This document shows, in pieces, positions 1 to 64,000 of a stretch of DNA of 64,000 bases; position 1 is the stretch's first letter; every line of letters begins with the position of its first letter. Location: positions 46,138 through 110,137 of the forward strand of contig PEAK01000001.1 of assembly GCA_002753515.1 (NCBI GenBank), written 5' to 3'. The translations under genes were made by a program, and so were the position numbers. The DNA comes from Magnetococcales bacterium. Lineage in GTDB: Bacteria; Pseudomonadota; Magnetococcia; Magnetococcales; UBA8363. Below the pieces are notes generated by a model. That model made no database searches. It saw nothing but the letters and a program-made list of their open reading frames with translations, and was not told the origin of the DNA.

Positions 1-26
1 ATTAATAATCCATTCCAGACCACTTC

Positions 27-1337
27 ATGATACCATCCAGCGATCCAGTGCCCGATACCAATCGACACCCCGATGCCACAATGACCGTGCAGCAGGTCAA
101 TGTGATCATCAACAGGTTGTTGCAATTGTCGTTGGAACCCCTGACGTTGGTGGAATACCTGGATGAGGTTATCTTTGTCCTGACGGCGGCTCCCTGGTTG
201 CCGGTTTCAAACAGAGGGGCCATATTTTTGTGGGATGAGCATGGGAGCCAATTGCGCCTGAGCGCCCAGGTTAACATGGCACCAGAACATCAGGCGATGT
301 GTCGTACTGTGGATCGCGGCCATTGTTTGTGTGGTCAGGCGGTACAAACCCGGCAAATGGTTTTGTCGGATGATTTCGACTCGCATCATGCCAACCGTCC
401 CCCGGGTTTGGCCCATCACGGGGATTGTGCCATCCCCCTGCAGACGGAGGATCGATTGCTGGGGGTGTTGCATCTTTCCCCATTGCCCGATTATCAATTC
501 AACGATCAGGAACTCACCTTTTTACGGGCCATTTCCAGCACCCTGTCCAGTGCCATCATCCGATTCCAGCAGGAAGAGCAGTTACAGCAGGCTAAAATCA
601 AGGCGGAGGAGGATGCCCGGATATTGGCCAGGCAGCACGAGGAATTGTTGGCAGCCGACCGTTTGCGTGTTTCGGTGGAACACATTACGCGCCACGATTT
701 AAAAACACCTTTGGCCGGGATTGTCAGCTTTGCCGACATGCTACTGGAACATCCCGATCTGGATGAAGAAATTCGCAATGGTTTGAAAATTATCCTCGAT
801 AGCGGATATCGTGCCTTACATATGGTCAACCTATCCTTGTACCTTTTTCAAATGGAACAGGGTATCTACAACTTGCGAGCCGAATCCATCGATGCCATTC
901 CGCTCATCCATAAAATTTTTAGGGACCTTACCCAAAGTATTGAACGATTTCAAATTGTCATGGTTGTTCAACTGGATGGCCGAAACGTGCAGAAGGGGGA
1001 TCGATTTTTTTTTCTGGGTGAAGAATTGCTGGCTTATTCCATGTTTGCCAACCTGATCAAAAACGCCGTTGAAGCCTCGCAGTTGGGGCAATGCGTGACC
1101 CTGTCCCTGACCAGGGCCGGGTCAAAAAGACAAATAGACATCCACAACCAAACCGCAGTGGATCCGGGTATCAGGGATCGGTTTTTTGAAAAGTTTGTCA
1201 CGTCTGGAAAAAAATTTGGTACCGGACTTGGGACTTATTCCGCCAAGCTGATCGCTGAAACCATGGGGGGCTCCATAACCATGACCAGTTCGGAGGAGAC
1301 GGGAACCACCGTTACTCTCCAGTTTTCCGCGCCCTGA
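27..1337 (+). CDS. GAF-domain sensor histidine kinase (orphan)
   Basis: Predicted soluble sensor kinase of 436 residues. A GAF-like sensory domain spans roughly residues 25-180, followed by a charged coiled-coil linker (about 181-215). The phospho-acceptor H-box is at about residue 222 (ITRHDLKTPLAG). The C-terminal HATPase domain shows an N-box (NLIKNAVEAS, about 345) and a glycine-rich G2 loop (GTGLGTYSAKL, about 398). No transmembrane segment is visible, so the signal is probably cytoplasmic. No receiver domain or response-regulator gene is adjacent, which makes it an orphan kinase here. The first ATG has no clear ribosome site; another in-frame ATG lies at 81. The gene converges with the HD-GYP gene, with 11 bases between the stops. 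The kinase call is firm; ligand and partner are unknown. Confidence 0.85.
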   Translation: MIPSSDPVPDTNRHPDATMTVQQVNVIINRLLQLSLEPLTLVEYLDEVIFVLTAAPWLPVSNRGAIFLWDEHGSQLRLSAQVNMAPEHQAMCRTVDRGHCLCGQAVQTRQMVLSDDFDSHHANRPPGLAHHGDCAIPLQTEDRLLGVLHLSPLPDYQFNDQELTFLRAISSTLSSAIIRFQQEEQLQQAKIKAEEDARILARQHEELLAADRLRVSVEHITRHDLKTPLAGIVSFADMLLEHPDLDEEIRNGLKIILDSGYRALHMVNLSLYLFQMEQGIYNLRAESIDAIPLIHKIFRDLTQSIERFQIVMVVQLDGRNVQKGDRFFFLGEELLAYSMFANLIKNAVEASQLGQCVTLSLTRAGSKRQIDIHNQTAVDPGIRDRFFEKFVTSGKKFGTGLGTYSAKLIAETMGGSITMTSSEETGTTVTLQFSAP

Positions 1338-1348
1338 CTTTTCAAGAG

Positions 1349-2413
1349 TCAAGAGTATAGATTGCCATTGGGTAGAAAGGTTTTCGGGTCAATTCCCCAA
1401 TCTTCCGGGTGTTCACTGGCGACAACGGTGTAGCCCTGCTGTTTGTCCTTCCACGCCATCAGATCGACATCCCGGGGATCAATTTTTTTGCCTGTGTGCC
1501 CATCGATGATTAAACGCACTGTGGGATAAAGCAAATGGGCACGGTTGGTTTGAATGACGACTCCCAGGAGTTGGTTTTCCAATCGCACCAATGAGCCCAA
1601 CGGATAAATGCCGATATGATGAATGAAGGTATGGACCAGCTTGGCATTCAAGCGCTGCTTGATGGACATTTCATGAATTTTCCGCAAGGCATTGGTTGCC
1701 GACCAGGCTCGACGATAGGGCCTGGGGGACGTCATGGCATCGTACATATCGATGATGGCTGATAAATGTTGCAGTTCGACGTGTTTATCCATAACCGGGG
1801 CAACCACATAACCCGTTCCATCCTGACGACCATGATGGGTTCCGGCAATTACCAATGCGATTTCCGGTACGCCAGGGGTACGTACCAACAAGCGATAACC
1901 CAATTCCACATGTTTTTGTACCTGGCGCAGTTCCGCATCGCTCAACTTGCCGGGTTTGTGATAAATAGTTTCCGGGACTCTGACCATGCCGATATCATGC
2001 ATCATGCCACCAACGCCGGCGGCGATGACCCCGGCATCATCGAAGCCCAGGGATCGGGTTACGGCCATGATGAAAACCCCGACATTGACGGAATGCTGAA
2101 ACAGGTAATCGTCACGACATTTGATCAGGCTGAGGTTCAGCAAGGCATCATCGTTTTTCAGTAAGGATTCCATCATTTGTGTGCTGACCGCCTGGATGGG
2201 TCTGATGGAAACCTGCCGCCCCAGTCGGGCATCTTCCAGGACGTTGGCCACCAATTTTTTGGCTTGGTTTTTTATCTCTGCCGCTGTGCCCATCTCCTCA
2301 GCCAATAGGACACTGTGCCCGGGTAACGATTTGGGTTCTGGCTCGTCTAATAATTCCTTGAGCTGCGCTTCCAGCAGTTGTTGTGCGGTGACGTCGATTT
2401 CGGTGGTTTCCAT
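1349..2413 (-). CDS. HD-GYP-type protein with degenerate GYP motif
   Basis: A 354-residue HD-domain protein of the HD-GYP family, whose typical members hydrolyse cyclic di-GMP. The metal-binding HDIG tetrad is present (MMHDIGMVRVPE, about residue 141). The second signature reads HHGRQDGTGYV where canonical proteins have HHE..DGxGYP, so both the glutamate and the GYP proline are changed. The later ALIDMYDAMTS-like stretch is kept (AIIDMYDAMTSPRPY). It is a paralogue of the HD-GYP gene at 15084-16370: both share the C-terminal tail (VRLENQLLGVVIQ and following). It lacks that protein's N-terminal DUF3391-like extension. It may be a weakened enzyme or a c-di-GMP effector; the sequence alone cannot tell. 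Confidence 0.82.
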   Translation of the reverse strand: METTEIDVTAQQLLEAQLKELLDEPEPKSLPGHSVLLAEEMGTAAEIKNQAKKLVANVLEDARLGRQVSIRPIQAVSTQMMESLLKNDDALLNLSLIKCRDDYLFQHSVNVGVFIMAVTRSLGFDDAGVIAAGVGGMMHDIGMVRVPETIYHKPGKLSDAELRQVQKHVELGYRLLVRTPGVPEIALVIAGTHHGRQDGTGYVVAPVMDKHVELQHLSAIIDMYDAMTSPRPYRRAWSATNALRKIHEMSIKQRLNAKLVHTFIHHIGIYPLGSLVRLENQLLGVVIQTNRAHLLYPTVRLIIDGHTGKKIDPRDVDLMAWKDKQQGYTVVASEHPEDWGIDPKTFLPNGNLYS

Positions 2414-2486
2414 GGTTACAAACTCTAAATGTGCCCCATTCTTGCGACCAGGAGTAGTTTACATTAATTTTCACGGGTGTGAGAAT

Positions 2487-2503
2487 GTCTCATGATTTGA
2501 GAC
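2487..2503. promoter_or_regulatory. Palindrome in a divergent intergenic region (operator candidate)
   Basis: The 17-base sequence GTCTCATGATTTGAGAC has perfect 6-base arms around a 5-base centre. It lies in the 114-base gap between the divergently transcribed HD-GYP gene (start 2413) and acyltransferase gene (start 2528). Position and symmetry fit a regulator-binding site, but no T-run follows and the regulator is unknown. Confidence 0.3.
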
Positions 2504-2527
2504 TACGATTTTTCCTCCTTCGTTGAT

Positions 2528-3706
2528 TTGGATACCGTGACGCCATCACCTTCTGCTTCCATTCAGGGGTACCCACGTATCATCGCCCTGGACGTCCTGC
2601 GTGGGGCCACCGTTGTGTTCATGCTCCTGGTGAACAACCCCGGCGATTGGAGCCATGTCTATGGCCCCCTGTTGCACGCCCCCTGGCACGGTTGGACGCC
2701 AACCGACTTTATTTTTCCTTTTTTTCTATGGATCGTTGGCGTTTCCGCAGTGCTTTCGTTACGGCGACGCTTGCAACAGGGTGTTTCGGCAAACGACCTG
2801 TCCCTCTTTGTTTTACGCCGGGTGTTCATTTTATTGGCCCTGGGATTGTTTTTGTCGGCATTTCCCTTCGGTTTGATTCTGAATCACACCTTTTCTTTGT
2901 CAAGCATGCGTTTTCCCGGGGTTTTGCAACGTATCGCCTTGTGCTATTGGGCGGCTGGATGGTTGATTATCCATACAAATCCCCGAACGCAAATCACAAT
3001 TATCCTGGTTCTCATCATAGGTTATGGATTGTTGCTCACTCAAATTCCCGTCCCCGGATACGGTGCAGGAATTTTGTTACCCCGGGGTAATTGGGCGTGG
3101 TATGTCGATTCTTCCCTGTTATCGGGCCATACCTGGAGTGGTGCCCCCGTTCCCGGTTTCGACCCGGAGGGGATTGTGAGTACTTTTGCTGCGGTGGCTA
3201 CAACCTTGTTGGGGGGGATGACGGGTCATTTCTTGCTCTCTTCCCATTCACAACGCAACAAAGTGATTCTCATGATGGTTGGCGGGGGTGTACTGATCGT
3301 GTTGGGTGTCATCCTGGATCAATGGTGGCTCCCCATCAATAAAAATCTTTGGACCAGCTCCTATGTGGTGTTCACCGCCGGCGTCGCTACTGTCGTTCTG
3401 GCTCTTGCCTACGGTGGGCTGGATATCCTGGGGATCAAACGTTGGTCCATGCTTTTTGCGTATTGTGGCCAAAACGCCATCGCCCTTTTTGTCCTTTCCG
3501 GTCTCGTCGGTCGCCTGTTGATCCTGATCAAACGGGTCACTCCTGAAAATAAAATTATTTCTCTAAAGACTTTTTTATTTCAGAATTATTTTCTCCCTTT
3601 TTTTGATCCCCAATTGGCCTCTTTTTTGTTTGCCCTGGTTTTCACCCTCCTGATGGGACTCCTGGCGTTCGCCATCTACCGGATGAACTGGATTATCAAA
3701 GTGTAG
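2528..3706 (+). CDS. Polytopic membrane acyltransferase, DUF5009/HGSNAT-like
   Basis: A 392-residue integral membrane protein with about ten hydrophobic segments. The N-terminus carries the family hallmark RIIALDVLRGATVVFMLLVN, then a PTDFIFPFFLWIVGVS stretch. These are typical of the heparan-alpha-glucosaminide N-acetyltransferase/DUF5009 family, which moves acyl groups across a membrane to sugars. The bacterial substrate is generally unknown; modification of an envelope glycan is an inference. The reading frame opens with TTG at 2528, with GTG at 2537 as an alternative. Neither has a recognisable ribosome site, so the start is uncertain. It precedes priA by 73 bases but is not functionally linked to it. 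Confidence 0.75.
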   Translation: MDTVTPSPSASIQGYPRIIALDVLRGATVVFMLLVNNPGDWSHVYGPLLHAPWHGWTPTDFIFPFFLWIVGVSAVLSLRRRLQQGVSANDLSLFVLRRVFILLALGLFLSAFPFGLILNHTFSLSSMRFPGVLQRIALCYWAAGWLIIHTNPRTQITIILVLIIGYGLLLTQIPVPGYGAGILLPRGNWAWYVDSSLLSGHTWSGAPVPGFDPEGIVSTFAAVATTLLGGMTGHFLLSSHSQRNKVILMMVGGGVLIVLGVILDQWWLPINKNLWTSSYVVFTAGVATVVLALAYGGLDILGIKRWSMLFAYCGQNAIALFVLSGLVGRLLILIKRVTPENKIISLKTFLFQNYFLPFFDPQLASFLFALVFTLLMGLLAFAIYRMNWIIKV

Positions 3707-3779
3707 AGAGTTACAGTGTGGTGCCCAGAAACCGTGCTTGACTCCCGCGAATGGCACTGCAAGAGTAATGTGAACGGCC

Positions 3780-5990
3780 ATGTACGCAGAAATTGCTCTG
3801 CCCATTCCCATGCATACCTTGTTCACCTATGCGGTACCGGAAAACCTGTGCCATGGCAAACCAGGCATGCTGGCACTGGTGCCGGTGGGACGCGGTCAAC
3901 AGGTCGGGGTCATCTGGCGCATACTCGACAAACCCACCTGGGAAGGGACCATTCGTCCCATTATCGATCTTTTGACCCCGGAACCCTGGTTTGATGAGAA
4001 TTTGTTGTTTTTACTGGATTGGATCAGCCGCTATTATCTCAGACCTTTGGGTCATGTCGTCGCGTTGGCCCTGCCCGGGCATCTGCGTTTCGCACCGCAC
4101 CATCGCATCCTCTGGGTCGGAAGAACAGAAGGGTGCCGACCCGAACTGGAGCCGATCCTCACCCTGATGGAAAAAAAGAAGCAGGTGACCCTGGCGACCT
4201 TGAGCAAACATTTCCCAGGTCCGGGATTGACAAAAAATCTCCATTCCCTGGAGAAACTGGGGTGCATTCGCCGGGAAACATCCTATCGGTTACGCCATTC
4301 CCGGGAAGCCGAACACATGCCTTGGGCGTTGCCAACCGATATTCCACGGGTCGGGGAACCGGAGTGCGTACTCAATGCGGAACAGCAATTGTGTGTGGAT
4401 TATTTAACGGAAAGTCTGCAAACACGGACGTTTCGACCGTTTCTTTTGGATGGGGTGACCGGTAGCGGCAAGACCGAAGTCTATTTCCGCTTGGTCGATA
4501 GCTGTCTGAGCCTGGGGCGGCAGGTGTTGTTGCTGGTGCCGGAAATCGGTTTGACACCCCAACTGGTCCAGCGCTATCTGGGCCGTTTCACAACTCATTT
4601 GGCAGTGTTCCACTCCGGGATGACCAGCCGGGAACGTTTCAAGGCTTGGCAGCGTTTACACTCCGGGGAGGCGCGGGTGGTGATCGGTGCCCGGAGCGCC
4701 ATTTTTGCACCGTTCATCGATCTTGGTTTGATCGTCGTCGATGAAGAACACGATCCTTCCTACAAACAGGAGGGTGGCGTGCCGTATCATGGGCGCGACA
4801 TGGCGGTGGTCCGGGCGCAAAAGGCGGGGGCATTATTGATCCTGGGCAGCGCTACCCCCTCCATGGAATCGTTGCATAATGCCCATCTGGGGCGCTTCAC
4901 CCACCTGAAACTTAAAACACGGGCTACCGGTGCCACTCTGCCCACAATTGAAGTGGTGCATGCGGGTCTGAAGGAAAATCAAAGGAGTGCTGGAAAAAAT
5001 TCCCTGATCTCCTTGCCTTTGGAACAGGCGTTACACCAAACCCTGGGCCAGGGATTTCAGGCTTTGCTGTTTTTGAACCGTCGGGGTTGGGCACCGTCTT
5101 TGCTCTGCCGCCGGTGTGGCCATGCCGTCATGTGTCCCAATTGTTCGGTCACATTAACCTGGCACGAAAAAAAAGGTCAATTGATGTGCCATTATTGCGA
5201 CCACCGACAGACAGCAATGGATGTTTGTCCCGATTGTGGCCAATTAAGCCTGTTCTTTTTCGGACCCGGTACGGAACAGTTGGAAAAAGAGACTCGGGAT
5301 TGTTTTCCCGGGGCGCGCATTGCCCGTATTGATCGGGATACGGTATCCAGCAAAGAAGTCCAACTGGAAGAAACCTTGGCTGCTTTTCGCGATGGACACT
5401 TGGATATTTTGGTGGGGACGCAAATGACCGCCAAAGGACATCATTTTCCCCGTTTGGCCCTGGTGGGGGTGGTATTTGCGGAAAGCTCCCTCTGGCAACC
5501 CGACTTTCGCGCCGCCGAGAGAAGTTGCCAATTGCTGACCCAGGTGGCGGGACGCGCCGGGCGCGAAGAAATTCCTGGACGGGTGGTGATTCAATCCTTC
5601 GATCCAACCCATTATGCCATCAAGGCTGTGGTGCAGAATGATGGCGCAGGCTTCATCCGGCAGGAGATGGCTTTACGCCGTGAATTGGGCTATCCCCCTT
5701 TTCAAAGGTTGGCCCTGTTGCGATTTTCGTCCCCGGATCAAACAAAGGGAGAGGAATATAGCCAAATTTTGGCGCAAAATCTGCCTGTCTCCCCCTGCGC
5801 AACTTTGTTAGGCCCGGCACAATCCCCTTTGTTCAAGCTGCGTAATCGCTATCGCTGGCAGCTCTTGATCAAGGAAAATCCCGGTGAAAAATTGCATGGA
5901 TATTTGGCACAATTGTTGAGCATGGCACTATCTTTGGCTTCCACGGCCATTCGCGTCGATTTGGATGTGGATCCGCACTCTTTTTTGTAA
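3780..5990 (+). CDS. priA: Primosomal replication restart helicase PriA
   Basis: A 736-residue superfamily 2 helicase that recognises stalled forks and reloads the replisome. The N-terminal 3'-DNA-binding region is followed by a Walker A loop GVTGSGKTEVY (about 225), the DEEH box (VVDEEHDPSYKQ, about 320) and GSATPS. A zinc-binding region with paired CxxC motifs lies at about 443-488 (CRRCGHAVMCPNC, CHYCDH, CPDCG). The C-terminal helicase lobe has GTQMTAKGHHFP and AGRAGR. Length is normal for the family. It heads a block priA-def-fmt-dnaA, a neighbourhood combining translation initiation and replication genes. No terminator is visible after it. Identification is secure. Confidence 0.97.
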   Translation: MYAEIALPIPMHTLFTYAVPENLCHGKPGMLALVPVGRGQQVGVIWRILDKPTWEGTIRPIIDLLTPEPWFDENLLFLLDWISRYYLRPLGHVVALALPGHLRFAPHHRILWVGRTEGCRPELEPILTLMEKKKQVTLATLSKHFPGPGLTKNLHSLEKLGCIRRETSYRLRHSREAEHMPWALPTDIPRVGEPECVLNAEQQLCVDYLTESLQTRTFRPFLLDGVTGSGKTEVYFRLVDSCLSLGRQVLLLVPEIGLTPQLVQRYLGRFTTHLAVFHSGMTSRERFKAWQRLHSGEARVVIGARSAIFAPFIDLGLIVVDEEHDPSYKQEGGVPYHGRDMAVVRAQKAGALLILGSATPSMESLHNAHLGRFTHLKLKTRATGATLPTIEVVHAGLKENQRSAGKNSLISLPLEQALHQTLGQGFQALLFLNRRGWAPSLLCRRCGHAVMCPNCSVTLTWHEKKGQLMCHYCDHRQTAMDVCPDCGQLSLFFFGPGTEQLEKETRDCFPGARIARIDRDTVSSKEVQLEETLAAFRDGHLDILVGTQMTAKGHHFPRLALVGVVFAESSLWQPDFRAAERSCQLLTQVAGRAGREEIPGRVVIQSFDPTHYAIKAVVQNDGAGFIRQEMALRRELGYPPFQRLALLRFSSPDQTKGEEYSQILAQNLPVSPCATLLGPAQSPLFKLRNRYRWQLLIKENPGEKLHGYLAQLLSMALSLASTAIRVDLDVDPHSFL

Positions 5991-6093
5991 GTTTTCCCTG
6001 GATTCCTGGGATTTTTGTTGGTTACCCTTTGCCTAAAGGGACTGAGGAAACATTAAGCTTGCCATTCTTGAAGAACGAAAGAAGGTTGAAACC

Positions 6094-6606
6094 ATGGCCA
6101 TACTACCCATTCTTACTGTCCCGGACCGCAGGCTCAAGCAGGTTTCGCAACCGGTTACGCTCGTGGACGATGCTGTGCGGCAACTCATGGATGATATGGC
6201 GGAAACCATGTACCACGCTATCGGCATCGGTTTGGCGGCCCCACAGGTTGGGGTTTTGCGACGGGTCATCTGCTGCGATGTGACGCATGCGCAGAATGGG
6301 GATGAAAAAAAACCTGTTTTTATCGCCAATCCCGTCATTGTCCATCAGGAAGGGGATATTTGCTGGAAAGAGGGATGTTTGTCGATACCGGAGTATCATG
6401 CGGAAGTGATGAGATTTTCTCAGATTGTTGTGCAAGGATTGGATCGCGACAACCAGCCCCTGGAACTTAAGGCTACCGAGTTGATGGCTGTCTGTCTGCA
6501 ACACGAAGTTGACCATTTGAACGGGAAACTGTTTATCGATCACATCTCGGCGCTGAAACGATCTATCTTCATGAAAAAATTAAAGAAGAAGAAAGAAGAA
6601 ACATGA
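6094..6606 (+). CDS. def: Peptide deformylase
   Basis: A 170-residue metalloenzyme that removes the formyl group from the initiator methionine of new proteins. All three family motifs are intact: GIGLAAPQVG (about 45), EGCLSIPEY (about 93; the Cys binds metal) and HEVDH (about 137; two metal-binding His and the catalytic Glu). The extreme C-terminus is lysine-rich (KKLKKKKEET). A GAAGG ribosome site precedes the ATG. The stop overlaps the fmt start by four bases, which implies translational coupling of deformylase and formyltransferase. Confidence 0.97.
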   Translation: MAILPILTVPDRRLKQVSQPVTLVDDAVRQLMDDMAETMYHAIGIGLAAPQVGVLRRVICCDVTHAQNGDEKKPVFIANPVIVHQEGDICWKEGCLSIPEYHAEVMRFSQIVVQGLDRDNQPLELKATELMAVCLQHEVDHLNGKLFIDHISALKRSIFMKKLKKKKEET

Positions 6607-7568
6607 GTCCCGCCCCTTTGCGCATCCTTTTCATGGGGACGCCCGATTTTGCCGTACCCAGCCTGACGGCTTTGCTGGGTGGGGGTGACCACTTGGTTGG
6701 CGTCTTGACACAGCCGGATCGGGTGGCGGGGCGGGGAATGCAAACCAATCCGTCACCGGTGAAACGCTACGCCCAACAATGTGGGTTGCCGGTGTATCAA
6801 CCGGTGAGTTTGCGTCATCCCGAAGCCGTGTCCCTGGTGACAGGTCTCAAGCCCGATGTGATTGTCGTGACAGCCTATGGGTTGCTGTTGCCGCCGTCGA
6901 TCCTGGCCATACCCGGGCATGGTTGTATCAATGTTCATGCGTCCCTGTTACCACGCTGGCGCGGGGCGGCACCTATACAACGGGCAATCCTTGCGGGAGA
7001 TGAGGTCACGGGTGTGACCATCATGGTCATGGAGGAGGGGCTTGATACCGGCCCCATCGTAGACATGGAATCCGTGGTCATCGACGAAACAATGACAACC
7101 GGTCGGCTGCACGATCAGCTTGCGGATTTGGGGGGGCGTCTTTTAGCGACGACCATCCAGGCGTTGAAGGCAGGAAACCTCTATTCCCGTCCCCAGCCTG
7201 AAGCCGGTATTACCTATGCTAACAAGCTCAAATCAGAAGAGGAACACATTGATTGGAATGGCGATGCGGCTGTCATCCACCGTCAGGTGCGTGCCTTGAG
7301 CCCCCGACCCGGTGCCCGTACCCGGTATCAGGGGCACACCTTGAAAATTCTTGAGGGAAGTCCGTGCATGGTCAAAACTTCGGCCAAACCCGGGGAAGTG
7401 ATCGCCATCGTCGAAGATGGTTTCCAGGTTGCCTGTGGTTCCGGGGTTTTTTTGGTGAAAACAATGACCCCCAGCGGCAAAAAAACCATGTCGGCTACAG
7501 CCTGGGTTTTGGGTCGGCAGGGTGTTTTGGGACACTTTCTCGGTGATGTTGAAAATACGGGAATGTGA
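6603..7568 (+). CDS. fmt: Methionyl-tRNA formyltransferase
   Basis: A 321-residue enzyme that formylates Met-tRNA(fMet) using 10-formyltetrahydrofolate. The N-terminal Rossmann-like domain starts RILFMGTPDFAVPSL. The catalytic region shows NVHASLLPRWRGAAPIQ (Asn-His) with a conserved Asp further on, and the C-terminal tRNA-binding domain follows (from about residue 205). The ATG overlaps the def stop by four bases (ATGA). It is the last gene before the dnaA block; only a short gap separates it from the dnaA frame. Confidence 0.97.
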   Translation: MSPAPLRILFMGTPDFAVPSLTALLGGGDHLVGVLTQPDRVAGRGMQTNPSPVKRYAQQCGLPVYQPVSLRHPEAVSLVTGLKPDVIVVTAYGLLLPPSILAIPGHGCINVHASLLPRWRGAAPIQRAILAGDEVTGVTIMVMEEGLDTGPIVDMESVVIDETMTTGRLHDQLADLGGRLLATTIQALKAGNLYSRPQPEAGITYANKLKSEEEHIDWNGDAAVIHRQVRALSPRPGARTRYQGHTLKILEGSPCMVKTSAKPGEVIAIVEDGFQVACGSGVFLVKTMTPSGKKTMSATAWVLGRQGVLGHFLGDVENTGM

Positions 7569-7724
7569 CATCGCATTTACGGTTGCCCCAGCAAAAAAAT
7601 ACCGGCTGAAAATCTTCAGCATCCATTTGTTCCACTGCCCCGGAATATGGTAGATTGGCGTCTGCCTTTCTTTAAGACTTCAAGCTCCTGCCAAAAGCGG
7701 GATCAAGGGATGGTTTGGCTGCTG

Positions 7725-9086
7725 ATGGAAGACTATTGGACAAGAACTGTGGTTTCGGTCAAGGCTCAGGTTTCGCCAGAGGTGTATAATCTTTGGATCC
7801 GATCCTTACGGCCTGGAAAAAATCTGGCGGATGGCCGTATGGAGGTTTTGTGTCACAATGATTTTGCCGCAGACTATGTGGACAAACATTACCGTACCTT
7901 GCTGGAATCAGCCATGGCGGTTGAGAAAGGGACGCATCAACCCCTGTTTTTCCGTGCAGATCCCGGCGTCAAGAGTGGTATCGTCGGGCGGAGTTCCAAC
8001 GAACCCGAAGTGTCCGAGGAACCGCCACCCTCTTTGCCCGAAGCGGAGGTCGTCCAATCACCGTCTGTTTCAGGGTTGATGGAGCGCTACACCTTCGATT
8101 TATTCGTCGTCGGGGCATGCAATCAATTTGCCCATGCCGCCGCATCCCGGGTCGCCGATGGGCCACCCGTGGTTTATAACCCCCTCTACATGCATGGTGG
8201 CACCGGTCTGGGAAAAACCCACCTGTTGCATGCGATTGGTCACAAGGTGTTGAAAGACAACCCACAAGCCAAAGTTCGTTATATTTCATCGGAAAAATTT
8301 ATGACATTATTCATTGATCACACCCGTATGGGGCGGGTCAATGATTTTAAAAGCCAATTCCGCAGTGTTGACCTGCTCTTGGTAGACGATATCCACTTCT
8401 TTGCCGGAAAAAAGGGGACGCAAGAGGAGTTTTTCCATACTTTCAATGCATTGTACGGAGATGGCAAACAGATCATCCTGACATCCGACAGCTTGCCACA
8501 GGATATGCCCTTGGATGAGCGTCTGCGTTCGCGCTTCGCCCAGGGTTTGGTCGTGGATATCCATCCCCCCGACCTCGAAACGCGTGTTGCCATCTTAAAG
8601 AAAAAAGCACTTGCAGAAGATATTGATCTGGAAGACGATGTGGCCTTTTTCCTCGCGGATGCCATCCAGACCAATGTCCGCGAACTGGAAGGGGCATTGA
8701 TTCGGGTATTCGCCCTGGCCTCCATTGAAAAAGCTCCTATTACCATGGCCCTGGTCAAGGAGAGCCTGCGCAACATACTTAAAAATCCCGAACGGCGTGT
8801 CATTCCCATCGATGAAATCCAACGTACCGTGGCTACTTTCTATAAAATCGCACCCATGGATTTGCGCTCCAACAAACGCTCCCGGGAGTTCAGCTATCCG
8901 CGGCAAATAGCCATGTATTTATGCAAAAAATTAACAAACCATTCCTACCCTGAAATCGGTGAGCAATTTGGTGGCCGCGACCACACCACAGTTCTGTATG
9001 CCGTTGGTCGGGTTAACGAGAGACAATCCGAGGATTCCGTCCTTGCCAAGCAATTGCAATCCCTGACAGAAATGTTGAGCCACTGA
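7725..9086 (+). CDS. dnaA: Chromosomal replication initiator DnaA
   Basis: AAA+ initiator of chromosome replication. From the chosen ATG it has 453 residues. Domain I begins MEDYWTRTVVSVK; a variable linker follows to about residue 110. The AAA+ core carries Walker A GGTGLGKTHLLHAI, Walker B LLVDDIHFF and the arginine-finger region RLRSRFAQG. The C-terminal helix-turn-helix ends in the DnaA signature GGRDHTTVLYAVGRV. The frame is open from 7647 with in-frame ATGs at 7647, 7710 and 7725; 7725 is preferred because it gives the usual short lead before the first Trp. An AAGGGA lies 14 bases upstream, a long spacing, so the start is not certain. Confidence 0.96.
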   Translation: MEDYWTRTVVSVKAQVSPEVYNLWIRSLRPGKNLADGRMEVLCHNDFAADYVDKHYRTLLESAMAVEKGTHQPLFFRADPGVKSGIVGRSSNEPEVSEEPPPSLPEAEVVQSPSVSGLMERYTFDLFVVGACNQFAHAAASRVADGPPVVYNPLYMHGGTGLGKTHLLHAIGHKVLKDNPQAKVRYISSEKFMTLFIDHTRMGRVNDFKSQFRSVDLLLVDDIHFFAGKKGTQEEFFHTFNALYGDGKQIILTSDSLPQDMPLDERLRSRFAQGLVVDIHPPDLETRVAILKKKALAEDIDLEDDVAFFLADAIQTNVRELEGALIRVFALASIEKAPITMALVKESLRNILKNPERRVIPIDEIQRTVATFYKIAPMDLRSNKRSREFSYPRQIAMYLCKKLTNHSYPEIGEQFGGRDHTTVLYAVGRVNERQSEDSVLAKQLQSLTEMLSH

Positions 9087-9113
9087 CGACATACCCAATC
9101 AAGGTCACTCTCC

Positions 9114-10235
9114 ATGGAATTTCATATTCAAAAAGATTTATTCTTAAAAGCCCTCTCCAGGATACAAACGGTGGTGGAACGTCGCAATACCATGACCATG
9201 TTGGGTACCGCGCTCCTGGAGGCACGAGATAACCGCGTTATTCTTTCCGCGACGGATCTGGAAGTTTCCTTGCGTACAACCTGCAACGCCGAGGTCATCA
9301 GCGAAGGCGCCATGGCCCTCAACGCCAAAACCTTGTACGAAATCTTTCGCGAACTGCCACCAACCGATGTTTTGCTGCGCATGGAATCGGAATCCAGGTT
9401 GATATTGGTTGCCGGGCGGGCTCGTTTTGAACTGGCAGGCTTCCCCGTCTCTGAATTTCCCCAGATCCCCCAGGCGGAAGGGGAACGGTTCGGGTTTGAA
9501 CACGCCATGTTGGCAGAAATGTTTGGCAAAACGCATTTTGCCATGTCCTCGGATGATACGCGCTACACCCTGAACGGGGTGCTGTTCCAATTATCCCCGG
9601 CCACCGAGGAGGGCGATTCCCCCAAGGTACGCATGGTGGCCACGGACACCCACCGCCTGGCCATGGTGGAAAAAGTGCTCCAGCGCGAAATCCAGGAGCA
9701 GCGTGAGGTCATCATCCCCAAGAAAGCAGTCCTTGAGATGCGCAAGGTGCTGGAAGAAGACCAGGAATTCCTGGAAATCATCATGGGAACCTCGCATATA
9801 CAATTCATCAAGCAGGAACTGACCCTGGTCTCCAAGCTGGTCCAGGGACGGTTTCCCGATTATCGACGGGTCATCCCATCAAACAATACCATCCGGTTGA
9901 CCATGGATCGCGGGGAGCTTGACAGCGTCGTCAAACGTATTTCAGTGTTGTCGCATGAAAAATCACGGGGCATTCGCCTCAGTGTGAACGGCACCATGAT
10001 GAAAATTTCTTCCAATAACCCGGAACAAGAGGCGGGTGAAGAGGAAATGACCGTGCAATTTGACGGCACGGATCCTTTTACCGTTGGTTTCAATGCCCGT
10101 TATCTCCGGGAAATTTTAACCGCCATGGATGGCGCTGAGGTTCGTTTCGTGTTTCACACCGACGAATCCCCAGCTCTGGTTTTCGATCCCAACCGTAACG
10201 ATGCCTTGTTCGTGCTGATGCCGATGCGCGTCTGA
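9114..10235 (+). CDS. dnaN: DNA polymerase III beta sliding clamp
   Basis: A 373-residue sliding clamp that tethers polymerase III to DNA. The sequence shows three repeated clamp domains: MEFHIQKDLFLKALSRIQ at the N-terminus, a middle domain with MVATDTHRLAMVE, and the C-terminal end LFVLMPMRV close to the family's usual MPMRL. Length is normal. It lies 27 bases after dnaA and 4 bases before the recF start, so it is probably cotranscribed with both. Confidence 0.97.
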   Translation: MEFHIQKDLFLKALSRIQTVVERRNTMTMLGTALLEARDNRVILSATDLEVSLRTTCNAEVISEGAMALNAKTLYEIFRELPPTDVLLRMESESRLILVAGRARFELAGFPVSEFPQIPQAEGERFGFEHAMLAEMFGKTHFAMSSDDTRYTLNGVLFQLSPATEEGDSPKVRMVATDTHRLAMVEKVLQREIQEQREVIIPKKAVLEMRKVLEEDQEFLEIIMGTSHIQFIKQELTLVSKLVQGRFPDYRRVIPSNNTIRLTMDRGELDSVVKRISVLSHEKSRGIRLSVNGTMMKISSNNPEQEAGEEEMTVQFDGTDPFTVGFNARYLREILTAMDGAEVRFVFHTDESPALVFDPNRNDALFVLMPMRV

Positions 10236-10239
10236 TGGC

Positions 10240-11370
10240 GTGGGGCTCAAGATGGTCCTGAATTGGCTTCGTCTGGGTCATTTTCGTAATATTGCCCAAG
10301 CCACCCTCCAGTTCCATCCCGAGCTTAACGTGGTGATCGGGGATAACGGCCAGGGCAAGAGCAATCTGCTGGAGGCGGTGGGATTGTTGGCAACCGGTCG
10401 CTCTTTTCGCCGTGCCCCTCCCGAGGCCATGCGTCAAAATGGGTGTGATGGATTTCACCTCCAGGGGGAGATTCATTCGTACGGTTTGTTCCACCGCCTG
10501 GATTTTCAAGGGATGGGCAATCGCCAATCAGCCCAATTGAATGGCAAGTCGGTGGGTTTGGCTTCCACCATGGATCGGGTGTTGGCAGCCGTGCTGGTGA
10601 CCCCCGATTCGCCCGACTTGATCCATGACGGGCCCGGGGAACGAAGGGATTTTTTGGATTGGGTCGTTTATTCCAGCCATCGACGGCATGCGGCAACGGT
10701 CCGTGATTATCAAGGCGCGTTGAAGGCACGTAACCGACTGTTGAAAGAAAAGTGCCTCAACCCTGGCGAAATGGACGCCTGGGAGGACCGTTTGGCCGTT
10801 CTGGGGGCGCGTATTGTCGTGAGTCGTCGGCAATGGTTGGCAAAAATCCGGGAGACATTGCCGCAACTCTTGGATGGACTGGGTTTGGATCAGCGATTGT
10901 TCCAAATAATCTACGCCAGTCAGCTCGACGGGGATGGCGCGGCTATGGAGGAAAACGAATTGGCGCAACATTATCGCACCGGGCTTGAAGGACACAGGAG
11001 TTACGATCATCGCACCCACAACACATCCATCGGCCCCCATCGCGATGATATTCGTTTCCTGCTTGCGGATCGACCGTTGGCACGTTTTGGCTCCAGGGGG
11101 CAGAAAAAACGTTTCGTGCTGGCGATCAAGCTGGCGGAACATAGATTGATGCAGGACGCCTTGAACGCCAGACCGTTGCTGTTATTGGATGATCCGGTGT
11201 CAGAATTGGATGATGACGGCGTGGCGCGCCTGCTTCGGTTGGTACACCTACAGGGGCAGCAATTGCTGATCACGGCGGTCAAAGGGGATCTTTTTTCCCG
11301 GGCCCGGCATCCCCATCACATGTTTCATGTCCAGGCGGGACAATTTAAACCGTTGACGGAGTCTCCATAA
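10240..11370 (+). CDS. recF: DNA replication and repair protein RecF
   Basis: A 376-residue SMC-like ATPase that helps load RecA at single-strand gaps. The N-terminal lobe has the Walker A loop GDNGQGKSNLLEAV (about 33-46). The ABC-type signature and Walker B are near the C-terminus (SRGQKKRFVLAIKLAE; LLLLDDPVSELDD). The frame starts with GTG at 10240; ATG at 10252 is an equally good start. It lies 4 bases after dnaN and 3 bases before gyrB, in the classic dnaA-dnaN-recF-gyrB order. Confidence 0.95.
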   Translation: MGLKMVLNWLRLGHFRNIAQATLQFHPELNVVIGDNGQGKSNLLEAVGLLATGRSFRRAPPEAMRQNGCDGFHLQGEIHSYGLFHRLDFQGMGNRQSAQLNGKSVGLASTMDRVLAAVLVTPDSPDLIHDGPGERRDFLDWVVYSSHRRHAATVRDYQGALKARNRLLKEKCLNPGEMDAWEDRLAVLGARIVVSRRQWLAKIRETLPQLLDGLGLDQRLFQIIYASQLDGDGAAMEENELAQHYRTGLEGHRSYDHRTHNTSIGPHRDDIRFLLADRPLARFGSRGQKKRFVLAIKLAEHRLMQDALNARPLLLLDDPVSELDDDGVARLLRLVHLQGQQLLITAVKGDLFSRARHPHHMFHVQAGQFKPLTESP

Positions 11371-13818
<2,448 letters not shown>

Positions 13819-13887
13819 GGTTCGAACTTTTGAAGGCGATACGGCCAAAATACGCACTGATTTCTCAGGAAAGTCTCGGATAGAATT

Positions 13888-13961
13888 TGGAGCGGGTGAA
13901 GGGAATCGAACCCTCGTCTTAAGCTTGGGAAGCTTAGGCCCTACCATTGGACGACACCCGC
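13888..13961 (-). tRNA. tRNA-Gly with anticodon CCC
   Basis: Read on the minus strand the gene folds as a full cloverleaf. The acceptor stem GCGGGTG pairs with CACCCGC. The D-stem is GTCC/GGGC and the anticodon stem TAAGC/GCTTA with loop TTCCCAA, which gives anticodon CCC. The T-arm is GAGGG/CCCTT with loop TTCGATT. Discriminator T is followed by an encoded CCA. The CCC anticodon reads GGG codons. It lies between gyrB and a small membrane-protein gene. Confidence 0.93.
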
Positions 13962-14212
13962 TTCAGGTGCTGCTCGAAGTTTCCTTATTATGGTGTGCAT
14001 ACTGCGTCCAGGTCAACCCACATCGTTTTTTGTTCGGATCGCCATTGATTCCGGAGGCTCCATTTCTCTTTGATAGATGGAAAATTTGCAAAGCACGGTG
14101 CCGAATAACATTCGATAACGATCAAAAAAAAAGTTTCGCCATACCCTGGTATAGGATAAAAAAAGGGGCTGAAGATTTTGCTTCCTTACTTAAACCCTAT
14201 TTGGCGAATGTC

Positions 14213-14473
14213 ATGGACGAAACGATTCCCGCAACAAAAAAGCCATCATTCATCGACCGAATTTCCTGGGTCGCCCTGGTCCCTTTGGCTTTATTCATGG
14301 CCATTGCCCCCATTCATCCAGAACCCCATCTGTGGGAAAAATTAAAGATGCTGGGTGCCGGTAGCCTGACGCGACCGCTGGATATTTTTGATCTGTTCAT
14401 GCATGCCACCCCGCTGGTATTGGTTGTTGTCAAAGGGTGGCGTCAGTGGCAGGCGCGCGGGGGGGTATCGTGA
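14213..14473 (+). CDS. Small two-helix membrane protein, RND-annotated family
   Basis: An 86-residue protein with two hydrophobic segments: WVALVPLALFMAIAPI (about 19-34) and a C-terminal one containing ATPLVLVVVKGW. Between them lies the motif PEPHLWEKLKMLGAG then LTRPLDIFDL, which I recognise from short proteobacterial proteins often labelled RND transporter although far too small to be a pump. The function is unknown. The open frame extends upstream across the tRNA, so the ATG at 14213 is taken as the true start. Its stop overlaps the GTG of the next gene by four bases (GTGA), so the two are coupled. Confidence 0.72.
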   Translation: MDETIPATKKPSFIDRISWVALVPLALFMAIAPIHPEPHLWEKLKMLGAGSLTRPLDIFDLFMHATPLVLVVVKGWRQWQARGGVS

Positions 14474-15018
14474 ATCTGATTTTGATTGGCATGCGGGGCG
14501 CGGGCAAGTCCAATATTTCCCGTAGGCTTTCCGTTTTGACCAAGCGCCCGGTGATGTCCACCGACAGCTTGATATCCTACGAAAGCCAAGGTTTGCCGAT
14601 TGCCGCCATCCTCGCAAAAATGGGTGGTGATTGGCGGGCTTTCAGGGATTTGGAGGCGCAAATCGTCGACAAGGTGGCCGCCATGGACGAGATCATCATC
14701 GACACGGGTGGTGGGGTGATTTGCGATTTGGATGCAGAGGGGCGCGAGATCTACAGCTACCGCAAGATGGATGCCTTGAAAAAAAACGGTCGCGTCATCT
14801 GGCTTGAAGGGGATATCGTCCGTTTGGCCGCCAAAGCGGCAGCGGATACCCGACGCCCGGCGTTGAGTAACACCGAAAGCGAAGAATCCATCATGCGTCG
14901 GCGTCTGCCCTTTTATCGGCAGGCCGCCGACCGGGTCGTGAATATCGAAGGATTCCGTCGTGATATTTTAGCCTTGCACATCCGTCAATTGGCCGATTTT
15001 TGGCCTGTCAACAGGTGA
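14470..15018 (+). CDS. Shikimate kinase-like P-loop kinase
   Basis: A 182-residue P-loop kinase resembling AroK/AroL, which phosphorylates shikimate in aromatic amino-acid synthesis. It has the P-loop GMRGAGKSNIS at the N-terminus, a TDSLI motif where AroK has D.D, and IIDTGGGVICD, the shikimate-binding GGG segment. A lid-like stretch with DTRRPAL follows. The GTG at 14470 overlaps the preceding stop and is preferred over the upstream ATG at 14437. No aroB follows, which is unusual for aroK, so it may be a shikimate-kinase-like paralogue rather than the housekeeping enzyme. Confidence 0.72.
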   Translation: MNLILIGMRGAGKSNISRRLSVLTKRPVMSTDSLISYESQGLPIAAILAKMGGDWRAFRDLEAQIVDKVAAMDEIIIDTGGGVICDLDAEGREIYSYRKMDALKKNGRVIWLEGDIVRLAAKAAADTRRPALSNTESEESIMRRRLPFYRQAADRVVNIEGFRRDILALHIRQLADFWPVNR

Positions 15019-15083
15019 GCCGGTCGTTCTGGTTGCCACCCCATTGGATGCATTGTGGCGAGAAAATATCGTAATTGTTTTTA

Positions 15084-16370
15084 TTATTGGAAAATTTCTG
15101 GTTTCGGCATGAATTGTGCCGGATCGACTTTCCATTTGTCGTTTGGTTCGGTGCGCACGATGCGAAAGCCTTTGGTGGCGTTGCCGCTATAGTCCATCAG
15201 GTTGATTTCTTTAGGCTTTAATTTTTTGCCGGCCTTGGCGTCTATGATCACCTTGATGACGGGATGCAGCAGGCTTTCCGCATTGGAACGAATGACAATC
15301 CCCACCAGGTCATTTTCCAAGCGAACCAATGTTCCGATGGGGTAGATGCCAACGCATTGGACAAATCGTTGATACAATTGTGGATTGAAATGATTTTTTG
15401 ACCAATCCAGCATACGTTTGAGGGCAACATGGGGGGGGTTGCCCTTGTGATACACTCGATCCGAAGTAATGGCATCGTAAACGTCTACAATCGCGGCCAT
15501 TTGGCCAAATTCATCGATGGCATCGCCTTTGAGCCCATGGGGGTAACCCATACCATCGAAGCGTTCGTGGTGTTGCCCAGCGACAAAGATGCTGATTTCC
15601 GAGATGCCTTGTGTTTGCTCAAGGATTTCACGACTGAAGGTGACGTGTTGTTTCATGAGGAGAAATTCTTCATCAGTCAGTTTTCCAGCCTTGTTGAGGA
15701 CGTTTTCCGGGGTTCTCATTTTGCCAATGTCGTGAAGCATGCCACCGACACCCACTTTGATGATGGTTTCTTCGGGCATTTCCATGGCGCGGCAGAAAGA
15801 CATGAGGAACACGCCCACATTGACCGAATGCATGAAGGTATATTCATCACGTTTTTTGATCAGGCTTAAGCTTAAAATGGCATCGGGATTGCGGAACATC
15901 GACTCTGCCATGCCGAGGACGGCATCTTGAACCGGTTCCAAGGTGACTTGTTTGCCGAGGCGGGCATCGGCCAGTACATCCCCGACAATCCTGCGGGCGT
16001 GTGATTTCACTTCGGCAGCCCCTGAGAGTTCTTCCTCAAAGGGTATGGGCGATGCCCCTTTAAGAGCCAACTCTTCATCGTCCCCAAGCTCTTGGAGTTG
16101 TTCCGCAAGGGCTTGTTCGACATCCTTGAGAGGCGTGCCCTCAGCCTCTTCCCCTTTGGCAACGTCAATATAGATTTCTTTGATTCCACTGGATAAAATC
16201 GCTTGAATTTCCGCTTCGGTAGTGACGCGTTGCGGCCCTTGAAAGGCTCTTGGATTGTTATCATGCGAGCCTGGATCCTGCCAATCCTGATTAAAATCAG
16301 TAATATACATGCCAGGTTTCAGGTCAGTGGCCTTAATTTTCTTAATTGTTTCCTGAGCCATTGCAGACAT
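15084..16370 (-). CDS. HD-GYP phosphodiesterase with N-terminal DUF3391-like domain
   Basis: A 428-residue protein predicted to hydrolyse cyclic di-GMP. The N-terminus (IKATDLKPGMYITDF) resembles the DUF3391 domain common in front of HD-GYP domains. The HD-GYP core is canonical: LHDIGKMRTPENVLNKAGKL (about 211), QHHERFDGMGYPHGLKG (about 275) and VDVYDAITSDRVY. Its paralogue at 1349-2413 shares the C-terminal tail but lacks the N-terminal domain and the intact GYP. The ATG at 16370 is preferred because GGAGG lies 7 bases upstream; 16376 and 16361 are alternatives. It is divergent from the TPR-CHAT gene and may share its regulatory region. Confidence 0.87.
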   Translation of the reverse strand: MSAMAQETIKKIKATDLKPGMYITDFNQDWQDPGSHDNNPRAFQGPQRVTTEAEIQAILSSGIKEIYIDVAKGEEAEGTPLKDVEQALAEQLQELGDDEELALKGASPIPFEEELSGAAEVKSHARRIVGDVLADARLGKQVTLEPVQDAVLGMAESMFRNPDAILSLSLIKKRDEYTFMHSVNVGVFLMSFCRAMEMPEETIIKVGVGGMLHDIGKMRTPENVLNKAGKLTDEEFLLMKQHVTFSREILEQTQGISEISIFVAGQHHERFDGMGYPHGLKGDAIDEFGQMAAIVDVYDAITSDRVYHKGNPPHVALKRMLDWSKNHFNPQLYQRFVQCVGIYPIGTLVRLENDLVGIVIRSNAESLLHPVIKVIIDAKAGKKLKPKEINLMDYSGNATKGFRIVRTEPNDKWKVDPAQFMPKPEIFQ

Positions 16371-16728
16371 CCTCATGCCTCCGACTTTTGGTCATGTGCA
16401 ACCTTTGAAAAATCAGTCCCCTGATGTTTACACCTGTTCATGTTACCATGGTTGCGATGGGGTTGGAATAGCCATATTCGGTAAATACTCTGCCAGGATT
16501 GCAATGGCTCTCGGGGTACGTTCCTTGGCAATCGGGTACGGGAGTTGTCCTGTTTCGTTACCAGGGGTGACATGGCAAGAATTATTTGTCACGCTAGGTT
16601 ATTTTCTTTGTGCAAAGGCACTTAATTGTATGTGATGAGCAGATTTTAATTGACTTTCAAGTAATAATTCGTTGTGATGGTATCGGTGTCAGCTCCCGGA
16701 AGAGCTGTGAAAAGTACGCTTTTGTTCC
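16371..16728. other. Divergent intergenic region between HD-GYP and TPR-CHAT genes
   Basis: About 350 bases without a convincing gene. It contains a promoter candidate for the TPR-CHAT gene (16650-16678). A small hairpin, CAGCTC/GAGCTG with a six-base loop, lies at 16690-16707 in the predicted leader. An 86-codon open frame here has no family resemblance or ribosome site and is not called. Confidence 0.5.
16650..16678 (+). promoter_or_regulatory. Sigma-70-like promoter candidate for the TPR-CHAT gene
   Basis: TTGACT at 16650-16655 and TGTGAT at 16673-16678 are 17 bases apart, an optimal spacing. The -35 matches consensus at five of six positions, the -10 at four of six. It lies 50 bases upstream of the TPR-CHAT start. 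Confidence 0.35.
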
Positions 16729-19700
16729 ATGCCGTCTACTGCAAACTTGTTGATATCCATGATAACATCCTCTAAAAATATCACTTTTCATTTTTTGGCT
16801 TTGGTGTTGGCGACCATGCTGGTGCTTGGTGCCGACCAAAACCGGGCTTTTGCAGCGCCTGATCCCGGGGCGAACGTGCCAAAGGGAACTGAAGATGTCC
16901 GCAAAGATGCCGAAGCGGGCAATGCCCAGGATAAAAAGGGGGAGGCACCAGCTCAACCTGCGCAACCAGCTTCCGCCAACTCGCCGGTGGCACAACTCTC
17001 AGCCAAATTGAACGAGGCCATTGACCTGCAAAATCAGGGTCTTTACGAAAAGGCGCATCCCCTCATCAAAGGGTTGTGCGCTGATTTTTTGAAAGAGGCC
17101 GGTGAAAAAAATCCAGAAACCGGATGGTGTTTCAATCGTCTGGCAGTCTTGGAAGGGGCCATGGGCCAGTACGATGATGCCGAATCCTCCTTTAAACAAG
17201 CCTTGGGATTGCAAAAAGGGGCCCTGCCGGAAAATCATGCTGACATTTTGTCCACCTTGGTTGATCAGGGGGAACTGCTTCGGCTGCGCGGGCGCCTCAA
17301 GGAGGCTCAGGCCCAATTGGAAGATGTGTTGGACAAGTGTAAAGCCGATGACCTGGCCGAAGTGCGGATGAATGCGAAGTCCAATTTGGCCAAAGTCCAC
17401 GAAGATTTGGGTCATTTTGAGGATGCGGTTAAGTTAACTCGTGAGATATTGGACCATGAGATCAAGACGCTGGGCAGCGACCACCCGAATCCTTTGACCA
17501 CTCTGAACAATTTGGCGGGACTTAATCGGCGTCAGGGGAATTTTGCCGAAGCGGAAAAAAATTATCGTCAGGCTTTGACAGGTTTCCAGAAGGCCTTGGG
17601 CTCCGAACACCCGGCTACCATTGCCCTGATGAACAATCTGGCGATGACCATGGAGGATGAAGGACTCTATGATCAGGCCGAACCTTTGTTTCGCCAGTCG
17701 TGGCAGCTGGCGGAGAAGGTGTTGGGCAAAGATCATCCCACAACTTTGACCAACAGGAACAACCTGGCCATGCTTTATGAAAGTCAGGGGCTTTTTGACA
17801 AGGCAGAGGCGCAATACAACAGCACCATCCCCCTCGCCGAAGCCAAGTTGGGTCCGACCCATCCCGACACGATTGCCATGGTGAACAATTTGGCGTTTTT
17901 GCGCTTGTTGAAAGAGGACCATAAGTTGGCTGTGGAGGGATTTCAGCGTGTGTTGTCGGTGTGGCAGGGTGAGTTGGGGGAGAAACATCAAAAAACATTG
18001 AAGGCTATGAACAACTTGGCGCGGGCAGAGCATAAGGCGGGCCAGTTGAAGGAAGCGGAAGCCTTGTTATTACGTACCTTGAGCCTGCGTAAAGAGGCTC
18101 TGGGGCCCAAACATCCCGATGCCCTGCGTTCCATGCTGGATCTGGGTATGCTGTATCGTTCCCAGAAAAAAAACAAAGAAGCCCTGGAATTGTTGAAATC
18201 CGCCCTGGCCCTGGATGAGGAGGTTCTTGGCAAGCAACATCCTTATACGTTCGAGACCCTCAATGCCCTGGCGCAAACCATGGAGGAATCATCCGACCTT
18301 CAGGGTGCGTATAAATTGCGCCATGAAGGTTTTGATCGGCGCACCACCTTCCTGAATCGCATGTTGTGGGTGGCGGATGAAAATGCACGCGAGGGTTATA
18401 TACGCCTGCATTCCCCGGAATTGAACAATTTCCTGTCGCTGATAACGCATCTTCCCCCCGAAGTGGCGGGAAGGGAAGCCATTGATGTCAGTCTGCAACG
18501 CAAAGGATTGTTGCTGAAAATCACCTCGGAAATCCAGCAGGTGAGCCAGATCGCGAAAGATCCGAAATTGGCCGAGCTAACGCAACAATTGACCGCGGCG
18601 CGCAAGGAATTGGCGGCGATGACGCTTTCCGGACCCAGTGCCGATTCGCCCAACAGCTATCTTGAAACAATCCATCGCCTGGAAGGCAAGGTGAACGATA
18701 TCGAACGACTCCTCGGGCAGGCGAGTTTGCGGTATCGGTATACGACCTTGCTCTATGATACAGACCAGGTGGCGGCCAATTTGCCTGCGGGGTCGGGTTT
18801 GGTTGATTTCCTGGTATTTAACCAGGAGGGTAAGTCAAGGTTGATGGCCAGCACCATGGTCATGAAAGAAGGTAAGCCTCAATTTAACCTCGTCGTTTAT
18901 CCAAGTCTTGAGGATGTGCAGAAGGCCGTGCTGGACTATCGGGCTAAAATTCAGGATGAGGAGGCCGATTCCCAGGATGTTAAAGAGTTTGGCCAGAAGG
19001 TTTATGATTTGGTTTGGAAACCTGTGGCGGCTTCCCTGGGGGATCGGGAGGACATTTACCTTGTTCCCGATGGAATCCTCAATATTTTGCCTTTCAATGC
19101 CTTGGTGGACGCGGATAAAAAATTTCTTATCCAGAAGGTTAAATTACATATCCTGACGTCCAGTCGTGATATCCTGCCCTCCGCAATCCCGCCAGCTACC
19201 GGGGAGATGATGGTTGTAGCCGGTCCCGATTACAACTCAACGAAAGTTGCCGGCGAGGTGCAGTTGGAACAGGTGAGTCAAAGGCGCGCCGCTGCGGTGA
19301 TGCAGGGTATTCGCGGTGCCGGGAGTGGTATGCGGGGGTTGCATTTCGATCCATTACCCGGGGCCGAAAAGGAAGGCCGGCTCATTATCGATCAAGCCAA
19401 GGAAAAAGGGCAAAAAAATCAGTTTTTTGTCCAAAACGATGCCCAGGAGAAGCTGGTTCAGGCGTTGTCGGTACCCCCGCGTATGATCCACATCGCGACT
19501 CATGGCTTTTTTCTCAAGCCTGATGATAGCTTGAGGAAAAGGTTGCTGAAGTTGCAACGGGGTGCCGAGGGACAGTTGCCCCCTCCTGGCGATAATCCGT
19601 TGTTACGTTCCGGGTTGGCGTTTGCGGGGATCAACGCCAATGCGCCGTATCTTGGAGAACTCGATACGGTCAACGATGGTGTGCTGACGGCACTGGAAGT

Positions 19701-20016
19701 GTTGGGACTGAACCTTGCGGGTACTGAGCTTGCGATCCTCAGCGCTTGCGAGACGGGACTGGGTGAAATTCATGAAGGTGAAGGGGTCTATGGTCTCAGA
19801 CGTGCGTTCATGGAAACCGGCGTCCGTTCGCTCATCGCTTCCCTCTGGGAGGTGAGCGATGCGGGTACCCAAAACCTGATGACCAAATTTTATGGTCGTT
19901 TGATGTCGGGCAAGACCGTGCATGAGGCGATGCGGGAATCACAACTGGAAATGATCAGCAGTGCTGAATGGAGCAATCCATACATCTGGTCAGCCTTCAT
20001 GCTGATAGGGAAATAA
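16729..20016 (+). CDS. Exported TPR-repeat CHAT-domain protein
   Basis: A 1095-residue protein with a signal-peptide-like N-terminus (hydrophobic stretch FLALVLATMLVLG, then AFAAPDPG). From about residue 85 to 540 it consists of kinesin-light-chain-type TPR repeats of about 42 residues, each with HP..L...NNLA and a conserved A-E-x-x-Y/L pattern. The C-terminal third is a CHAT domain, a caspase-like peptidase fold. Both expected catalytic residues are visible: His in MIHIATHGFF (about 924) and Cys in LSACETGLG (about 1006). The start may instead be ATG 16759. It is followed on the same strand by FecR-domain and adenylate-cyclase genes. Protease activity and substrate are inferred only from the family. 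Confidence 0.85.
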   Translation: MPSTANLLISMITSSKNITFHFLALVLATMLVLGADQNRAFAAPDPGANVPKGTEDVRKDAEAGNAQDKKGEAPAQPAQPASANSPVAQLSAKLNEAIDLQNQGLYEKAHPLIKGLCADFLKEAGEKNPETGWCFNRLAVLEGAMGQYDDAESSFKQALGLQKGALPENHADILSTLVDQGELLRLRGRLKEAQAQLEDVLDKCKADDLAEVRMNAKSNLAKVHEDLGHFEDAVKLTREILDHEIKTLGSDHPNPLTTLNNLAGLNRRQGNFAEAEKNYRQALTGFQKALGSEHPATIALMNNLAMTMEDEGLYDQAEPLFRQSWQLAEKVLGKDHPTTLTNRNNLAMLYESQGLFDKAEAQYNSTIPLAEAKLGPTHPDTIAMVNNLAFLRLLKEDHKLAVEGFQRVLSVWQGELGEKHQKTLKAMNNLARAEHKAGQLKEAEALLLRTLSLRKEALGPKHPDALRSMLDLGMLYRSQKKNKEALELLKSALALDEEVLGKQHPYTFETLNALAQTMEESSDLQGAYKLRHEGFDRRTTFLNRMLWVADENAREGYIRLHSPELNNFLSLITHLPPEVAGREAIDVSLQRKGLLLKITSEIQQVSQIAKDPKLAELTQQLTAARKELAAMTLSGPSADSPNSYLETIHRLEGKVNDIERLLGQASLRYRYTTLLYDTDQVAANLPAGSGLVDFLVFNQEGKSRLMASTMVMKEGKPQFNLVVYPSLEDVQKAVLDYRAKIQDEEADSQDVKEFGQKVYDLVWKPVAASLGDREDIYLVPDGILNILPFNALVDADKKFLIQKVKLHILTSSRDILPSAIPPATGEMMVVAGPDYNSTKVAGEVQLEQVSQRRAAAVMQGIRGAGSGMRGLHFDPLPGAEKEGRLIIDQAKEKGQKNQFFVQNDAQEKLVQALSVPPRMIHIATHGFFLKPDDSLRKRLLKLQRGAEGQLPPPGDNPLLRSGLAFAGINANAPYLGELDTVNDGVLTALEVLGLNLAGTELAILSACETGLGEIHEGEGVYGLRRAFMETGVRSLIASLWEVSDAGTQNLMTKFYGRLMSGKTVHEAMRESQLEMISSAEWSNPYIWSAFMLIGK

Positions 20017-20224
20017 AAAATAAATTTCTTTCGATAAACCATGAACCAAAAAGCCAGCCAGGGTACTTATCTGTACCAGGGCGCTGTTCCGCCAACTTTC
20101 AATGGAGAAGGGAGATTGGATTATGTCCCTGGAATTTGCCGGTTGACCTGAAAGTATCGTAATAGGGCTCTTATGCCTGGACGGCATTATACGCAGCAAC
20201 TACCATCACAAAGGGAGAAGGATT

Positions 20225-21166
20225 ATGAAACCGCATTGGATCAAGTTCAATTTCCTGCTGATGGCCATGTTTGTCTTAGGACTGGCCAGTCAGGCTTTGG
20301 CACTTGCCCCACCCGTAGCCATGCTGACCCAGGTGAAGGGGACTGTCGAAGTTTTTAAGGATAACGAATGGAAGAAGGTGACCTCGAATAAGTTCGTTTT
20401 TGACGGAACCAAGGTTCGCACGGGTGCGGATGGTGCTGCGACCGTCATTAACCAGGCCAACAGCACCAGTCAGAATATGGCTGCAAATACCGAGTTGGAG
20501 ATCACTGCGGCTGCTATCAAGGTCGTTTCCGGCACCCTTTCCGAGCCGCAGAAAGCAGGTGGTGACGTTCTTTCCAGTATGAACCAACGCTTTGAAGAAG
20601 CACAGCGTTATACAACAGTGCGCCGTAGCGTGGACAAGAAAGAAAATGACCAAAAGCTGGCAACGATCCGTGAGGTCACCCTTTCGGAACAGCATCCCGA
20701 CATGGTTTGGTCCAACGTCGGACCCGAATTTTCATATCGCCTGATCATCGATGACAAATCCATCGATGTCCCGGCAACCAAGGATGAGATGGTGCGTTTC
20801 AAAGTAACCGGGTTGACCCCTGGATCGCATAAATATCGGGTCGACGTGATCAAGGATGGTACTGCGGTTTTCTCCCCCAATGGTGATCGGACCATGGTTT
20901 GGCTGGGTGGTGCGGCGTTGGATGAGTTCAACAAAAAACTTGCTGATATTAAAGGTTCGACCCCCGGAGACGACTTTCTGGTTGCCAATTTCCTGGACGA
21001 GAAAGGTTTGACCGTCGCCGCCATGGACATGTATCGGAAATATTTCAAGGCCAATCCGGGCGATATCGACATGTTTCCGCTGTTGATCAAAACCTATCAC
21101 GATTTGAAGTTGAACGAGCTGAAAAAAGAAGCGGCTCTGGAATACAATAAAATCATGGGAAACTAA
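20225..21166 (+). CDS. Exported FecR-domain protein
   Basis: A 313-residue protein with a cleavable signal peptide (hydrophobic core FLLMAMFVLGLASQ, AxA-like site at ALA). Residues about 28-110 form a FecR domain: AMLTQVKGTVEVFKDNEWK, FDGTKVRTGADGAATV. FecR domains usually sit in the periplasm and relay envelope signals. A second part (about 150-240) has a beta-rich pattern including LTPGSHKYRVDV, suggestive of a carbohydrate-binding or Ig-like fold. The C-terminus is helical and TPR-like (LDEKGLTVAAMDMYRKYF). It has a strong AAGGGAGAAGG ribosome site. No FecI-type sigma factor is adjacent, so the usual FecR partner is missing; the neighbours are TPR-CHAT and a CHASE2 cyclase. Confidence 0.8.
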   Translation: MKPHWIKFNFLLMAMFVLGLASQALALAPPVAMLTQVKGTVEVFKDNEWKKVTSNKFVFDGTKVRTGADGAATVINQANSTSQNMAANTELEITAAAIKVVSGTLSEPQKAGGDVLSSMNQRFEEAQRYTTVRRSVDKKENDQKLATIREVTLSEQHPDMVWSNVGPEFSYRLIIDDKSIDVPATKDEMVRFKVTGLTPGSHKYRVDVIKDGTAVFSPNGDRTMVWLGGAALDEFNKKLADIKGSTPGDDFLVANFLDEKGLTVAAMDMYRKYFKANPGDIDMFPLLIKTYHDLKLNELKKEAALEYNKIMGN

Positions 21167-21190
21167 AACCAGCATTGGTCTGGAATCCGG

Positions 21191-21220
21191 GCGTGGGGGG
21201 TCTCCCTCCACGCTTTTTTT
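21191..21220 (+). terminator. Rho-independent terminator after the FecR-domain gene
   Basis: A 10-base-pair stem, GCGTGGGGGG pairing with CCCTCCACGC (one G-T pair), closes a three-base loop and is followed by seven T. It lies 25 bases after the FecR-domain stop and would separate it transcriptionally, at least partly, from the cyclase gene. Confidence 0.85.
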
Positions 21221-21370
21221 ATAGGGTGGCGGACACTTTTACGACTGACTTGTTGTCTTAAGAGTGGTATTTCAGGCAAATTCCCATTGCGGGTTGGTGG
21301 TAATGCGTTCACAATGACCCTTATTTCGGGTCGAATCATGTGTTCATTTTTTGGGGAGAATCATTGGGTC

Positions 21371-23440
21371 ATGAACAAGATCCTGCAACGTTACGACATT
21401 CTGGCAACTATTTTGTTTTTTGTCCTGGTGGTGCCTTCAGAATATTTTGAGATTTTTTCCCTCCTTGAAGAGCAGACCGTCTCGTTTCGCCATATCTTGC
21501 GGCAAAATTATGGTGATCCTCAGACAATGAGCTTTCCCAAGGATAAAATTGTATTGATCAATACCGATGAGGCTTTCTTCAAAGAATATAAGAGTTTTCC
21601 GTTACGTCGCACGGATATCGGGAAAATTGCCGAAAATCTCAAGACGTTGGGAGCGCGGGTGGTCGCTATCGACCTTCTGATGGATTTCCCCAGTTCCTAC
21701 AACGAAGATCAACCAACCGCCGAATCCTTCAAGAAAGCCGCTCCGGTCTTGTTGGTGTCCCAAGCTGACATCCGCAAAGGTAAATTTGAGCGACTCAACC
21801 TGCCCACCCGGGAATTGGCTGCGGTAACCCAAAATGGTTACACCAATATCGGCTCGCAAAGCAGTGTAGTAACCTCTCTGTCCCGATTGAAAATTTTTCC
21901 TGAAATTGCTGAAAAGGCAAAAGCTTGGCCGTATGCCATCAAAGCGTTGTCGATGTATTTTGGGGTGGAACCCGAATTGGGGCCTGGCGTTATTAAATTT
22001 GGACCTAATCTGTCCGTGCCCTTGGATCAATTCAACAATATTTACATCGACTTTCCCATTCTTCCCCCCGGTAGCCGGTATTTGAGTCAGACTGCCGGTT
22101 TCTCTGCTTTGGATTATCTGAATATCGCAGGCAAAAGTGAAGAAGATCTGTATGAATTGAGCTATCCGATTAAAGATCGGATCGTGCTATTGGGTGACAC
22201 TTCAGAAGTGTCACACGATTGGTTTGATACCCCTGTGGGGACGGTCTACGGGGTGGAAATCATTGCCGATGTCATTCAGACCATTTTGAAGGGTGGGACA
22301 TTGAAGCCAGCTTCCGTTCCTCAAGAAGCATCGGCGGCTTTTCTGTTGATGCTGGGTATGATGGTGCTGGGTGTTATCAAACATCCAACCTTGAGAGTTC
22401 TGGTTGCCCTCCTGGGTATCGGTTTGTGGGTCGGGATCATCACCGTGATCTACGTCAAGCATGGATTGGTTTTCTCCATGTCCTACTCCCTGCTGGCAGC
22501 CATTCTCAGTTTCATGGTCATCAATATGCGGTATTACCTCCAGGAGATGAGCCAGAAAAAAATGATCAAGGGGGCATTTGGGCAATACCTGTCGCCCCAT
22601 GTGGTGGATATTCTGGTTAAAGATCCCAGCAAGCTGAGTCTGGGAGGCGAAGAGCGTGTGATGACCGCCTTTTTTTCCGATGTGGCGGGATTTTCCACGA
22701 TTTCGGAAAAACTGACCCCCTCGGAATTGGTGTTGCTCCTAAACGAATATTTGACCGCCATGTGCGAAATCATTGCCAAGTATGATGGAACGGTGGACAA
22801 GTTTGAAGGTGATGCCATTATTGCCTTTTGGGGGGCGCCGTTGGATCAGCCCAACCATGCAACGATGTGCTGTCATGCCTCTGTCGAAATGCAACAATTC
22901 ATGCATCAGATGCGGGAACGGTTGGCCAAGGAGGGTCGGGCCCCCTTGCGCGTACGCATGGGCATCAACTCCGGACCCATGGTGGTGGGTAACATGGGAT
23001 CGAAACAGCGTATGGATTACACCATCATGGGTGATGCGGTGAATCTGGCGGCGCGCTTGGAAGGGGCGAACAAATTCTATGCATCAGACACCATGATCTC
23101 GGATGCGACTTATCAGTTGGCTAAAAACGATATCGATTGTCGGGTGTTGGATACGGTACGCGTCATTGGTAAAAAAGAGCCGGTCACCATTTATCAATTA
23201 TTGGGCAAAAAAGGTGAGGTTACCGGCAAACTTGCTGAACTATTGCAACATTATAACGCTGGCTTGGAGCAGTATCGGGCGCGGGACTACCAACAAGCCA
23301 TAGAACATTTTGAAAAAGCGCTCGCCATCATTCCTGAGGATGGACCATCAAAGACCTATGTGGAACGTTGCAGGGAATACCTGGAAAATCCCCCTGCAGC
23401 AGACTGGGATGGGGTGTTTGTCTTCACCTCAAAGGGATAG
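21371..23440 (+). CDS. CHASE2-domain class III adenylate cyclase with C-terminal TPR
   Basis: A 689-residue membrane cyclase. One N-terminal helix is followed by a periplasmic CHASE2 sensor (about 30-300; IVLINTDEAFF, LGARVVAIDLLMDFP). Two or three more helices follow (about 320-400), then the cytoplasmic cyclase domain. Metal-binding Asp residues lie in FFSDVAGFSTI (about 435) and FEGDAIIAFWG. The Lys in VDKFEGD and Asp in IMGDAVNLAAR are the ATP-selecting pair, so cAMP is the expected product. A C-terminal TPR unit occupies about 620-665. The frame opens at TTG 21287, but ATG 21371 with GGGGAGA upstream fits better. It is separated from the FecR gene by a terminator, so it probably has its own promoter. 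Confidence 0.9.
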   Translation: MNKILQRYDILATILFFVLVVPSEYFEIFSLLEEQTVSFRHILRQNYGDPQTMSFPKDKIVLINTDEAFFKEYKSFPLRRTDIGKIAENLKTLGARVVAIDLLMDFPSSYNEDQPTAESFKKAAPVLLVSQADIRKGKFERLNLPTRELAAVTQNGYTNIGSQSSVVTSLSRLKIFPEIAEKAKAWPYAIKALSMYFGVEPELGPGVIKFGPNLSVPLDQFNNIYIDFPILPPGSRYLSQTAGFSALDYLNIAGKSEEDLYELSYPIKDRIVLLGDTSEVSHDWFDTPVGTVYGVEIIADVIQTILKGGTLKPASVPQEASAAFLLMLGMMVLGVIKHPTLRVLVALLGIGLWVGIITVIYVKHGLVFSMSYSLLAAILSFMVINMRYYLQEMSQKKMIKGAFGQYLSPHVVDILVKDPSKLSLGGEERVMTAFFSDVAGFSTISEKLTPSELVLLLNEYLTAMCEIIAKYDGTVDKFEGDAIIAFWGAPLDQPNHATMCCHASVEMQQFMHQMRERLAKEGRAPLRVRMGINSGPMVVGNMGSKQRMDYTIMGDAVNLAARLEGANKFYASDTMISDATYQLAKNDIDCRVLDTVRVIGKKEPVTIYQLLGKKGEVTGKLAELLQHYNAGLEQYRARDYQQAIEHFEKALAIIPEDGPSKTYVERCREYLENPPAADWDGVFVFTSKG

Positions 23441-23480
23441 TGGGACGTATTCCACGTTAGATTCATTCAAATGAGTAGCA

Positions 23481-23532
23481 TGTCAGGACGGTAAAGAATC
23501 TCTGGACCATTCCGCAGGTTGCCGTCCTGACA
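23481..23532 (+). promoter_or_regulatory. Inverted repeat abutting the aminotransferase ribosome binding site
   Basis: TGTCAGGACGG at 23481-23491 and CCGTCCTGACA at 23522-23532 are perfect complements. The pairing extends inwards by three more pairs including one G-T, giving a 14-pair stem. The right arm ends on the first base of the AGGAG ribosome site (23532-23536) of the aminotransferase gene. No T-run follows, so it is not a standard terminator. It could be an operator, an RNA hairpin gating translation, or part of the cyclase 3' end. Confidence 0.5.
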
Positions 23533-23545
23533 GGAGATGTTGCCA

Positions 23546-24814
23546 ATGAATGTTCTGCCCTGGTACGACAGGATTCCTCGCACACGGATATACTTGAAAC
23601 TGCCTGAAATCCTGGGTGGCTTGGTAAACTTGGCTGCCGGTCAGGAGGACGGGTATGAGCAGGTAGAGGCCTTTGAACATGCCTTTGCCGATAGAATGGG
23701 TGTGGATGGCGCTGTCGCCGAACCCTATGCCAGGATAGCGCTTTACCATCTGGTGGTCGCACTGCAGTTACCCCCCGGCAGTGAAATTATCATGACCCCG
23801 GTTACCATCCACGATATCGTCAATGTATTACTGATAGCAGGTCTCAAGCCGGTCTTTGTGGATATTGATCCGCAAACCTACCAGATGGATCCGCAAAAAT
23901 TGATTGCGGCCATTACCCCAAAAACACGAGCTGTCCTGGTGACGCATTTGTTTGGTTTGGCAACCGATATGGATGCCATTCAAGGGATTTGCCGGCAACG
24001 TGGGCTGGTTTTGCTGGAGGATGGATCCCACGCCTTTAACGCCGCTTGGAATGGAAAAAAATTGGGTACATTCGGTGATGCCGGTTTTTTCTCCCTTTCT
24101 TCACTCAAGGCGGTGTCCACCGGGTATGGTGGGATTGTTGTTGCCAAAGATGCCCAATTGCTTGAAGGGGTTCGCAGGCAAGCGGATGCATTGCCAAAGG
24201 TCGAAAAAGGCCACTTGTTGGGGATTTTGCTGCGCAATTTGATTGTTAATCTGGCAACGCATCCCACCCTGTTTTCCTGGTCCACCTTTCCGGTGATTCG
24301 TTGGATAAGTGATCGCAGCCCGGAGACGATCCGCAAGCTACAAACAGATAATCCAAATGTTTTACGACTCTCCGGTATCCCTGAAAAATGGTTGTGGCGT
24401 TTTTGTTCGATCCAGGCCGATTTGGGATTGCATTGCCTGTCGCGTATGCGTGAGTGGGACGAAAAACGGCGGTCCAATGCGCACGTATTATTGGATTATC
24501 TCAAAACAGAGGCCCCTGAGCGTCTGCCTCGATTGATGCTAGGTTCGTACAACGTGTTTTGGCGCTTTCCGTTCCGTGCCCCCGAGGGCGCGGAATTTCG
24601 GCGGTTTATGGCAATGAGAGGGGTGGATTTAACGACGACCTTGCTCCCTTGTTGTTCAGGCATGCCTATTTTTTCGGACATCGCCAGGGAGACCCCGAAT
24701 GCCCGGCAGGCGGTCAGGGAGGTCCATTTTTTACCGGTTCATCCGACGATTCCGCAAGAACGCATTCACCAGATGGCCAGGATTGTGCTTGAGTTTCTTC
24801 AACAAAGGGGCTGA
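23546..24814 (+). CDS. DegT/DnrJ/EryC1-family PLP aminotransferase
   Basis: A 422-residue member of the sugar-aminotransferase family. The PLP fold shows PVTIHDIVNVLLIAGLKPVF, the cofactor-contacting LLEDGSHAFNA and the candidate PLP lysine in SLSSLKAVSTGYGG. Family enzymes usually transaminate nucleotide-linked keto-sugars. ATG 23546 is chosen because AGGAG lies nine bases upstream; ATG 23537 touches that site. It starts a run of four plus-strand genes with two radical SAM proteins and a methyltransferase. Its product is unknown; an amino-sugar or similar envelope component is an inference. Confidence 0.82.
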   Translation: MNVLPWYDRIPRTRIYLKLPEILGGLVNLAAGQEDGYEQVEAFEHAFADRMGVDGAVAEPYARIALYHLVVALQLPPGSEIIMTPVTIHDIVNVLLIAGLKPVFVDIDPQTYQMDPQKLIAAITPKTRAVLVTHLFGLATDMDAIQGICRQRGLVLLEDGSHAFNAAWNGKKLGTFGDAGFFSLSSLKAVSTGYGGIVVAKDAQLLEGVRRQADALPKVEKGHLLGILLRNLIVNLATHPTLFSWSTFPVIRWISDRSPETIRKLQTDNPNVLRLSGIPEKWLWRFCSIQADLGLHCLSRMREWDEKRRSNAHVLLDYLKTEAPERLPRLMLGSYNVFWRFPFRAPEGAEFRRFMAMRGVDLTTTLLPCCSGMPIFSDIARETPNARQAVREVHFLPVHPTIPQERIHQMARIVLEFLQQRG

Positions 24815-24869
24815 TGTTGAAGCAGACCGGGGGATGGCATTGCAGGATCTTTTGTAAAGGGGTGAATTC

Positions 24870-25976
24870 ATGTCCATTATCAGCATGGCTGAGCAGTTGA
24901 CCATCAAGAATATCCCCGGGATATTGCGTTCGGCACTAGGCAATTTTATCAGCCTGATGACCCAAAGGCCCAACAAAGGCTCACCCTTTTACATTTTGTG
25001 GATCACCACGTATGGATGCAATCGCAAATGCCTCCATTGTGACTGGGTTTGGTCGCGCACCTCGGAGGCCGATTTGGCTCGGGAGCTGAATGATACCGAA
25101 CAATTGCAATTGGTCGAACAAATGTGTGCCACCGATGCCTGGGGGGTTACCATCTCCGGGGGTGAACCTTTGATGCTGCCCAAGATTCGCGAGATTCTCC
25201 GGCGCCTGAAACAGGCCGGCAAACGGGTTAATTTGTGCAGCAATGGGGTGTTGTTACCAAGGTTTGCCGAAGAATTGGTGGCTATCAAACTGGATTCCCT
25301 GACCGTCAGCATGGACAGCTTTCGACCCGAAGAACATGACCATATTCGCGGGGTTCCCGGTTCTTTTCAAAAATCCATGGCGGGAATTGCGGCAGTAAAA
25401 AAATGGCGCGGTAACCGCAAATTCCCTAAATTGGTGATCAAGGCGGTTATTTCTTCTAAAAATTTTCGTGAAATGGCCCAATGGGTTGAGTACTTTCATC
25501 CCTATGCCGACACGGTTGAATTTCAACCCATTCAAAACAATCTGGTACATCAGATCAAGGCGGGCGAGGATTCCTTGATGTTTCGACCAGAAGAGGAAGG
25601 GGAATTCCGTCGGGTGATGGATGATTTGGCGGCACGCTGGTCAACCTTCAAGTCGCCCTACTATCAACGTATGGCTGATTTCATCTTTCATCCTGGAGAA
25701 CTGTTTGATTCCGGAGGGTTTCGTTGTCTGTTCCTTTCGTCTTTCTTTTTGGAAATCAGCCCCTATGGTGCCGTGGGGAGCTGTCCGGGACACTATGTCC
25801 TGGGTAACGTGCGCGAAAGAACAATCTTAGATATATGGCGTGACCTGAAAACGTGCGAATATCAAAAAAAATTGCGGTCGAAAAACAACAAATGCCTGTG
25901 TTGGACCTACAATACATTTTCCAATCTGTATTTGTTGCCACTCTACAAGCATTCCCCTTGGATCAAGGATCCGTGA
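24870..25976 (+). CDS. Radical SAM protein with C-terminal Cys cluster
   Basis: A 368-residue radical SAM enzyme. The 4Fe-4S/SAM motif is GCNRKCLHCDW (about residues 50-60), followed by the SAM-binding ISGGEP. A Cys-containing C-terminal region (FRCLFLSS, GSCPGHYVLGN, NKCLCW) resembles the SPASM or twitch auxiliary-cluster region. Reaction and substrate are unknown. It lies 55 bases after the aminotransferase and 4 bases before the methyltransferase, so these genes are probably cotranscribed. Confidence 0.85.
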   Translation: MSIISMAEQLTIKNIPGILRSALGNFISLMTQRPNKGSPFYILWITTYGCNRKCLHCDWVWSRTSEADLARELNDTEQLQLVEQMCATDAWGVTISGGEPLMLPKIREILRRLKQAGKRVNLCSNGVLLPRFAEELVAIKLDSLTVSMDSFRPEEHDHIRGVPGSFQKSMAGIAAVKKWRGNRKFPKLVIKAVISSKNFREMAQWVEYFHPYADTVEFQPIQNNLVHQIKAGEDSLMFRPEEEGEFRRVMDDLAARWSTFKSPYYQRMADFIFHPGELFDSGGFRCLFLSSFFLEISPYGAVGSCPGHYVLGNVRERTILDIWRDLKTCEYQKKLRSKNNKCLCWTYNTFSNLYLLPLYKHSPWIKDP

Positions 25977-25980
25977 CTCA

Positions 25981-26739
25981 ATGGACCGGCAAAATTATAT
26001 AACCATGGCCGCCGTGCAGGAACGGCATTGGTGGTTTCGTGGCAGACGCGCCCTATTGGGGCGCGTGTTTGCGCGGCTGAAATTGCCGGAAAAAGCGCAT
26101 ATCCTGGATGCCGGTTGCGGACCTGGTCCCAATTTGCAGTTGCTTGCACAATATGGTCGTGTGTGGGGTATGGAGTATGACGACTATGCTTTGGAACATG
26201 CGAAAAAAATATCCGATGCCACCTTGGCTCAGGGATTCCTTCCGTATGACATACCCTTCGCAGGGCAAAAATTTCATCTGGTGACCCTGCTGGATGTCCT
26301 TTCTTGCATCGAATCCGATAAGGATGCCATACAAGCCTTGGCCGAGCGAATCGAACCGGGTGGATGGTTGGTGATCACGGCTCCAGCTTACAATTTTCTT
26401 TGGTCGAGCCACGATGTGGCATCGCATCATTATCGGCGCTACACCATTTCCAGGCTCAAGGATGCTGTGGCCCCTTCCGGTTTGACCATTCATTTCACGA
26501 GTTATTTCAATTCCATTCTGTTTTTACCCATATTTCTGATTCGACTCATGAAGCGATGGTTGTCCATCCTGGAAGGGGATGATTCCGGTGTTGTGCCATC
26601 GGTGCCGATCAATCAATTTTTGTATGGCCTTTTAAGGTTGGAAAGTGCTTTATTAGGATATGGCTTGGTATTTCCCTTTGGTGTATCGGTGTTGCTCGTT
26701 GCCCATAAACCAGTATCTGACGGTAGCAATCTGGTGTAG
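25981..26739 (+). CDS. Class I SAM-dependent methyltransferase
   Basis: A 252-residue methyltransferase. The N-terminus ERHWWFRGRRALL is typical of a subgroup found in glycan clusters. The SAM-binding motif I is HILDAGCGPGPNLQLL (about 40-55), with an acidic end of strand 2 (WGMEYDDYAL) and LVTLLDVLSCI as motif post-I. The C-terminus has one or two hydrophobic stretches that could touch the membrane. It starts 4 bases after the radical SAM stop. The substrate is unknown. Confidence 0.82.
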   Translation: MDRQNYITMAAVQERHWWFRGRRALLGRVFARLKLPEKAHILDAGCGPGPNLQLLAQYGRVWGMEYDDYALEHAKKISDATLAQGFLPYDIPFAGQKFHLVTLLDVLSCIESDKDAIQALAERIEPGGWLVITAPAYNFLWSSHDVASHHYRRYTISRLKDAVAPSGLTIHFTSYFNSILFLPIFLIRLMKRWLSILEGDDSGVVPSVPINQFLYGLLRLESALLGYGLVFPFGVSVLLVAHKPVSDGSNLV

Positions 26740-26775
26740 TAGATTGGTAAACTTCCGAGAAATGCATCCACGACC

Positions 26776-28065
26776 ATGACATACTTGCGTCAAACCCCCA
26801 AAGCCTTGCTCGTTTCTCTCAGGGATCCTTTCCTGGACTCGGATCGGGTTATGCCCCCCATGGGCGTCATGGCGTTGCATTCCTATTTGCTCAATCTAGG
26901 GATTGAATCGCGCCTTGAAAACAACTTTGACATTAATAACGTGGAACAATATTGTGATTTTAATTATATATGTATTTCCTGCATGACGCCGCAGAAATTC
27001 CAAGCCTATGAAATTCTCCATGCGGTAAAACGTACTTGTCCCGATATCCGGGTGGTAATCGGCGGTCCCCATGCCAGTTATTATTTGGAAGAATGTATTA
27101 CACAGCCGTTTGACTTTATCGTCAAGGGCGATGGCGAATTGGCCTTGGAGGAAATTCTCACGGGGCGCGCTGAACTCAAAAGGGTCATGGAACGTCCGGT
27201 GTCTGAGCAGCAGATGAACACCTTTCCACTTCCTTACAGGGAAAAAGATTTTTTAAATCAATATGAATTCGTTTTCCAGGGAGTTCGCGCATCGACCCTC
27301 CTGACATCAAAAGGTTGTCCCATGTCCTGTACCTTTTGTGAAGATGCCAGGACCAAGGTGCGGATGTATACCCCGGAATACGTGGGGCGTCAGATTGAAG
27401 AGATCAAGGCGGCGGGCTATCAGGGGGTGATGTTTTTTGATGATGTCATGACGCTTTCCAAAAAACGGGTACGTGACCTCACCCGGGAAATTATCAAGCA
27501 TGATATCTTGTTCCGTTGCTTTGGTCATGCCCGTACTATGACCGATGATATTGCAGATATGTTGCGGGATGCGGGGTGCATTGAGACCGGGGTGGGCATG
27601 GAGACCGGTTCGCAACGTATCTTGGATGCTGTCCTCAAAAAAACTACAATTGATCAAAACAAAGATTATGTTTTAATGTGTAATGCCCGTGGTATTCGTG
27701 TGAAAGCCTTCTTTATTCTGGGGCTTCCAGGGGAGAACGAAGAGACGATAGCGGAAACTGAAAAATTTTTGCAATTCCTCATGGAACAGACCGTGGTGAG
27801 CCACGATGGCAAAGTTATTCAAAATGATTTCGATATGACAGTTTTTTTTCCTTATTCGGGAACTGAGATACGTCGCAAAATGGATGCTGGCGAAGGGGAT
27901 ATTGATCTGATGTTTGTCGATAACCCTGATTTAAGATATGGTTTTTATAAGGGTGTCCAAGGTTCATCGGAGGTGGTTATCCGGACCAATCGCATGTCCG
28001 CAGAATTGCTTCGAGAAAACCAAGTGCGCCTCTTGAGTACGTATAAAGCCAAACCTTCCACCTGA
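26776..28065 (+). CDS. B12-binding-domain radical SAM protein
   Basis: A 429-residue enzyme of the BchE/P-methylase-like class. The N-terminal cobalamin-binding-like domain shows MPPMGVMALHSYLLNLGIE and VVIGGPHASYY. The radical SAM core has SKGCPMSCTFCEDA, with the CxxxCxxC cluster ligands, and VGMETGSQRILD. Family members methylate or rearrange unactivated carbons, often in lipids, pigments or antibiotics. It is separated by 36 bases from the methyltransferase and converges with the GT2 gene, with 4 bases between stops. The substrate cannot be told from sequence. Confidence 0.83.
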   Translation: MTYLRQTPKALLVSLRDPFLDSDRVMPPMGVMALHSYLLNLGIESRLENNFDINNVEQYCDFNYICISCMTPQKFQAYEILHAVKRTCPDIRVVIGGPHASYYLEECITQPFDFIVKGDGELALEEILTGRAELKRVMERPVSEQQMNTFPLPYREKDFLNQYEFVFQGVRASTLLTSKGCPMSCTFCEDARTKVRMYTPEYVGRQIEEIKAAGYQGVMFFDDVMTLSKKRVRDLTREIIKHDILFRCFGHARTMTDDIADMLRDAGCIETGVGMETGSQRILDAVLKKTTIDQNKDYVLMCNARGIRVKAFFILGLPGENEETIAETEKFLQFLMEQTVVSHDGKVIQNDFDMTVFFPYSGTEIRRKMDAGEGDIDLMFVDNPDLRYGFYKGVQGSSEVVIRTNRMSAELLRENQVRLLSTYKAKPST

Positions 28066-28069
28066 TCCA

Positions 28070-29041
28070 TTATTTAGTGTTCCGGTCGAAAAAGAGTGTC
28101 CCTGTACCGATATAATCGTGGAAATGCAGCTTTGGTATAACGTTGACGTTCATTTTCATATTTAAAAATTGTAGTGACATCACTAACATGAATAGAACGA
28201 TCATGATGAGGAAAACCAGCATGTTGCCGATGAGGTCAGTGGCCCACCCGGGTGTGGCCCAATCGGTGCCGTAGCGAACAAATATGACAGCACCAATGCC
28301 GATTACGGTCGCTATGCTGACCCCCAGGAGAGAGAAAAAGATGCGGGCGTAGACCGTTTCGCCAAAGATGGACAGACCGCTCAACCCATGGACCAGAAGG
28401 TTTCCCAGGTTTTGGGAGGATTGGCCAAAATAGCGTTGTCCCCTTTTGGAAGGGATGGTGTGATAGGGAATCCTGGAACGGATGATAGCGGATGGGTAGT
28501 GTTGCCATAGCTCTGGGCGCGAAATCAAACTGAGAAGGCGTTTTTTGGGAATGAGACTGAAATTGCCAAAATTAATCACCTTTCCCACCAATAAAACGAA
28601 TAACATGCGGTACAGGAAATAACCAATCTTGAAAGCAACATTTTCTGTTCGTTTGATGCGTGTGCATACCCAAATATCTTGAGGTGTTCCGTTGTGTAGA
28701 TGGATCAGCTCAGGAATGGATTGCGGGCTGTCTTCACCATCAGAGTCCATGACGATGACGGCATCAAAGTCATAATTCTTCTTTTCCAGGTTGGCCAATC
28801 CCATGGAGATGGCCTTTTGATTACCCAGGTTGCATATCAGGTTCCATGATTCTACCCTGACAACACACCCCTGCTTTTCTAAAGCTTTCCCATCAAAGGA
28901 TTCTGGGAGTGTGGAGCCATCGTTGATAGCGACAATGTGGAATTGGACATCACGCATGGGTAGGGCATTAATGTTTTCCACAAGCATTTGCAGACAGGGC
29001 CAATCATTGAACACGGGTGTCATTATTACGAAAGTTTGCAT
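28070..29041 (-). CDS. Family 2 glycosyltransferase with C-terminal membrane helices
   Basis: A 323-residue GT-A glycosyltransferase. The N-terminus FVIMTPVFNDWPCLQMLV starts the nucleotide-sugar domain; VAINDGS and the DxD-type motif VMDSDGEDSP (about 98) bind the donor and metal. One hydrophobic stretch lies near residues 155-175 and two strong ones near 230-300. The layout resembles polyprenyl-phosphate sugar transferases of the DPM1/GtrB type, which feed GT-C enzymes; the next upstream gene on this strand is a GT-C-like protein. Role in a lipid-linked sugar pathway is inferred. Confidence 0.83.
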   Translation of the reverse strand: MQTFVIMTPVFNDWPCLQMLVENINALPMRDVQFHIVAINDGSTLPESFDGKALEKQGCVVRVESWNLICNLGNQKAISMGLANLEKKNYDFDAVIVMDSDGEDSPQSIPELIHLHNGTPQDIWVCTRIKRTENVAFKIGYFLYRMLFVLLVGKVINFGNFSLIPKKRLLSLISRPELWQHYPSAIIRSRIPYHTIPSKRGQRYFGQSSQNLGNLLVHGLSGLSIFGETVYARIFFSLLGVSIATVIGIGAVIFVRYGTDWATPGWATDLIGNMLVFLIMIVLFMLVMSLQFLNMKMNVNVIPKLHFHDYIGTGTLFFDRNTK

Positions 29042-29065
29042 CTGTTTCCGCCACGACGATTGATA

Positions 29066-30709
29066 TTAAAACAATCTTGATTTAACAACCGCAAAGAGCA
29101 TGCCCAATCGTTCGATACGATGGATGGTTCTCATATCATTGAAAGCGAGATGGGCGTTCCACCGCGTTGAGGCGATAACAAAATCGGGATTAACGACTTT
29201 ATCTTCCAAACTCACGATAAAGTTTGATGGCATGATCTCACCGATATTGATTGGAACATAAAACACGCCCACTGTAAATTTCCGTTTTGCAAATTCGACA
29301 TGTTCTTTTTCCGCGATTTTGCGTCCATCTTCAATGACCTTGAGGGCAGCTTCACGATAGGACGTCATCCAGTAATCCGTCTCAAATTGACTGGCAGCTT
29401 CAGGCATACCACCGCTGAACACATTATAGAAAGTGTACTGATAGGGATGTAGCTGGCCCATGATGAGCATGTGGCGTCCGAGATAGACGATCAGGACTAC
29501 AACCATCAAAATTTGGACCATCCGCCCTGAACGTGCCAACATGTTCCCCCAGTGTGAAAAAGCAATGCCTGACAACACGGCAAAGGGTGGCAGGATGAAC
29601 AAAACGTGTCGCGCACCATCATAAATAACGGATTTCAGAACGATGACCAGAATGAGGGGCAACAGTGTTGCCAGCAGCAGTAAAGTGTGACCTATGGCCT
29701 GACGAAGGATGCGGTGTTGCCAATGTTTCCACGTTGTCAGGAATGACCCTATCAGAACTGGAATGGCTAGAATTGCCAGCATCTCGGGCAGGCTGACGCC
29801 CAGGTAAATCGGCAGATAATCCCACGGCAGATGAGACGAGGATATGTGTACACCTTTGAATAGAACGCTTTTTCCCCACTCGTGGTGAGCGGCGGTTTGG
29901 AAAGAAGCCAATAATACCCTTGGATTGACAAGGAGCGCTGGCCAGAAAATGATGGTCAGGAAAGATGCTATGGCCAGGGGTATACCGATGACTCGTGGGA
30001 GAGAGGCTTGTTTGATGAACAGTGGTAAGGATATCGGTTCTGGAAGCAGTCGGTATTGAATCCACAATCCAGAGAGCAGGGCTATGCCCGCATAGCCCAG
30101 CAAAAGCACACCGCCAATGCGAATCCCCAACGCCAATGCTAAAGATAAACCAAGTTTAATCAATAACTTATTTGATGCTTCCAATGGATTTTCCGCGAGT
30201 CGAGCCAAGTAATAGAGGGACCAAATGGTCCCGGCTGCAAAGGGAATATCCTTGGCATTGATAAATATGTGGCCGTAAAACATCGGGATTGTGGCCAAGT
30301 TGACAAGGGACCAAAAGCCGGCTTTGGAACCGGCGAGGTGCGAGGCCATCCTCCAGGCTCCGAGCAAAGCGAAAATGCCTGTGCCGGTATTGAGCAGGCG
30401 TCTGGTGGTGTGACCTGAAAACGGTGACAGCCATGCCACTATTTCCGCGATGGTGTCATAGAGCCCGCCGAAAAGGTATAGATCAAGGTAGTTGGTGGCC
30501 CTGCTGTCGGCTCCGAAGCTTGCATACCAGCTGATGATCGCCTTTCCATAAAAGCGATTTTGCCACACCTCGTCGTAGCTGTATCCGTAATCACGGCACG
30601 TTGCCAGCATGACCAGCGCGAGCAAGGAAAGGATGAGAAATGACAGGCGGTCATAGACGTCTGTTGGGAATTGGGGTAGGATTCTGTGGGGTACTTGGTG
30701 GGCCAGCAT
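29066..30709 (-). CDS. GT-C-type membrane glycosyltransferase (family 39-like)
   Basis: A 547-residue integral membrane protein with about eleven hydrophobic segments. In the first periplasmic loop, DYGYSYDEVWQNRFYG (about 45-60) holds the acidic pair expected of GT-C enzymes, which take sugar from polyprenyl phosphate. The last 110 residues form a soluble tail. It lies 24 bases upstream of the GT2 gene on the same strand, so donor synthesis and transfer may be coupled. The acceptor (protein, lipid or polysaccharide) is unknown. Confidence 0.75.
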   Translation of the reverse strand: MLAHQVPHRILPQFPTDVYDRLSFLILSLLALVMLATCRDYGYSYDEVWQNRFYGKAIISWYASFGADSRATNYLDLYLFGGLYDTIAEIVAWLSPFSGHTTRRLLNTGTGIFALLGAWRMASHLAGSKAGFWSLVNLATIPMFYGHIFINAKDIPFAAGTIWSLYYLARLAENPLEASNKLLIKLGLSLALALGIRIGGVLLLGYAGIALLSGLWIQYRLLPEPISLPLFIKQASLPRVIGIPLAIASFLTIIFWPALLVNPRVLLASFQTAAHHEWGKSVLFKGVHISSSHLPWDYLPIYLGVSLPEMLAILAIPVLIGSFLTTWKHWQHRILRQAIGHTLLLLATLLPLILVIVLKSVIYDGARHVLFILPPFAVLSGIAFSHWGNMLARSGRMVQILMVVVLIVYLGRHMLIMGQLHPYQYTFYNVFSGGMPEAASQFETDYWMTSYREAALKVIEDGRKIAEKEHVEFAKRKFTVGVFYVPINIGEIMPSNFIVSLEDKVVNPDFVIASTRWNAHLAFNDMRTIHRIERLGMLFAVVKSRLF

Positions 30710-31285
30710 GGGTTTAAGGCTTATCTTTGCCGAATAATGATACGATATGATTTGGGATGACTCTGTTGCTGACCATCCAATCTGCTACCTCTTTTAAGAA
30801 AGGAGACAGAATAAGGGTATTCGGATGAAAAGCCAATCCGTAAAGTGCCACACTATCGAACTGGCATACGTGTGGGTTCCCCCAGACTTGCCGTTCCAGA
30901 ACTTACCGTAAGGTTGATTGAATTTCTCACATCTATGTGGTCATGCGCCCGACCCGGGTTAGTGAGCCCTTTTGATCATGAGTGTGGCAAAAAGATGACA
31001 GTGCATGGAAGAATGGCAACAGCTAAGAATTCGCTGTGTTGGCGTTATCAGAAGAAATGTATATAAATTAAATATTTATGAAATGCATGCCTCAGATGTG
31101 AGTTGATGGCCCCTAAGTTGCAGGTCTGTATGCCAGATGGTAGACGCAATCAAGTAGTTGGATAGATTGTTATGCTGGTGTTGATGTTTGAAGGATGGAT
31201 GGTTGTAATTCTTGCGGTTGCCATTTCTTAATTTATACTTGACCGTTCAAATTATTTGGATCCGAACTTCTGAAAGGAAAAAACT
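30710..31285. other. Long intergenic region between GT-C and porin genes
   Basis: 576 bases without a supported gene. A 28-codon frame at 30824-30910 has an AAGGAG-like site about 20 bases upstream but no recognisable product. A very AT-rich stretch lies at about 31058-31082. The right end holds a promoter candidate for the porin (31212-31239). The region could be a relic of a lost gene or an insertion scar; nothing in it proves that. Confidence 0.5.
31212..31239 (+). promoter_or_regulatory. Promoter candidate for the porin gene
   Basis: TTGCGG at 31212-31217 and TATACT at 31234-31239 are separated by 16 bases. The -10 matches consensus at five of six positions. It lies 47 bases upstream of the porin ATG. 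Confidence 0.4.
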
Positions 31286-32650
31286 ATGAAAAGAACACTG
31301 CTTCTCGGTTTGTCCGCCCTTGCTGCTGCAGCCTGGGTTCCCCTGGCCGGTGCCGGTGAGGTCAGCCTCGGTGGCTTCTATGAAGGGCGTTGGATGGTGT
31401 ATGACGCTAACATGATCAAAGAAACCGCCACGCAAAGTGAGGGCGAGCGCTTTGTGCAGGGCCTGGAGCTGAAAGTGGATATGAAGGCTTCCGAGAAAAG
31501 CCATGCCCATTTGCTGGTGGAAGTGATTGACGGTAACAACATTGAAGGTGCCGACCTTGGAAACGTTTCTGACCTTTCCACCACGGCAACCCCCGGTTTG
31601 GCAGCCTGGAACCGGGTTTCTCCCTCCACGGCCAATGACCCGGGCAGCAGCAATTTTTGGGAAATTCGCCAAGCATGGTTGGAAACGGAAGCTTGGGGTA
31701 TTGGCGTCAAGTTTGGTACCATGCCTCTTTCACTCAATGATTCAATCCTGGTGGGCATGGATTCGTCCGGTTTCGGCGGCTTGCTCCTTTCCAAAACCTT
31801 TGGCGACGTTACGGTGGTGGCTGGCGACATTCGCATCAACGAGGGAAGGGCAGGCGGGACCACGGCGAATAATACCAATTTCGGTGCCTCGCAGGATGAT
31901 GCCAACTTGTTTGCTGTGGCAGCCTTTGGCAAGGCGGGTCTCGCTGACTACAACCTGACCTTGGCTTATGCGGATATTGGCAGGGTGTCCAGTTTCCAGA
32001 ATGCCTTGAATGGCGCCTGCGCGGGAACTTCCTGTAACGATTCCAATAATTTGTGGGCCGCTTTGACTTTGAGCGGCAAGTTGGGGTACGTCAATGCGGT
32101 CGGCACCGTCATCTATGAAGCCGGATATGACCTGAAGAATAACACGACGGGTGCCAAGCTCAGCAACCAGTTGACGGGTTCCGGGGTGCTGGGAGCGTTA
32201 CGCTTGAATGGTCCGACATCGTTTGGCGAGTGGAATGCCTACGGCTTCATGGCTTCCAGGAATTTCAACAATATCACCAACGACAATATGAACTGGTCGT
32301 CGACCTGGGCACAAGAAGGTCCGGCTAAAATTGACCTCTTGAATACCTTTGCCGCCAGCGCCGGCTCCAGTTCCCCCAGTGAAAATATGAGTGGTATTGG
32401 TGCGGGCCTGAAAATCAAAGCGGCGGGTTGGACCATCAATCCGATGCTGGACTACGCTCGCGTCACCAAGACCAATGTCGGGGATAACTTCAAATCAGCG
32501 ACTGGCGGTAGCCTGCTTCTCTCAACAGAAATCCAAAAAGATACGACCCTGTTGTTAGAAACGGCCATGATTCGTCCCAGTGGCGCACCTGCCACCATCA
32601 ACACCGACAACGCCTACTATGCCCAGGCGAGCGTCAAGGTGGTTTTCTAA
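31286..32650 (+). CDS. Outer-membrane porin
   Basis: A 454-residue beta-barrel protein. The signal peptide MKRTLLLGLSALAAAAWVPL ends at an AGA site. The mature part alternates polar and hydrophobic residues throughout, as in 16-strand porins, opens with VSLGGFYEGRWMVYD, and ends in a terminal Phe (ASVKVVF), the signal read by the BAM machinery. AAAGGA precedes the ATG. A strong terminator follows, so it is monocistronic. Solute specificity cannot be told. Confidence 0.82.
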   Translation: MKRTLLLGLSALAAAAWVPLAGAGEVSLGGFYEGRWMVYDANMIKETATQSEGERFVQGLELKVDMKASEKSHAHLLVEVIDGNNIEGADLGNVSDLSTTATPGLAAWNRVSPSTANDPGSSNFWEIRQAWLETEAWGIGVKFGTMPLSLNDSILVGMDSSGFGGLLLSKTFGDVTVVAGDIRINEGRAGGTTANNTNFGASQDDANLFAVAAFGKAGLADYNLTLAYADIGRVSSFQNALNGACAGTSCNDSNNLWAALTLSGKLGYVNAVGTVIYEAGYDLKNNTTGAKLSNQLTGSGVLGALRLNGPTSFGEWNAYGFMASRNFNNITNDNMNWSSTWAQEGPAKIDLLNTFAASAGSSSPSENMSGIGAGLKIKAAGWTINPMLDYARVTKTNVGDNFKSATGGSLLLSTEIQKDTTLLLETAMIRPSGAPATINTDNAYYAQASVKVVF

Positions 32651-32687
32651 GGTGTAAAGCTGATAAGCGAACGTGCTGCAAGAAACA

Positions 32688-32726
32688 CATGGGATGGCCG
32701 CAGTCGGGCCGTCCCATGTTTTTTTT
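32688..32726 (+). terminator. Rho-independent terminator after the porin
   Basis: CATGGGATGGCC pairs with GGCCGTCCCATG in a 12-base-pair stem containing one T-G pair, with a 7-base loop and eight T after it. It starts 37 bases after the porin stop. Confidence 0.92.
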
Positions 32727-32842
32727 GTCCTTTGACCGGGAGATTGGACGCATTGAAAAAAACTTGATCGGACATTGGCGGGGGGTTGGGTTTCTGTTAG
32801 TCTGTGGAAAATTCCGTGAACCTTGAGCGTGGCAGGCAAATC

Positions 32843-33400
32843 ATGAAAGGTAAAGTCTGGGTTGTCCTTGGCTCTGTACTCACATTGGGGCTGGTGGGCT
32901 GTTCACAAGATTTTTGGAACAGTCGCAACAAACTTGACGAACACCCGTTGGCTAAATTTGGCCAAAAGAAAGTTCTCGATGATGCCAAAGCCAGTGGTTC
33001 CCCCAACTCGGCTGCGGAGGCGGGTGAGGAGAGCATTTTTTCTTTGGGCGGTAAGGAGGGTGGCTTGTTCAGCGGCGGAACCTCCAAACGTAAGGAACAG
33101 GTTCGGGCTGATAAATTATTTGCTGGCGCTTTGGATGTGGTCATTGGTTTGCCCATTCAAGTTGCCAACCGTGAGGGGGGATTGGTCAGTACCGATTGGA
33201 AGATTGACCCGCAGAACAATCTAGATCGCTATCGCCTGAACATACTCGTTTCTGGCAAGGATCCCTACGGTGAGGTCAAGGTGGCGGTTCTTAAACAATC
33301 CCTGAGGAATGGTGTTTGGGAGGATGCGACAGCCGACCAGAACATGGCTGACCACATCGCCAAGAAAATCAGGAAACAGGCTGAGGAAGCACGTCCTTAG
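32843..33400 (+). CDS. DUF3576-type lipoprotein
   Basis: A 185-residue lipoprotein. The start ATG 32843 gives a classic lipoprotein signal (VWVVLGSVLTLGLVGC), with Cys 19 as the lipidation site. An upstream in-frame start at 32804 would bury it. A low-complexity Gly/Ser/Lys linker follows. The C-terminal domain (VVIGLPIQVANREGGLVSTD, YRLNILVSGKDPYG) matches my memory of DUF3576, a family frequent in Alphaproteobacteria and of unknown function. An outer-membrane location is likely because Ser follows the Cys. Confidence 0.75.
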   Translation: MKGKVWVVLGSVLTLGLVGCSQDFWNSRNKLDEHPLAKFGQKKVLDDAKASGSPNSAAEAGEESIFSLGGKEGGLFSGGTSKRKEQVRADKLFAGALDVVIGLPIQVANREGGLVSTDWKIDPQNNLDRYRLNILVSGKDPYGEVKVAVLKQSLRNGVWEDATADQNMADHIAKKIRKQAEEARP

Positions 33401-33493
33401 CAGGTTTTTGATCCTTTCTTCTTCCGGGCGGCTCCATACGTAAACGGTAGCGAGGGAGAGGGATCGGTCATTGTCAAAGAGTTCCCCGGTTGC

Positions 33494-34258
33494 TTAACGG
33501 TCCTTTTCACCGCTGGCTTCTGGCTTCCCATCATCCTTTTCTTCCGTTTCTTCTTCTTCTTCGTTGTCCAGGAGGATGCCAGGAACCTTCTTGGCAGATT
33601 TTGCATTTTCCAGGATAACCGGTTTGGTTCCCACCGGTTGTACTGGGAGGGGGAGGGTCAAATTAACCATGGCGCGGGTTACAGGACGCTCCAAAGGGAT
33701 GAATTGCCCGTTTTTATAATCAACGAACTCGCCCGGCCAATCATTTTCGTGGATTCTGTTGATGATTTCATTGGCCATGGAAGTAGGGGTGTGTGCCAGG
33801 CAAACTCCAAAACCCGCCCGGTCTGAAATGGCAATGGAAAACAATTTCGTCGCTGAAGTGATTTTGGCAATGGTGTCCTTATCCAGGTATCCAAGTTCCA
33901 TCAAGGAACCGTCTGATCCGACCACGGTTCTGGGATAATAATTTTTATCCCGATAATATTGCAGACAGGCGCGGCTGATGGTGTAAAACAGTCCTACAAG
34001 GATGGTGGTTTTGTCGGGTGGGAGCTCGTCGATGACGTGGCTTTCCCGGAGGCGTCGCAGCCGCAGCAATGTCCAGAAAAGCAGCGCCAATACTAACAAA
34101 AAAGCGAGAAAAATCAGTGTAGTTGTCATGATTCCAATCAAATTCATGGTTAAAGTGGGGCTCGAAACGTCAATCCCGCTTCGAACATCGACCTTTTTAC
34201 CGGTATCTGAACCATGTGCCTGACCATTTGAATTGCCATCGCCATTTATTAAAATCAA
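33494..34258 (-). CDS. Unrecognised membrane-anchored protein with acidic tail
   Basis: A 254-residue protein I do not recognise. A single strong membrane segment (TTTLIFLAFLLVLALLFWTL, about 45-64) is followed by a basic RLRRLR stop-transfer and a globular region (about 75-200) with GLFYTISRACLQYYRDKNYY and SIAISDRAGFGVCLAHT. The C-terminus is an acidic run (EEEEETEEKDDGK). The orientation suggests a cytoplasmic domain. The frame opens at TTG 34258; ATG 34147, just before the membrane segment, is an alternative. Neither start has a clear ribosome site. It is divergent from the tusA-dsrE2 pair. Confidence 0.6.
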   Translation of the reverse strand: MILINGDGNSNGQAHGSDTGKKVDVRSGIDVSSPTLTMNLIGIMTTTLIFLAFLLVLALLFWTLLRLRRLRESHVIDELPPDKTTILVGLFYTISRACLQYYRDKNYYPRTVVGSDGSLMELGYLDKDTIAKITSATKLFSIAISDRAGFGVCLAHTPTSMANEIINRIHENDWPGEFVDYKNGQFIPLERPVTRAMVNLTLPLPVQPVGTKPVILENAKSAKKVPGILLDNEEEEETEEKDDGKPEASGEKDR

Positions 34259-34436
34259 TCCTTGGCAGACGAGGGCAAAACATGCACAATGGACTGGTAG
34301 CCGACAAAAGCTGGAAACGGGTCTTGCAGTCTATATCCAGGCCCAGCGCATCCTGGCACAAGATCCAGGAAAGGTTGAAAGGCTAGCAGATTTTTCCATC
34401 AAACTCCCGTGAAAACCGATTTGGAGGACAAAAAAC

Positions 34437-34664
34437 ATGGCTGACTCTACCCTTGACGCCAAAGGATTGAACTGTCCTTTGCCCATTCTGCGCGCCAAGA
34501 AAGCCCTGAAGGGCATGTCAAACGGCCAGGTGCTTGCCATCGAAGCCACAGACCCCGGCTCCGCCAAGGATTTTGAATCCTTTTGCGTCCAGACCGGTAA
34601 CGAGCTGGTCAAGGCCTCCGAGAACAATGGCGTTTTCTACTATGAAATCAAGAAGAAAGGCTAA
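34437..34664 (+). CDS. tusA: TusA-family sulfur carrier protein
   Basis: A 75-residue sulfur carrier. The N-terminal LDAKGLNCPLPILRAKKAL holds the CPxP signature; the Cys carries persulfide sulfur. Family roles are tRNA thiolation and, in sulfur oxidisers, delivery of sulfane sulfur to the Dsr or sHdr systems. It lies 14 bases upstream of a DsrE2-type gene, a pair I associate with dissimilatory sulfur metabolism. TTGGAGG precedes the ATG. Confidence 0.9.
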   Translation: MADSTLDAKGLNCPLPILRAKKALKGMSNGQVLAIEATDPGSAKDFESFCVQTGNELVKASENNGVFYYEIKKKG

Positions 34665-34678
34665 AGGGGATCGGACAC

Positions 34679-35149
34679 ATGGCCAACCAAAAGAAGCTTG
34701 CGATCATCGCTACCAAAGGGACTCTGGATTTTGCTTATCCCCCTTTGATCCTGGCCACGACTGCGGCCGCTCTGGACTATGAAGTCACCATCTTTTGGAC
34801 CTTTTATGGTCTTCAGGTGGTCAAGAAAGAACGCGATCTGAAAATTTCGCCTCTTGGTAACCCGGGGATGCCCATGCCGGTGCCAATGCCCGTGTTGGTT
34901 CAGGTGTTGCCGGGAATGGAAGCCATGGCGACCGTCATGATGAAGCAAAAGATGGCAAGCAAAGGGGTGGCCAGTATTGATAGCCTCCTGGAGATGGCTA
35001 TTGAATCCGAAGTTAAAATGATCGCCTGCCAAATGACCGTGGACCTGTTTGATTTTAAACATTCGGACCTGATTGATGGCTTGGAGTTCGCCGGGGCGGC
35101 TCGTTTCTTTGAAATTGCCCAGGATGCGGATATCACGCTGTTCATCTGA
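34679..35149 (+). CDS. DsrE2-type DsrE/DsrF-like sulfur relay protein
   Basis: A 156-residue DsrE/F-like protein of the DsrE2 type. It opens KKLAIIATKGTLDFAYPPLI, and has the Met/Pro-rich segment GNPGMPMPVPMPV and a conserved Cys in MIACQMTVD, the likely persulfide carrier. A helix at about 15-35 is hydrophobic. In known pairs DsrE2 exchanges sulfur with TusA; the adjacent tusA supports that. No dsrAB, hdr or rhodanese genes lie in the window, so the downstream pathway is not visible. Confidence 0.85.
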   Translation: MANQKKLAIIATKGTLDFAYPPLILATTAAALDYEVTIFWTFYGLQVVKKERDLKISPLGNPGMPMPVPMPVLVQVLPGMEAMATVMMKQKMASKGVASIDSLLEMAIESEVKMIACQMTVDLFDFKHSDLIDGLEFAGAARFFEIAQDADITLFI

Positions 35150-35176
35150 CTTTGTAAGCAGGGCTGATTTGGCGAC

Positions 35177-35215
35177 AAAAAAACCCGGGTGCCTGCGTGC
35201 ATTCCGGGTTTTTTT
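35177..35215 (+). terminator. Rho-independent terminator after the sulfur-relay pair
   Basis: A stem of AAAAAAACCCGG with CCGGGTTTTTTT closes a 15-base loop and ends in seven T. The flanking A-run makes it potentially bidirectional. It lies 28 bases after the DsrE2 stop. Confidence 0.85.
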
Positions 35216-35255
35216 GTCCGTTCGTGAAAAATTTTTCGCAATGATTTTTTATGTC

Positions 35256-35285
35256 TTGCCGTTACTCTGTGGAGAGGTATATAAA
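35256..35285 (+). promoter_or_regulatory. Promoter candidate for the arg operon
   Basis: TTGCCG at 35256-35261 and TATAAA at 35280-35285 are 18 bases apart. It lies between the preceding terminator and the argD ATG, with a leader of about 25 bases. No ARG-box-like palindrome was recognised. Confidence 0.45.
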
Positions 35286-35316
35286 GGAAATTTTTTAGAG
35301 GATTAGGTGGGGTGCC

Positions 35317-36489
35317 ATGAACAAAATGCCGCACGTCGTTCCGAGCTATTCGCGCTTTCCCGTCGCTTTCGTGCGCGGGGAGGGAACCACCCTTTGGGAC
35401 GATCAAGGGGTGGCATACCTCGATTTTTTGTCCGGAATCGGAGTCAATAATCTTGGGCATTGTCATCCCAAGGTTGTTGCGGCTATTCGCCAACAGGCCG
35501 AACGCTTGCTTCATACCTGCAATTTGTACCGCATTCCCCTCCAGGAAGAGCTGGCGGCGGCATTGACCGGGACCTGCTTTGCCGAACAGGTGTTTTTCTG
35601 CAATAGCGGTGCCGAGGCCAATGAAGCGGCTATAAAGCTTGCGCGCAAAACCATGTATGAACGCAAGCAGAGCCATAGGTATGAAATCATTACCGCCCAT
35701 GATGGTTTTCATGGTCGTACCTTGGCCACGCTGACGGCTACGGCTCAGGATAAGGTGCAGCGGGGGTATGCCCCACTGCTCGAAGGGTTTAAATATGTTC
35801 CCTACAACAATCCGCAAGCTGTGGAACATGCCATTGGCGAACATACTGCGGCCATCATGGTCGAGCCGATCCAGGGGGAAGCAGGGGTCATCATTCCAGA
35901 CCCGGGCTATTTGGCCGCATTGCGTGATCTGGCTGATCGCCATGATTTGCTGCTTATTTACGACGAAATCCAGACCGGAATGGGGCGGACCGGGCGCTTT
36001 TGGTGTCATCAATACAGTGGCGCTCAGCCCGATATCATGACTTCGGCCAAGGCCCTTGCTTCGGGAATTCCCATTGGTGCCTGTCTGACCACATCCAGAA
36101 TCGCTTCCTCCTTTAGCCCAGGATCGCACGGTTCAACGTTTGGCGGTAATCCGTTGGCATCGGCGGTGGGCTTGGCTACCGTGGCAGCAATTAACGAAGA
36201 GGGCTTTCTTTCTTCGGTGGTTGAAAAAGGCAATTACCTGCTTGCTGGACTCAAAAAAATTGCTGCCAGTCGTAAGGGTGTCACCGAAGCCCGGGGATGT
36301 GGCTTGATGGCGGCTGTGCAATTGAACTCTCCTGCTGAAGAAGCTGTCAGCATTTGCCTGTCACGTGGGTTACTGGTAAGTTGCCAGCAAGGTACGGTCA
36401 TCCGCATGTTGCCGCCGCTGATCGTTACCAAGGAAGAAATGGACAGGGCCCTGGCTATTCTTGACGGCGTTCTCAACGATTTGTTTTGA
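35317..36489 (+). CDS. argD: Acetylornithine aminotransferase
   Basis: A 390-residue class III PLP aminotransferase of arginine synthesis; ArgD may also serve as N-succinyldiaminopimelate aminotransferase in lysine synthesis. It shows FCNSGAEANEAAIKLARK (PLP phosphate contact), the LIYDEIQTGMGRTG motif with the cofactor Asp, and the Schiff-base lysine in TSAKALASGIPIG (about 244). It is the first gene of argD-argF-argG-argH; its stop is one base before the argF ATG. Confidence 0.94.
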   Translation: MNKMPHVVPSYSRFPVAFVRGEGTTLWDDQGVAYLDFLSGIGVNNLGHCHPKVVAAIRQQAERLLHTCNLYRIPLQEELAAALTGTCFAEQVFFCNSGAEANEAAIKLARKTMYERKQSHRYEIITAHDGFHGRTLATLTATAQDKVQRGYAPLLEGFKYVPYNNPQAVEHAIGEHTAAIMVEPIQGEAGVIIPDPGYLAALRDLADRHDLLLIYDEIQTGMGRTGRFWCHQYSGAQPDIMTSAKALASGIPIGACLTTSRIASSFSPGSHGSTFGGNPLASAVGLATVAAINEEGFLSSVVEKGNYLLAGLKKIAASRKGVTEARGCGLMAAVQLNSPAEEAVSICLSRGLLVSCQQGTVIRMLPPLIVTKEEMDRALAILDGVLNDLF

Positions 36490-36490
36490 T

Positions 36491-37444
36491 ATGACTGCAC
36501 CTGCAAACAAAAAGCGCGATCTCCTTTCTTTGAGCGACCTGGATGTTTCAGAAATTCAGATGTTGTTCAAACGGGCTGCCGAACTCAAGGCGTCGCTTAA
36601 GGCCGGGCATACGACCAGAAGCCTGGAAGGGCGGACGTTGGGAATGTTGTTCGAGAAACCTTCGACGCGGACCCGAGTATCTTTCGAAGTCGGGATGTAT
36701 CAGCTTGGAGGGCATGCCCTGTTTCTCTCCTCCAAGGAAATTCAGTTGGGGCGTGGCGAGACCATCTCCGACAGTGCCCGGGTATTGTCACGCTATCTGG
36801 ACGCACTGATGATTCGTACCTTCGCCCATGAAAATGCCGTGACCTTGGCCAAATTTTCTTCGGTCCCTGTCATCAACGGACTATCGGACCATTTCCATCC
36901 CTGCCAAATCCTCGCTGACCTGTTTACCTACCAGGAAAAACGTGGCCCGTTGGCTGGACGTAAGGTGGCCTTTGTGGGTGATGGCAACAATATGGCTCAT
37001 TCCTGGATCCTGGCCAGCTCCAAGGTGGGGTGTCATTTGACCCTCGCTTGTCCGGTTAACTATGATCCCGACCCCCGTGTCTTGAGCATGGCGCAAAGAC
37101 AACAAGAGATTACGGGTGCTGGCGGCTCCATCTCCTTGACGCGCAACCCTCGTGAAGCGGTACATGGTGCTGACCTGGTCGTTACCGACACCTGGATCTC
37201 CATGGGTCAGGAACAGGAGCAGCAACGGCGCCTTCGTGCTTTCCATGGTTTCCAGGTCAATCAATCGTTGATGCAGGAGGCCAAGAAGGATGCCCTGTTC
37301 ATGCATTGCTTGCCGGCACACCGGGAGGAAGAAGTGACCTCTGAAGTACTTGATGGCGAACATTCGGTGGTTTGGGATGAGGCGGAAAACCGGTTGCATG
37401 TGCAAAAAGCCATTTTGGAATGGTTGATTTCAGGTCATTTTTGA
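36491..37444 (+). CDS. argF: Ornithine carbamoyltransferase
   Basis: A 317-residue transcarbamoylase that makes citrulline from ornithine and carbamoyl phosphate. The carbamoyl-phosphate motif is FEKPSTRTRVSFE (about 48-60), with HPCQILADL in the middle and the ornithine loop MHCLPAHREEEV near the C-terminus. The frame is open from 36461, but ATG 36491, one base after the argD stop, gives the normal N-terminus. Confidence 0.96.
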   Translation: MTAPANKKRDLLSLSDLDVSEIQMLFKRAAELKASLKAGHTTRSLEGRTLGMLFEKPSTRTRVSFEVGMYQLGGHALFLSSKEIQLGRGETISDSARVLSRYLDALMIRTFAHENAVTLAKFSSVPVINGLSDHFHPCQILADLFTYQEKRGPLAGRKVAFVGDGNNMAHSWILASSKVGCHLTLACPVNYDPDPRVLSMAQRQQEITGAGGSISLTRNPREAVHGADLVVTDTWISMGQEQEQQRRLRAFHGFQVNQSLMQEAKKDALFMHCLPAHREEEVTSEVLDGEHSVVWDEAENRLHVQKAILEWLISGHF

Positions 37445-37550
37445 CCCTTCTCGACCGATTATCCCCGTTGAATCTTCTGTTGTCCCTGAAACGCCATCGG
37501 TGTAGGTATGCCGTGGTGTTTATCTCATTGTTTTTTTTGCGGAGCAATCC

Positions 37551-38768
37551 ATGACCGAGCCTGTTAAAAAAGTAGTTCTTGCCTATTCTGGCGGCCTTGA
37601 TACATCCATCATTTTAAAATGGTTGCAGGATGTCTATCGGTGCGAGGTGGTCACTTTTTCCGCCGACCTGGGCCAGGGTGACGAACTGGAAGAGGCTCGG
37701 ATCAAGGCACAGAAGCATGGGGTCAAGGAAATTTTCGTCGATGATCTCAAGGAGGAATTCGTCCGGGATTTTGTTTTTCCCATGTACCGGGCCAACGCCT
37801 TGTATGAAGGGGTGTATCACCTTGGAACTTCCATTGCCCGTCCGTTGATCGCCAAGCGACAGATTGAAATTGCCAATCTCACACAGGCGGATGCGGTGTC
37901 GCATGGGGCTACCGGCAAGGGCAACGATCAAGTCAGGTTTGAATTGGGTTATTACGCTTTGAAACCCGATATACGCGTCATTGCCCCCTGGCGGGAATGG
38001 GATCTCACTTCCCGTGATAAACTTTTGGCTTATGCAGAAACACATGGCATTGTGGTTCCACGGGACAAAAAGGGGGAAGCGCCCTATTCCATGGACCGCA
38101 ATCTTTTGCATCTCTCTTTTGAAGGAAAAATTTTGGAAGATCCCTGGCGAGAGCCGGATGAGGAAATGTTTCTCCTGACGGTATCCCCGGAAAAGGCACC
38201 GGATAAGGCGACCTATGTGGAACTTGAATTCGCCAAAGGGGATCTGGTGGCCATTGATGGTGTCAAGATGTCGCCGGCAAACCTTCTGACCCGACTCAAC
38301 CAATTGGGTGGGGCCAATGGCGTGGGGCGATTGGATTTGGTGGAAAACCGCTATGTGGGAATGAAGTCTCGGGGTGTCTACGAAACTCCAGGGGGAACCA
38401 TCCTGGGAGTGGCACATCGGGCCATGGAATCGTTGACCTTGGATCGGGAGGTGGCGCACCTGAAGGATGAGCTGGCCCCGCGTTATGCTGCCTTGATTTA
38501 CAATGGTTATTGGTTTTCTCCAGAGCGGCAGATGATCCAATCCATGGTGGATGCCTCGCAAGCCTGGGTCACCGGCATGGTTCGGCTGAAACTTTATAAA
38601 GGCAATGTCACGGTTGTGGGGCGCAGATCGGATCGGAGCCTGTTTGACCCGAAAATTGCCACCTTTGAAGAGGATAAAGGGGCTTATCACCAGGGTGATG
38701 CCGATGGCTTTATCAAGTTGAACGCCTTGCGCATGCGTATCGCCGCCAACTTGAGGAAGCATTCATGA
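37551..38768 (+). CDS. argG: Argininosuccinate synthase
   Basis: A 405-residue enzyme joining citrulline and aspartate with ATP. The PP-loop [14 protein letters not shown] is at residues 10-23; [15 protein letters not shown] and the citrulline/aspartate-binding segments follow at the usual places. The gap to argF is 106 bases, and GGAG precedes the ATG. Its stop overlaps the argH start by four bases. Confidence 0.97.
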
Positions 38769-40171
38769 ATCGTGAGACCCCGTCTGCCCCGGGCAAGTTG
38801 TGGGGTGGCCGTTTTCGTGAACCAACCAATGTGTGGGTGGAACGCTTTACCGCCTCTATTCAGTACGATAGCCGTCTGTTTCGCGAGGATATCCGTGCTT
38901 CCCAAACCCATTGTCGCATGCTGGCGCGACAAGGAATCCTCACCGAAGAAGAGGGACGGAGGATTGAGGTTGGACTTGCGCAGGTTGAAGAGGAGTTATT
39001 CCAGGGCAAGATGCCATTTCGCATGGAACTGGAAGATATCCACATGCATGTGGAAAGCCGTCTCAAGGAGTTGATCGGACCCGTTGCCGGCAAATTGCAT
39101 ACTGCGCGTTCCCGTAATGATCAGGTGGCGACCGATCTGCGGTTGTACCTTCGGGGCGAATTGGACGAGTGGAGCGAGGGTTTGTGGCAGGTACAACAGA
39201 GCCTCGTGACCCTGGCGGGAAATCATGTCGAAACCATTCTCCCAGGCTTCACCCATTTGCAAAATGCCCAACCAGTCAGTTTGGCACACCATCTCCTTGC
39301 TTATTTTGAAATGTTTGGCCGGGATCGGGAACGATTGCAGGGCCTGCGCCCACGTTTGAATCGTTTGCCATTGGGAGCGGCTGCATTGGCGGGTACGCCA
39401 TTTCCCATCGATCGGGAGTGGGTCGCCCGTGAGCTTGGATTTGACGGCGTATGTCACAATTCCATGGATGCTGTATCCGATCGGGATTTTGTCTTGGAAT
39501 TGGCTTTTATCGGTTCGGTGGTCATGAATCATCTGTCACGCTTTTCTGAAGAATTGATTCTATGGTCATCCAGTCCCTTTGGTTTTTGCGAACTGCCTGA
39601 TGCGTTCTGTACGGGCTCCTCCATCATGCCGCAGAAAAAAAACCCCGATATACCGGAGCTGGTCCGGGGGAAAAGTGGCCGGGTGACAGGTCATTTGATG
39701 TCCTTGTTCATGATGATGAAAGGTCTCCCTTTGGCCTATAATCGCGATATGCAGGAAGACAAAGAGCCCATATTCGACGTTGTGGATACCGTGAAGGGGT
39801 CGTTGCGCTTATATGCCGATCTGGTCCCGGGTTTAAAATTCAACAAGGAAAAAATGTTCTCAGCGGCTGCCGCTGGCTTCACGACGGCTACCGATTTGGC
39901 CGATTACCTGGTTAAGAAAGGGGTGCCTTTTCGCGAAGCCCATGAAATTACGGGGCGAATGGTTGGGATTTGCGTGGAGGAGAACCTGACATTGATGACG
40001 TTGCCACTCTCTGTCATGCAGCGGGTGGACGGACGAATTGCTGAGGATGTCAAAGACGTTCTACAGGTGGATGCCTCGGTCAACGCCCGCTCATCCCAGG
40101 GTGGTACCGCCTTTACGATGGTTCGAGCGGCACTGGAGCGGGCGCGATCCGAGTTGGGGAAAAGATCCTGA
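38765..40171 (+). CDS. argH: Argininosuccinate lyase
   Basis: A 468-residue member of the fumarase/aspartase superfamily; it splits argininosuccinate into arginine and fumarate. It has [18 protein letters not shown], the active-site signature [16 protein letters not shown] and [18 protein letters not shown]. It is translationally coupled to argG by an ATGA overlap. In many proteobacteria argH is followed by lptM-lysA; here a 2.5 kb stretch with an ECF module and a cytochrome lies between them. Confidence 0.97.
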
Positions 40172-40218
40172 CAACGTTTGCCTGATTGCAATAGATGCTT
40201 GCCGATGGCTGAGTGTGT

Positions 40219-41037
40219 CTATAGATGTTGCCGGTTTTTCTCTTTTTGTTGCAAGTTTTGCAGATCACTGACGGTGGCACCATCCATGCTGCGCATGTAA
40301 ACCAGGACAGGTACCTGACCCCTGTTTTTCACGACCACCTCATCTCCCTGTCGTGGCTCACGCAAGGTCGCAAACCCGATGCCGTCGATGGTGAACAGAC
40401 GTACCGTTTCCCCGGAAAGACCACCGGCATAATGGACGACCTCCAGCGAGGCGGCCTGTACCGATTCAAATTGCAGCAAAACCGGATCTTTGCCACCACT
40501 GTTCAAGGAGAGGCGGGTTGCAGCCCCGGGTGGGACGACAAAGCGATTATCCCAATTGACGCGGGCCTCAGCTTGGTTGAACTGGACGTCCTGGATGGCC
40601 AGCCGTGGTGATGAGGAGAAGGGAGCCAAACCGTGTCGCACCAAGTCATGGCCGGATGTTCGGATTAATCCGAGTACCAGGAACACCATGACGACACCGC
40701 CGACAAAGGAAAACGGTTGCAGCACCAGACTACGTGGCGAAACAAACCAAGTCCAGGCCCGGTTCAACAAGGTTTTCGGCAACCGACTCCGCCTCTTGTT
40801 GGCTACCATGGCGGCTACGGCAACGCTTGTGAGATCGCAATTTGGAACAGTTTTCTGTTCCTCGTGCAAAGCTTCTTGAAGGCGCAATTCCAAAGCTAAA
40901 AGTTGCCCCATTTCCTGTAACGCTTCGGGTTGGGTCACGGCCAGGTGGTACAGGCGACGCATCTCAGCCCGGTCCAGGTTGGCCTCAAGACCGCGACTCA
41001 GCAGTTCCTGGTCGTGTTCGTTCATTGTGGGCGCCAT
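40219..41037 (-). CDS. Single-pass membrane protein, probable anti-sigma factor
   Basis: A 272-residue protein with a helical cytosolic N-terminus (about 1-80), one membrane segment (FVGGVVMVFLVLGLI, about 110-125) and a beta-rich periplasmic domain of about 140 residues. This topology, together with its place 91 bases after an ECF sigma gene on the same strand, fits an anti-sigma factor. The usual zinc motif (HxxxCxxC) of ZAS anti-sigma factors is absent, so it would belong to a different class. The ATG at 41037 follows GAGG by 6 bases. Function is inferred mainly from context. Confidence 0.6.
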   Translation of the reverse strand: MAPTMNEHDQELLSRGLEANLDRAEMRRLYHLAVTQPEALQEMGQLLALELRLQEALHEEQKTVPNCDLTSVAVAAMVANKRRSRLPKTLLNRAWTWFVSPRSLVLQPFSFVGGVVMVFLVLGLIRTSGHDLVRHGLAPFSSSPRLAIQDVQFNQAEARVNWDNRFVVPPGAATRLSLNSGGKDPVLLQFESVQAASLEVVHYAGGLSGETVRLFTIDGIGFATLREPRQGDEVVVKNRGQVPVLVYMRSMDGATVSDLQNLQQKEKNRQHL

Positions 41038-41128
41038 GGCCATCCTCGAATGTTGGGAATTTACTTACTATCCATGGGTAACTTACAAACGCAAATGGTT
41101 CCCCAAAAAAGGCATTTTTCTGGAGTTC

Positions 41129-41725
41129 TTATTTTTCATCCAGGGTGAAAAGTTCCCCGTGCCCATCGTCAATGAAACCTGAGCGCAAGGCTTTTCGGGC
41201 GCGAAACACCCGGGTTTTGACCGTGGCTTCCGGGAGCTTTAACAGTTTGGCTGCTTCGCGATAGCTCAATCCTTCCAGGCACACCAAAACCAGGGATTCT
41301 CGCAACTCCTGGGACAGGTATCGTTCGATACCTTCTTTCAGAGCGGCAATCCGGTCTTGTCTTTGACAAGCATCGTGGGGGCTATCCCCTTCATCGGCCA
41401 CTTCGGTTAAATCATATTCGTCCGCAACGGCAAAACGAAACGAAGAGGAACGGTTAATGTGGTTGAGTACGAGATTGCGGGCTATTCCCAAGACCCAGGT
41501 GGAAAACATGGAATCGCCGCGAAAATGGGGCAAGCTGCGAAAAACTTCGAGGAATGTCTCTTGCGAGAGATCCTGGGCATCCTCATGGGTGAGCGAATGA
41601 CGCAGGATGAAGCGAAACACCCGCTGTTCAAGTTGTACTGAAAGTTTGGAGAAAGCACGCACATCACCGTTTTTCGCGGCTTCCACATCTTTCAGATCGA
41701 GATCCAAACTTTTACTGATGGTCAC
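41129..41725 (-). CDS. ECF-family RNA polymerase sigma factor
   Basis: A 198-residue sigma factor with region 2 at about 22-90 (DAQDLSQETFLEVFRSL, FSTWVLGIARNLVLNHI) and region 4 at about 128-180 (ESLVLVCLEGLSYREAAKLL, then LPEATVKTRVFRARKAL, the -35-binding helix-turn-helix). There is no region 1 or 3. It starts with GTG at 41725 immediately after the stop of the upstream exported-protein gene, which suggests coupled translation. Target promoters are unknown. Confidence 0.92.
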   Translation of the reverse strand: MTISKSLDLDLKDVEAAKNGDVRAFSKLSVQLEQRVFRFILRHSLTHEDAQDLSQETFLEVFRSLPHFRGDSMFSTWVLGIARNLVLNHINRSSSFRFAVADEYDLTEVADEGDSPHDACQRQDRIAALKEGIERYLSQELRESLVLVCLEGLSYREAAKLLKLPEATVKTRVFRARKALRSGFIDDGHGELFTLDEK

Positions 41726-42091
41726 TTAGGAGGGTCCGACCGCGCAAGAAATGTGCGACGAATTACCTGTCACAACGGCTTGTCCTGTGGCAGAGACCTG
41801 AAAGCGACATTCCGCCTTCCATCCCGGACGGCTGTTTTGGGAGACGGGCACGTAATCGGTGACCACCAGGAGGGAGGCAACGGTGCGTCCGTTCTTCAGG
41901 CAATCGTCGCAACATACCCGTTGTCCCGGCGGGATATCCACCTGAAAGGCGGTACTGTCGAGCGATTGGCTGTGAAGTTGAATATTGGTACCATTGATCA
42001 GGCAGAACGCGTTTGCCACAACAGGGTTGCACGCAACGATTCCCATCAGAACCACAACGCCACATAAAATTCTATTTATAGTCATAATCAC
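41726..42091 (-). CDS. Small Cys-rich exported protein upstream of an ECF sigma factor
   Basis: A 121-residue protein I do not recognise. The N-terminus is a signal peptide (ILCGVVVLMGIVAC). It could be cut after VVANA, or be lipidated at the Cys of IVAC. The mature part has six further Cys (FCLING, RVCCDDC, ECRF, ISC), consistent with disulfides or metal binding. The start is GTG 42091 or ATG 42085. A perfect hairpin ACTCTTT/AAAGAGT lies at 42093-42110 just upstream. Its position as first gene before sigma and anti-sigma suggests a target or sensor role. Confidence 0.65.
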   Translation of the reverse strand: MIMTINRILCGVVVLMGIVACNPVVANAFCLINGTNIQLHSQSLDSTAFQVDIPPGQRVCCDDCLKNGRTVASLLVVTDYVPVSQNSRPGWKAECRFQVSATGQAVVTGNSSHISCAVGPS

Positions 42092-42331
42092 ACTCTTTTA
42101 TTAAAGAGTCCCGGTCACACTATGGCAGCCATTATACCCCATCAGGCCAGGGAATCACAGCCTATCAAACGTAGGTGGCATTGGGAGGCAAAAAAGTTTC
42201 CAAAAAAAAGCTTGATGGCAAACATGGAGATGAACTGGATAATAAAACCTTCCAACGATAGCCAATTTCTGTGTTAGACTGGTGGGTGCTTTTTTCCCAT
42301 CCACTTTTAACGACTATAAATGGGGGAAACT

Positions 42332-42715
42332 ATGAAAATAAATTCTGTTTTGTTTTACAGTCTGATAGGGATTGCGGTACTGGCGGTTTCTGATGTGCGG
42401 GCTGACTTGGTTGATGAGGGGGAGGTGGTGTTTAAAAAATGCGCTACCTGTCACAATATTACCGACGATGGAACCAAAAAATCTGGGCCGAATCTGGGTG
42501 GCGTCATGGGGCGAAAGGCTGGAACTCTGAAAGGATTCGCTTTTTCGCCCGCCATGACTGCAAGCAAACTGATCTGGAACCGGGAAACGCTGGATCGCTT
42601 CCTCGCCCAGCCGACGACTGTGGTGCCATCCTCCAAAATGGTGTTTCCTGGTCTGAAAGGGGCGCATGATCGTGATGCCGTGATCACCTTTCTGGAGGCA
42701 CAGTCGGAATCATGA
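42332..42715 (+). CDS. Class I c-type cytochrome, exported
   Basis: A 127-residue periplasmic electron carrier of the cytochrome c2/c-550 type. The signal peptide (FYSLIGIAVLAVSDVRA) precedes the mature domain. Heme is bound at CATCH (about residue 40); the second axial Met is in the C-terminal SSKMVFPGLK. SGPNLGGVMGRKAGTLKGF is typical of the family. A GGGGGA ribosome site precedes the ATG. No oxidase or dehydrogenase gene is adjacent, so its redox partners are not visible. Confidence 0.92.
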   Translation: MKINSVLFYSLIGIAVLAVSDVRADLVDEGEVVFKKCATCHNITDDGTKKSGPNLGGVMGRKAGTLKGFAFSPAMTASKLIWNRETLDRFLAQPTTVVPSSKMVFPGLKGAHDRDAVITFLEAQSES

Positions 42716-42821
42716 CAGAATCGCGGTTAAGCTTGCGTCCGTTGCTGTTGTTGGACTGGAATGATAAATTCCTGGGCAAGGGACGTGGAGTTCGGCGTTC
42801 GTTCATTTTTAGGAGGGGCTT

Positions 42822-42998
42822 GTGAATCGATTTGTTCGTACCGTGTTGCTCCTCCTGCTATCCATTGTCTTGTTGACGGGTTGTGGGCACAGAGGGAATC
42901 TCTACTTGAAGTCTGACCAACCTGACAAAGCAGCCGGGGGTACCGGCTCTGCAAATTCGCCACAACAAACCCCGGCACAAGATTCGGCTCACCCATAA
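42822..42998 (+). CDS. lptM: LptM-like small lipoprotein
   Basis: A 58-residue lipoprotein starting with GTG after a strong AGGAGGGG site. A hydrophobic signal (VLLLLLSIVLL) leads to the lipobox LTGC, and the mature end begins CGHRGNLYLK, a variant of the GCGxKGPLYLP motif of LptM (YifL). LptM assists assembly of the LPS translocon LptD. Its place directly before lysA is the classic location. The rest is a Gln/Pro/Ala-rich tail. Confidence 0.8.
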   Translation: MNRFVRTVLLLLLSIVLLTGCGHRGNLYLKSDQPDKAAGGTGSANSPQQTPAQDSAHP

Positions 42999-43033
42999 AG
43001 CCTGTTCTTGCGGCTGACCTCGGATCGGCTACC

Positions 43034-44290
43034 ATGGATCATTTTCATTATCTGGATGACCGCCTCCATTGTGAAGAGGTTCCCCTGGATCACATCGCCC
43101 AAGCTGTGGGAACTCCGTTCTACTGCTATTCCGAGAGAACTTTGCGCCATCATCTGCGGGTGTTTCAGCAGGCTTTTGCTAAAACGCCGCACCTGATTTG
43201 CTACTCTGTCAAGGCCAACAGCAATTTGGCTGTCCTGGATGTCTTGGCCCGGGATGGCGCCGGTTTTGATATCGTTTCGGGTGGTGAGTTGCAAAGGGTG
43301 CAGCGTATCGGTTGCCCTGGGAATAAAATTGTTTTTTCCGGTGTCGGAAAAACCAGGGAAGAGATTCGCCAAGCCCTGAACCATGGCATTTTAATGTTCA
43401 ATGTGGAAAGTCGCTCAGAGCTGTACCGGATCGATTCCTTGGCGGGTGAATTGGGGGTTAAAGCACCGGTGGCCTTGCGCATCAATCCCGATGTCGATCC
43501 CAAAACGCATCCACACATTTCCACAGGATTGAAACGCAATAAATTTGGCATCGCCTTCCCCAATGCCCTGGCTCTCTACCAGGATGCATCGCGATTGCCA
43601 CACATCCAGATCAAAGGATTGGACTGCCATATCGGCTCGCAGTTGACGACCCTTTCCCCGTTCGTTGATGCCCTGAAACGGATTGTAACCCTAGTGAGTG
43701 CTTTAAAACGCGATGGGATCGCCTTGAGCTATCTGGATCTTGGCGGCGGCCTGGGAATACCTTACGATCAATCATTAACACCGCCCTTGCCCGATCATTA
43801 TGCCAACGCCCTGATGGACGAATTGTCGGGTTTCAATCTGACGCTGATTCTGGAACCGGGTCGCGTTATCGTCGGCAATGCGGGTGTCTTGGTAACCCGG
43901 GTTGAATACATCAAGGAAAATGAAGACAAACGTTTCGTGATCACCGATGCCGGGATGAACGACTTGTTACGCCCAGCGTTGTACGATGCCTACCACGGTA
44001 TCCAACCGGTGGTACGTCGTTTTGGCAGAGAGGAGGAAGTCATGGATGTGGTGGGTCCCATCTGCGAATCGGGTGATTATTTCGCTCGGGACCGCCTGCT
44101 TCCAGCGTTTCTCGAAGGGGAATTGTTGGCTGTACGTTCCGCCGGGGCCTACGGCTTCGTCATGAGCGGAAATTATAATACCCGACCAAAAGTGGCAGAG
44201 GTAATGGTTCGGGGTGATCGGTTTGCCGTAGTGCGTCGTCGGGAGACAGTGGAGGAGATCCTTCACCACGAATCTCTTTTTCGTCCGTAG
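43034..44290 (+). CDS. lysA: Diaminopimelate decarboxylase
   Basis: A 418-residue fold-III PLP enzyme that makes lysine in the last step of the DAP pathway. The PLP lysine is in CYSVKANSNLAVL (about 58). GLDCHIGSQLT and the glycine-rich LGGGLGIPY follow. The C-terminal active-site Cys is in PICESGDYF, and the Tyr in SAGAYGFVMSGNYN. It lies 35 bases after the LptM-like gene. Identification is firm. Confidence 0.96.
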   Translation: MDHFHYLDDRLHCEEVPLDHIAQAVGTPFYCYSERTLRHHLRVFQQAFAKTPHLICYSVKANSNLAVLDVLARDGAGFDIVSGGELQRVQRIGCPGNKIVFSGVGKTREEIRQALNHGILMFNVESRSELYRIDSLAGELGVKAPVALRINPDVDPKTHPHISTGLKRNKFGIAFPNALALYQDASRLPHIQIKGLDCHIGSQLTTLSPFVDALKRIVTLVSALKRDGIALSYLDLGGGLGIPYDQSLTPPLPDHYANALMDELSGFNLTLILEPGRVIVGNAGVLVTRVEYIKENEDKRFVITDAGMNDLLRPALYDAYHGIQPVVRRFGREEEVMDVVGPICESGDYFARDRLLPAFLEGELLAVRSAGAYGFVMSGNYNTRPKVAEVMVRGDRFAVVRRRETVEEILHHESLFRP

Positions 44291-44377
44291 CCTTGAGCCC
44301 CTGCCGTGTGGCCTGTGTGATGCCGGGGATAACGGCACGGGTAACCGGGCTCATCAAGCCAAGAAAGATACCATTCC

Positions 44378-45472
44378 ATGCGCTTTATCGATCTGCAGAC
44401 CCAGTACGAAAACTACAAGGGGGAAATGGACAGGGCCATCGCTGAGGTTCTTGCCAGCAGTCAGTTCATCAATGGTCCCCAGGTTGGCCAGCTTGAGACC
44501 ACATTGGCGCGCTATGTGGGGGTGCGGGAGGCGGTGGGGTTTTCGTCTGGGACCAACAGCCTCTTGGCTGTACTCATGGCATGGTCTGTTGGACCGGGGG
44601 ATGAAGTGATTACGACCCCGTTTTCTTTTTTCGCCACCGCTGAGGTCATTGCCCTGTTGGGGGCCAAACCGGTGTTTTGCGATGTGGATGAAAACACCCT
44701 GAATTTGGATCCGCAGTTGGTGGAGGCGGCGATTACCGCCAAGACACGGGTGATCATGCCGGTGAGTATTTTTGGTCAATGCGCCAATCTGACCGCCTTA
44801 AACAGCATCGCTAAAAAACACGGACTGTTATGTTTTGAGGATGGCTGTCAATCCTTTGGTGCAACCCACCATGGTCGTCGTTCCTGTGGTCTGTCCAATG
44901 CCGGGGCGACATCTTTTTTTCCCGCCAAACCTTTGGGTTGTTATGGGGATGGGGGGATGGTGTTTACCGACGATCAGGACCTGGCCCAGTTGCTCAGGAG
45001 TATTCGTGAGCATGGGCAGAAGGTGCGTTATCGCCATGCCCGACTTGGGATGAATGGGCGTTTGGACACTTTGCAGGCCGCTGTGTTGTTGGTTAAATTC
45101 GCCCATTTCGAAAATGAAATCGCCAGTCGCCAACAAATCGCCCGATATTACCAGGATAATCTTCCGGCAGGCGTGCGTGGCCCGGTGATACTTCCAGAGA
45201 ACAGTAGCGTGTTTTCTCAATTCACCATTCGAGTCGCCGAACGGGATCGGGTGCAAACCGCTTTGCAACAGGCCGGAATTCCCACGGCTATTCACTATCC
45301 CATTCCTTTGCATCGACAACCCGCCCTCGAAGGTCTCGTGGATGATCAATCTTTGCCCGTGGCGAGCCGGGCGGCGGAAGAGGTGTTGTCCCTTCCCATG
45401 CACCCTTTCTTGACCCGGGAACAGCAGGATCAGATACTTGATGCACTGGCCAAGGCTGTGGCCCGTGCCTGA
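44378..45472 (+). CDS. DegT/DnrJ/EryC1-family PLP aminotransferase, second copy
   Basis: A 364-residue sugar-aminotransferase-family protein. It has MRFIDLQTQYENYKGEMD at the N-terminus, GTNSLLAVLMAW, FEDGCQSFGAT and the candidate PLP lysine in SFFPAKPLGCYGDGG. The sequence is closer to the classic nucleotide-sugar aminotransferases (WecE/PglE/WbpE type) than the copy at 23546. No other sugar-nucleotide gene is adjacent. It lies 87 bases after lysA. Confidence 0.86.
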   Translation: MRFIDLQTQYENYKGEMDRAIAEVLASSQFINGPQVGQLETTLARYVGVREAVGFSSGTNSLLAVLMAWSVGPGDEVITTPFSFFATAEVIALLGAKPVFCDVDENTLNLDPQLVEAAITAKTRVIMPVSIFGQCANLTALNSIAKKHGLLCFEDGCQSFGATHHGRRSCGLSNAGATSFFPAKPLGCYGDGGMVFTDDQDLAQLLRSIREHGQKVRYRHARLGMNGRLDTLQAAVLLVKFAHFENEIASRQQIARYYQDNLPAGVRGPVILPENSSVFSQFTIRVAERDRVQTALQQAGIPTAIHYPIPLHRQPALEGLVDDQSLPVASRAAEEVLSLPMHPFLTREQQDQILDALAKAVARA

Positions 45473-45490
45473 CGCCGGGAGAACGGGCCA

Positions 45491-45721
45491 ATGGAAGCTG
45501 GCGGCGGGTGTGGTGGAGGGGCTTGTTCGCATCAGGAGTGGCTGGAAACTCTGTACCTGGCTTTGATCAAGGTTCCCTGCGGTACCGGGGACCATACCGA
45601 TCTGTGCCGCATGCACAACAACGGTTTGCCCCCACTGGACAATGACCACTGCCATTGTCACGTTGGGGCAGTGCGTGCTGCTTTGGCGCGTTACCATGCC
45701 TGGAAAAAGGTTCGCATGTGA
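45491..45721 (+). CDS. Possible small Cys/His-rich protein
   Basis: A 76-codon frame starting ATG after GGGAGA at a good distance, 18 bases downstream of the aminotransferase stop. The product has five Cys and several His grouped as CGGGACSH, TDLCRMH and DNDHCHCH, suggesting metal binding. The opposite strand has a similarly long frame, and I recognise no family. It is listed because of its ribosome site and the clustered Cys/His residues. Confidence 0.4.
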   Translation: MEAGGGCGGGACSHQEWLETLYLALIKVPCGTGDHTDLCRMHNNGLPPLDNDHCHCHVGAVRAALARYHAWKKVRM

Positions 45722-45771
45722 TGGTGCGATCACACCTTGCCAACGTGTTTCCTGATAGCCCAGGGTTTGTT

Positions 45772-46515
45772 TTAAACGTCCGAAGGGGGACGCCACGCCA
45801 TCCAATCACGGGCGTTCAGATGTTGACCACGGACATCTTTGGCAAAGTCAGAGGCTAGATATAAAAAGACCCGTGCCACGTCTTGAGGTGTTGGCAGGGT
45901 GGCTGGATCTTCCCCCGGGTAAGCGGTGCGACGCATGGCGGTTCGGGTGGCACCGGGATTAACAGTGTTGCAACGAACCCCCTGTCGCGGGTTTTCGCTG
46001 GCCCAGGTTTCGGTCATGTTGGCCAGGGCCGCCTTGGATACGGCGTAGGCTCCCCAAAAAGCCCGACCTTGGAAGGCCACTGTCGAGACGACATTGATGA
46101 CCGAGGCGTTGGGACTTTTCTTCAACAGGGGCATCAATTCCCGGGTTAAAAAAAAGGGTGCCGTCACATTGACTCGCATCACCTGTTCCCAAAGGATAGT
46201 GTCATAATGATCCAATGGTGTCAGGGTTCCAAGAATGCCAGCATTGTTGACCAATGTATCCAGGTGCCCGAAACGTTCGTACAGCGCCTTGGCTACTTCT
46301 GGAACCCGATTAAGGCTGTTTTCCAAATCCAATGGGACGATGGTGGCCCGGCCACCCCCTTGCGTGATCCGGTCCGAGGTTTCTTCCAGTTTGCTTTGGG
46401 TACGTCCCAGGAGGATAACCCGGGCCCCTTCCCGGGCGAAGAGTTCGGCTACTGCTTGGCCAATTCCCGATCCCGATCCGGTGATCAAAGCTATCTTATC
46501 TTTTAAAATCATCAT
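45772..46515 (-). CDS. Short-chain dehydrogenase/reductase
   Basis: A 247-residue SDR oxidoreductase. The nucleotide motif ITGSGSGIGQAVAELFAREG is at the N-terminus. LVNNAGILG and the catalytic YAVSK with an upstream Ser are present. The RTQSKLEE segment after strand 2 favours NADPH. The ATG at 46515 overlaps the MFS stop by four bases and is preferred over the longer frame. The class (YciK-like or FabG-like) cannot be settled. Confidence 0.87.
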   Translation of the reverse strand: MMILKDKIALITGSGSGIGQAVAELFAREGARVILLGRTQSKLEETSDRITQGGGRATIVPLDLENSLNRVPEVAKALYERFGHLDTLVNNAGILGTLTPLDHYDTILWEQVMRVNVTAPFFLTRELMPLLKKSPNASVINVVSTVAFQGRAFWGAYAVSKAALANMTETWASENPRQGVRCNTVNPGATRTAMRRTAYPGEDPATLPTPQDVARVFLYLASDFAKDVRGQHLNARDWMAWRPPSDV

Positions 46516-47804
46516 GTAGTTCCTTTGTTGTGTTGACCATCCAATCGATCTACTTGACGCAGGGCGGGAAACAGGTAGGCCCACAAACCGGTGACGACAA
46601 TGGAGCCAATCCCCCCAAAGACGGCTGAGCCAACAATACCGAAATAACGCGCCGCAATGCCACTTTCAAACTCACCCAGTTCGTTGGAGGCGCTGATAAA
46701 AAGGCTGGACACCGCCGATACACGCCCACGCATGGCGTCTGGCGTCAAGATTTGTACCAGATTGTGGCGCACAAAGACGGAAATGGAATCCGCAGCTCCG
46801 GCAACCATCAGGGCTGCCATGGATAATCCTGTTTGACGCGACAAGGCAAAGACCAATGTTGCCAAACCAAAAAGAACAACGCTACCGAGCATCCAATGGC
46901 CAGCAAAATTTTGTATTGGTCGTACGGCCAATAACAGCGTCATGCCACCCGCCCCCAGCGCAAACATGGAACGCAACTGGCCAAATCCTTCGGGGCCGAT
47001 ATTCAGGATATCCTTGGCATATGCGGGTAACAATGCGGTCACTCCCCCCAACAGCACGGCAAACAGGTCGAGAGAAATGGCGCCAAAAACAATCTTATTA
47101 GCCCATAGGTGTGCCAGACCTTCACGAATCATCGTTAATCGGGCAGCGCCATTGTGTTGTGGTTTGCCTTGGACGGGCATTCTCAGGAGCCAGAGTGTGG
47201 CCATTGATGTCATGAAAAACAGTCCGCACGTTGCAGCCAGTGCCAGGGAAGGGGCATAGTCGCACAACATACCTCCCAACCAGGGACCGACAATCATGCC
47301 GAATTGTACCCCAAGGGTATTGAAGGCAATGGCCTTGGGCAGGACATCACGGGGCACCAGTGCAGGTGTCAAAGCCATTCTGGCGGGCATCTCAAAGGTT
47401 CGGGCGGTGCCGAAAAATCCAGAGATGAGAAAAATAAAAATAAGGGATGGCGCTGCCTGGAGCGACAAGTAGGTTAATCCGATTGCGCAAAACAGTTGCA
47501 ACACATTGCAGGAGAGAATAATTTTACGCCGATCATAACAATCGGCAGCAGTGCCGGCGAAAAGGGCGAGGGCAAACATGGGCAGGAATTGCGCAAGCCC
47601 CAGCATGCCGACAAGAAACATGCTTTCCTGTTCGTTGTATGTTTGGCGGGCGTTGGTGTAAACCAACCAGCCAACGGCCACGCTTTGAGCAAACGCCGCG
47701 ACATTTCCCAGGATTCGCCCTGCCCACAGGGCAACAAAAGCGGAGTGAGTGAAAACATCACCAAACGGAAGGACTGGATAGGTATGGGATTTCGTATGTG
47801 CCAT
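46512..47804 (-). CDS. Major facilitator superfamily transporter (EntS-like)
   Basis: A 430-residue MFS protein with about twelve hydrophobic segments. The loop 2-3 motif is present as GTAADCYDRRKIIL. The overall pattern (FVALWAGRILGNVAAFAQSV, then SLFISASNELGEFESGIAAR) resembles the EntS/DUF894 group of exporters. It is translationally coupled to the SDR gene downstream. The substrate is unknown. It is divergent from miaA with a short gap. Confidence 0.84.
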   Translation of the reverse strand: MAHTKSHTYPVLPFGDVFTHSAFVALWAGRILGNVAAFAQSVAVGWLVYTNARQTYNEQESMFLVGMLGLAQFLPMFALALFAGTAADCYDRRKIILSCNVLQLFCAIGLTYLSLQAAPSLIFIFLISGFFGTARTFEMPARMALTPALVPRDVLPKAIAFNTLGVQFGMIVGPWLGGMLCDYAPSLALAATCGLFFMTSMATLWLLRMPVQGKPQHNGAARLTMIREGLAHLWANKIVFGAISLDLFAVLLGGVTALLPAYAKDILNIGPEGFGQLRSMFALGAGGMTLLLAVRPIQNFAGHWMLGSVVLFGLATLVFALSRQTGLSMAALMVAGAADSISVFVRHNLVQILTPDAMRGRVSAVSSLFISASNELGEFESGIAARYFGIVGSAVFGGIGSIVVTGLWAYLFPALRQVDRLDGQHNKGTT

Positions 47805-47839
47805 TCGTGTCGTGATACCTTTGGCATTGAGGTTTGACC

Positions 47840-48781
47840 ATGCACTGCCCCAAACCCCGTGGTCCCGTTATATTTTTGATGGGTCCCACCGCCTCGGGCA
47901 AGAGTGCCCTGGGGTTGGATCTTGCGCACCGCTATGGCCTGGAGATTGTGAATGCCGATTCGGTACAGATCTACCGCAATCTTATCATTGGTGCTGCCAA
48001 ACCGACACCCAAAGAACAAGATGGTATCCGTCATCACCTATTGGATCGGGTTGCCCTCCCGGAAGTCTATTCCGCAGATCGCTACCGGGAAGAAGCTTGG
48101 GGAGTAATTGCGGAGTGTCATGCGCGCCGCCTGGTACCGTTGTTCGTCGGCGGGAGCGGCTTGTATTTTCGCGCTGTCGAGCAGGGATTGGCCACCATGC
48201 CCGCTATCGATCCCGCAATTCGGAGTGCCATTCGTGCCGAAGGGGAACAGGCGGGTTGGCCAGCTCTCCATGCCCGTCTGCAACGTTACGATCCCGAACT
48301 GGCCGAGCGTATTCCAGAGAACGATTCACAGCGTATTTGTCAGGGATTGGCAGTGGTCAGGGCTACTGGAATTCCTTTAAGCTCGTGGCAACAGAGACAA
48401 CCATCGCCCCCTCCCTTGCAGGTGCTTAAAATAATACTTCAATGTCCACGGGATGTGCTTTATCAAAGAATTGAATCCCGTTTTGACCAGATGCTCGACC
48501 AGGGATTGTTGGCGGAATGCGAAACACTCTGGCGGGCAGGGTATGATCGGCAACATCCGGCGATGAAAGCGGTGGGTTATCGACAATTGCTGGCTTTCCT
48601 GGATGGCAAGATGACTTTGGCGCAGGCGGTGTCCTGGGCCAAACAGGAATCCCGTCGTTATGCCAAGCGGCAAATCACCTGGTTTAAGCGGGAAGCCGGG
48701 GCAGTTGTCGTGGTGCCCTGGGATGATTCTCCGCAAGCGTTTGCCCAGGTGCAGTTTTTTTTGCGTCACAATCGGCTGTAG
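47840..48781 (+). CDS. miaA: tRNA dimethylallyltransferase
   Basis: A 313-residue enzyme that adds a dimethylallyl group to A37 of UNN-reading tRNAs. It shows the P-loop MGPTASGKSALGLDLAH, NADSVQIYR (catalytic Asp), and the C-terminal AVGYRQLLAFLDG and SRRYAKRQITWFK. ATG 47840 follows GAGG by 7 bases; the TTG at 47834 is less likely. Length is normal. Confidence 0.95.
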   Translation: MHCPKPRGPVIFLMGPTASGKSALGLDLAHRYGLEIVNADSVQIYRNLIIGAAKPTPKEQDGIRHHLLDRVALPEVYSADRYREEAWGVIAECHARRLVPLFVGGSGLYFRAVEQGLATMPAIDPAIRSAIRAEGEQAGWPALHARLQRYDPELAERIPENDSQRICQGLAVVRATGIPLSSWQQRQPSPPPLQVLKIILQCPRDVLYQRIESRFDQMLDQGLLAECETLWRAGYDRQHPAMKAVGYRQLLAFLDGKMTLAQAVSWAKQESRRYAKRQITWFKREAGAVVVVPWDDSPQAFAQVQFFLRHNRL

Positions 48782-48982
48782 TTTTATTCGTGCATGGTAC
48801 CAATCATAACGTTTTTTGCACGTGAACTTGATGCGATCGGAGGTATACTCTGAACGAGCGGTGTACCAATGGTCGGATCAGGGGGACTGGTCGACGAAAG
48901 ATGGCAATTTCCGAACCCACGTTGCCAGAACGTTGGTAAGGGATTTCTCAGGGTACTCCTTGGGTATGGAAGCGGAGGCGCT

Positions 48983-49459
48983 ATGGCGTTGCAAGACAGT
49001 GAGATGGCACAAATTACCGCCCATGTATCCGAGTACGTCAAGTTACATCTGACGGAATGGATGGCTGAGAGGAACATGGGTAAATCTTTGCCCATGTACG
49101 AAATCGAAATTCGTGAACGCGTTATACGGGTAGAAGAGGAACTGCGTCACCAGCGGGAATTGATGCAGCAGTGGTTCGAGCAGGTCGATAAGCGCCTGGA
49201 GCAGGTCGATAAGCGTCTGGATCAAGTAGACAAGCGTCTGGATCAAGTAGACAAACGCTTTGAGCAGGTCGATAAACATTTTGAGCAGGTCGATAAACAT
49301 TTTGAACAGGTCGACAAGCGCTTTGAACAATTGGAACGTCGTTTGGACGCCAGGTTTGAGAACTTGATTCGTCGTTTGGACCGATTCATGATCTGGTCTT
49401 TCGGTTTGACGGTAACGATGGCAGGAATAATCATATCTGTATTAAAATTGTGGCGATAA
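48983..49459 (+). CDS. Heptad-repeat coiled-coil protein with C-terminal membrane anchor
   Basis: A 158-residue protein of unknown function. An N-terminal segment of about 60 residues is followed by eight consecutive heptads of the form [E/D]QVDK[R/H][L/F] (the last degenerate), predicted as one continuous coiled coil, and then a C-terminal membrane helix (FMIWSFGLTVTMAGIIISVL). The topology suggests a tail-anchored rod, probably oligomeric. ATG 48983 has GGAGG 4 bases upstream; the frame is open further upstream, and ATG 49004 is another option. Confidence 0.7.
   Translation: MALQDSEMAQITAHVSEYVKLHLTEWMAERNMGKSLPMYEIEIRERVIRVEEELRHQRELMQQWFEQVDKRLEQVDKRLDQVDKRLDQVDKRFEQVDKHFEQVDKHFEQVDKRFEQLERRLDARFENLIRRLDRFMIWSFGLTVTMAGIIISVLKLWR
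49178..49345 (+). repeat. 21-bp in-frame tandem repeat, eight units
   Basis: Seven close copies of a 21-base unit beginning GAGCAGGTCGATAAG, or a near variant, plus one diverged copy. Each encodes one heptad. Adjacent units are more alike than distant ones: the third and fourth share GATCAAGTAGAC, and the fifth and sixth are identical. That pattern suggests recent slippage or unequal exchange. Copy number is probably variable between strains. Confidence 0.92.
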
Positions 49460-49492
49460 AGTTAATCAAACTGTTTCATCTGGAGTGGCTGC

Positions 49493-49969
49493 ATGCGTTA
49501 TTGTCCCCTTTGTGGCAAGGCGACGGTTGCCAAAATTGTGGATCAGCGGGAACGGCAGATTTGTCCCGATGCCGGATGCGGATTTATCTTTTGGAACAAT
49601 CCAACCCCGGTAGTGGCCGTTATTGTTGAGACGCCATCGGGAGTGGTTTTGGCGCACCATGTTTCCTGGCCTGAAAAAGCTTTTTCCATCATTACCGGGT
49701 TTTTGGAGGCGGGTGAGGATCCCAAGGAAGCTGCAGTTCGCGAAACCCGTGAAGAGTTGGGTTTGATACCGGAATCTCCCACATTGATCGGTGTTTATCC
49801 TTTTGCACGTTCGAACCAGGTTATTCTGGCATATCACCTGTTTGCCCAGGGGGAGGTTCACCTCAATGATGAGTTGGATGCTTATAAAATCATTCCCAGG
49901 TCCAGGATGAAAGCTTGGTCGTTTGGAACCGGCTTGGCGGTTGCCGATTGGTTGGCGTCGTTCAACTAA
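49493..49969 (+). CDS. Nudix hydrolase with N-terminal zinc ribbon
   Basis: A 158-residue Nudix hydrolase. Four Cys form a zinc ribbon at the N-terminus (CPLCGK and CPDAGCGF). The Nudix box GFLEAGEDPKEAAVRETREE then LGL matches the GX5EX7REUXEEXGU pattern completely. The layout resembles the C-terminal half of NADH pyrophosphatase NudC, but the protein is shorter. The substrate is probably a nucleotide diphosphate derivative. GGAG precedes the ATG. Confidence 0.88.
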   Translation: MRYCPLCGKATVAKIVDQRERQICPDAGCGFIFWNNPTPVVAVIVETPSGVVLAHHVSWPEKAFSIITGFLEAGEDPKEAAVRETREELGLIPESPTLIGVYPFARSNQVILAYHLFAQGEVHLNDELDAYKIIPRSRMKAWSFGTGLAVADWLASFN

Positions 49970-50036
49970 TACCGGCAGTTATTGCCTGGTTCCGCAGCCG
50001 AATGAGCTTAAAGCTTTCTGCCTTCCCGGCCGATGA

Positions 50037-50264
50037 ATGGGTATGAGCCCACTTCATCATACTTCCTCAAAAATTAATGCGTTAACGCTGCTGGTGATGC
50101 TGGTCGTGTGGGTGGTTGCCCATGGCAACCTGAGATATGTGCTGGCTTTCGTCATGGTTCTGACGATTATTCATATTCTCTATTGTCTTAAAACAGGACG
50201 TTGGATGGGTCAGGAGCCATCGCGAGTGGAGACGTTTTGGGTGTCAAAGTGGCGGAAGAAGTGA
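50037..50264 (+). CDS. Small membrane protein of unknown function
   Basis: A 75-residue frame with two hydrophobic stretches (ALTLLVMLVVWVVAHG and YVLAFVMVLTIIHILYCL) and a basic C-terminus (WVSKWRKK). No family was recognised and no good ribosome site is seen. The hydrophobic pattern and position between real genes support it as a gene. Confidence 0.5.
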   Translation: MGMSPLHHTSSKINALTLLVMLVVWVVAHGNLRYVLAFVMVLTIIHILYCLKTGRWMGQEPSRVETFWVSKWRKK

Positions 50265-50298
50265 AGAAGATCGCCCTCAGAATGATCATAAAGCCCTG

Positions 50299-50335
50299 AA
50301 AAAAAAAAGCGGCCCGGTAGCAGAGCCATCGGGCC
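50299..50335 (-). terminator. Rho-independent terminator for the S41 protease gene
   Basis: On the minus strand an 8-base-pair GC-rich stem (GGCCCGAT with ACCGGGCC, one G-T pair) closes a nine-base loop, and a run of ten T follows after GC. It lies about 100 bases beyond the stop of the S41 protease gene. A GAGAGAGAGAGAGAGG tract borders it. Confidence 0.82.
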
Positions 50336-50434
50336 AGAGAGAGAGAGGGGTAATATCCCTCTTTGCAAGCAATAGCTATGCCATAATTGATTTTTGCTTG
50401 TTGGTGGCAGGTTCGGAGCCTCTTGGACCGGGTT

Positions 50435-51817
50435 CTACCACAGGCCATCGCGACCCTGGTCACCTGATCCCTTGGGCCACAGCGTCAAGATTTGCCCGGG
50501 TATTTGGCGCTGGGTGGCCGTTGCCGGGCAGGTTTTGTTGGCTAGATAGCTCAGAGCTGTAGACAGGGAAGATTCTGCCACGTCACCCAGGGAGTGCGTC
50601 AGGTCGTCATTGGCGGTACATACGGGCGTCAGCCCGTTGTAGTAATCGCCCTCACCGTTGGCATTGACGATGGTAAAACTGATCGCTGCCAATACCTTGT
50701 CTGAAAATGTCACCACATCCATCCCCACAGGCTTACCGCAGGTGGTGGTGCCAATGGGCACGACCGTTACATAGGGTTTGAGACCCTGAATCAGCATCTC
50801 GCTGGCGGAACAGGTTGCAGATGAGGTGATAAAAAACACCTGGGACAAGTTTAAATTATTGGTCAGTGTGCTGTAGTTCAAATTGTAATTAGAACTCGAA
50901 TGATTTTTATTGTATTGCAGTTTGGCAAAAACGTCTTTGCTGGAGGCATTGCGCATCAAGCTGGCCAGGTAGGCTGCCACGTCGACCAAACCACCGCCGT
51001 TGTAGCGCAGATCCAGAATCATTTCGCTGACCCCGGCAGCTTGGAAGGTATTGAAAGCTTTGACCAGCGAAATGTAGGAGGCGCTGGTGAAGGAGTCATA
51101 TACCAAATAGCCGATGAAAGTATTGTTTTGCGAAAGTACCCGGTTGACAGGAACGGCATCGACGATAAACGTGCCTTTTACCAATGACAGCGATAGTGTT
51201 TCAGAGGATGCGCTACGTGCCAGGACCAAATCGACCTGAACTCCGGCTGTACTGGCACCGTAAGCGGTATCCCAACCCTTGGCGGCATTGATCTCGGCGA
51301 TACTCTTGCCATTGATGCTGACAATGCGATCACCCCGGATCACCCCGGCTGCTTTGGCTGGAGAGTTGGCAAAGACTTCGTTGACCCATAAATTGCCACT
51401 GGCGTCCTGAGAAGTGCGGATTCCGATACCGGTGAATTCCCCCGTGTTGAGTTGGGCGGTGGCTGCCTTGGCGGTTTCGATGTAGCTCCATTTATCCCGG
51501 GTTTTATAACGTGTTGCTTCCAACACTGCCTCGGCACTGGAATAGCTCGCTATGTCCAGATTGCTCGGGATCTGGTCATACCACAAATACCAATCGCGCA
51601 TGCGATTCAGAACAAATTGTTTTTCAGTGGTGGTATCGGTACCGGTCGTGGTGGAACTTGACGTGGAGGTTGCGGTCGGTGTGGGATTGTCTCCAGAACT
51701 GGCAGGGGGGCTGTCTCCGCCGCCGCCGCCGCCACCTCCGCAACCGTTGGCAAACAAGAGGAGCAAAAATCCCAGGAAAAAAATGGCCAAGGGGCTATTC
51801 CAGGATGCTTTTTGCAT
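50435..51817 (-). CDS. S41-family C-terminal processing peptidase, lipoprotein
   Basis: A 460-residue periplasmic serine protease. The signal peptide ends in FANGCGGGGGGGG, so it is probably lipidated at the Cys; an eight-Gly run and a Ser/Thr/Pro-rich linker follow. A PDZ domain (about 125-200; VFANSPAKAAGVIRGDRIVS) precedes the S41 core. The catalytic Ser is likely in SATCSASEMLIQG and the general-base Lys in TTTCGKPVGM. ATG 51817 is preferred over 51868 because AGAGGG lies 5 bases upstream. The natural substrate is unknown. Confidence 0.88.
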   Translation of the reverse strand: MQKASWNSPLAIFFLGFLLLLFANGCGGGGGGGGDSPPASSGDNPTPTATSTSSSTTTGTDTTTEKQFVLNRMRDWYLWYDQIPSNLDIASYSSAEAVLEATRYKTRDKWSYIETAKAATAQLNTGEFTGIGIRTSQDASGNLWVNEVFANSPAKAAGVIRGDRIVSINGKSIAEINAAKGWDTAYGASTAGVQVDLVLARSASSETLSLSLVKGTFIVDAVPVNRVLSQNNTFIGYLVYDSFTSASYISLVKAFNTFQAAGVSEMILDLRYNGGGLVDVAAYLASLMRNASSKDVFAKLQYNKNHSSSNYNLNYSTLTNNLNLSQVFFITSSATCSASEMLIQGLKPYVTVVPIGTTTCGKPVGMDVVTFSDKVLAAISFTIVNANGEGDYYNGLTPVCTANDDLTHSLGDVAESSLSTALSYLANKTCPATATQRQIPGQILTLWPKGSGDQGRDGLW

Positions 51818-51930
51818 CGGTACCCTCTGGGAAGGTGCCAAATCCTTCGCAACACCACTGCCAATCATCGATTGTTCCCCGGGAGAAATCGTTGCTGCGT
51901 GGATTTGTTTAGCTGCTCGTGGGAAATGTC

Positions 51931-52545
51931 CTATGACCTGACCAAGCCGTCAGCCCACTGCAACAGTATCACAGTTTCAAACAACGGCAAACCGACAACG
52001 CCGGTATACGACCCATCGATGCGGGTGACGAGAAAAGATCCAATCCCTTGAATGCCATAGGAACCTGCCTTATCCATGGGTTCCCCGGTTGCAACATAGG
52101 CCGTGATTTCGCTCTCCGTCGCCGCTTTCATCCACACGCTGGTGACAGAAGTCAGGTGGCGAATGGTTCCGGCTTGCCCGGCGGCAACCGCTACAGAGGT
52201 CAACACCTGATGATTGCGTCCTGCAAGGCGTTTCAAGGTATGTTGTGCATCCTGGATCGTAGCAGGTTTGCCAAAAATGGCACCATCCATGGTGACAACG
52301 GTATCGGCACCCAGGCAAATACCCCCTGCGGCCAGCCAGCCAGCCGCCGCCTTGGCGTGCGCCATCCGTTCCACATAGGCCAATGGCGTTTCACCTGGCC
52401 GTTGACTTTCATCCACGTGGGGAGGGATGACCCGGGGTTCCAGGCCGATGTTCCGCAGCAATTCCAACCGTCGCGGCGATGCCGATGCCAGCGTGAGATC
52501 CGTCAAACGTTCCAATCCGGGGGGGCGAAAGCAGTTCCTTATCAT
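51931..52545 (-). CDS. maf: Maf-family nucleotide pyrophosphatase
   Basis: A 204-residue Maf protein, which hydrolyses non-canonical or pyrimidine nucleoside triphosphates. It shows LASASPRRLELLRNIGL, HVDESQRPGE, GADTVVTMDG (catalytic Asp), the LAGRNHQVLTSV loop and SYGIQGIGSFLV. The frame runs much farther upstream, but that part is antisense to ispB; ATG 52545 with GAGGG upstream is the credible start. Confidence 0.93.
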   Translation of the reverse strand: MIRNCFRPPGLERLTDLTLASASPRRLELLRNIGLEPRVIPPHVDESQRPGETPLAYVERMAHAKAAAGWLAAGGICLGADTVVTMDGAIFGKPATIQDAQHTLKRLAGRNHQVLTSVAVAAGQAGTIRHLTSVTSVWMKAATESEITAYVATGEPMDKAGSYGIQGIGSFLVTRIDGSYTGVVGLPLFETVILLQWADGLVRS

Positions 52546-52758
52546 AAACCCTCGCAAAAAAAACCAACAATGGGAGTGATCGACCAGCAAACATTGCATG
52601 AACACTTGACGCCATGGTTGGCCAGGACTTAATCTGCGCCTTTCTAAAGGGCAAATGCAATTGATGGAGCCGGTGTTCAGAAATTCGAGTTCATGCGCCC
52701 TTAAAGACAAAAACGCCTCACGAGTCTTTCCTTCAAGCCCGCGGATTTTTCCCATAAG

Positions 52759-53802
52759 ATGGATGCGTTTGTCCAAACCCAGCCCGACCCCAACCAACGG
52801 GGGCGAACAGTTCACGACCGGGACCAGTCGGTGTTGGACTATCTCCATGCTATCATCGGTTCCGATCTCCTGGAAACCAATCGTGTCATCCTGGAAAAAC
52901 TCGACTCCCAGGTGCCTCTGATACCGGAATTGGGATCGCATTTGATCAATAGTGGTGGCAAGAGACTTCGCCCCATACTGACGCTCCTGACTACCCGAAT
53001 GTTTGGTTATCAGGGTGGCAGGCACTATAATCTGGCTGCCGTGGTTGAGTTCATCCATACGGCTACCCTGTTGCATGATGATGTGGTGGATGCTTCCTTG
53101 ACCCGGCGTGGCCGGCAGACCGCCAATGCTGTCTGGGGCAGCAAGGCACCGGTATTGGTCGGTGATTTCCTGTTTTCCCGGGCATTTCAAATGTTGGTGG
53201 AATACGGCGATCTCAGAGTGTTGAAAATCATTGCCGATGCCTGTGCCGTCATTTCCGAAGGGGAGGTGATGCAACTGTTGGCCTCCAACAATTTGTCCAC
53301 CAGCGAACATCACTACATGGAAGTGGTGTCCCGCAAAACAGCGACCCTGTTTTCCGCCGCTGCCCGCATCGGTGCGGTCATCAATCATCGTTCGGAAGCC
53401 GAGGAAGAGGATTTGGCCCGCTATGGGTTACTTTTGGGGCAGGCCTACCAGGTGGTCGATGACACCCTGGACTATTCCGCTACGCGGGAAACCCTGGGCA
53501 AAGGGATAGGCGATGATTTCCAGGAGGGTAAAATTACGTTGCCGTTGATCCATGCCTTTCACAATGGTTCCGAGGAAGAAAAACGCTTTTGGAGTCATTG
53601 CATTGAGTCGCGGCAGCAACCCGAGGGCAGTTTGCAACGGGCGATCGAACTTGTACGCCAGCGGGGTTCCTTGGACTACGCCATGGCGCATGCCCGTAAT
53701 CTTTCCGATCAGGCCGCCAATGCCGCTGCCCGTTTCCCTGCTTCCCGGGAGCGTGACGCCCTTGTGCAACTGGCCCTGTTTTCTGTGGACCGGCATCATT
53801 AA
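52759..53802 (+). CDS. ispB: Polyprenyl diphosphate synthase (octaprenyl type)
   Basis: A 347-residue long-chain trans-prenyltransferase, probably making the quinone side chain. The two Asp-rich motifs are LLHDDVVDASLTRRG (about 95) and VVDDTLDYSAT (about 233). GGKRLRPILTLL is the isopentenyl-diphosphate site. The residues before the first Asp motif are mostly small (HTATLL), consistent with a long product. It is divergent from maf. Confidence 0.92.
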   Translation: MDAFVQTQPDPNQRGRTVHDRDQSVLDYLHAIIGSDLLETNRVILEKLDSQVPLIPELGSHLINSGGKRLRPILTLLTTRMFGYQGGRHYNLAAVVEFIHTATLLHDDVVDASLTRRGRQTANAVWGSKAPVLVGDFLFSRAFQMLVEYGDLRVLKIIADACAVISEGEVMQLLASNNLSTSEHHYMEVVSRKTATLFSAAARIGAVINHRSEAEEEDLARYGLLLGQAYQVVDDTLDYSATRETLGKGIGDDFQEGKITLPLIHAFHNGSEEEKRFWSHCIESRQQPEGSLQRAIELVRQRGSLDYAMAHARNLSDQAANAAARFPASRERDALVQLALFSVDRHH

Positions 53803-53866
53803 AATCTTGTTATGCTGTGGCGAATGGCATGCTTAAACCGCAGCTATCTTGGAATGTGCAGTTATT

Positions 53867-53946
53867 GTCATCCCCGCGAAAGCGGGGATCCAGAGAACCT
53901 TCCTACTTTCCCTGACTTTCTGGATTCCCGCTTTCGCGGGAATGAC
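53867..53946. repeat. Palindromic dispersed-type repeat element
   Basis: An 80-base near-perfect inverted repeat. The left arm starts GTCATCCCCGCGAAAGCGGG and the right arm ends CCCGCTTTCGCGGGAATGAC; each arm contains its own smaller hairpin (CCCCGCGAAAGCGGGG). I recognise this sequence type as a widespread proteobacterial REP/MITE-like repeat found between genes. It lies in the gap between ispB and the cupin gene and may act as a transcript-stabilising or terminating fold. Only one copy was noticed in the window. Confidence 0.85.
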
Positions 53947-53994
53947 GCGGGAAAACTACGTATTCCGCGTTGGTTGCGGTTTAGGGGCGGGGAT

Positions 53995-54423
53995 ATGAAA
54001 ATAAATTGCCGTGCGATAGTGTTGATCGGTTGCTGTGTACTGGCAACGTTACGATTGGCCCAAGCCGAGGAACCGTATCAAAAGGTCCAGCCGCTGTTGA
54101 CCACCTCCCAAACGGTTTTGGGAGAACCCCTTGCGTGGCCAGACGGTTCACCGCTAAAAATCATCTCAACCATTGTAACCATTGATCCCGGTGAAGAGAC
54201 CAAATGGCACAAACACGGCGTGCCTTTGTATGCTTATGTTCTGTCAGGAGAGCTGACAGTGGACTACGGGGATAAGGGAACCCGTGCGTTTGCTCCGGGA
54301 AGCGCTTTCATGGAAGCGATGGACCATTGGCACCGAGGTACGAATAGCGGCAAAGAGCCTGTCCGTATTCTGGCCGTCTATCTGGGGACGGAAAAAGGCA
54401 AACCTGTCATACCCAAGCCTTGA
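53995..54423 (+). CDS. Exported cupin-domain protein
   Basis: A 142-residue protein with a signal peptide (AIVLIGCCVLATLRLAQA). The mature part is a single cupin barrel: motif 1 is KWHKHGVPLYAYVLSGELTV and motif 2 is MEAMDHWHRGTNSG, both with metal-binding His. Enzymatic role is unknown. The frame is open upstream through the palindromic repeat, so ATG 53995 after GGGGCGGGGAT is chosen. It converges with rlmH. Confidence 0.82.
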   Translation: MKINCRAIVLIGCCVLATLRLAQAEEPYQKVQPLLTTSQTVLGEPLAWPDGSPLKIISTIVTIDPGEETKWHKHGVPLYAYVLSGELTVDYGDKGTRAFAPGSAFMEAMDHWHRGTNSGKEPVRILAVYLGTEKGKPVIPKP

Positions 54424-54456
54424 ACCTGTTACCCGCTCCTCAAGGTGAGACGCGAT

Positions 54457-54933
54457 TCACCTGTGATACGGTAATCCCTTCAAAATACTCATGGCACGAT
54501 AAAGTTGCTCCAGCAGCAGCACGCGTACCAACATATGCGGGTAGGTCATCGGTCCCAGGGAAAAAGTCCAGTCGCGGTTTGCCAGTATGTTTGGGTCAAG
54601 CCCATCGGGACCGCCTATCACAAAAGTAATTTCGCGCACACCTTGATCGATCAGTTTTTCCAAATGTTTCGCCAAATCCGTAGACGGAAGCGCCAATCCC
54701 CGACTGTCCAGAGGGACAACCATGGCACTATTCGCCAGCTTGACTTCCAACCGTTTGGCTTCACGCGCCATGGCCACCTGCTTTTGCCCGAGCTGGTCGG
54801 ATCCCCGACGCTCTTCGGTGACTTCGATCAACTCCACCGGCAGCAGGCGATTGAGTCGTCCCATATAATTTTTGACCAATTGAGCGATGGCCGGTTCCAT
54901 GCCCCGACCAATGGCCAGGATAGTCAGTCTCAT
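54457..54933 (-). CDS. rlmH: 23S rRNA (pseudouridine-1915-N3)-methyltransferase RlmH
   Basis: A 158-residue SPOUT methyltransferase that modifies helix 69 of 23S rRNA. It shows MRLTILAIGRGM, the SAM-knot motif FVIGGPDGLDPNI and the C-terminal LLLEQLYRAMSILKGLPYHR, which is diagnostic. It starts at the base after the rsfS stop, as is usual for this pair. Confidence 0.96.
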   Translation of the reverse strand: MRLTILAIGRGMEPAIAQLVKNYMGRLNRLLPVELIEVTEERRGSDQLGQKQVAMAREAKRLEVKLANSAMVVPLDSRGLALPSTDLAKHLEKLIDQGVREITFVIGGPDGLDPNILANRDWTFSLGPMTYPHMLVRVLLLEQLYRAMSILKGLPYHR

Positions 54934-55320
54934 CTATTGCAGACCATGGTGGTTGGCAGAGGGGAGGGATGGCTCCAGGGAAGCGGCCAGTACCCTGGTT
55001 TGCGGGCTCCACAATTTTTCCAAATTGTAAAAGGCGCGGGTCTGATTCTGAAACAAATGGACCACCACATCACCCAAATCCATCAGTACCCAACTGGCTT
55101 CAGCCAAACCTTCGGTTCCCAACACCGGGAATCCGTGTACGCTGGCGATTCGATTCATTTCGTCGGCCATCGCGGCAACGTGGGTGCGTGACGTTCCGGT
55201 GACCAGGAGAAAGAAATCGGCAAAGGGGCTGCGTTCCCGAAGATCGATGACCTGGATATCAACCCCTTTTTTTTCTTCCAAAGCCTGCTTCAATATTTCC
55301 AGCATGGTGTCGCTGTGCAT
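54934..55320 (-). CDS. rsfS: Ribosomal silencing factor RsfS
   Basis: A 128-residue factor that binds ribosomal protein L14 and blocks subunit joining in starvation. Typical motifs are ALEEKKGVDIQVIDLRERSP, FFLLVTGTSRTHVAAMADEM and WVLMDLGDVVVHLFQ. It lies between nadD and rlmH in the common order nadD-rsfS-rlmH. Confidence 0.95.
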   Translation of the reverse strand: MHSDTMLEILKQALEEKKGVDIQVIDLRERSPFADFFLLVTGTSRTHVAAMADEMNRIASVHGFPVLGTEGLAEASWVLMDLGDVVVHLFQNQTRAFYNLEKLWSPQTRVLAASLEPSLPSANHHGLQ

Positions 55321-55367
55321 GTCAAATCCCCTGGTACACGGAACTTATCGATTAATCCACAGTTTTT

Positions 55368-56033
55368 TTAGCTCTGACTGGCGTTGCGATACAAACCATG
55401 GTCATGGATGTATCCAATAACGGCATCGGGCGTCAGGAAACGGATGGATTTCCCTTCTTGCACCCGCGTACGTATATCCGATGAACTGATGTCCAACTGG
55501 GTGATGGGCAGGCGGACAAATCCCATACGGCCTTCTGCATCCCGCGATAACCCTTTGTAATCGGATCGCTGATGGTTTTGCAGCCACGCTTCCACGACCG
55601 GTTGCGCTCCCGGTTCGTTGATCGGGCCTGGACGCATCATCTGACACAGATGGGCGATGTTCAATAGTGTTTGCCAGCCTTTCCACAGGTGCAATTCTTT
55701 TAAAAGATCTCGACCCATGAGGAAAACCAGCTCGTAACCGGGGTAGCGTTCTGACAATTGTGCCAGGGTATCGATGGTGTAGGTGGTTGTGGTCCGTTCG
55801 ACTTCCACAGAAGAGGTTTCCAGATCTCCGTCTTGGCCACACGCAAGTCTGGTCATGGCCAAGCGATGTGTTGCCCCTGCCAACGCGCCACCCTTTTTAA
55901 AAGGATGCTGCCCGGATGGGACGAGCAACATGGTATCCAATCCCAATTTTTCTTTGACTTCCAGGGCTGCACGCAAATGGCCATGATGCGGCGGGTTGAA
56001 TGCGCCCCCCAGGATACCCAACAGGCGGCTCAT
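55368..56033 (-). CDS. nadD: Nicotinate-nucleotide adenylyltransferase
   Basis: A 221-residue nucleotidyltransferase that makes deamido-NAD. It has GILGGAFNPPHHGHLRAAL (nucleotide-binding GxFxPxHxGH), LMGRDLLKELHLW and the ISSSDIRTRVQEG motif. Its ATG overlaps the proA stop by four bases. Confidence 0.95.
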   Translation of the reverse strand: MSRLLGILGGAFNPPHHGHLRAALEVKEKLGLDTMLLVPSGQHPFKKGGALAGATHRLAMTRLACGQDGDLETSSVEVERTTTTYTIDTLAQLSERYPGYELVFLMGRDLLKELHLWKGWQTLLNIAHLCQMMRPGPINEPGAQPVVEAWLQNHQRSDYKGLSRDAEGRMGFVRLPITQLDISSSDIRTRVQEGKSIRFLTPDAVIGYIHDHGLYRNASQS

Positions 56034-57292
56034 CCCCGAATCTGGCCTGCGCCGAAAACAATGTATTTCAAAGTTGTCAATCCTTCCAAACCCACCGGAC
56101 CGCGGACATGGAGTTTATCGGTGGAAATGCCCATTTCGGCACCCAGACCATATTCAAAACCGTCACTGAACCGGGTTGAGGCATTGACCATGACGGAGGA
56201 CGAATCAACTTCGCGTACAAACCGCATGGCACGTTCATGATTTTGCGTGACGATGGTGTCGGTGTGTTGCGAGCCATGGGTAGCGATATGATCCATGGCC
56301 TCTTCCAGGCTGCCAACGATTTTGATGGATAGAATGGCATCCAAATATTCCGTATCCCAATCTTCTGCCGTTGCCGCCATGCCACCCCAGGATTGCAAGT
56401 GTTTCAAGGATTCGGGACAACAACGCATGACACAGCCCGCCTCTTGTAATTTTTGTCCGATACGCGGCAGGCAGTCGGTTGCCATGGCGGCATGCACCAA
56501 CAAGGTTTCCGTTGCATTACATACCCCGGTGCGCTGCATTTTGCCGTTCAAGGTGAGGGTTACGGCCATATCCAGATCGGCATCCCGATCGATGTAGGTA
56601 TGACAAATACCATCCAGGTGTTTGATGACCGGAATGCGCGAGTCGGCGATGACGCGCTCAATTAAGCTTTTACCACCGCGGGGGATGATGATGTCCACGT
56701 AGCGATCCAGGCTGAGCAGGGCTCCCACGGCGGCGCGGTCGATGGTATTGATGAATTGCACCGCGTCTACGGGTAATTGGGCTTGTTTCAGGCCATGACC
56801 CAACATGTGGACAATGGCACGGTTGGAATGCAAGGCTTCCGATCCCCCACGCAGGATGACGGCATTGCCCGACTTGACCGCCAGGGCGGCGGCATCGGCA
56901 GTAACATTGGGACGGGATTCGTAGATGATGCCGATCACCCCCAATGGTACACGCATCCTTCCGATCAACAATCCATTGGGGCGGGGTTTCATCCCGACAA
57001 TCTCCCCAACGGGATCCTCAAGGGACGCAACCTGGCTAATTCCTTCTGCCATGGCGTGTATCCGCGCATCGGTCAAGTTGAGTCGGTCGAGCATGGCGGA
57101 AGACAATCCCTTTTCCCGACCCGCTTGCAAATCTTTGGCGTTTTCACGTTGCAGATCGACCTTGTTGTCCAGCAATTCTTTCGCCATGGCGGTGAGCGCC
57201 TGGTTTTTCGCCAATCCCGACATCCGTGCCAATTCTCGAGCCGCCTGTCTGGCCCGTTTGCCCATCTCGGTCACCTCAACAATCACATCCAT
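56030..57292 (-). CDS. proA: Gamma-glutamyl phosphate reductase
   Basis: A 420-residue aldehyde-dehydrogenase-superfamily enzyme, second step of proline synthesis. The catalytic Cys is in TGVCNATETLLVH (about 256). VIYESRPNVTADAAALA- and ILRGGSEALHSN-like stretches are conserved. GGAGG lies 7 bases before the ATG. It lies between proB and nadD in an operon. Confidence 0.96.
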   Translation of the reverse strand: MDVIVEVTEMGKRARQAARELARMSGLAKNQALTAMAKELLDNKVDLQRENAKDLQAGREKGLSSAMLDRLNLTDARIHAMAEGISQVASLEDPVGEIVGMKPRPNGLLIGRMRVPLGVIGIIYESRPNVTADAAALAVKSGNAVILRGGSEALHSNRAIVHMLGHGLKQAQLPVDAVQFINTIDRAAVGALLSLDRYVDIIIPRGGKSLIERVIADSRIPVIKHLDGICHTYIDRDADLDMAVTLTLNGKMQRTGVCNATETLLVHAAMATDCLPRIGQKLQEAGCVMRCCPESLKHLQSWGGMAATAEDWDTEYLDAILSIKIVGSLEEAMDHIATHGSQHTDTIVTQNHERAMRFVREVDSSSVMVNASTRFSDGFEYGLGAEMGISTDKLHVRGPVGLEGLTTLKYIVFGAGQIRG

Positions 57293-57328
57293 CGCTTTTC
57301 CTCCTCACCACAAAAAAATAGGGATTTT

Positions 57329-59786
<2,458 letters not shown>

Positions 59787-60038
59787 TCAGGAGGAGGTCA
59801 CATTGACATAATGACGATTGTTGCGTCGGCTGAAGGAGACCCGGCCACCCACGAGGGCAAACAGGGTGTGATCCCTCCCGATGCCCACCCCGGTACCCGG
59901 AAACATACGGGTTCCGCGCTGGCGGACAAGGATATTCCCGGGGATGACAACCTCACTACCATATTTTTTGATGCCCAGGCGACGTCCTTCGGAGTCGCGT
60001 CCGTTGCGGGTCGAGCCACCCGCTTTTTTGTGTGCCAT
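59787..60038 (-). CDS. rpmA: 50S ribosomal protein L27
   Basis: An 83-residue ribosomal protein. The mature start [20 protein letters not shown] is diagnostic; L27's N-terminus reaches the peptidyl-transferase centre. The longer frame starting at 60071 would add 11 residues not found in the family. It lies between rplU and obgE. Confidence 0.96.
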
Positions 60039-60130
60039 GGTTCGTTGCTCCCGATTCGTTGGCTCCAGCATTGCTCTGGGGGCGATTGCCGGGGCCTGAC
60101 AAAAGTGATTGCTGCCAGTAAGCGAGGATC

Positions 60131-60448
60131 TTATTGAATGGCGGTAATTTTAAGTTCGGTCAGATCCTGACGGTGACCTTGGCGCCGACGATAATTTTTG
60201 CGCCGCCGTTTTTTGAATACCAACACCTTTTTGGTACGTACCTGTTGCATGATACGTCCGGTGACCTGTACCGACTCGGTTTCCCCGCCGGTCTTAAGGC
60301 CTGCTGCGTCCGCGAACAGGATGACATCCTTGAAAATGACCTCATCGCCTTTGGACCCCGGGAGGGTTTCCACCCGCAGGATGTCGTTGACCGCGACCTT
60401 GTATTGTTTGCCGCCTGTGCGGACGATTGCGTACACTTGGGCACTCAT
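60131..60448 (-). CDS. rplU: 50S ribosomal protein L21
   Basis: A 105-residue ribosomal protein. The start [18 protein letters not shown] is typical, and the basic stretch [18 protein letters not shown] matches the L21 signature region. GAGAGGAT precedes the ATG. It is the first gene of the minus-strand operon that runs to rlmH. Confidence 0.96.
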
Positions 60449-60552
60449 TGTGGAAATCCTCTCAGCCAGCGTGTGTCCAACCAGCCAGCCCATCATCGTT
60501 TGAAAGTGTTCTTTAGGTTCAAGCCTCACCGATTTTCCCGACCGGAACCGAG

Positions 60553-60582
60553 TTATTATTATGATTTCGACCGGAAAGTCAA
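60553..60582 (-). promoter_or_regulatory. Promoter candidate for the rplU operon
   Basis: On the minus strand TTGACT (60582-60577) and TAATAA (60558-60553) are 18 bases apart. It lies about 105 bases upstream of the rplU ATG, as expected for a ribosomal protein leader. Confidence 0.5.
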
Positions 60583-60721
60583 GAACCAAGTCGAAGGCCA
60601 CCGCATTATGTTTGCCGACAGTTTGTCAGAAAGCTTTGGTTTACGGCGCATCGCGGCTGTTCCAGGGAACTTTACCCACGCCATTGGCGGTCACCAAAAA
60701 TGTATAAACTTCTCTTTCCAG

Positions 60722-60750
60722 TTCCACTTATCCCCGCATTGGTCTATAAT
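60722..60750 (+). promoter_or_regulatory. Promoter candidate for the glycine-zipper gene
   Basis: A perfect TATAAT at 60745-60750 is preceded at 17 bases by a weak -35, TTCCAC. The leader to the ATG at 60873 would be about 115 bases. Confidence 0.4.
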
Positions 60751-60872
60751 TGCCCAAGGATGAGGTCTCAAATGGTTCGGAAACTTTTTTCCCCCTGTGG
60801 TCACCCAGTCGCTATCGCCGTCTTGATTTTTTCAAGGCGAAATGAAATTAATGAAACTTAGGAGTGCATCCC

Positions 60873-61322
60873 ATGAGAAGGACGACAAGTTTTTTGGCGG
60901 CAACGGCGTTCGTCGGTGCGTTGCTCGGTTCCAGTTGGGCAGTGGCTGATGGGGCCGAGGCCCTTGGTGGCATGGTCACTGGAGCTTTGGTCGGGTCCAT
61001 TTTTGGACCTGACAAAAAGCATCGTGGACAAAATGCCTTGATCGGGGCTGTAGCTGGTGGTCTTATCGGCAGCCAAATCAATACTGCCCCGGCCTATGCC
61101 GCTCCCGCCCCGGTATACGCCGCTCCACCCCCATCCTATACCGTCGTGGAGCGCGGCTACTATGAGGGGCCTCGCCATCACCATCGCGGCTACACAACGA
61201 CCGTGATCGAGCAGGCCCCGGTACAGACGGTCGTGGTGGAACGCTATGCCCCGGCACCACGTACCGTGTACGTCGAGGAACCCACCCGGTCCTACGTTTA
61301 TTCATCGTCTCCCCGTTATTGA
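60873..61322 (+). CDS. Exported glycine-zipper protein with Tyr/Pro-rich tail
   Basis: A 149-residue envelope protein. The signal peptide (FLAATAFVGALLGSSWAVA) precedes two glycine-zipper segments (GGMVTGALVGSIFG and LIGAVAGGLIGSQ), of the kind that packs in or against membranes. The second half is low complexity: Ala/Pro/Tyr repeats (APAPVYAAPPP) and a Val/Tyr-rich tail, with HHHRG in the middle. AGGAG lies 8 bases before ATG 60873. Function is unknown. Confidence 0.75.
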   Translation: MRRTTSFLAATAFVGALLGSSWAVADGAEALGGMVTGALVGSIFGPDKKHRGQNALIGAVAGGLIGSQINTAPAYAAPAPVYAAPPPSYTVVERGYYEGPRHHHRGYTTTVIEQAPVQTVVVERYAPAPRTVYVEEPTRSYVYSSSPRY

Positions 61323-61412
61323 TCCAACATCCGATCCGGACTTGCGAGCCAACACCGTCTTTTATGTCATGACTTGGCTCGCAGGTGCCGGAGATGGTGG
61401 TCCGGGTGACAT

Positions 61413-62072
61413 GTGATGTTCAGAGGATCGTCTTCCCCCCTGTTGCCAAACCCTTCAGGCTTGGTCGCCTGTCACGAATGTGACCTGTTGCATCGCCTGC
61501 CAACACGGAAGGCGGGCAGTGTGTTGAGCTGTCGGCGTTGCGGGGCCGTGTTGCTCCAGAATCGGCCCGATTCCATCCCGCGTACCGCCGCCTTGACATT
61601 GGGGGCCTTCATCCTGTTTGCTGTGGTCAACGGTTTTCCCTTGCTGATCCTCAAAATTGGTGGCCGCGAAACCTCTTTGACCCTGATTGAAGGGGCGTTG
61701 GAGTTGGGTAATCATGGCATGTGGGAGGTGGTGATCGTGGTCTTGCTGACCAGTCTGGTGTTTCCTGCATTGCATTTTTTGGTGTTGCTGTATGTGCTGT
61801 TACCACTGACCCTGGGACGGGTGCCACCGGGAGCCATCACGGGGTTCAAAATGGCGGACATGGTCGCCCCCTGGGGGATGATCGGTGTCTATCTGCTGGG
61901 CGTGCTGGTGGCGGTCGTTAAATTGGCGGATCTGGCCACCGTCGTGCCGGGAGTGGCGGCCTATGCCTTGGGGGGGGTACTGGTACTCGGTACTGCGGCG
62001 GGTCGCGCCCTGGATCATGAAATGGTCTGGAACCGTATCGGAAAATCCGTGTCATGCCATCTTCTCACCTGA
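61413..62072 (+). CDS. PqiA-like membrane protein, first half
   Basis: A 219-residue protein matching one of the two repeated halves of PqiA/LetA. An N-terminal zinc-ribbon-like segment has two CxxC motifs (CHECDLL, CRRCGAVL), followed by about four membrane helices (FILFAVVNGFPLLILKIGG and others). PqiA/LetA proteins feed lipids to MCE tunnels across the periplasm. In E. coli both halves are in one chain; here they are separate genes overlapping by 19 bases. It starts at GTG 61413 or ATG 61416. Confidence 0.82.
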   Translation: MMFRGSSSPLLPNPSGLVACHECDLLHRLPTRKAGSVLSCRRCGAVLLQNRPDSIPRTAALTLGAFILFAVVNGFPLLILKIGGRETSLTLIEGALELGNHGMWEVVIVVLLTSLVFPALHFLVLLYVLLPLTLGRVPPGAITGFKMADMVAPWGMIGVYLLGVLVAVVKLADLATVVPGVAAYALGGVLVLGTAAGRALDHEMVWNRIGKSVSCHLLT

Positions 62073-62674
62073 CTGCCAGGGCATCGGGTCTGGTTCGTTG
62101 CCCGACATGTGCCCTGGTCAGTGGCACCCGCGATGGCCTTTTGTGTCCCCGATGTTCTTCATCCGTGCAGAGGCGTAAACCGGACAGCTTGCAGCGGACC
62201 TGGGCCCTGACCCTGAGTGCCGGCATCCTTTATGTTCCGGCTAATATATATCCCATCATGACCGTGATCAAAATGGGTTCCGGAGAGCCTAAAACCATTG
62301 TTGCGGGGGTGATGGCCCTGATTGAGGCCAATATGTGGCCCTTGGCGCTCATCGTTTTTATCGCCAGTGTCATTGTTCCCCTGGGTAAAATCATTATTTT
62401 ACTTTACCTGCTGATCTCGGTGCAAATAGGGTTGAAAACACACCTCAAAGAACGGATGATCCTCTACCGGTTGATGGAAACATTTGGCCATTGGTCCATG
62501 GTGGATATTTTTCTCGTGACCATGCTGGCAACATTGGTCAAAACAGGATCCTGGGCCACCATCGAGCCAGGTATGGGGGTCACTTTTTTTGGAACGGTGG
62601 TGATTCTAACCTTGTTGGCTGCACGAGCCTTCGACCCAAGGCTTGTCTGGGACAGTGCCCATGGACACCTCTGA
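62054..62674 (+). CDS. PqiA-like membrane protein, second half
   Basis: A 206-residue partner of the preceding gene. It again begins with CxxC pairs (CPTCALV, CPRCSSS) and about four helices (TLSAGILYVPANIYPIMTV is the hallmark stretch, with MGSGEPKTIVAGV). The segment RLMETFGHWSMVDIF is typical of PqiA C-terminal halves. It overlaps the first half by 19 bases and pqiB by 14 bases, so the three are translated in a chain. Confidence 0.85.
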   Translation: MPSSHLTARASGLVRCPTCALVSGTRDGLLCPRCSSSVQRRKPDSLQRTWALTLSAGILYVPANIYPIMTVIKMGSGEPKTIVAGVMALIEANMWPLALIVFIASVIVPLGKIIILLYLLISVQIGLKTHLKERMILYRLMETFGHWSMVDIFLVTMLATLVKTGSWATIEPGMGVTFFGTVVILTLLAARAFDPRLVWDSAHGHL

Positions 62675-64000
62675 CAATTTTTTGCCGAACAACCAATGGC
62701 CCCAGGGACGGGAAGAGATTCCTGAACCCGTCGTTCGTCATGATGCTTCGTTTTCCAGATTTTGGTTGATTCCCCTGGTGGTCGCCCTGGTGGCCGCTTG
62801 GTTGGTCTACACAACACTGGCAGCCCGGGGGCCGCTGATTATTATCACCTTCAATTCCGCCGAAGGCATCGAAGCCGGCAAAACCAAGGTGCGCCACAAG
62901 GCGGTTGACGTGGGTCGTGTAGAATCGGTCCGACTCACCCATGACTTCAAACAGGTGGAATTGTCGGTGCGCCTGGAGGCGGGGATCGAACATTTTTTAA
63001 CTTCAAATGCCAAATTTTGGGTTGTGCAACCGCGATTATCACTTCAGGGGGTGTCCGGGCTGGGGACGTTGGTTTCAGGCAGCTACATCGAGATGGAGCC
63101 GGGTACCGAGGACGGGGAATTATTGGGACGTTTTAAAGGTTTGGAGAGTCCGCCACTGGTCCGATCCGGGGCGCAAGGGATTAAAATACGCTTGGCCGCG
63201 GACAAACTGGGAGGGGTGGCAGCGGGGTCGCCGGTCTATTACCTTGGGATTCCCGCCGGGGAGGTGCTGGGATTTGACTTGAATGACAACAAGGATGGCG
63301 TCATCGTCCATGCGTTTATCAAATCGCCCTATCATGATTTGGTCAAGGCGAACAGCCGGTTCTGGAAGATCAGTGGTATTGCCCTGTCGTTGGATGCCAA
63401 CGGGGTCAAATTGACGACGTCAACATTATCTTCATTGTTTTTGGGCGGGGTTGCTTTTGAAACCCCGGTTGCGCTGGATAAACAGGAACCCATCAAACCG
63501 GGTACGCTGTTTCCCCTGTTTGAAGACCAGGGGGCCTTGACCGAGGCGACCTATCGGCGAAAAGTGCCATTCGTCATGTATTTTGACGGTTCAGTGCGCG
63601 GGCTCAAACCAGGCGCCCCAGTGGAATTTCGCGGTATCAGGATTGGTTCGGTCCGGGATATCTCCATGGAGTTTGATCGTGCCAATACAACCTTCCGCGT
63701 TGCCGTAACAGGGGAGTTGGAACCGGAGCGGGTGACGGAGATCGATGAACACAGCTCGGTGGAATCTTCCAACGAATTGTTGGAAACACTGGTGAATCGT
63801 GGCATGCGTGGGCAGTTGGAGACGGCCAACTATTTGACGGGACAATTGTACGTTAACCTGGTTATGCGCCCCGATACCCCGATCCATGTGTCGGGGATGC
63901 AAACCGGGTACAAGGAACTGCCAACGGTACCGTCCAATCTGGACGAAATCAGTGCCTCGGTCACCTCGTTGCTAAAAAAATTACAAACATTTCCAGCGGA
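62661..64000 (+). CDS. pqiB: PqiB-type MCE-domain protein (truncated by window end)
   Basis: 446 codons are visible and the frame runs off the window. A cytosolic N-terminus and one membrane helix (FWLIPLVVALVAAWLVY, about 33-50) anchor a periplasmic chain of MCE domains. Repeats start near residues 57 (IIITFNSAEGIEAGKTKVRH), 173 (GIKIRLAADKLGGVAAGSPV) and 297 (VPFVMYFDGSVRGLKPGAPV). MCE proteins form hexameric tubes that move lipids between membranes. Three repeats match PqiB; a longer LetB type cannot be excluded. No stop is seen. Confidence 0.88.
   Translation, partial: MDTSDNFLPNNQWPQGREEIPEPVVRHDASFSRFWLIPLVVALVAAWLVYTTLAARGPLIIITFNSAEGIEAGKTKVRHKAVDVGRVESVRLTHDFKQVELSVRLEAGIEHFLTSNAKFWVVQPRLSLQGVSGLGTLVSGSYIEMEPGTEDGELLGRFKGLESPPLVRSGAQGIKIRLAADKLGGVAAGSPVYYLGIPAGEVLGFDLNDNKDGVIVHAFIKSPYHDLVKANSRFWKISGIALSLDANGVKLTTSTLSSLFLGGVAFETPVALDKQEPIKPGTLFPLFEDQGALTEATYRRKVPFVMYFDGSVRGLKPGAPVEFRGIRIGSVRDISMEFDRANTTFRVAVTGELEPERVTEIDEHSSVESSNELLETLVNRGMRGQLETANYLTGQLYVNLVMRPDTPIHVSGMQTGYKELPTVPSNLDEISASVTSLLKKLQTFPA

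Follow-up and report, generated by a model that had tools for sequence, protein, structure and literature searches.

Three consecutive genes on one strand of the analyzed DNA of a Magnetococcales bacterium, a relative of magnetotactic species (a stretch of 64,000 nucleotides, referred to as the window), travel together in two bacterial classes and likely form one surface-signalling unit, whether related to magnetism or not. The row, noticed before in a sequence-only reading, is real by its open reading frames and Pfam domains and encodes a TPR-CHAT protein, a FecR-like protein and a CHASE2 protein. Its domains identify the FecR-like protein as MtxA, which makes this row the mtx cluster known from magnetotactic bacteria. 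The positions of all features are listed in Table 1.

Table 1. Features of the mtx row and its divergent neighbor in the window.
Feature	Position	Strand	Details and basis
DUF3391 + HD-GYP gene, divergent	15084..16376	-	Pfam; neighbor, probably outside the module
TPR-CHAT gene	16729..20016	+	1095 aa; ORF list and Pfam
Segments of the CHAT protein			signal-peptide-like N-terminus; low confidence to residue 83; TPR superhelix from 86; CHAT 753-1095
Candidate catalytic His925 codon (ATHG)	19501..19503	+	identical residue in 37/37 CHAT rows
Candidate catalytic Cys1007 codon (SAC)	19747..19749	+	identical residue in 37/37 CHAT rows
mtxA homologue	20225..21166	+	313 aa; Pfam PF24045, PF22433, PF22121; PDB 4z29; FecR similarity
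Parts of the mtxA product, in order			signal-peptide-like N-terminus, FecR-like domain, linker, Ig-like domain, TPR-like C-terminal domain
FecR-like domain of MtxA, residues 29-112 (Pfam DUF7354)	20309..20560	+	Pfam and profile-profile comparison
MtxA linker, residues 121-136 (QRFEEAQRYTTVRRSV)	20585..20632	+	highest conservation in MtxA; possible site of CHAT docking or cleavage
Rho-independent terminator between mtxA and cyclase gene	21189..21223	+	hairpin 21189-21215 plus T tail
CHASE2 receptor adenylate cyclase (predicted)	21371..23440	+	689 aa from ATG 21371; Pfam CHASE2, Guanylate_cyc
Conserved C-terminal tail of the cyclase, PPAADWDGVFVFTSKG	23390..23437	+	tail comparison

The product of the middle gene had been labelled simply as a FecR-domain protein, which overlooked both its MtxA identity and a cluster that was already partly known. 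Using Pfam with a cut-off of E 0.001, the domains MtxA_IG-like (PF22433, E 1.3e-29) and MtxA_C (PF22121, E 1.4e-31) were identified. The profile match to PDB entry 4z29 reached E 6e-142, and the fold comparison led to the same structure. The label holds for the N-terminal domain, which is FecR-like in the profile-profile comparison (probability 96, E 4e-9); it does not hold in Pfam terms, as DUF7354 and the MtxA domains were found instead and FecR (PF04773) stayed below the cut-off in the window's MtxA, leaving a distant similarity only. No sigma-factor family was detected in the six proteins scanned (the three gene products and three neighbors), in agreement with the claim that a FecI gene is missing.

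The gene neighborhoods, whose survey the earlier reading had named as a check, strongly support a common function: the row of CHAT, MtxA and CHASE2 recurs in two classes, far beyond chance. MtxA was found in 41 of 48 Magnetococcales genomes, at 47 places. CHAT and CHASE2 both lie within 3 kb at 14 of these places, CHASE2 only at 24, CHAT only at five and neither at four, so that CHASE2 is located within 3 kb downstream at 38/47. The full row was found in 13 genomes from six families, and two of the 14 places carry a GAF(-HD-GYP) output. The orientation is uniform, with CHAT upstream of MtxA (19/19), CHASE2 downstream (38/38) and all on the same strand. Genes were called adjacent when they lay no more than 3 kb from the MtxA_C match; genome G032 has two mtxA copies in tandem, and one of them reaches CHASE2 only past the other. 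For this count every one of the 47 MtxA rows was used, whereas CHAT was represented by its strongest rows (to about 338 bits) and CHASE2 by the rows judged to be candidates; rows left out could hide an adjacency, never create one. The phylogenetic trees comprise 45 chosen rows in one case (three picks without a suitable match were dropped) and 37 chosen rows in the other.

In the Paramagnetospirillum marisnigri family of the Alphaproteobacteria, MtxA and CHAT are present in the identical 30 of 55 genomes (Fisher 3e-16, kinship ignored). The CHASE2 cyclase follows directly behind MtxA in 30/30, one of them cut by a contig end. The order differs from that in Magnetococcales: in 27/30, CHAT lies some 3 kb downstream and shares the strand, and the remaining three have it on separate contigs. 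The conserved neighborhood in two classes strongly supports the earlier proposal of one envelope-to-cAMP module. Neither of the two outcomes named beforehand as speaking against it, a lack of co-occurrence and a cytoplasmic CHAT protein, was observed, export being judged by hydropathy, and we consider it very probable that the three genes act as one functional unit.

MtxA and the CHASE2 cyclase could also form a signalling pair on their own, with CHAT as a separate protease linked to adhesins or secretion that shares the operon by history. The 24 places with CHASE2 only lack an adjacent CHAT, and CHAT paralogues are located in type I secretion neighborhoods. In total 28/47 MtxA places have no adjacent CHAT; a relative is usually present elsewhere in the genome, and one genome with MtxA (G044, 76% complete) gave no CHAT match. 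The joint presence or absence of MtxA and CHAT in 55/55 genomes of the P. marisnigri family in the second class, in another gene order, speaks against such a pair. So do the five places that keep CHAT and MtxA where no adjacent CHASE2 was found, two of which lie near the end of a contig. We regard this explanation as unlikely. The absence of a CHASE2 gene beside CHAT-MtxA in four genomes of one genus (G001, G002, G004 and G005; the contig of G001 leaves only about 650 bases) counts against a mechanism that needs all three genes.

Pfam confirmed both CHASE2 and Guanylate_cyc in the product of the third gene, and hydropathy places CHASE2 between one hydrophobic segment on its N-terminal side and several on its C-terminal side. 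The start originally assumed (TTG 21287, 717 aa) was replaced: in most homologues the alignment sets in at residue 28-34, so the protein probably begins at ATG 21371. Six catalytic and specificity residues are invariant in 22/22 mtx cyclases, which bears out the statement that all ATP-selecting and metal residues are present; we take their roles to be metal binding, ATP selection and transition-state stabilization. The protein is therefore predicted to be a receptor adenylate cyclase that synthesizes cAMP. Tails near-identical to PPAADWDGVFVFTSKG occur in other mtx cyclases with a complete C-terminus as well as in many other CHASE2 cyclases. The terminator in front of this gene, placed before at 21191-21220, is present with slightly different borders. 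A lenient scan, run without a shuffled control, found hairpin-plus-T sites in 10 of 14 inspected gaps between mtxA and the cyclase gene, the window's own included, and we counted this separation against a one-unit mechanism.

The divergent gene was confirmed by Pfam to encode DUF3391 and HD-GYP, and it is probably not a part of the module. Relatives next to the row were seen solely in the genus of the window (four loci, L015-L018), blastp called none beside mtx rows of other annotated families, and we rejected it as a core member. Beyond that genus, the suggested role of this gene in a meeting of cAMP and c-di-GMP control is not supported. A link to c-di-GMP was found elsewhere, in an mtx-type CHASE2 receptor with GAF-HD-GYP; the two Magnetococcales rows mentioned above carry a GAF(-HD-GYP) output in place of the cyclase.

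In a wider comparison, CHASE2 receptors seem to have FecR-like proteins as frequent partners. We sampled 60 CHASE2 regions outside and 39 inside the order, chosen from the best-scoring rows, and obtained an upstream neighbor for 55 and 37 of them, respectively. Outside Magnetococcales FecR was the most frequent family directly upstream of CHASE2 (14/55), and with our own HMM it was absent from the downstream same-strand neighbors inside and outside the order (0/79). At locus L174 a FecR ORF lies upstream, but another ORF was entered as the neighbor. Six more FecR ORFs (L107, L130-L132, L134 and L135) follow CHASE2 closely in the opposite orientation and are not among the 14.

The product of the first gene contains TPR repeats and a CHAT domain (PF12770, residues 753-1095, E 7e-76). 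Its proposed dyad, His about 924 and Cys about 1006, was verified with a shift of one residue (His925, Cys1007). Both residues are kept in all 37 aligned CHAT rows, distant paralogues included, and the protein is predicted to be a caspase-like protease. A hydrophobic N-terminus resembling a signal peptide was seen in 30/34 rows, as judged by hydropathy only; the ORFs of the other four begin at contig ends. From these N-termini we infer that the protein is exported, as had been assumed, and lies in the periplasm instead of the cytoplasm. The AF2 model shows a very long TPR superhelix with high confidence and resembles Craspase TPR-CHAT/Csx29 and separase, with low overall TM-scores (about 0.3). 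A sequence search of structures at E 0.01 revealed no solved relative of the CHAT domain. Because the VIA-align rows lie mostly on the TPR part, the fold of the CHAT domain was assigned from Foldseek and from a few VIA rows extending to residue 1095.

Three further observations concern CHAT proteins elsewhere. At L037, the row with the HD-GYP output, the CHAT protein is cut by a contig end and has a possible FecR remnant at its N-terminus (own HMM, E 1e-6), which is a weak lead. We do not propose a CHAT-FecR fusion, as the precomputed Pfam domains contained no FecR among the 120 matches listed of 213. In Magnetospirillum sp. XM-1, one protein is annotated with a CHAT domain.

Between the FecR-like and the Ig-like domain, residues 122-136 are the most conserved 15-mer of MtxA (entropy 0.47 versus 1.39-1.69 for the domains); in the AF2 model the linker is a helix followed by a low-confidence stretch. 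The motif AQRY is present in 59 of 64 unique MtxA ORFs. A similar motif, [AS]QRYG, follows the FecR domain in six FecR proteins of another family encoded directly behind a CHAT gene; all six are from one genus, and the resemblance is short and was noticed post hoc. Two of them (L188 and L191) are truncated to short fragments, and the FecR match at L188 (genome G036) has an in-frame stop, with no Pfam family in its longest ORF. QRY was found in none of 47 other FecR-HMM ORFs, and FecR-type proteins otherwise near an mtx CHAT (L032 and L034, divergent; L035, upstream) lack an AQRY-type motif.

A mechanism can be proposed from these elements. The exported CHAT protein would act as a protease on MtxA, at the conserved AQRY linker. 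The Ig-TPR part of MtxA would be freed or repositioned, contact CHASE2 and set the receptor cyclase, and the cAMP level would change. The input would be the state of the cell surface, such as the cell wall or large FecR-headed adhesins, and not the magnetic field. As a whole we put this forward tentatively, with a chance slightly below even. The long superhelix would also suit a scaffold that binds the MtxA linker and presents it to CHASE2 without any cut, the dyad being a structural or peptide-binding relic. MtxA itself ends in a TPR-like domain and was purified without its signal peptide as a soluble monomer (PMC4439547), which is consistent with a scaffold; a pure scaffold would have no need for the same His and Cys in every row, distant paralogues included, and we consider it rather unlikely.

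The cluster may instead serve magnetotaxis, in line with its name, or magnetosome formation, with MtxA in the magnetosome membrane reporting the state of crystal or chain to the cyclase. With 211.8 bits, the MamA match in the genome of the window exceeds the cut-off. Taking a match of at least 185 bits as presence of this one marker gene in partly incomplete genomes, 37 of the 48 Magnetococcales genomes contain both mtxA and mamA, four mtxA alone, six mamA alone and one neither (Fisher p 0.56); one of the four with mtxA alone (G008) is 99% complete. MtxA is doubtful as a magnetosome marker, and its restriction to magnetosome-formers, as first claimed, is uncertain. That mtxA does not track mamA within the order fits the published absence of a deletion phenotype: the M. 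gryphiswaldense mutant had magnetosomes and magnetic swimming like the wild type, and non-magnetic Phaeospirillum also have mtxA (PMC4439547). We consider a role in magnetotaxis or magnetosome formation improbable.

The proteolytic reading can be extended to a periplasmic switch unrelated to magnetism, in which a separase/caspase-like CHAT protease would recognize FecR-type clients at an AQRY linker and cut MtxA, the product would reset the CHASE2 receptor, and the output would be exchangeable between cAMP synthesis and c-di-GMP breakdown via HD-GYP. Sister CHAT proteases would act likewise on giant FecR-headed RTX adhesins. This extension is speculative and improbable; if it holds, a single protease family would link adhesins of the surface with second messengers. 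For years MtxA has been called a magnetotaxis protein; one of its domains has a solved structure, and no phenotype has been assigned to it. Gene content now supplies two partners (a predicted periplasmic protease and a receptor cyclase), offers a short segment for testing and suggests looking for the function of MtxA at the cell surface.

The published mtx cluster (mtxA operon) of Magnetospirillum, Magnetococcus marinus MC-1 and Magnetofaba australis IT-1 likewise has a CHASE2 adenylate cyclase behind MtxA (PMC4439547; PMC5088516). The IT-1 cluster, likened to that of MC-1, is described as comprising, besides mtxA, a 'Sel1 domain-containing' gene and a gene for a cyclase (PMC5088516). We equate this 'Sel1' gene with the CHAT gene and with the Sel1-TPR-CHAT gene of the genome taken for MC-1; Pfam found no Sel1 match in the window's CHAT protein. 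PMC4439547 mentions neither CHAT nor FecR, and the IT-1 passage of PMC5088516 names neither. In the open-licence literature we found no paper that names CHAT in the mtx cluster, pairs a CHAT domain with CHASE2 or FecR, or pairs TPR-CHAT with an adhesin. The co-occurrence counts, the exchange of the output and the FecR kinship are added here. The BiofilmReg operon of Burkholderia, as described in PMC5192318, comprises a response regulator, a LysM-FecR protein and a CHASE2 histidine kinase. As in the window, the gene of a periplasmic FecR-domain protein directly precedes that of a CHASE2 receptor, whose signals are stated there as not known. The window's row does not belong to this system: its output is a cyclase instead of a histidine kinase with response regulator, whereas the described operon has no CHAT gene and its FecR protein has LysM and lacks Ig and TPR-like domains.

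In contrast to Craspase TPR-CHAT (Csx29, with the substrate Csx30) and separase, the CHAT protein of the window appears to be exported and is paired with MtxA and a receptor. No other ORF longer than 814 aa is located between 12 and 28 kb, and hence no type III-E CRISPR gRAMP effector gene of the size we assume for it. With FecI-FecR signalling the row shares the FecR-like domain; in place of an adjacent ECF sigma factor gene, absent among the six proteins scanned, the neighbor is a receptor cyclase. In the control of LapA adhesins by LapG and LapD, a periplasmic Cys protease is tied to a nucleotide-signalling receptor and to giant adhesins. The window's system would follow the same idea but make cAMP and act through FecR-type proteins.

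The window comes from a Magnetococcales genome, and its closest named records are Magnetococcales MAGs. The middle gene of its three-gene row is mtxA. Its product carries the Pfam domains DUF7354, MtxA_IG-like and MtxA_C. A profile built from 43 relatives matched the solved MtxA structure (4z29), and the predicted model of the protein resembles the same structure by fold. The N-terminal domain of MtxA shows a remote resemblance to FecR: compared with 16 FecR neighbours of CHASE2 genes, it reached an hhalign probability of 96 (E 4e-9). The coordinates of the three genes and of two further features are listed in the table.

Features of the mtx row and its surroundings (positions in the window)
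Feature	Position	Strand
TPR-CHAT gene	16729-20016	+
mtxA gene (313 aa)	20225-21166	+
CHASE2 cyclase gene	likely start ATG 21371, end 23440	+
C-terminal tail of the cyclase	23390-23437	
DegT aminotransferase gene and three further genes	23537-28065	

To follow the row through the order Magnetococcales we compared 48 genomes. MtxA_C was detected in 41 and CHASE2 in 47; the CHAT protein had matches in 45 genomes, a number of which covered TPR parts only. Within 3 kb of the 47 genomic sites with MtxA_C, both neighbours were found at 14, only CHASE2 at 24, only CHAT at 5 and neither at 4, and wherever neighbours were present gene order and strand were constant. One locus (L041, G032) shows a tandem pair of MtxA genes ahead of a single CHASE2 cyclase. 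A mtxA relative with 42% identity is present in Paramagnetospirillum marisnigri. In the family of this organism MtxA occurs in 30 of 55 genomes, and a CHAT relative in those same 30 (Fisher test 3e-16, a value inflated by genome kinship). A cyclase follows MtxA in all 30, one being interrupted by a contig end, and CHAT comes next in 27 and lies on a separate contig in the other three. The family runs MtxA-cyclase-CHAT, so the gene set is preserved though the order is altered, and the two lineages belong to two classes, Magnetococcia and Alphaproteobacteria (NCBI taxonomy). A phylum sample contained MtxA_C in 41 of 398 genomes, all Magnetococcales, and in none of the 350 others; this sample missed the mtxA genes of the P. 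marisnigri family.

As a magnetosome marker we used MamA, found in 43 of the 48 Magnetococcales genomes at 185 bits or more, a threshold picked afterwards instead of the curated 200 because the presumed genome of Magnetococcus marinus MC-1 scores 185.8. In this comparison, which is limited by incomplete genomes and the use of a single marker, mtxA and MamA occurred together in 37 genomes, mtxA alone in 4, MamA alone in 6 and neither in 1 (Fisher p 0.56).

A strong terminator separates mtxA from the cyclase gene in the window. In a lenient scan without control, terminator-like sites with differing hairpins were found in 10 of 14 mtxA-cyclase gaps and in none of 7 CHAT-mtxA gaps; CHAT and mtxA may thus be cotranscribed, and the cyclase may be expressed partly apart from them. 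Downstream of the cyclase, the three genes listed with the DegT aminotransferase gene resemble by eye two radical-SAM genes and a methyltransferase, and the whole set recurs in two loci of the same genus (L015, L016).

The output of the receptor varies among the rows. In 2 of the 14 full rows it ends with GAF-HD-GYP (G012, L037) or with GAF at a contig end (G023, L038), and the L037 receptor aligns with the window cyclase over residues 29-428 only. In the tree of the CHASE2 region both receptors group with 14 mtx cyclases (support 100/99), which also form a group by themselves (97/99). Elsewhere in the window's genome another CHASE2 gene, encoding a hybrid histidine kinase, is preceded by genes for a FecR and a TPR protein (L027). 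From these receptors we conclude that CHASE2 and a FecR-type partner are the common part and that the output is variable. In a sample of CHASE2 genes from outside the order, the gene immediately upstream belonged most often to the FecR family (14 of 55). Inside the order it precedes 5 of 37 non-mtx CHASE2 genes, a frequency far above chance since each genome has only 1 to 9 FecR matches; the leading upstream family there is HD-GYP (17 of 37). Among downstream same-strand neighbours FecR was found in 0 of 79 cases using a home-made HMM. The FecR neighbour at L077 additionally carries cadherin-like repeats.

Three side observations concern CHASE2 proteins. A separate large Magnetococcales group (L137-L175) stands behind an HD-GYP gene, mostly with GAF (upstream HD_5 in 17 of 37, GAF in 16 of 37). 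At L030, in the window's own genome, a CHASE2 cyclase is encoded directly after a TolC-like, SPOR-containing outer membrane protein. The tail of the window cyclase, PPxxWDGV...TSK, ends CHASE2 cyclases of several lineages in near-identical form and is possibly a self-regulating peptide.

CHAT relatives in Magnetococcales also occur outside the mtx row. In six genomes of one genus (L179, L181, L186, L188, L189, L191) one directly precedes a FecR gene; the four FecR proteins that are not short pieces exceed 3,500 aa, and RTX repeats were demonstrated in that of L186. In genomes of another family the CHAT gene lies ahead of TolC-like or ABC transporter genes, heading a type I secretion run (L177, L178, L183, L184) that at L183 reads TolC-ABC-HlyD-PEGA/SPOR. 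In the CHAT tree, FecR-linked and transporter-linked CHATs form two joining clades (100/98) separate from the mtx CHAT proteins. In genome G020 a CHAT gene directly precedes a CHASE2 gene, and MtxA is absent from the matches. At L032 (1-5112) and L034 (3-4877) the mtx CHAT gene is transcribed divergently from a gene for a large FecR protein, which bears cadherin/Ig-like and FG-GAP repeats.

The best-conserved 15-mer of MtxA (residues 122-136) lies between the FecR-like and Ig-like domains, in a linker modelled as a helix followed by a low-confidence stretch. Of 64 unique MtxA ORFs, 59 contain the linker segment AQRY, whose background frequency in other ORFs is about 0.0007 per 100 residues. 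All six FecR proteins behind CHAT carry [AS]QRYG. QRY was found in 0 of 47 other FecR ORFs (home-made HMM, some ORFs cut); three of these (L032, L034, L035) nevertheless lie beside a CHAT gene, which weighs against a general rule. As this resemblance between MtxA and the CHAT-linked FecR proteins was noticed by looking, it is a lead rather than proof. Most likely, an exported CHAT protein would act on MtxA, which in turn would set the CHASE2 cyclase. This model rests on inference for export, cleavage and binding as well as for the stimulus and for cAMP production.

Parts of this arrangement are in print. One paper (PMC4439547) places a CHASE2 adenylate cyclase gene after mtxA, describes a mtxA deletion mutant as virtually indistinguishable from the wild type under standard conditions, and mentions mtxA in two non-magnetic bacteria. 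According to another (PMC5088516), the mtx cluster of Magnetofaba australis IT-1 consists of a Sel1-domain gene, mtxA and a cyclase gene, which may be its "three mtx genes". The counterpart of this Sel1-domain protein in the presumed MC-1 genome is a Sel1-TPR-CHAT protein, so the CHAT-MtxA-cyclase row is partly published. Another publication (PMC5192318) describes an operon of Burkholderia that pairs FecR with a CHASE2 histidine kinase. To the known parts of the mtx cluster the present study adds the identification of the CHAT protein, the finding that the genes co-occur in two classes, the exchange of outputs and the link to FecR.
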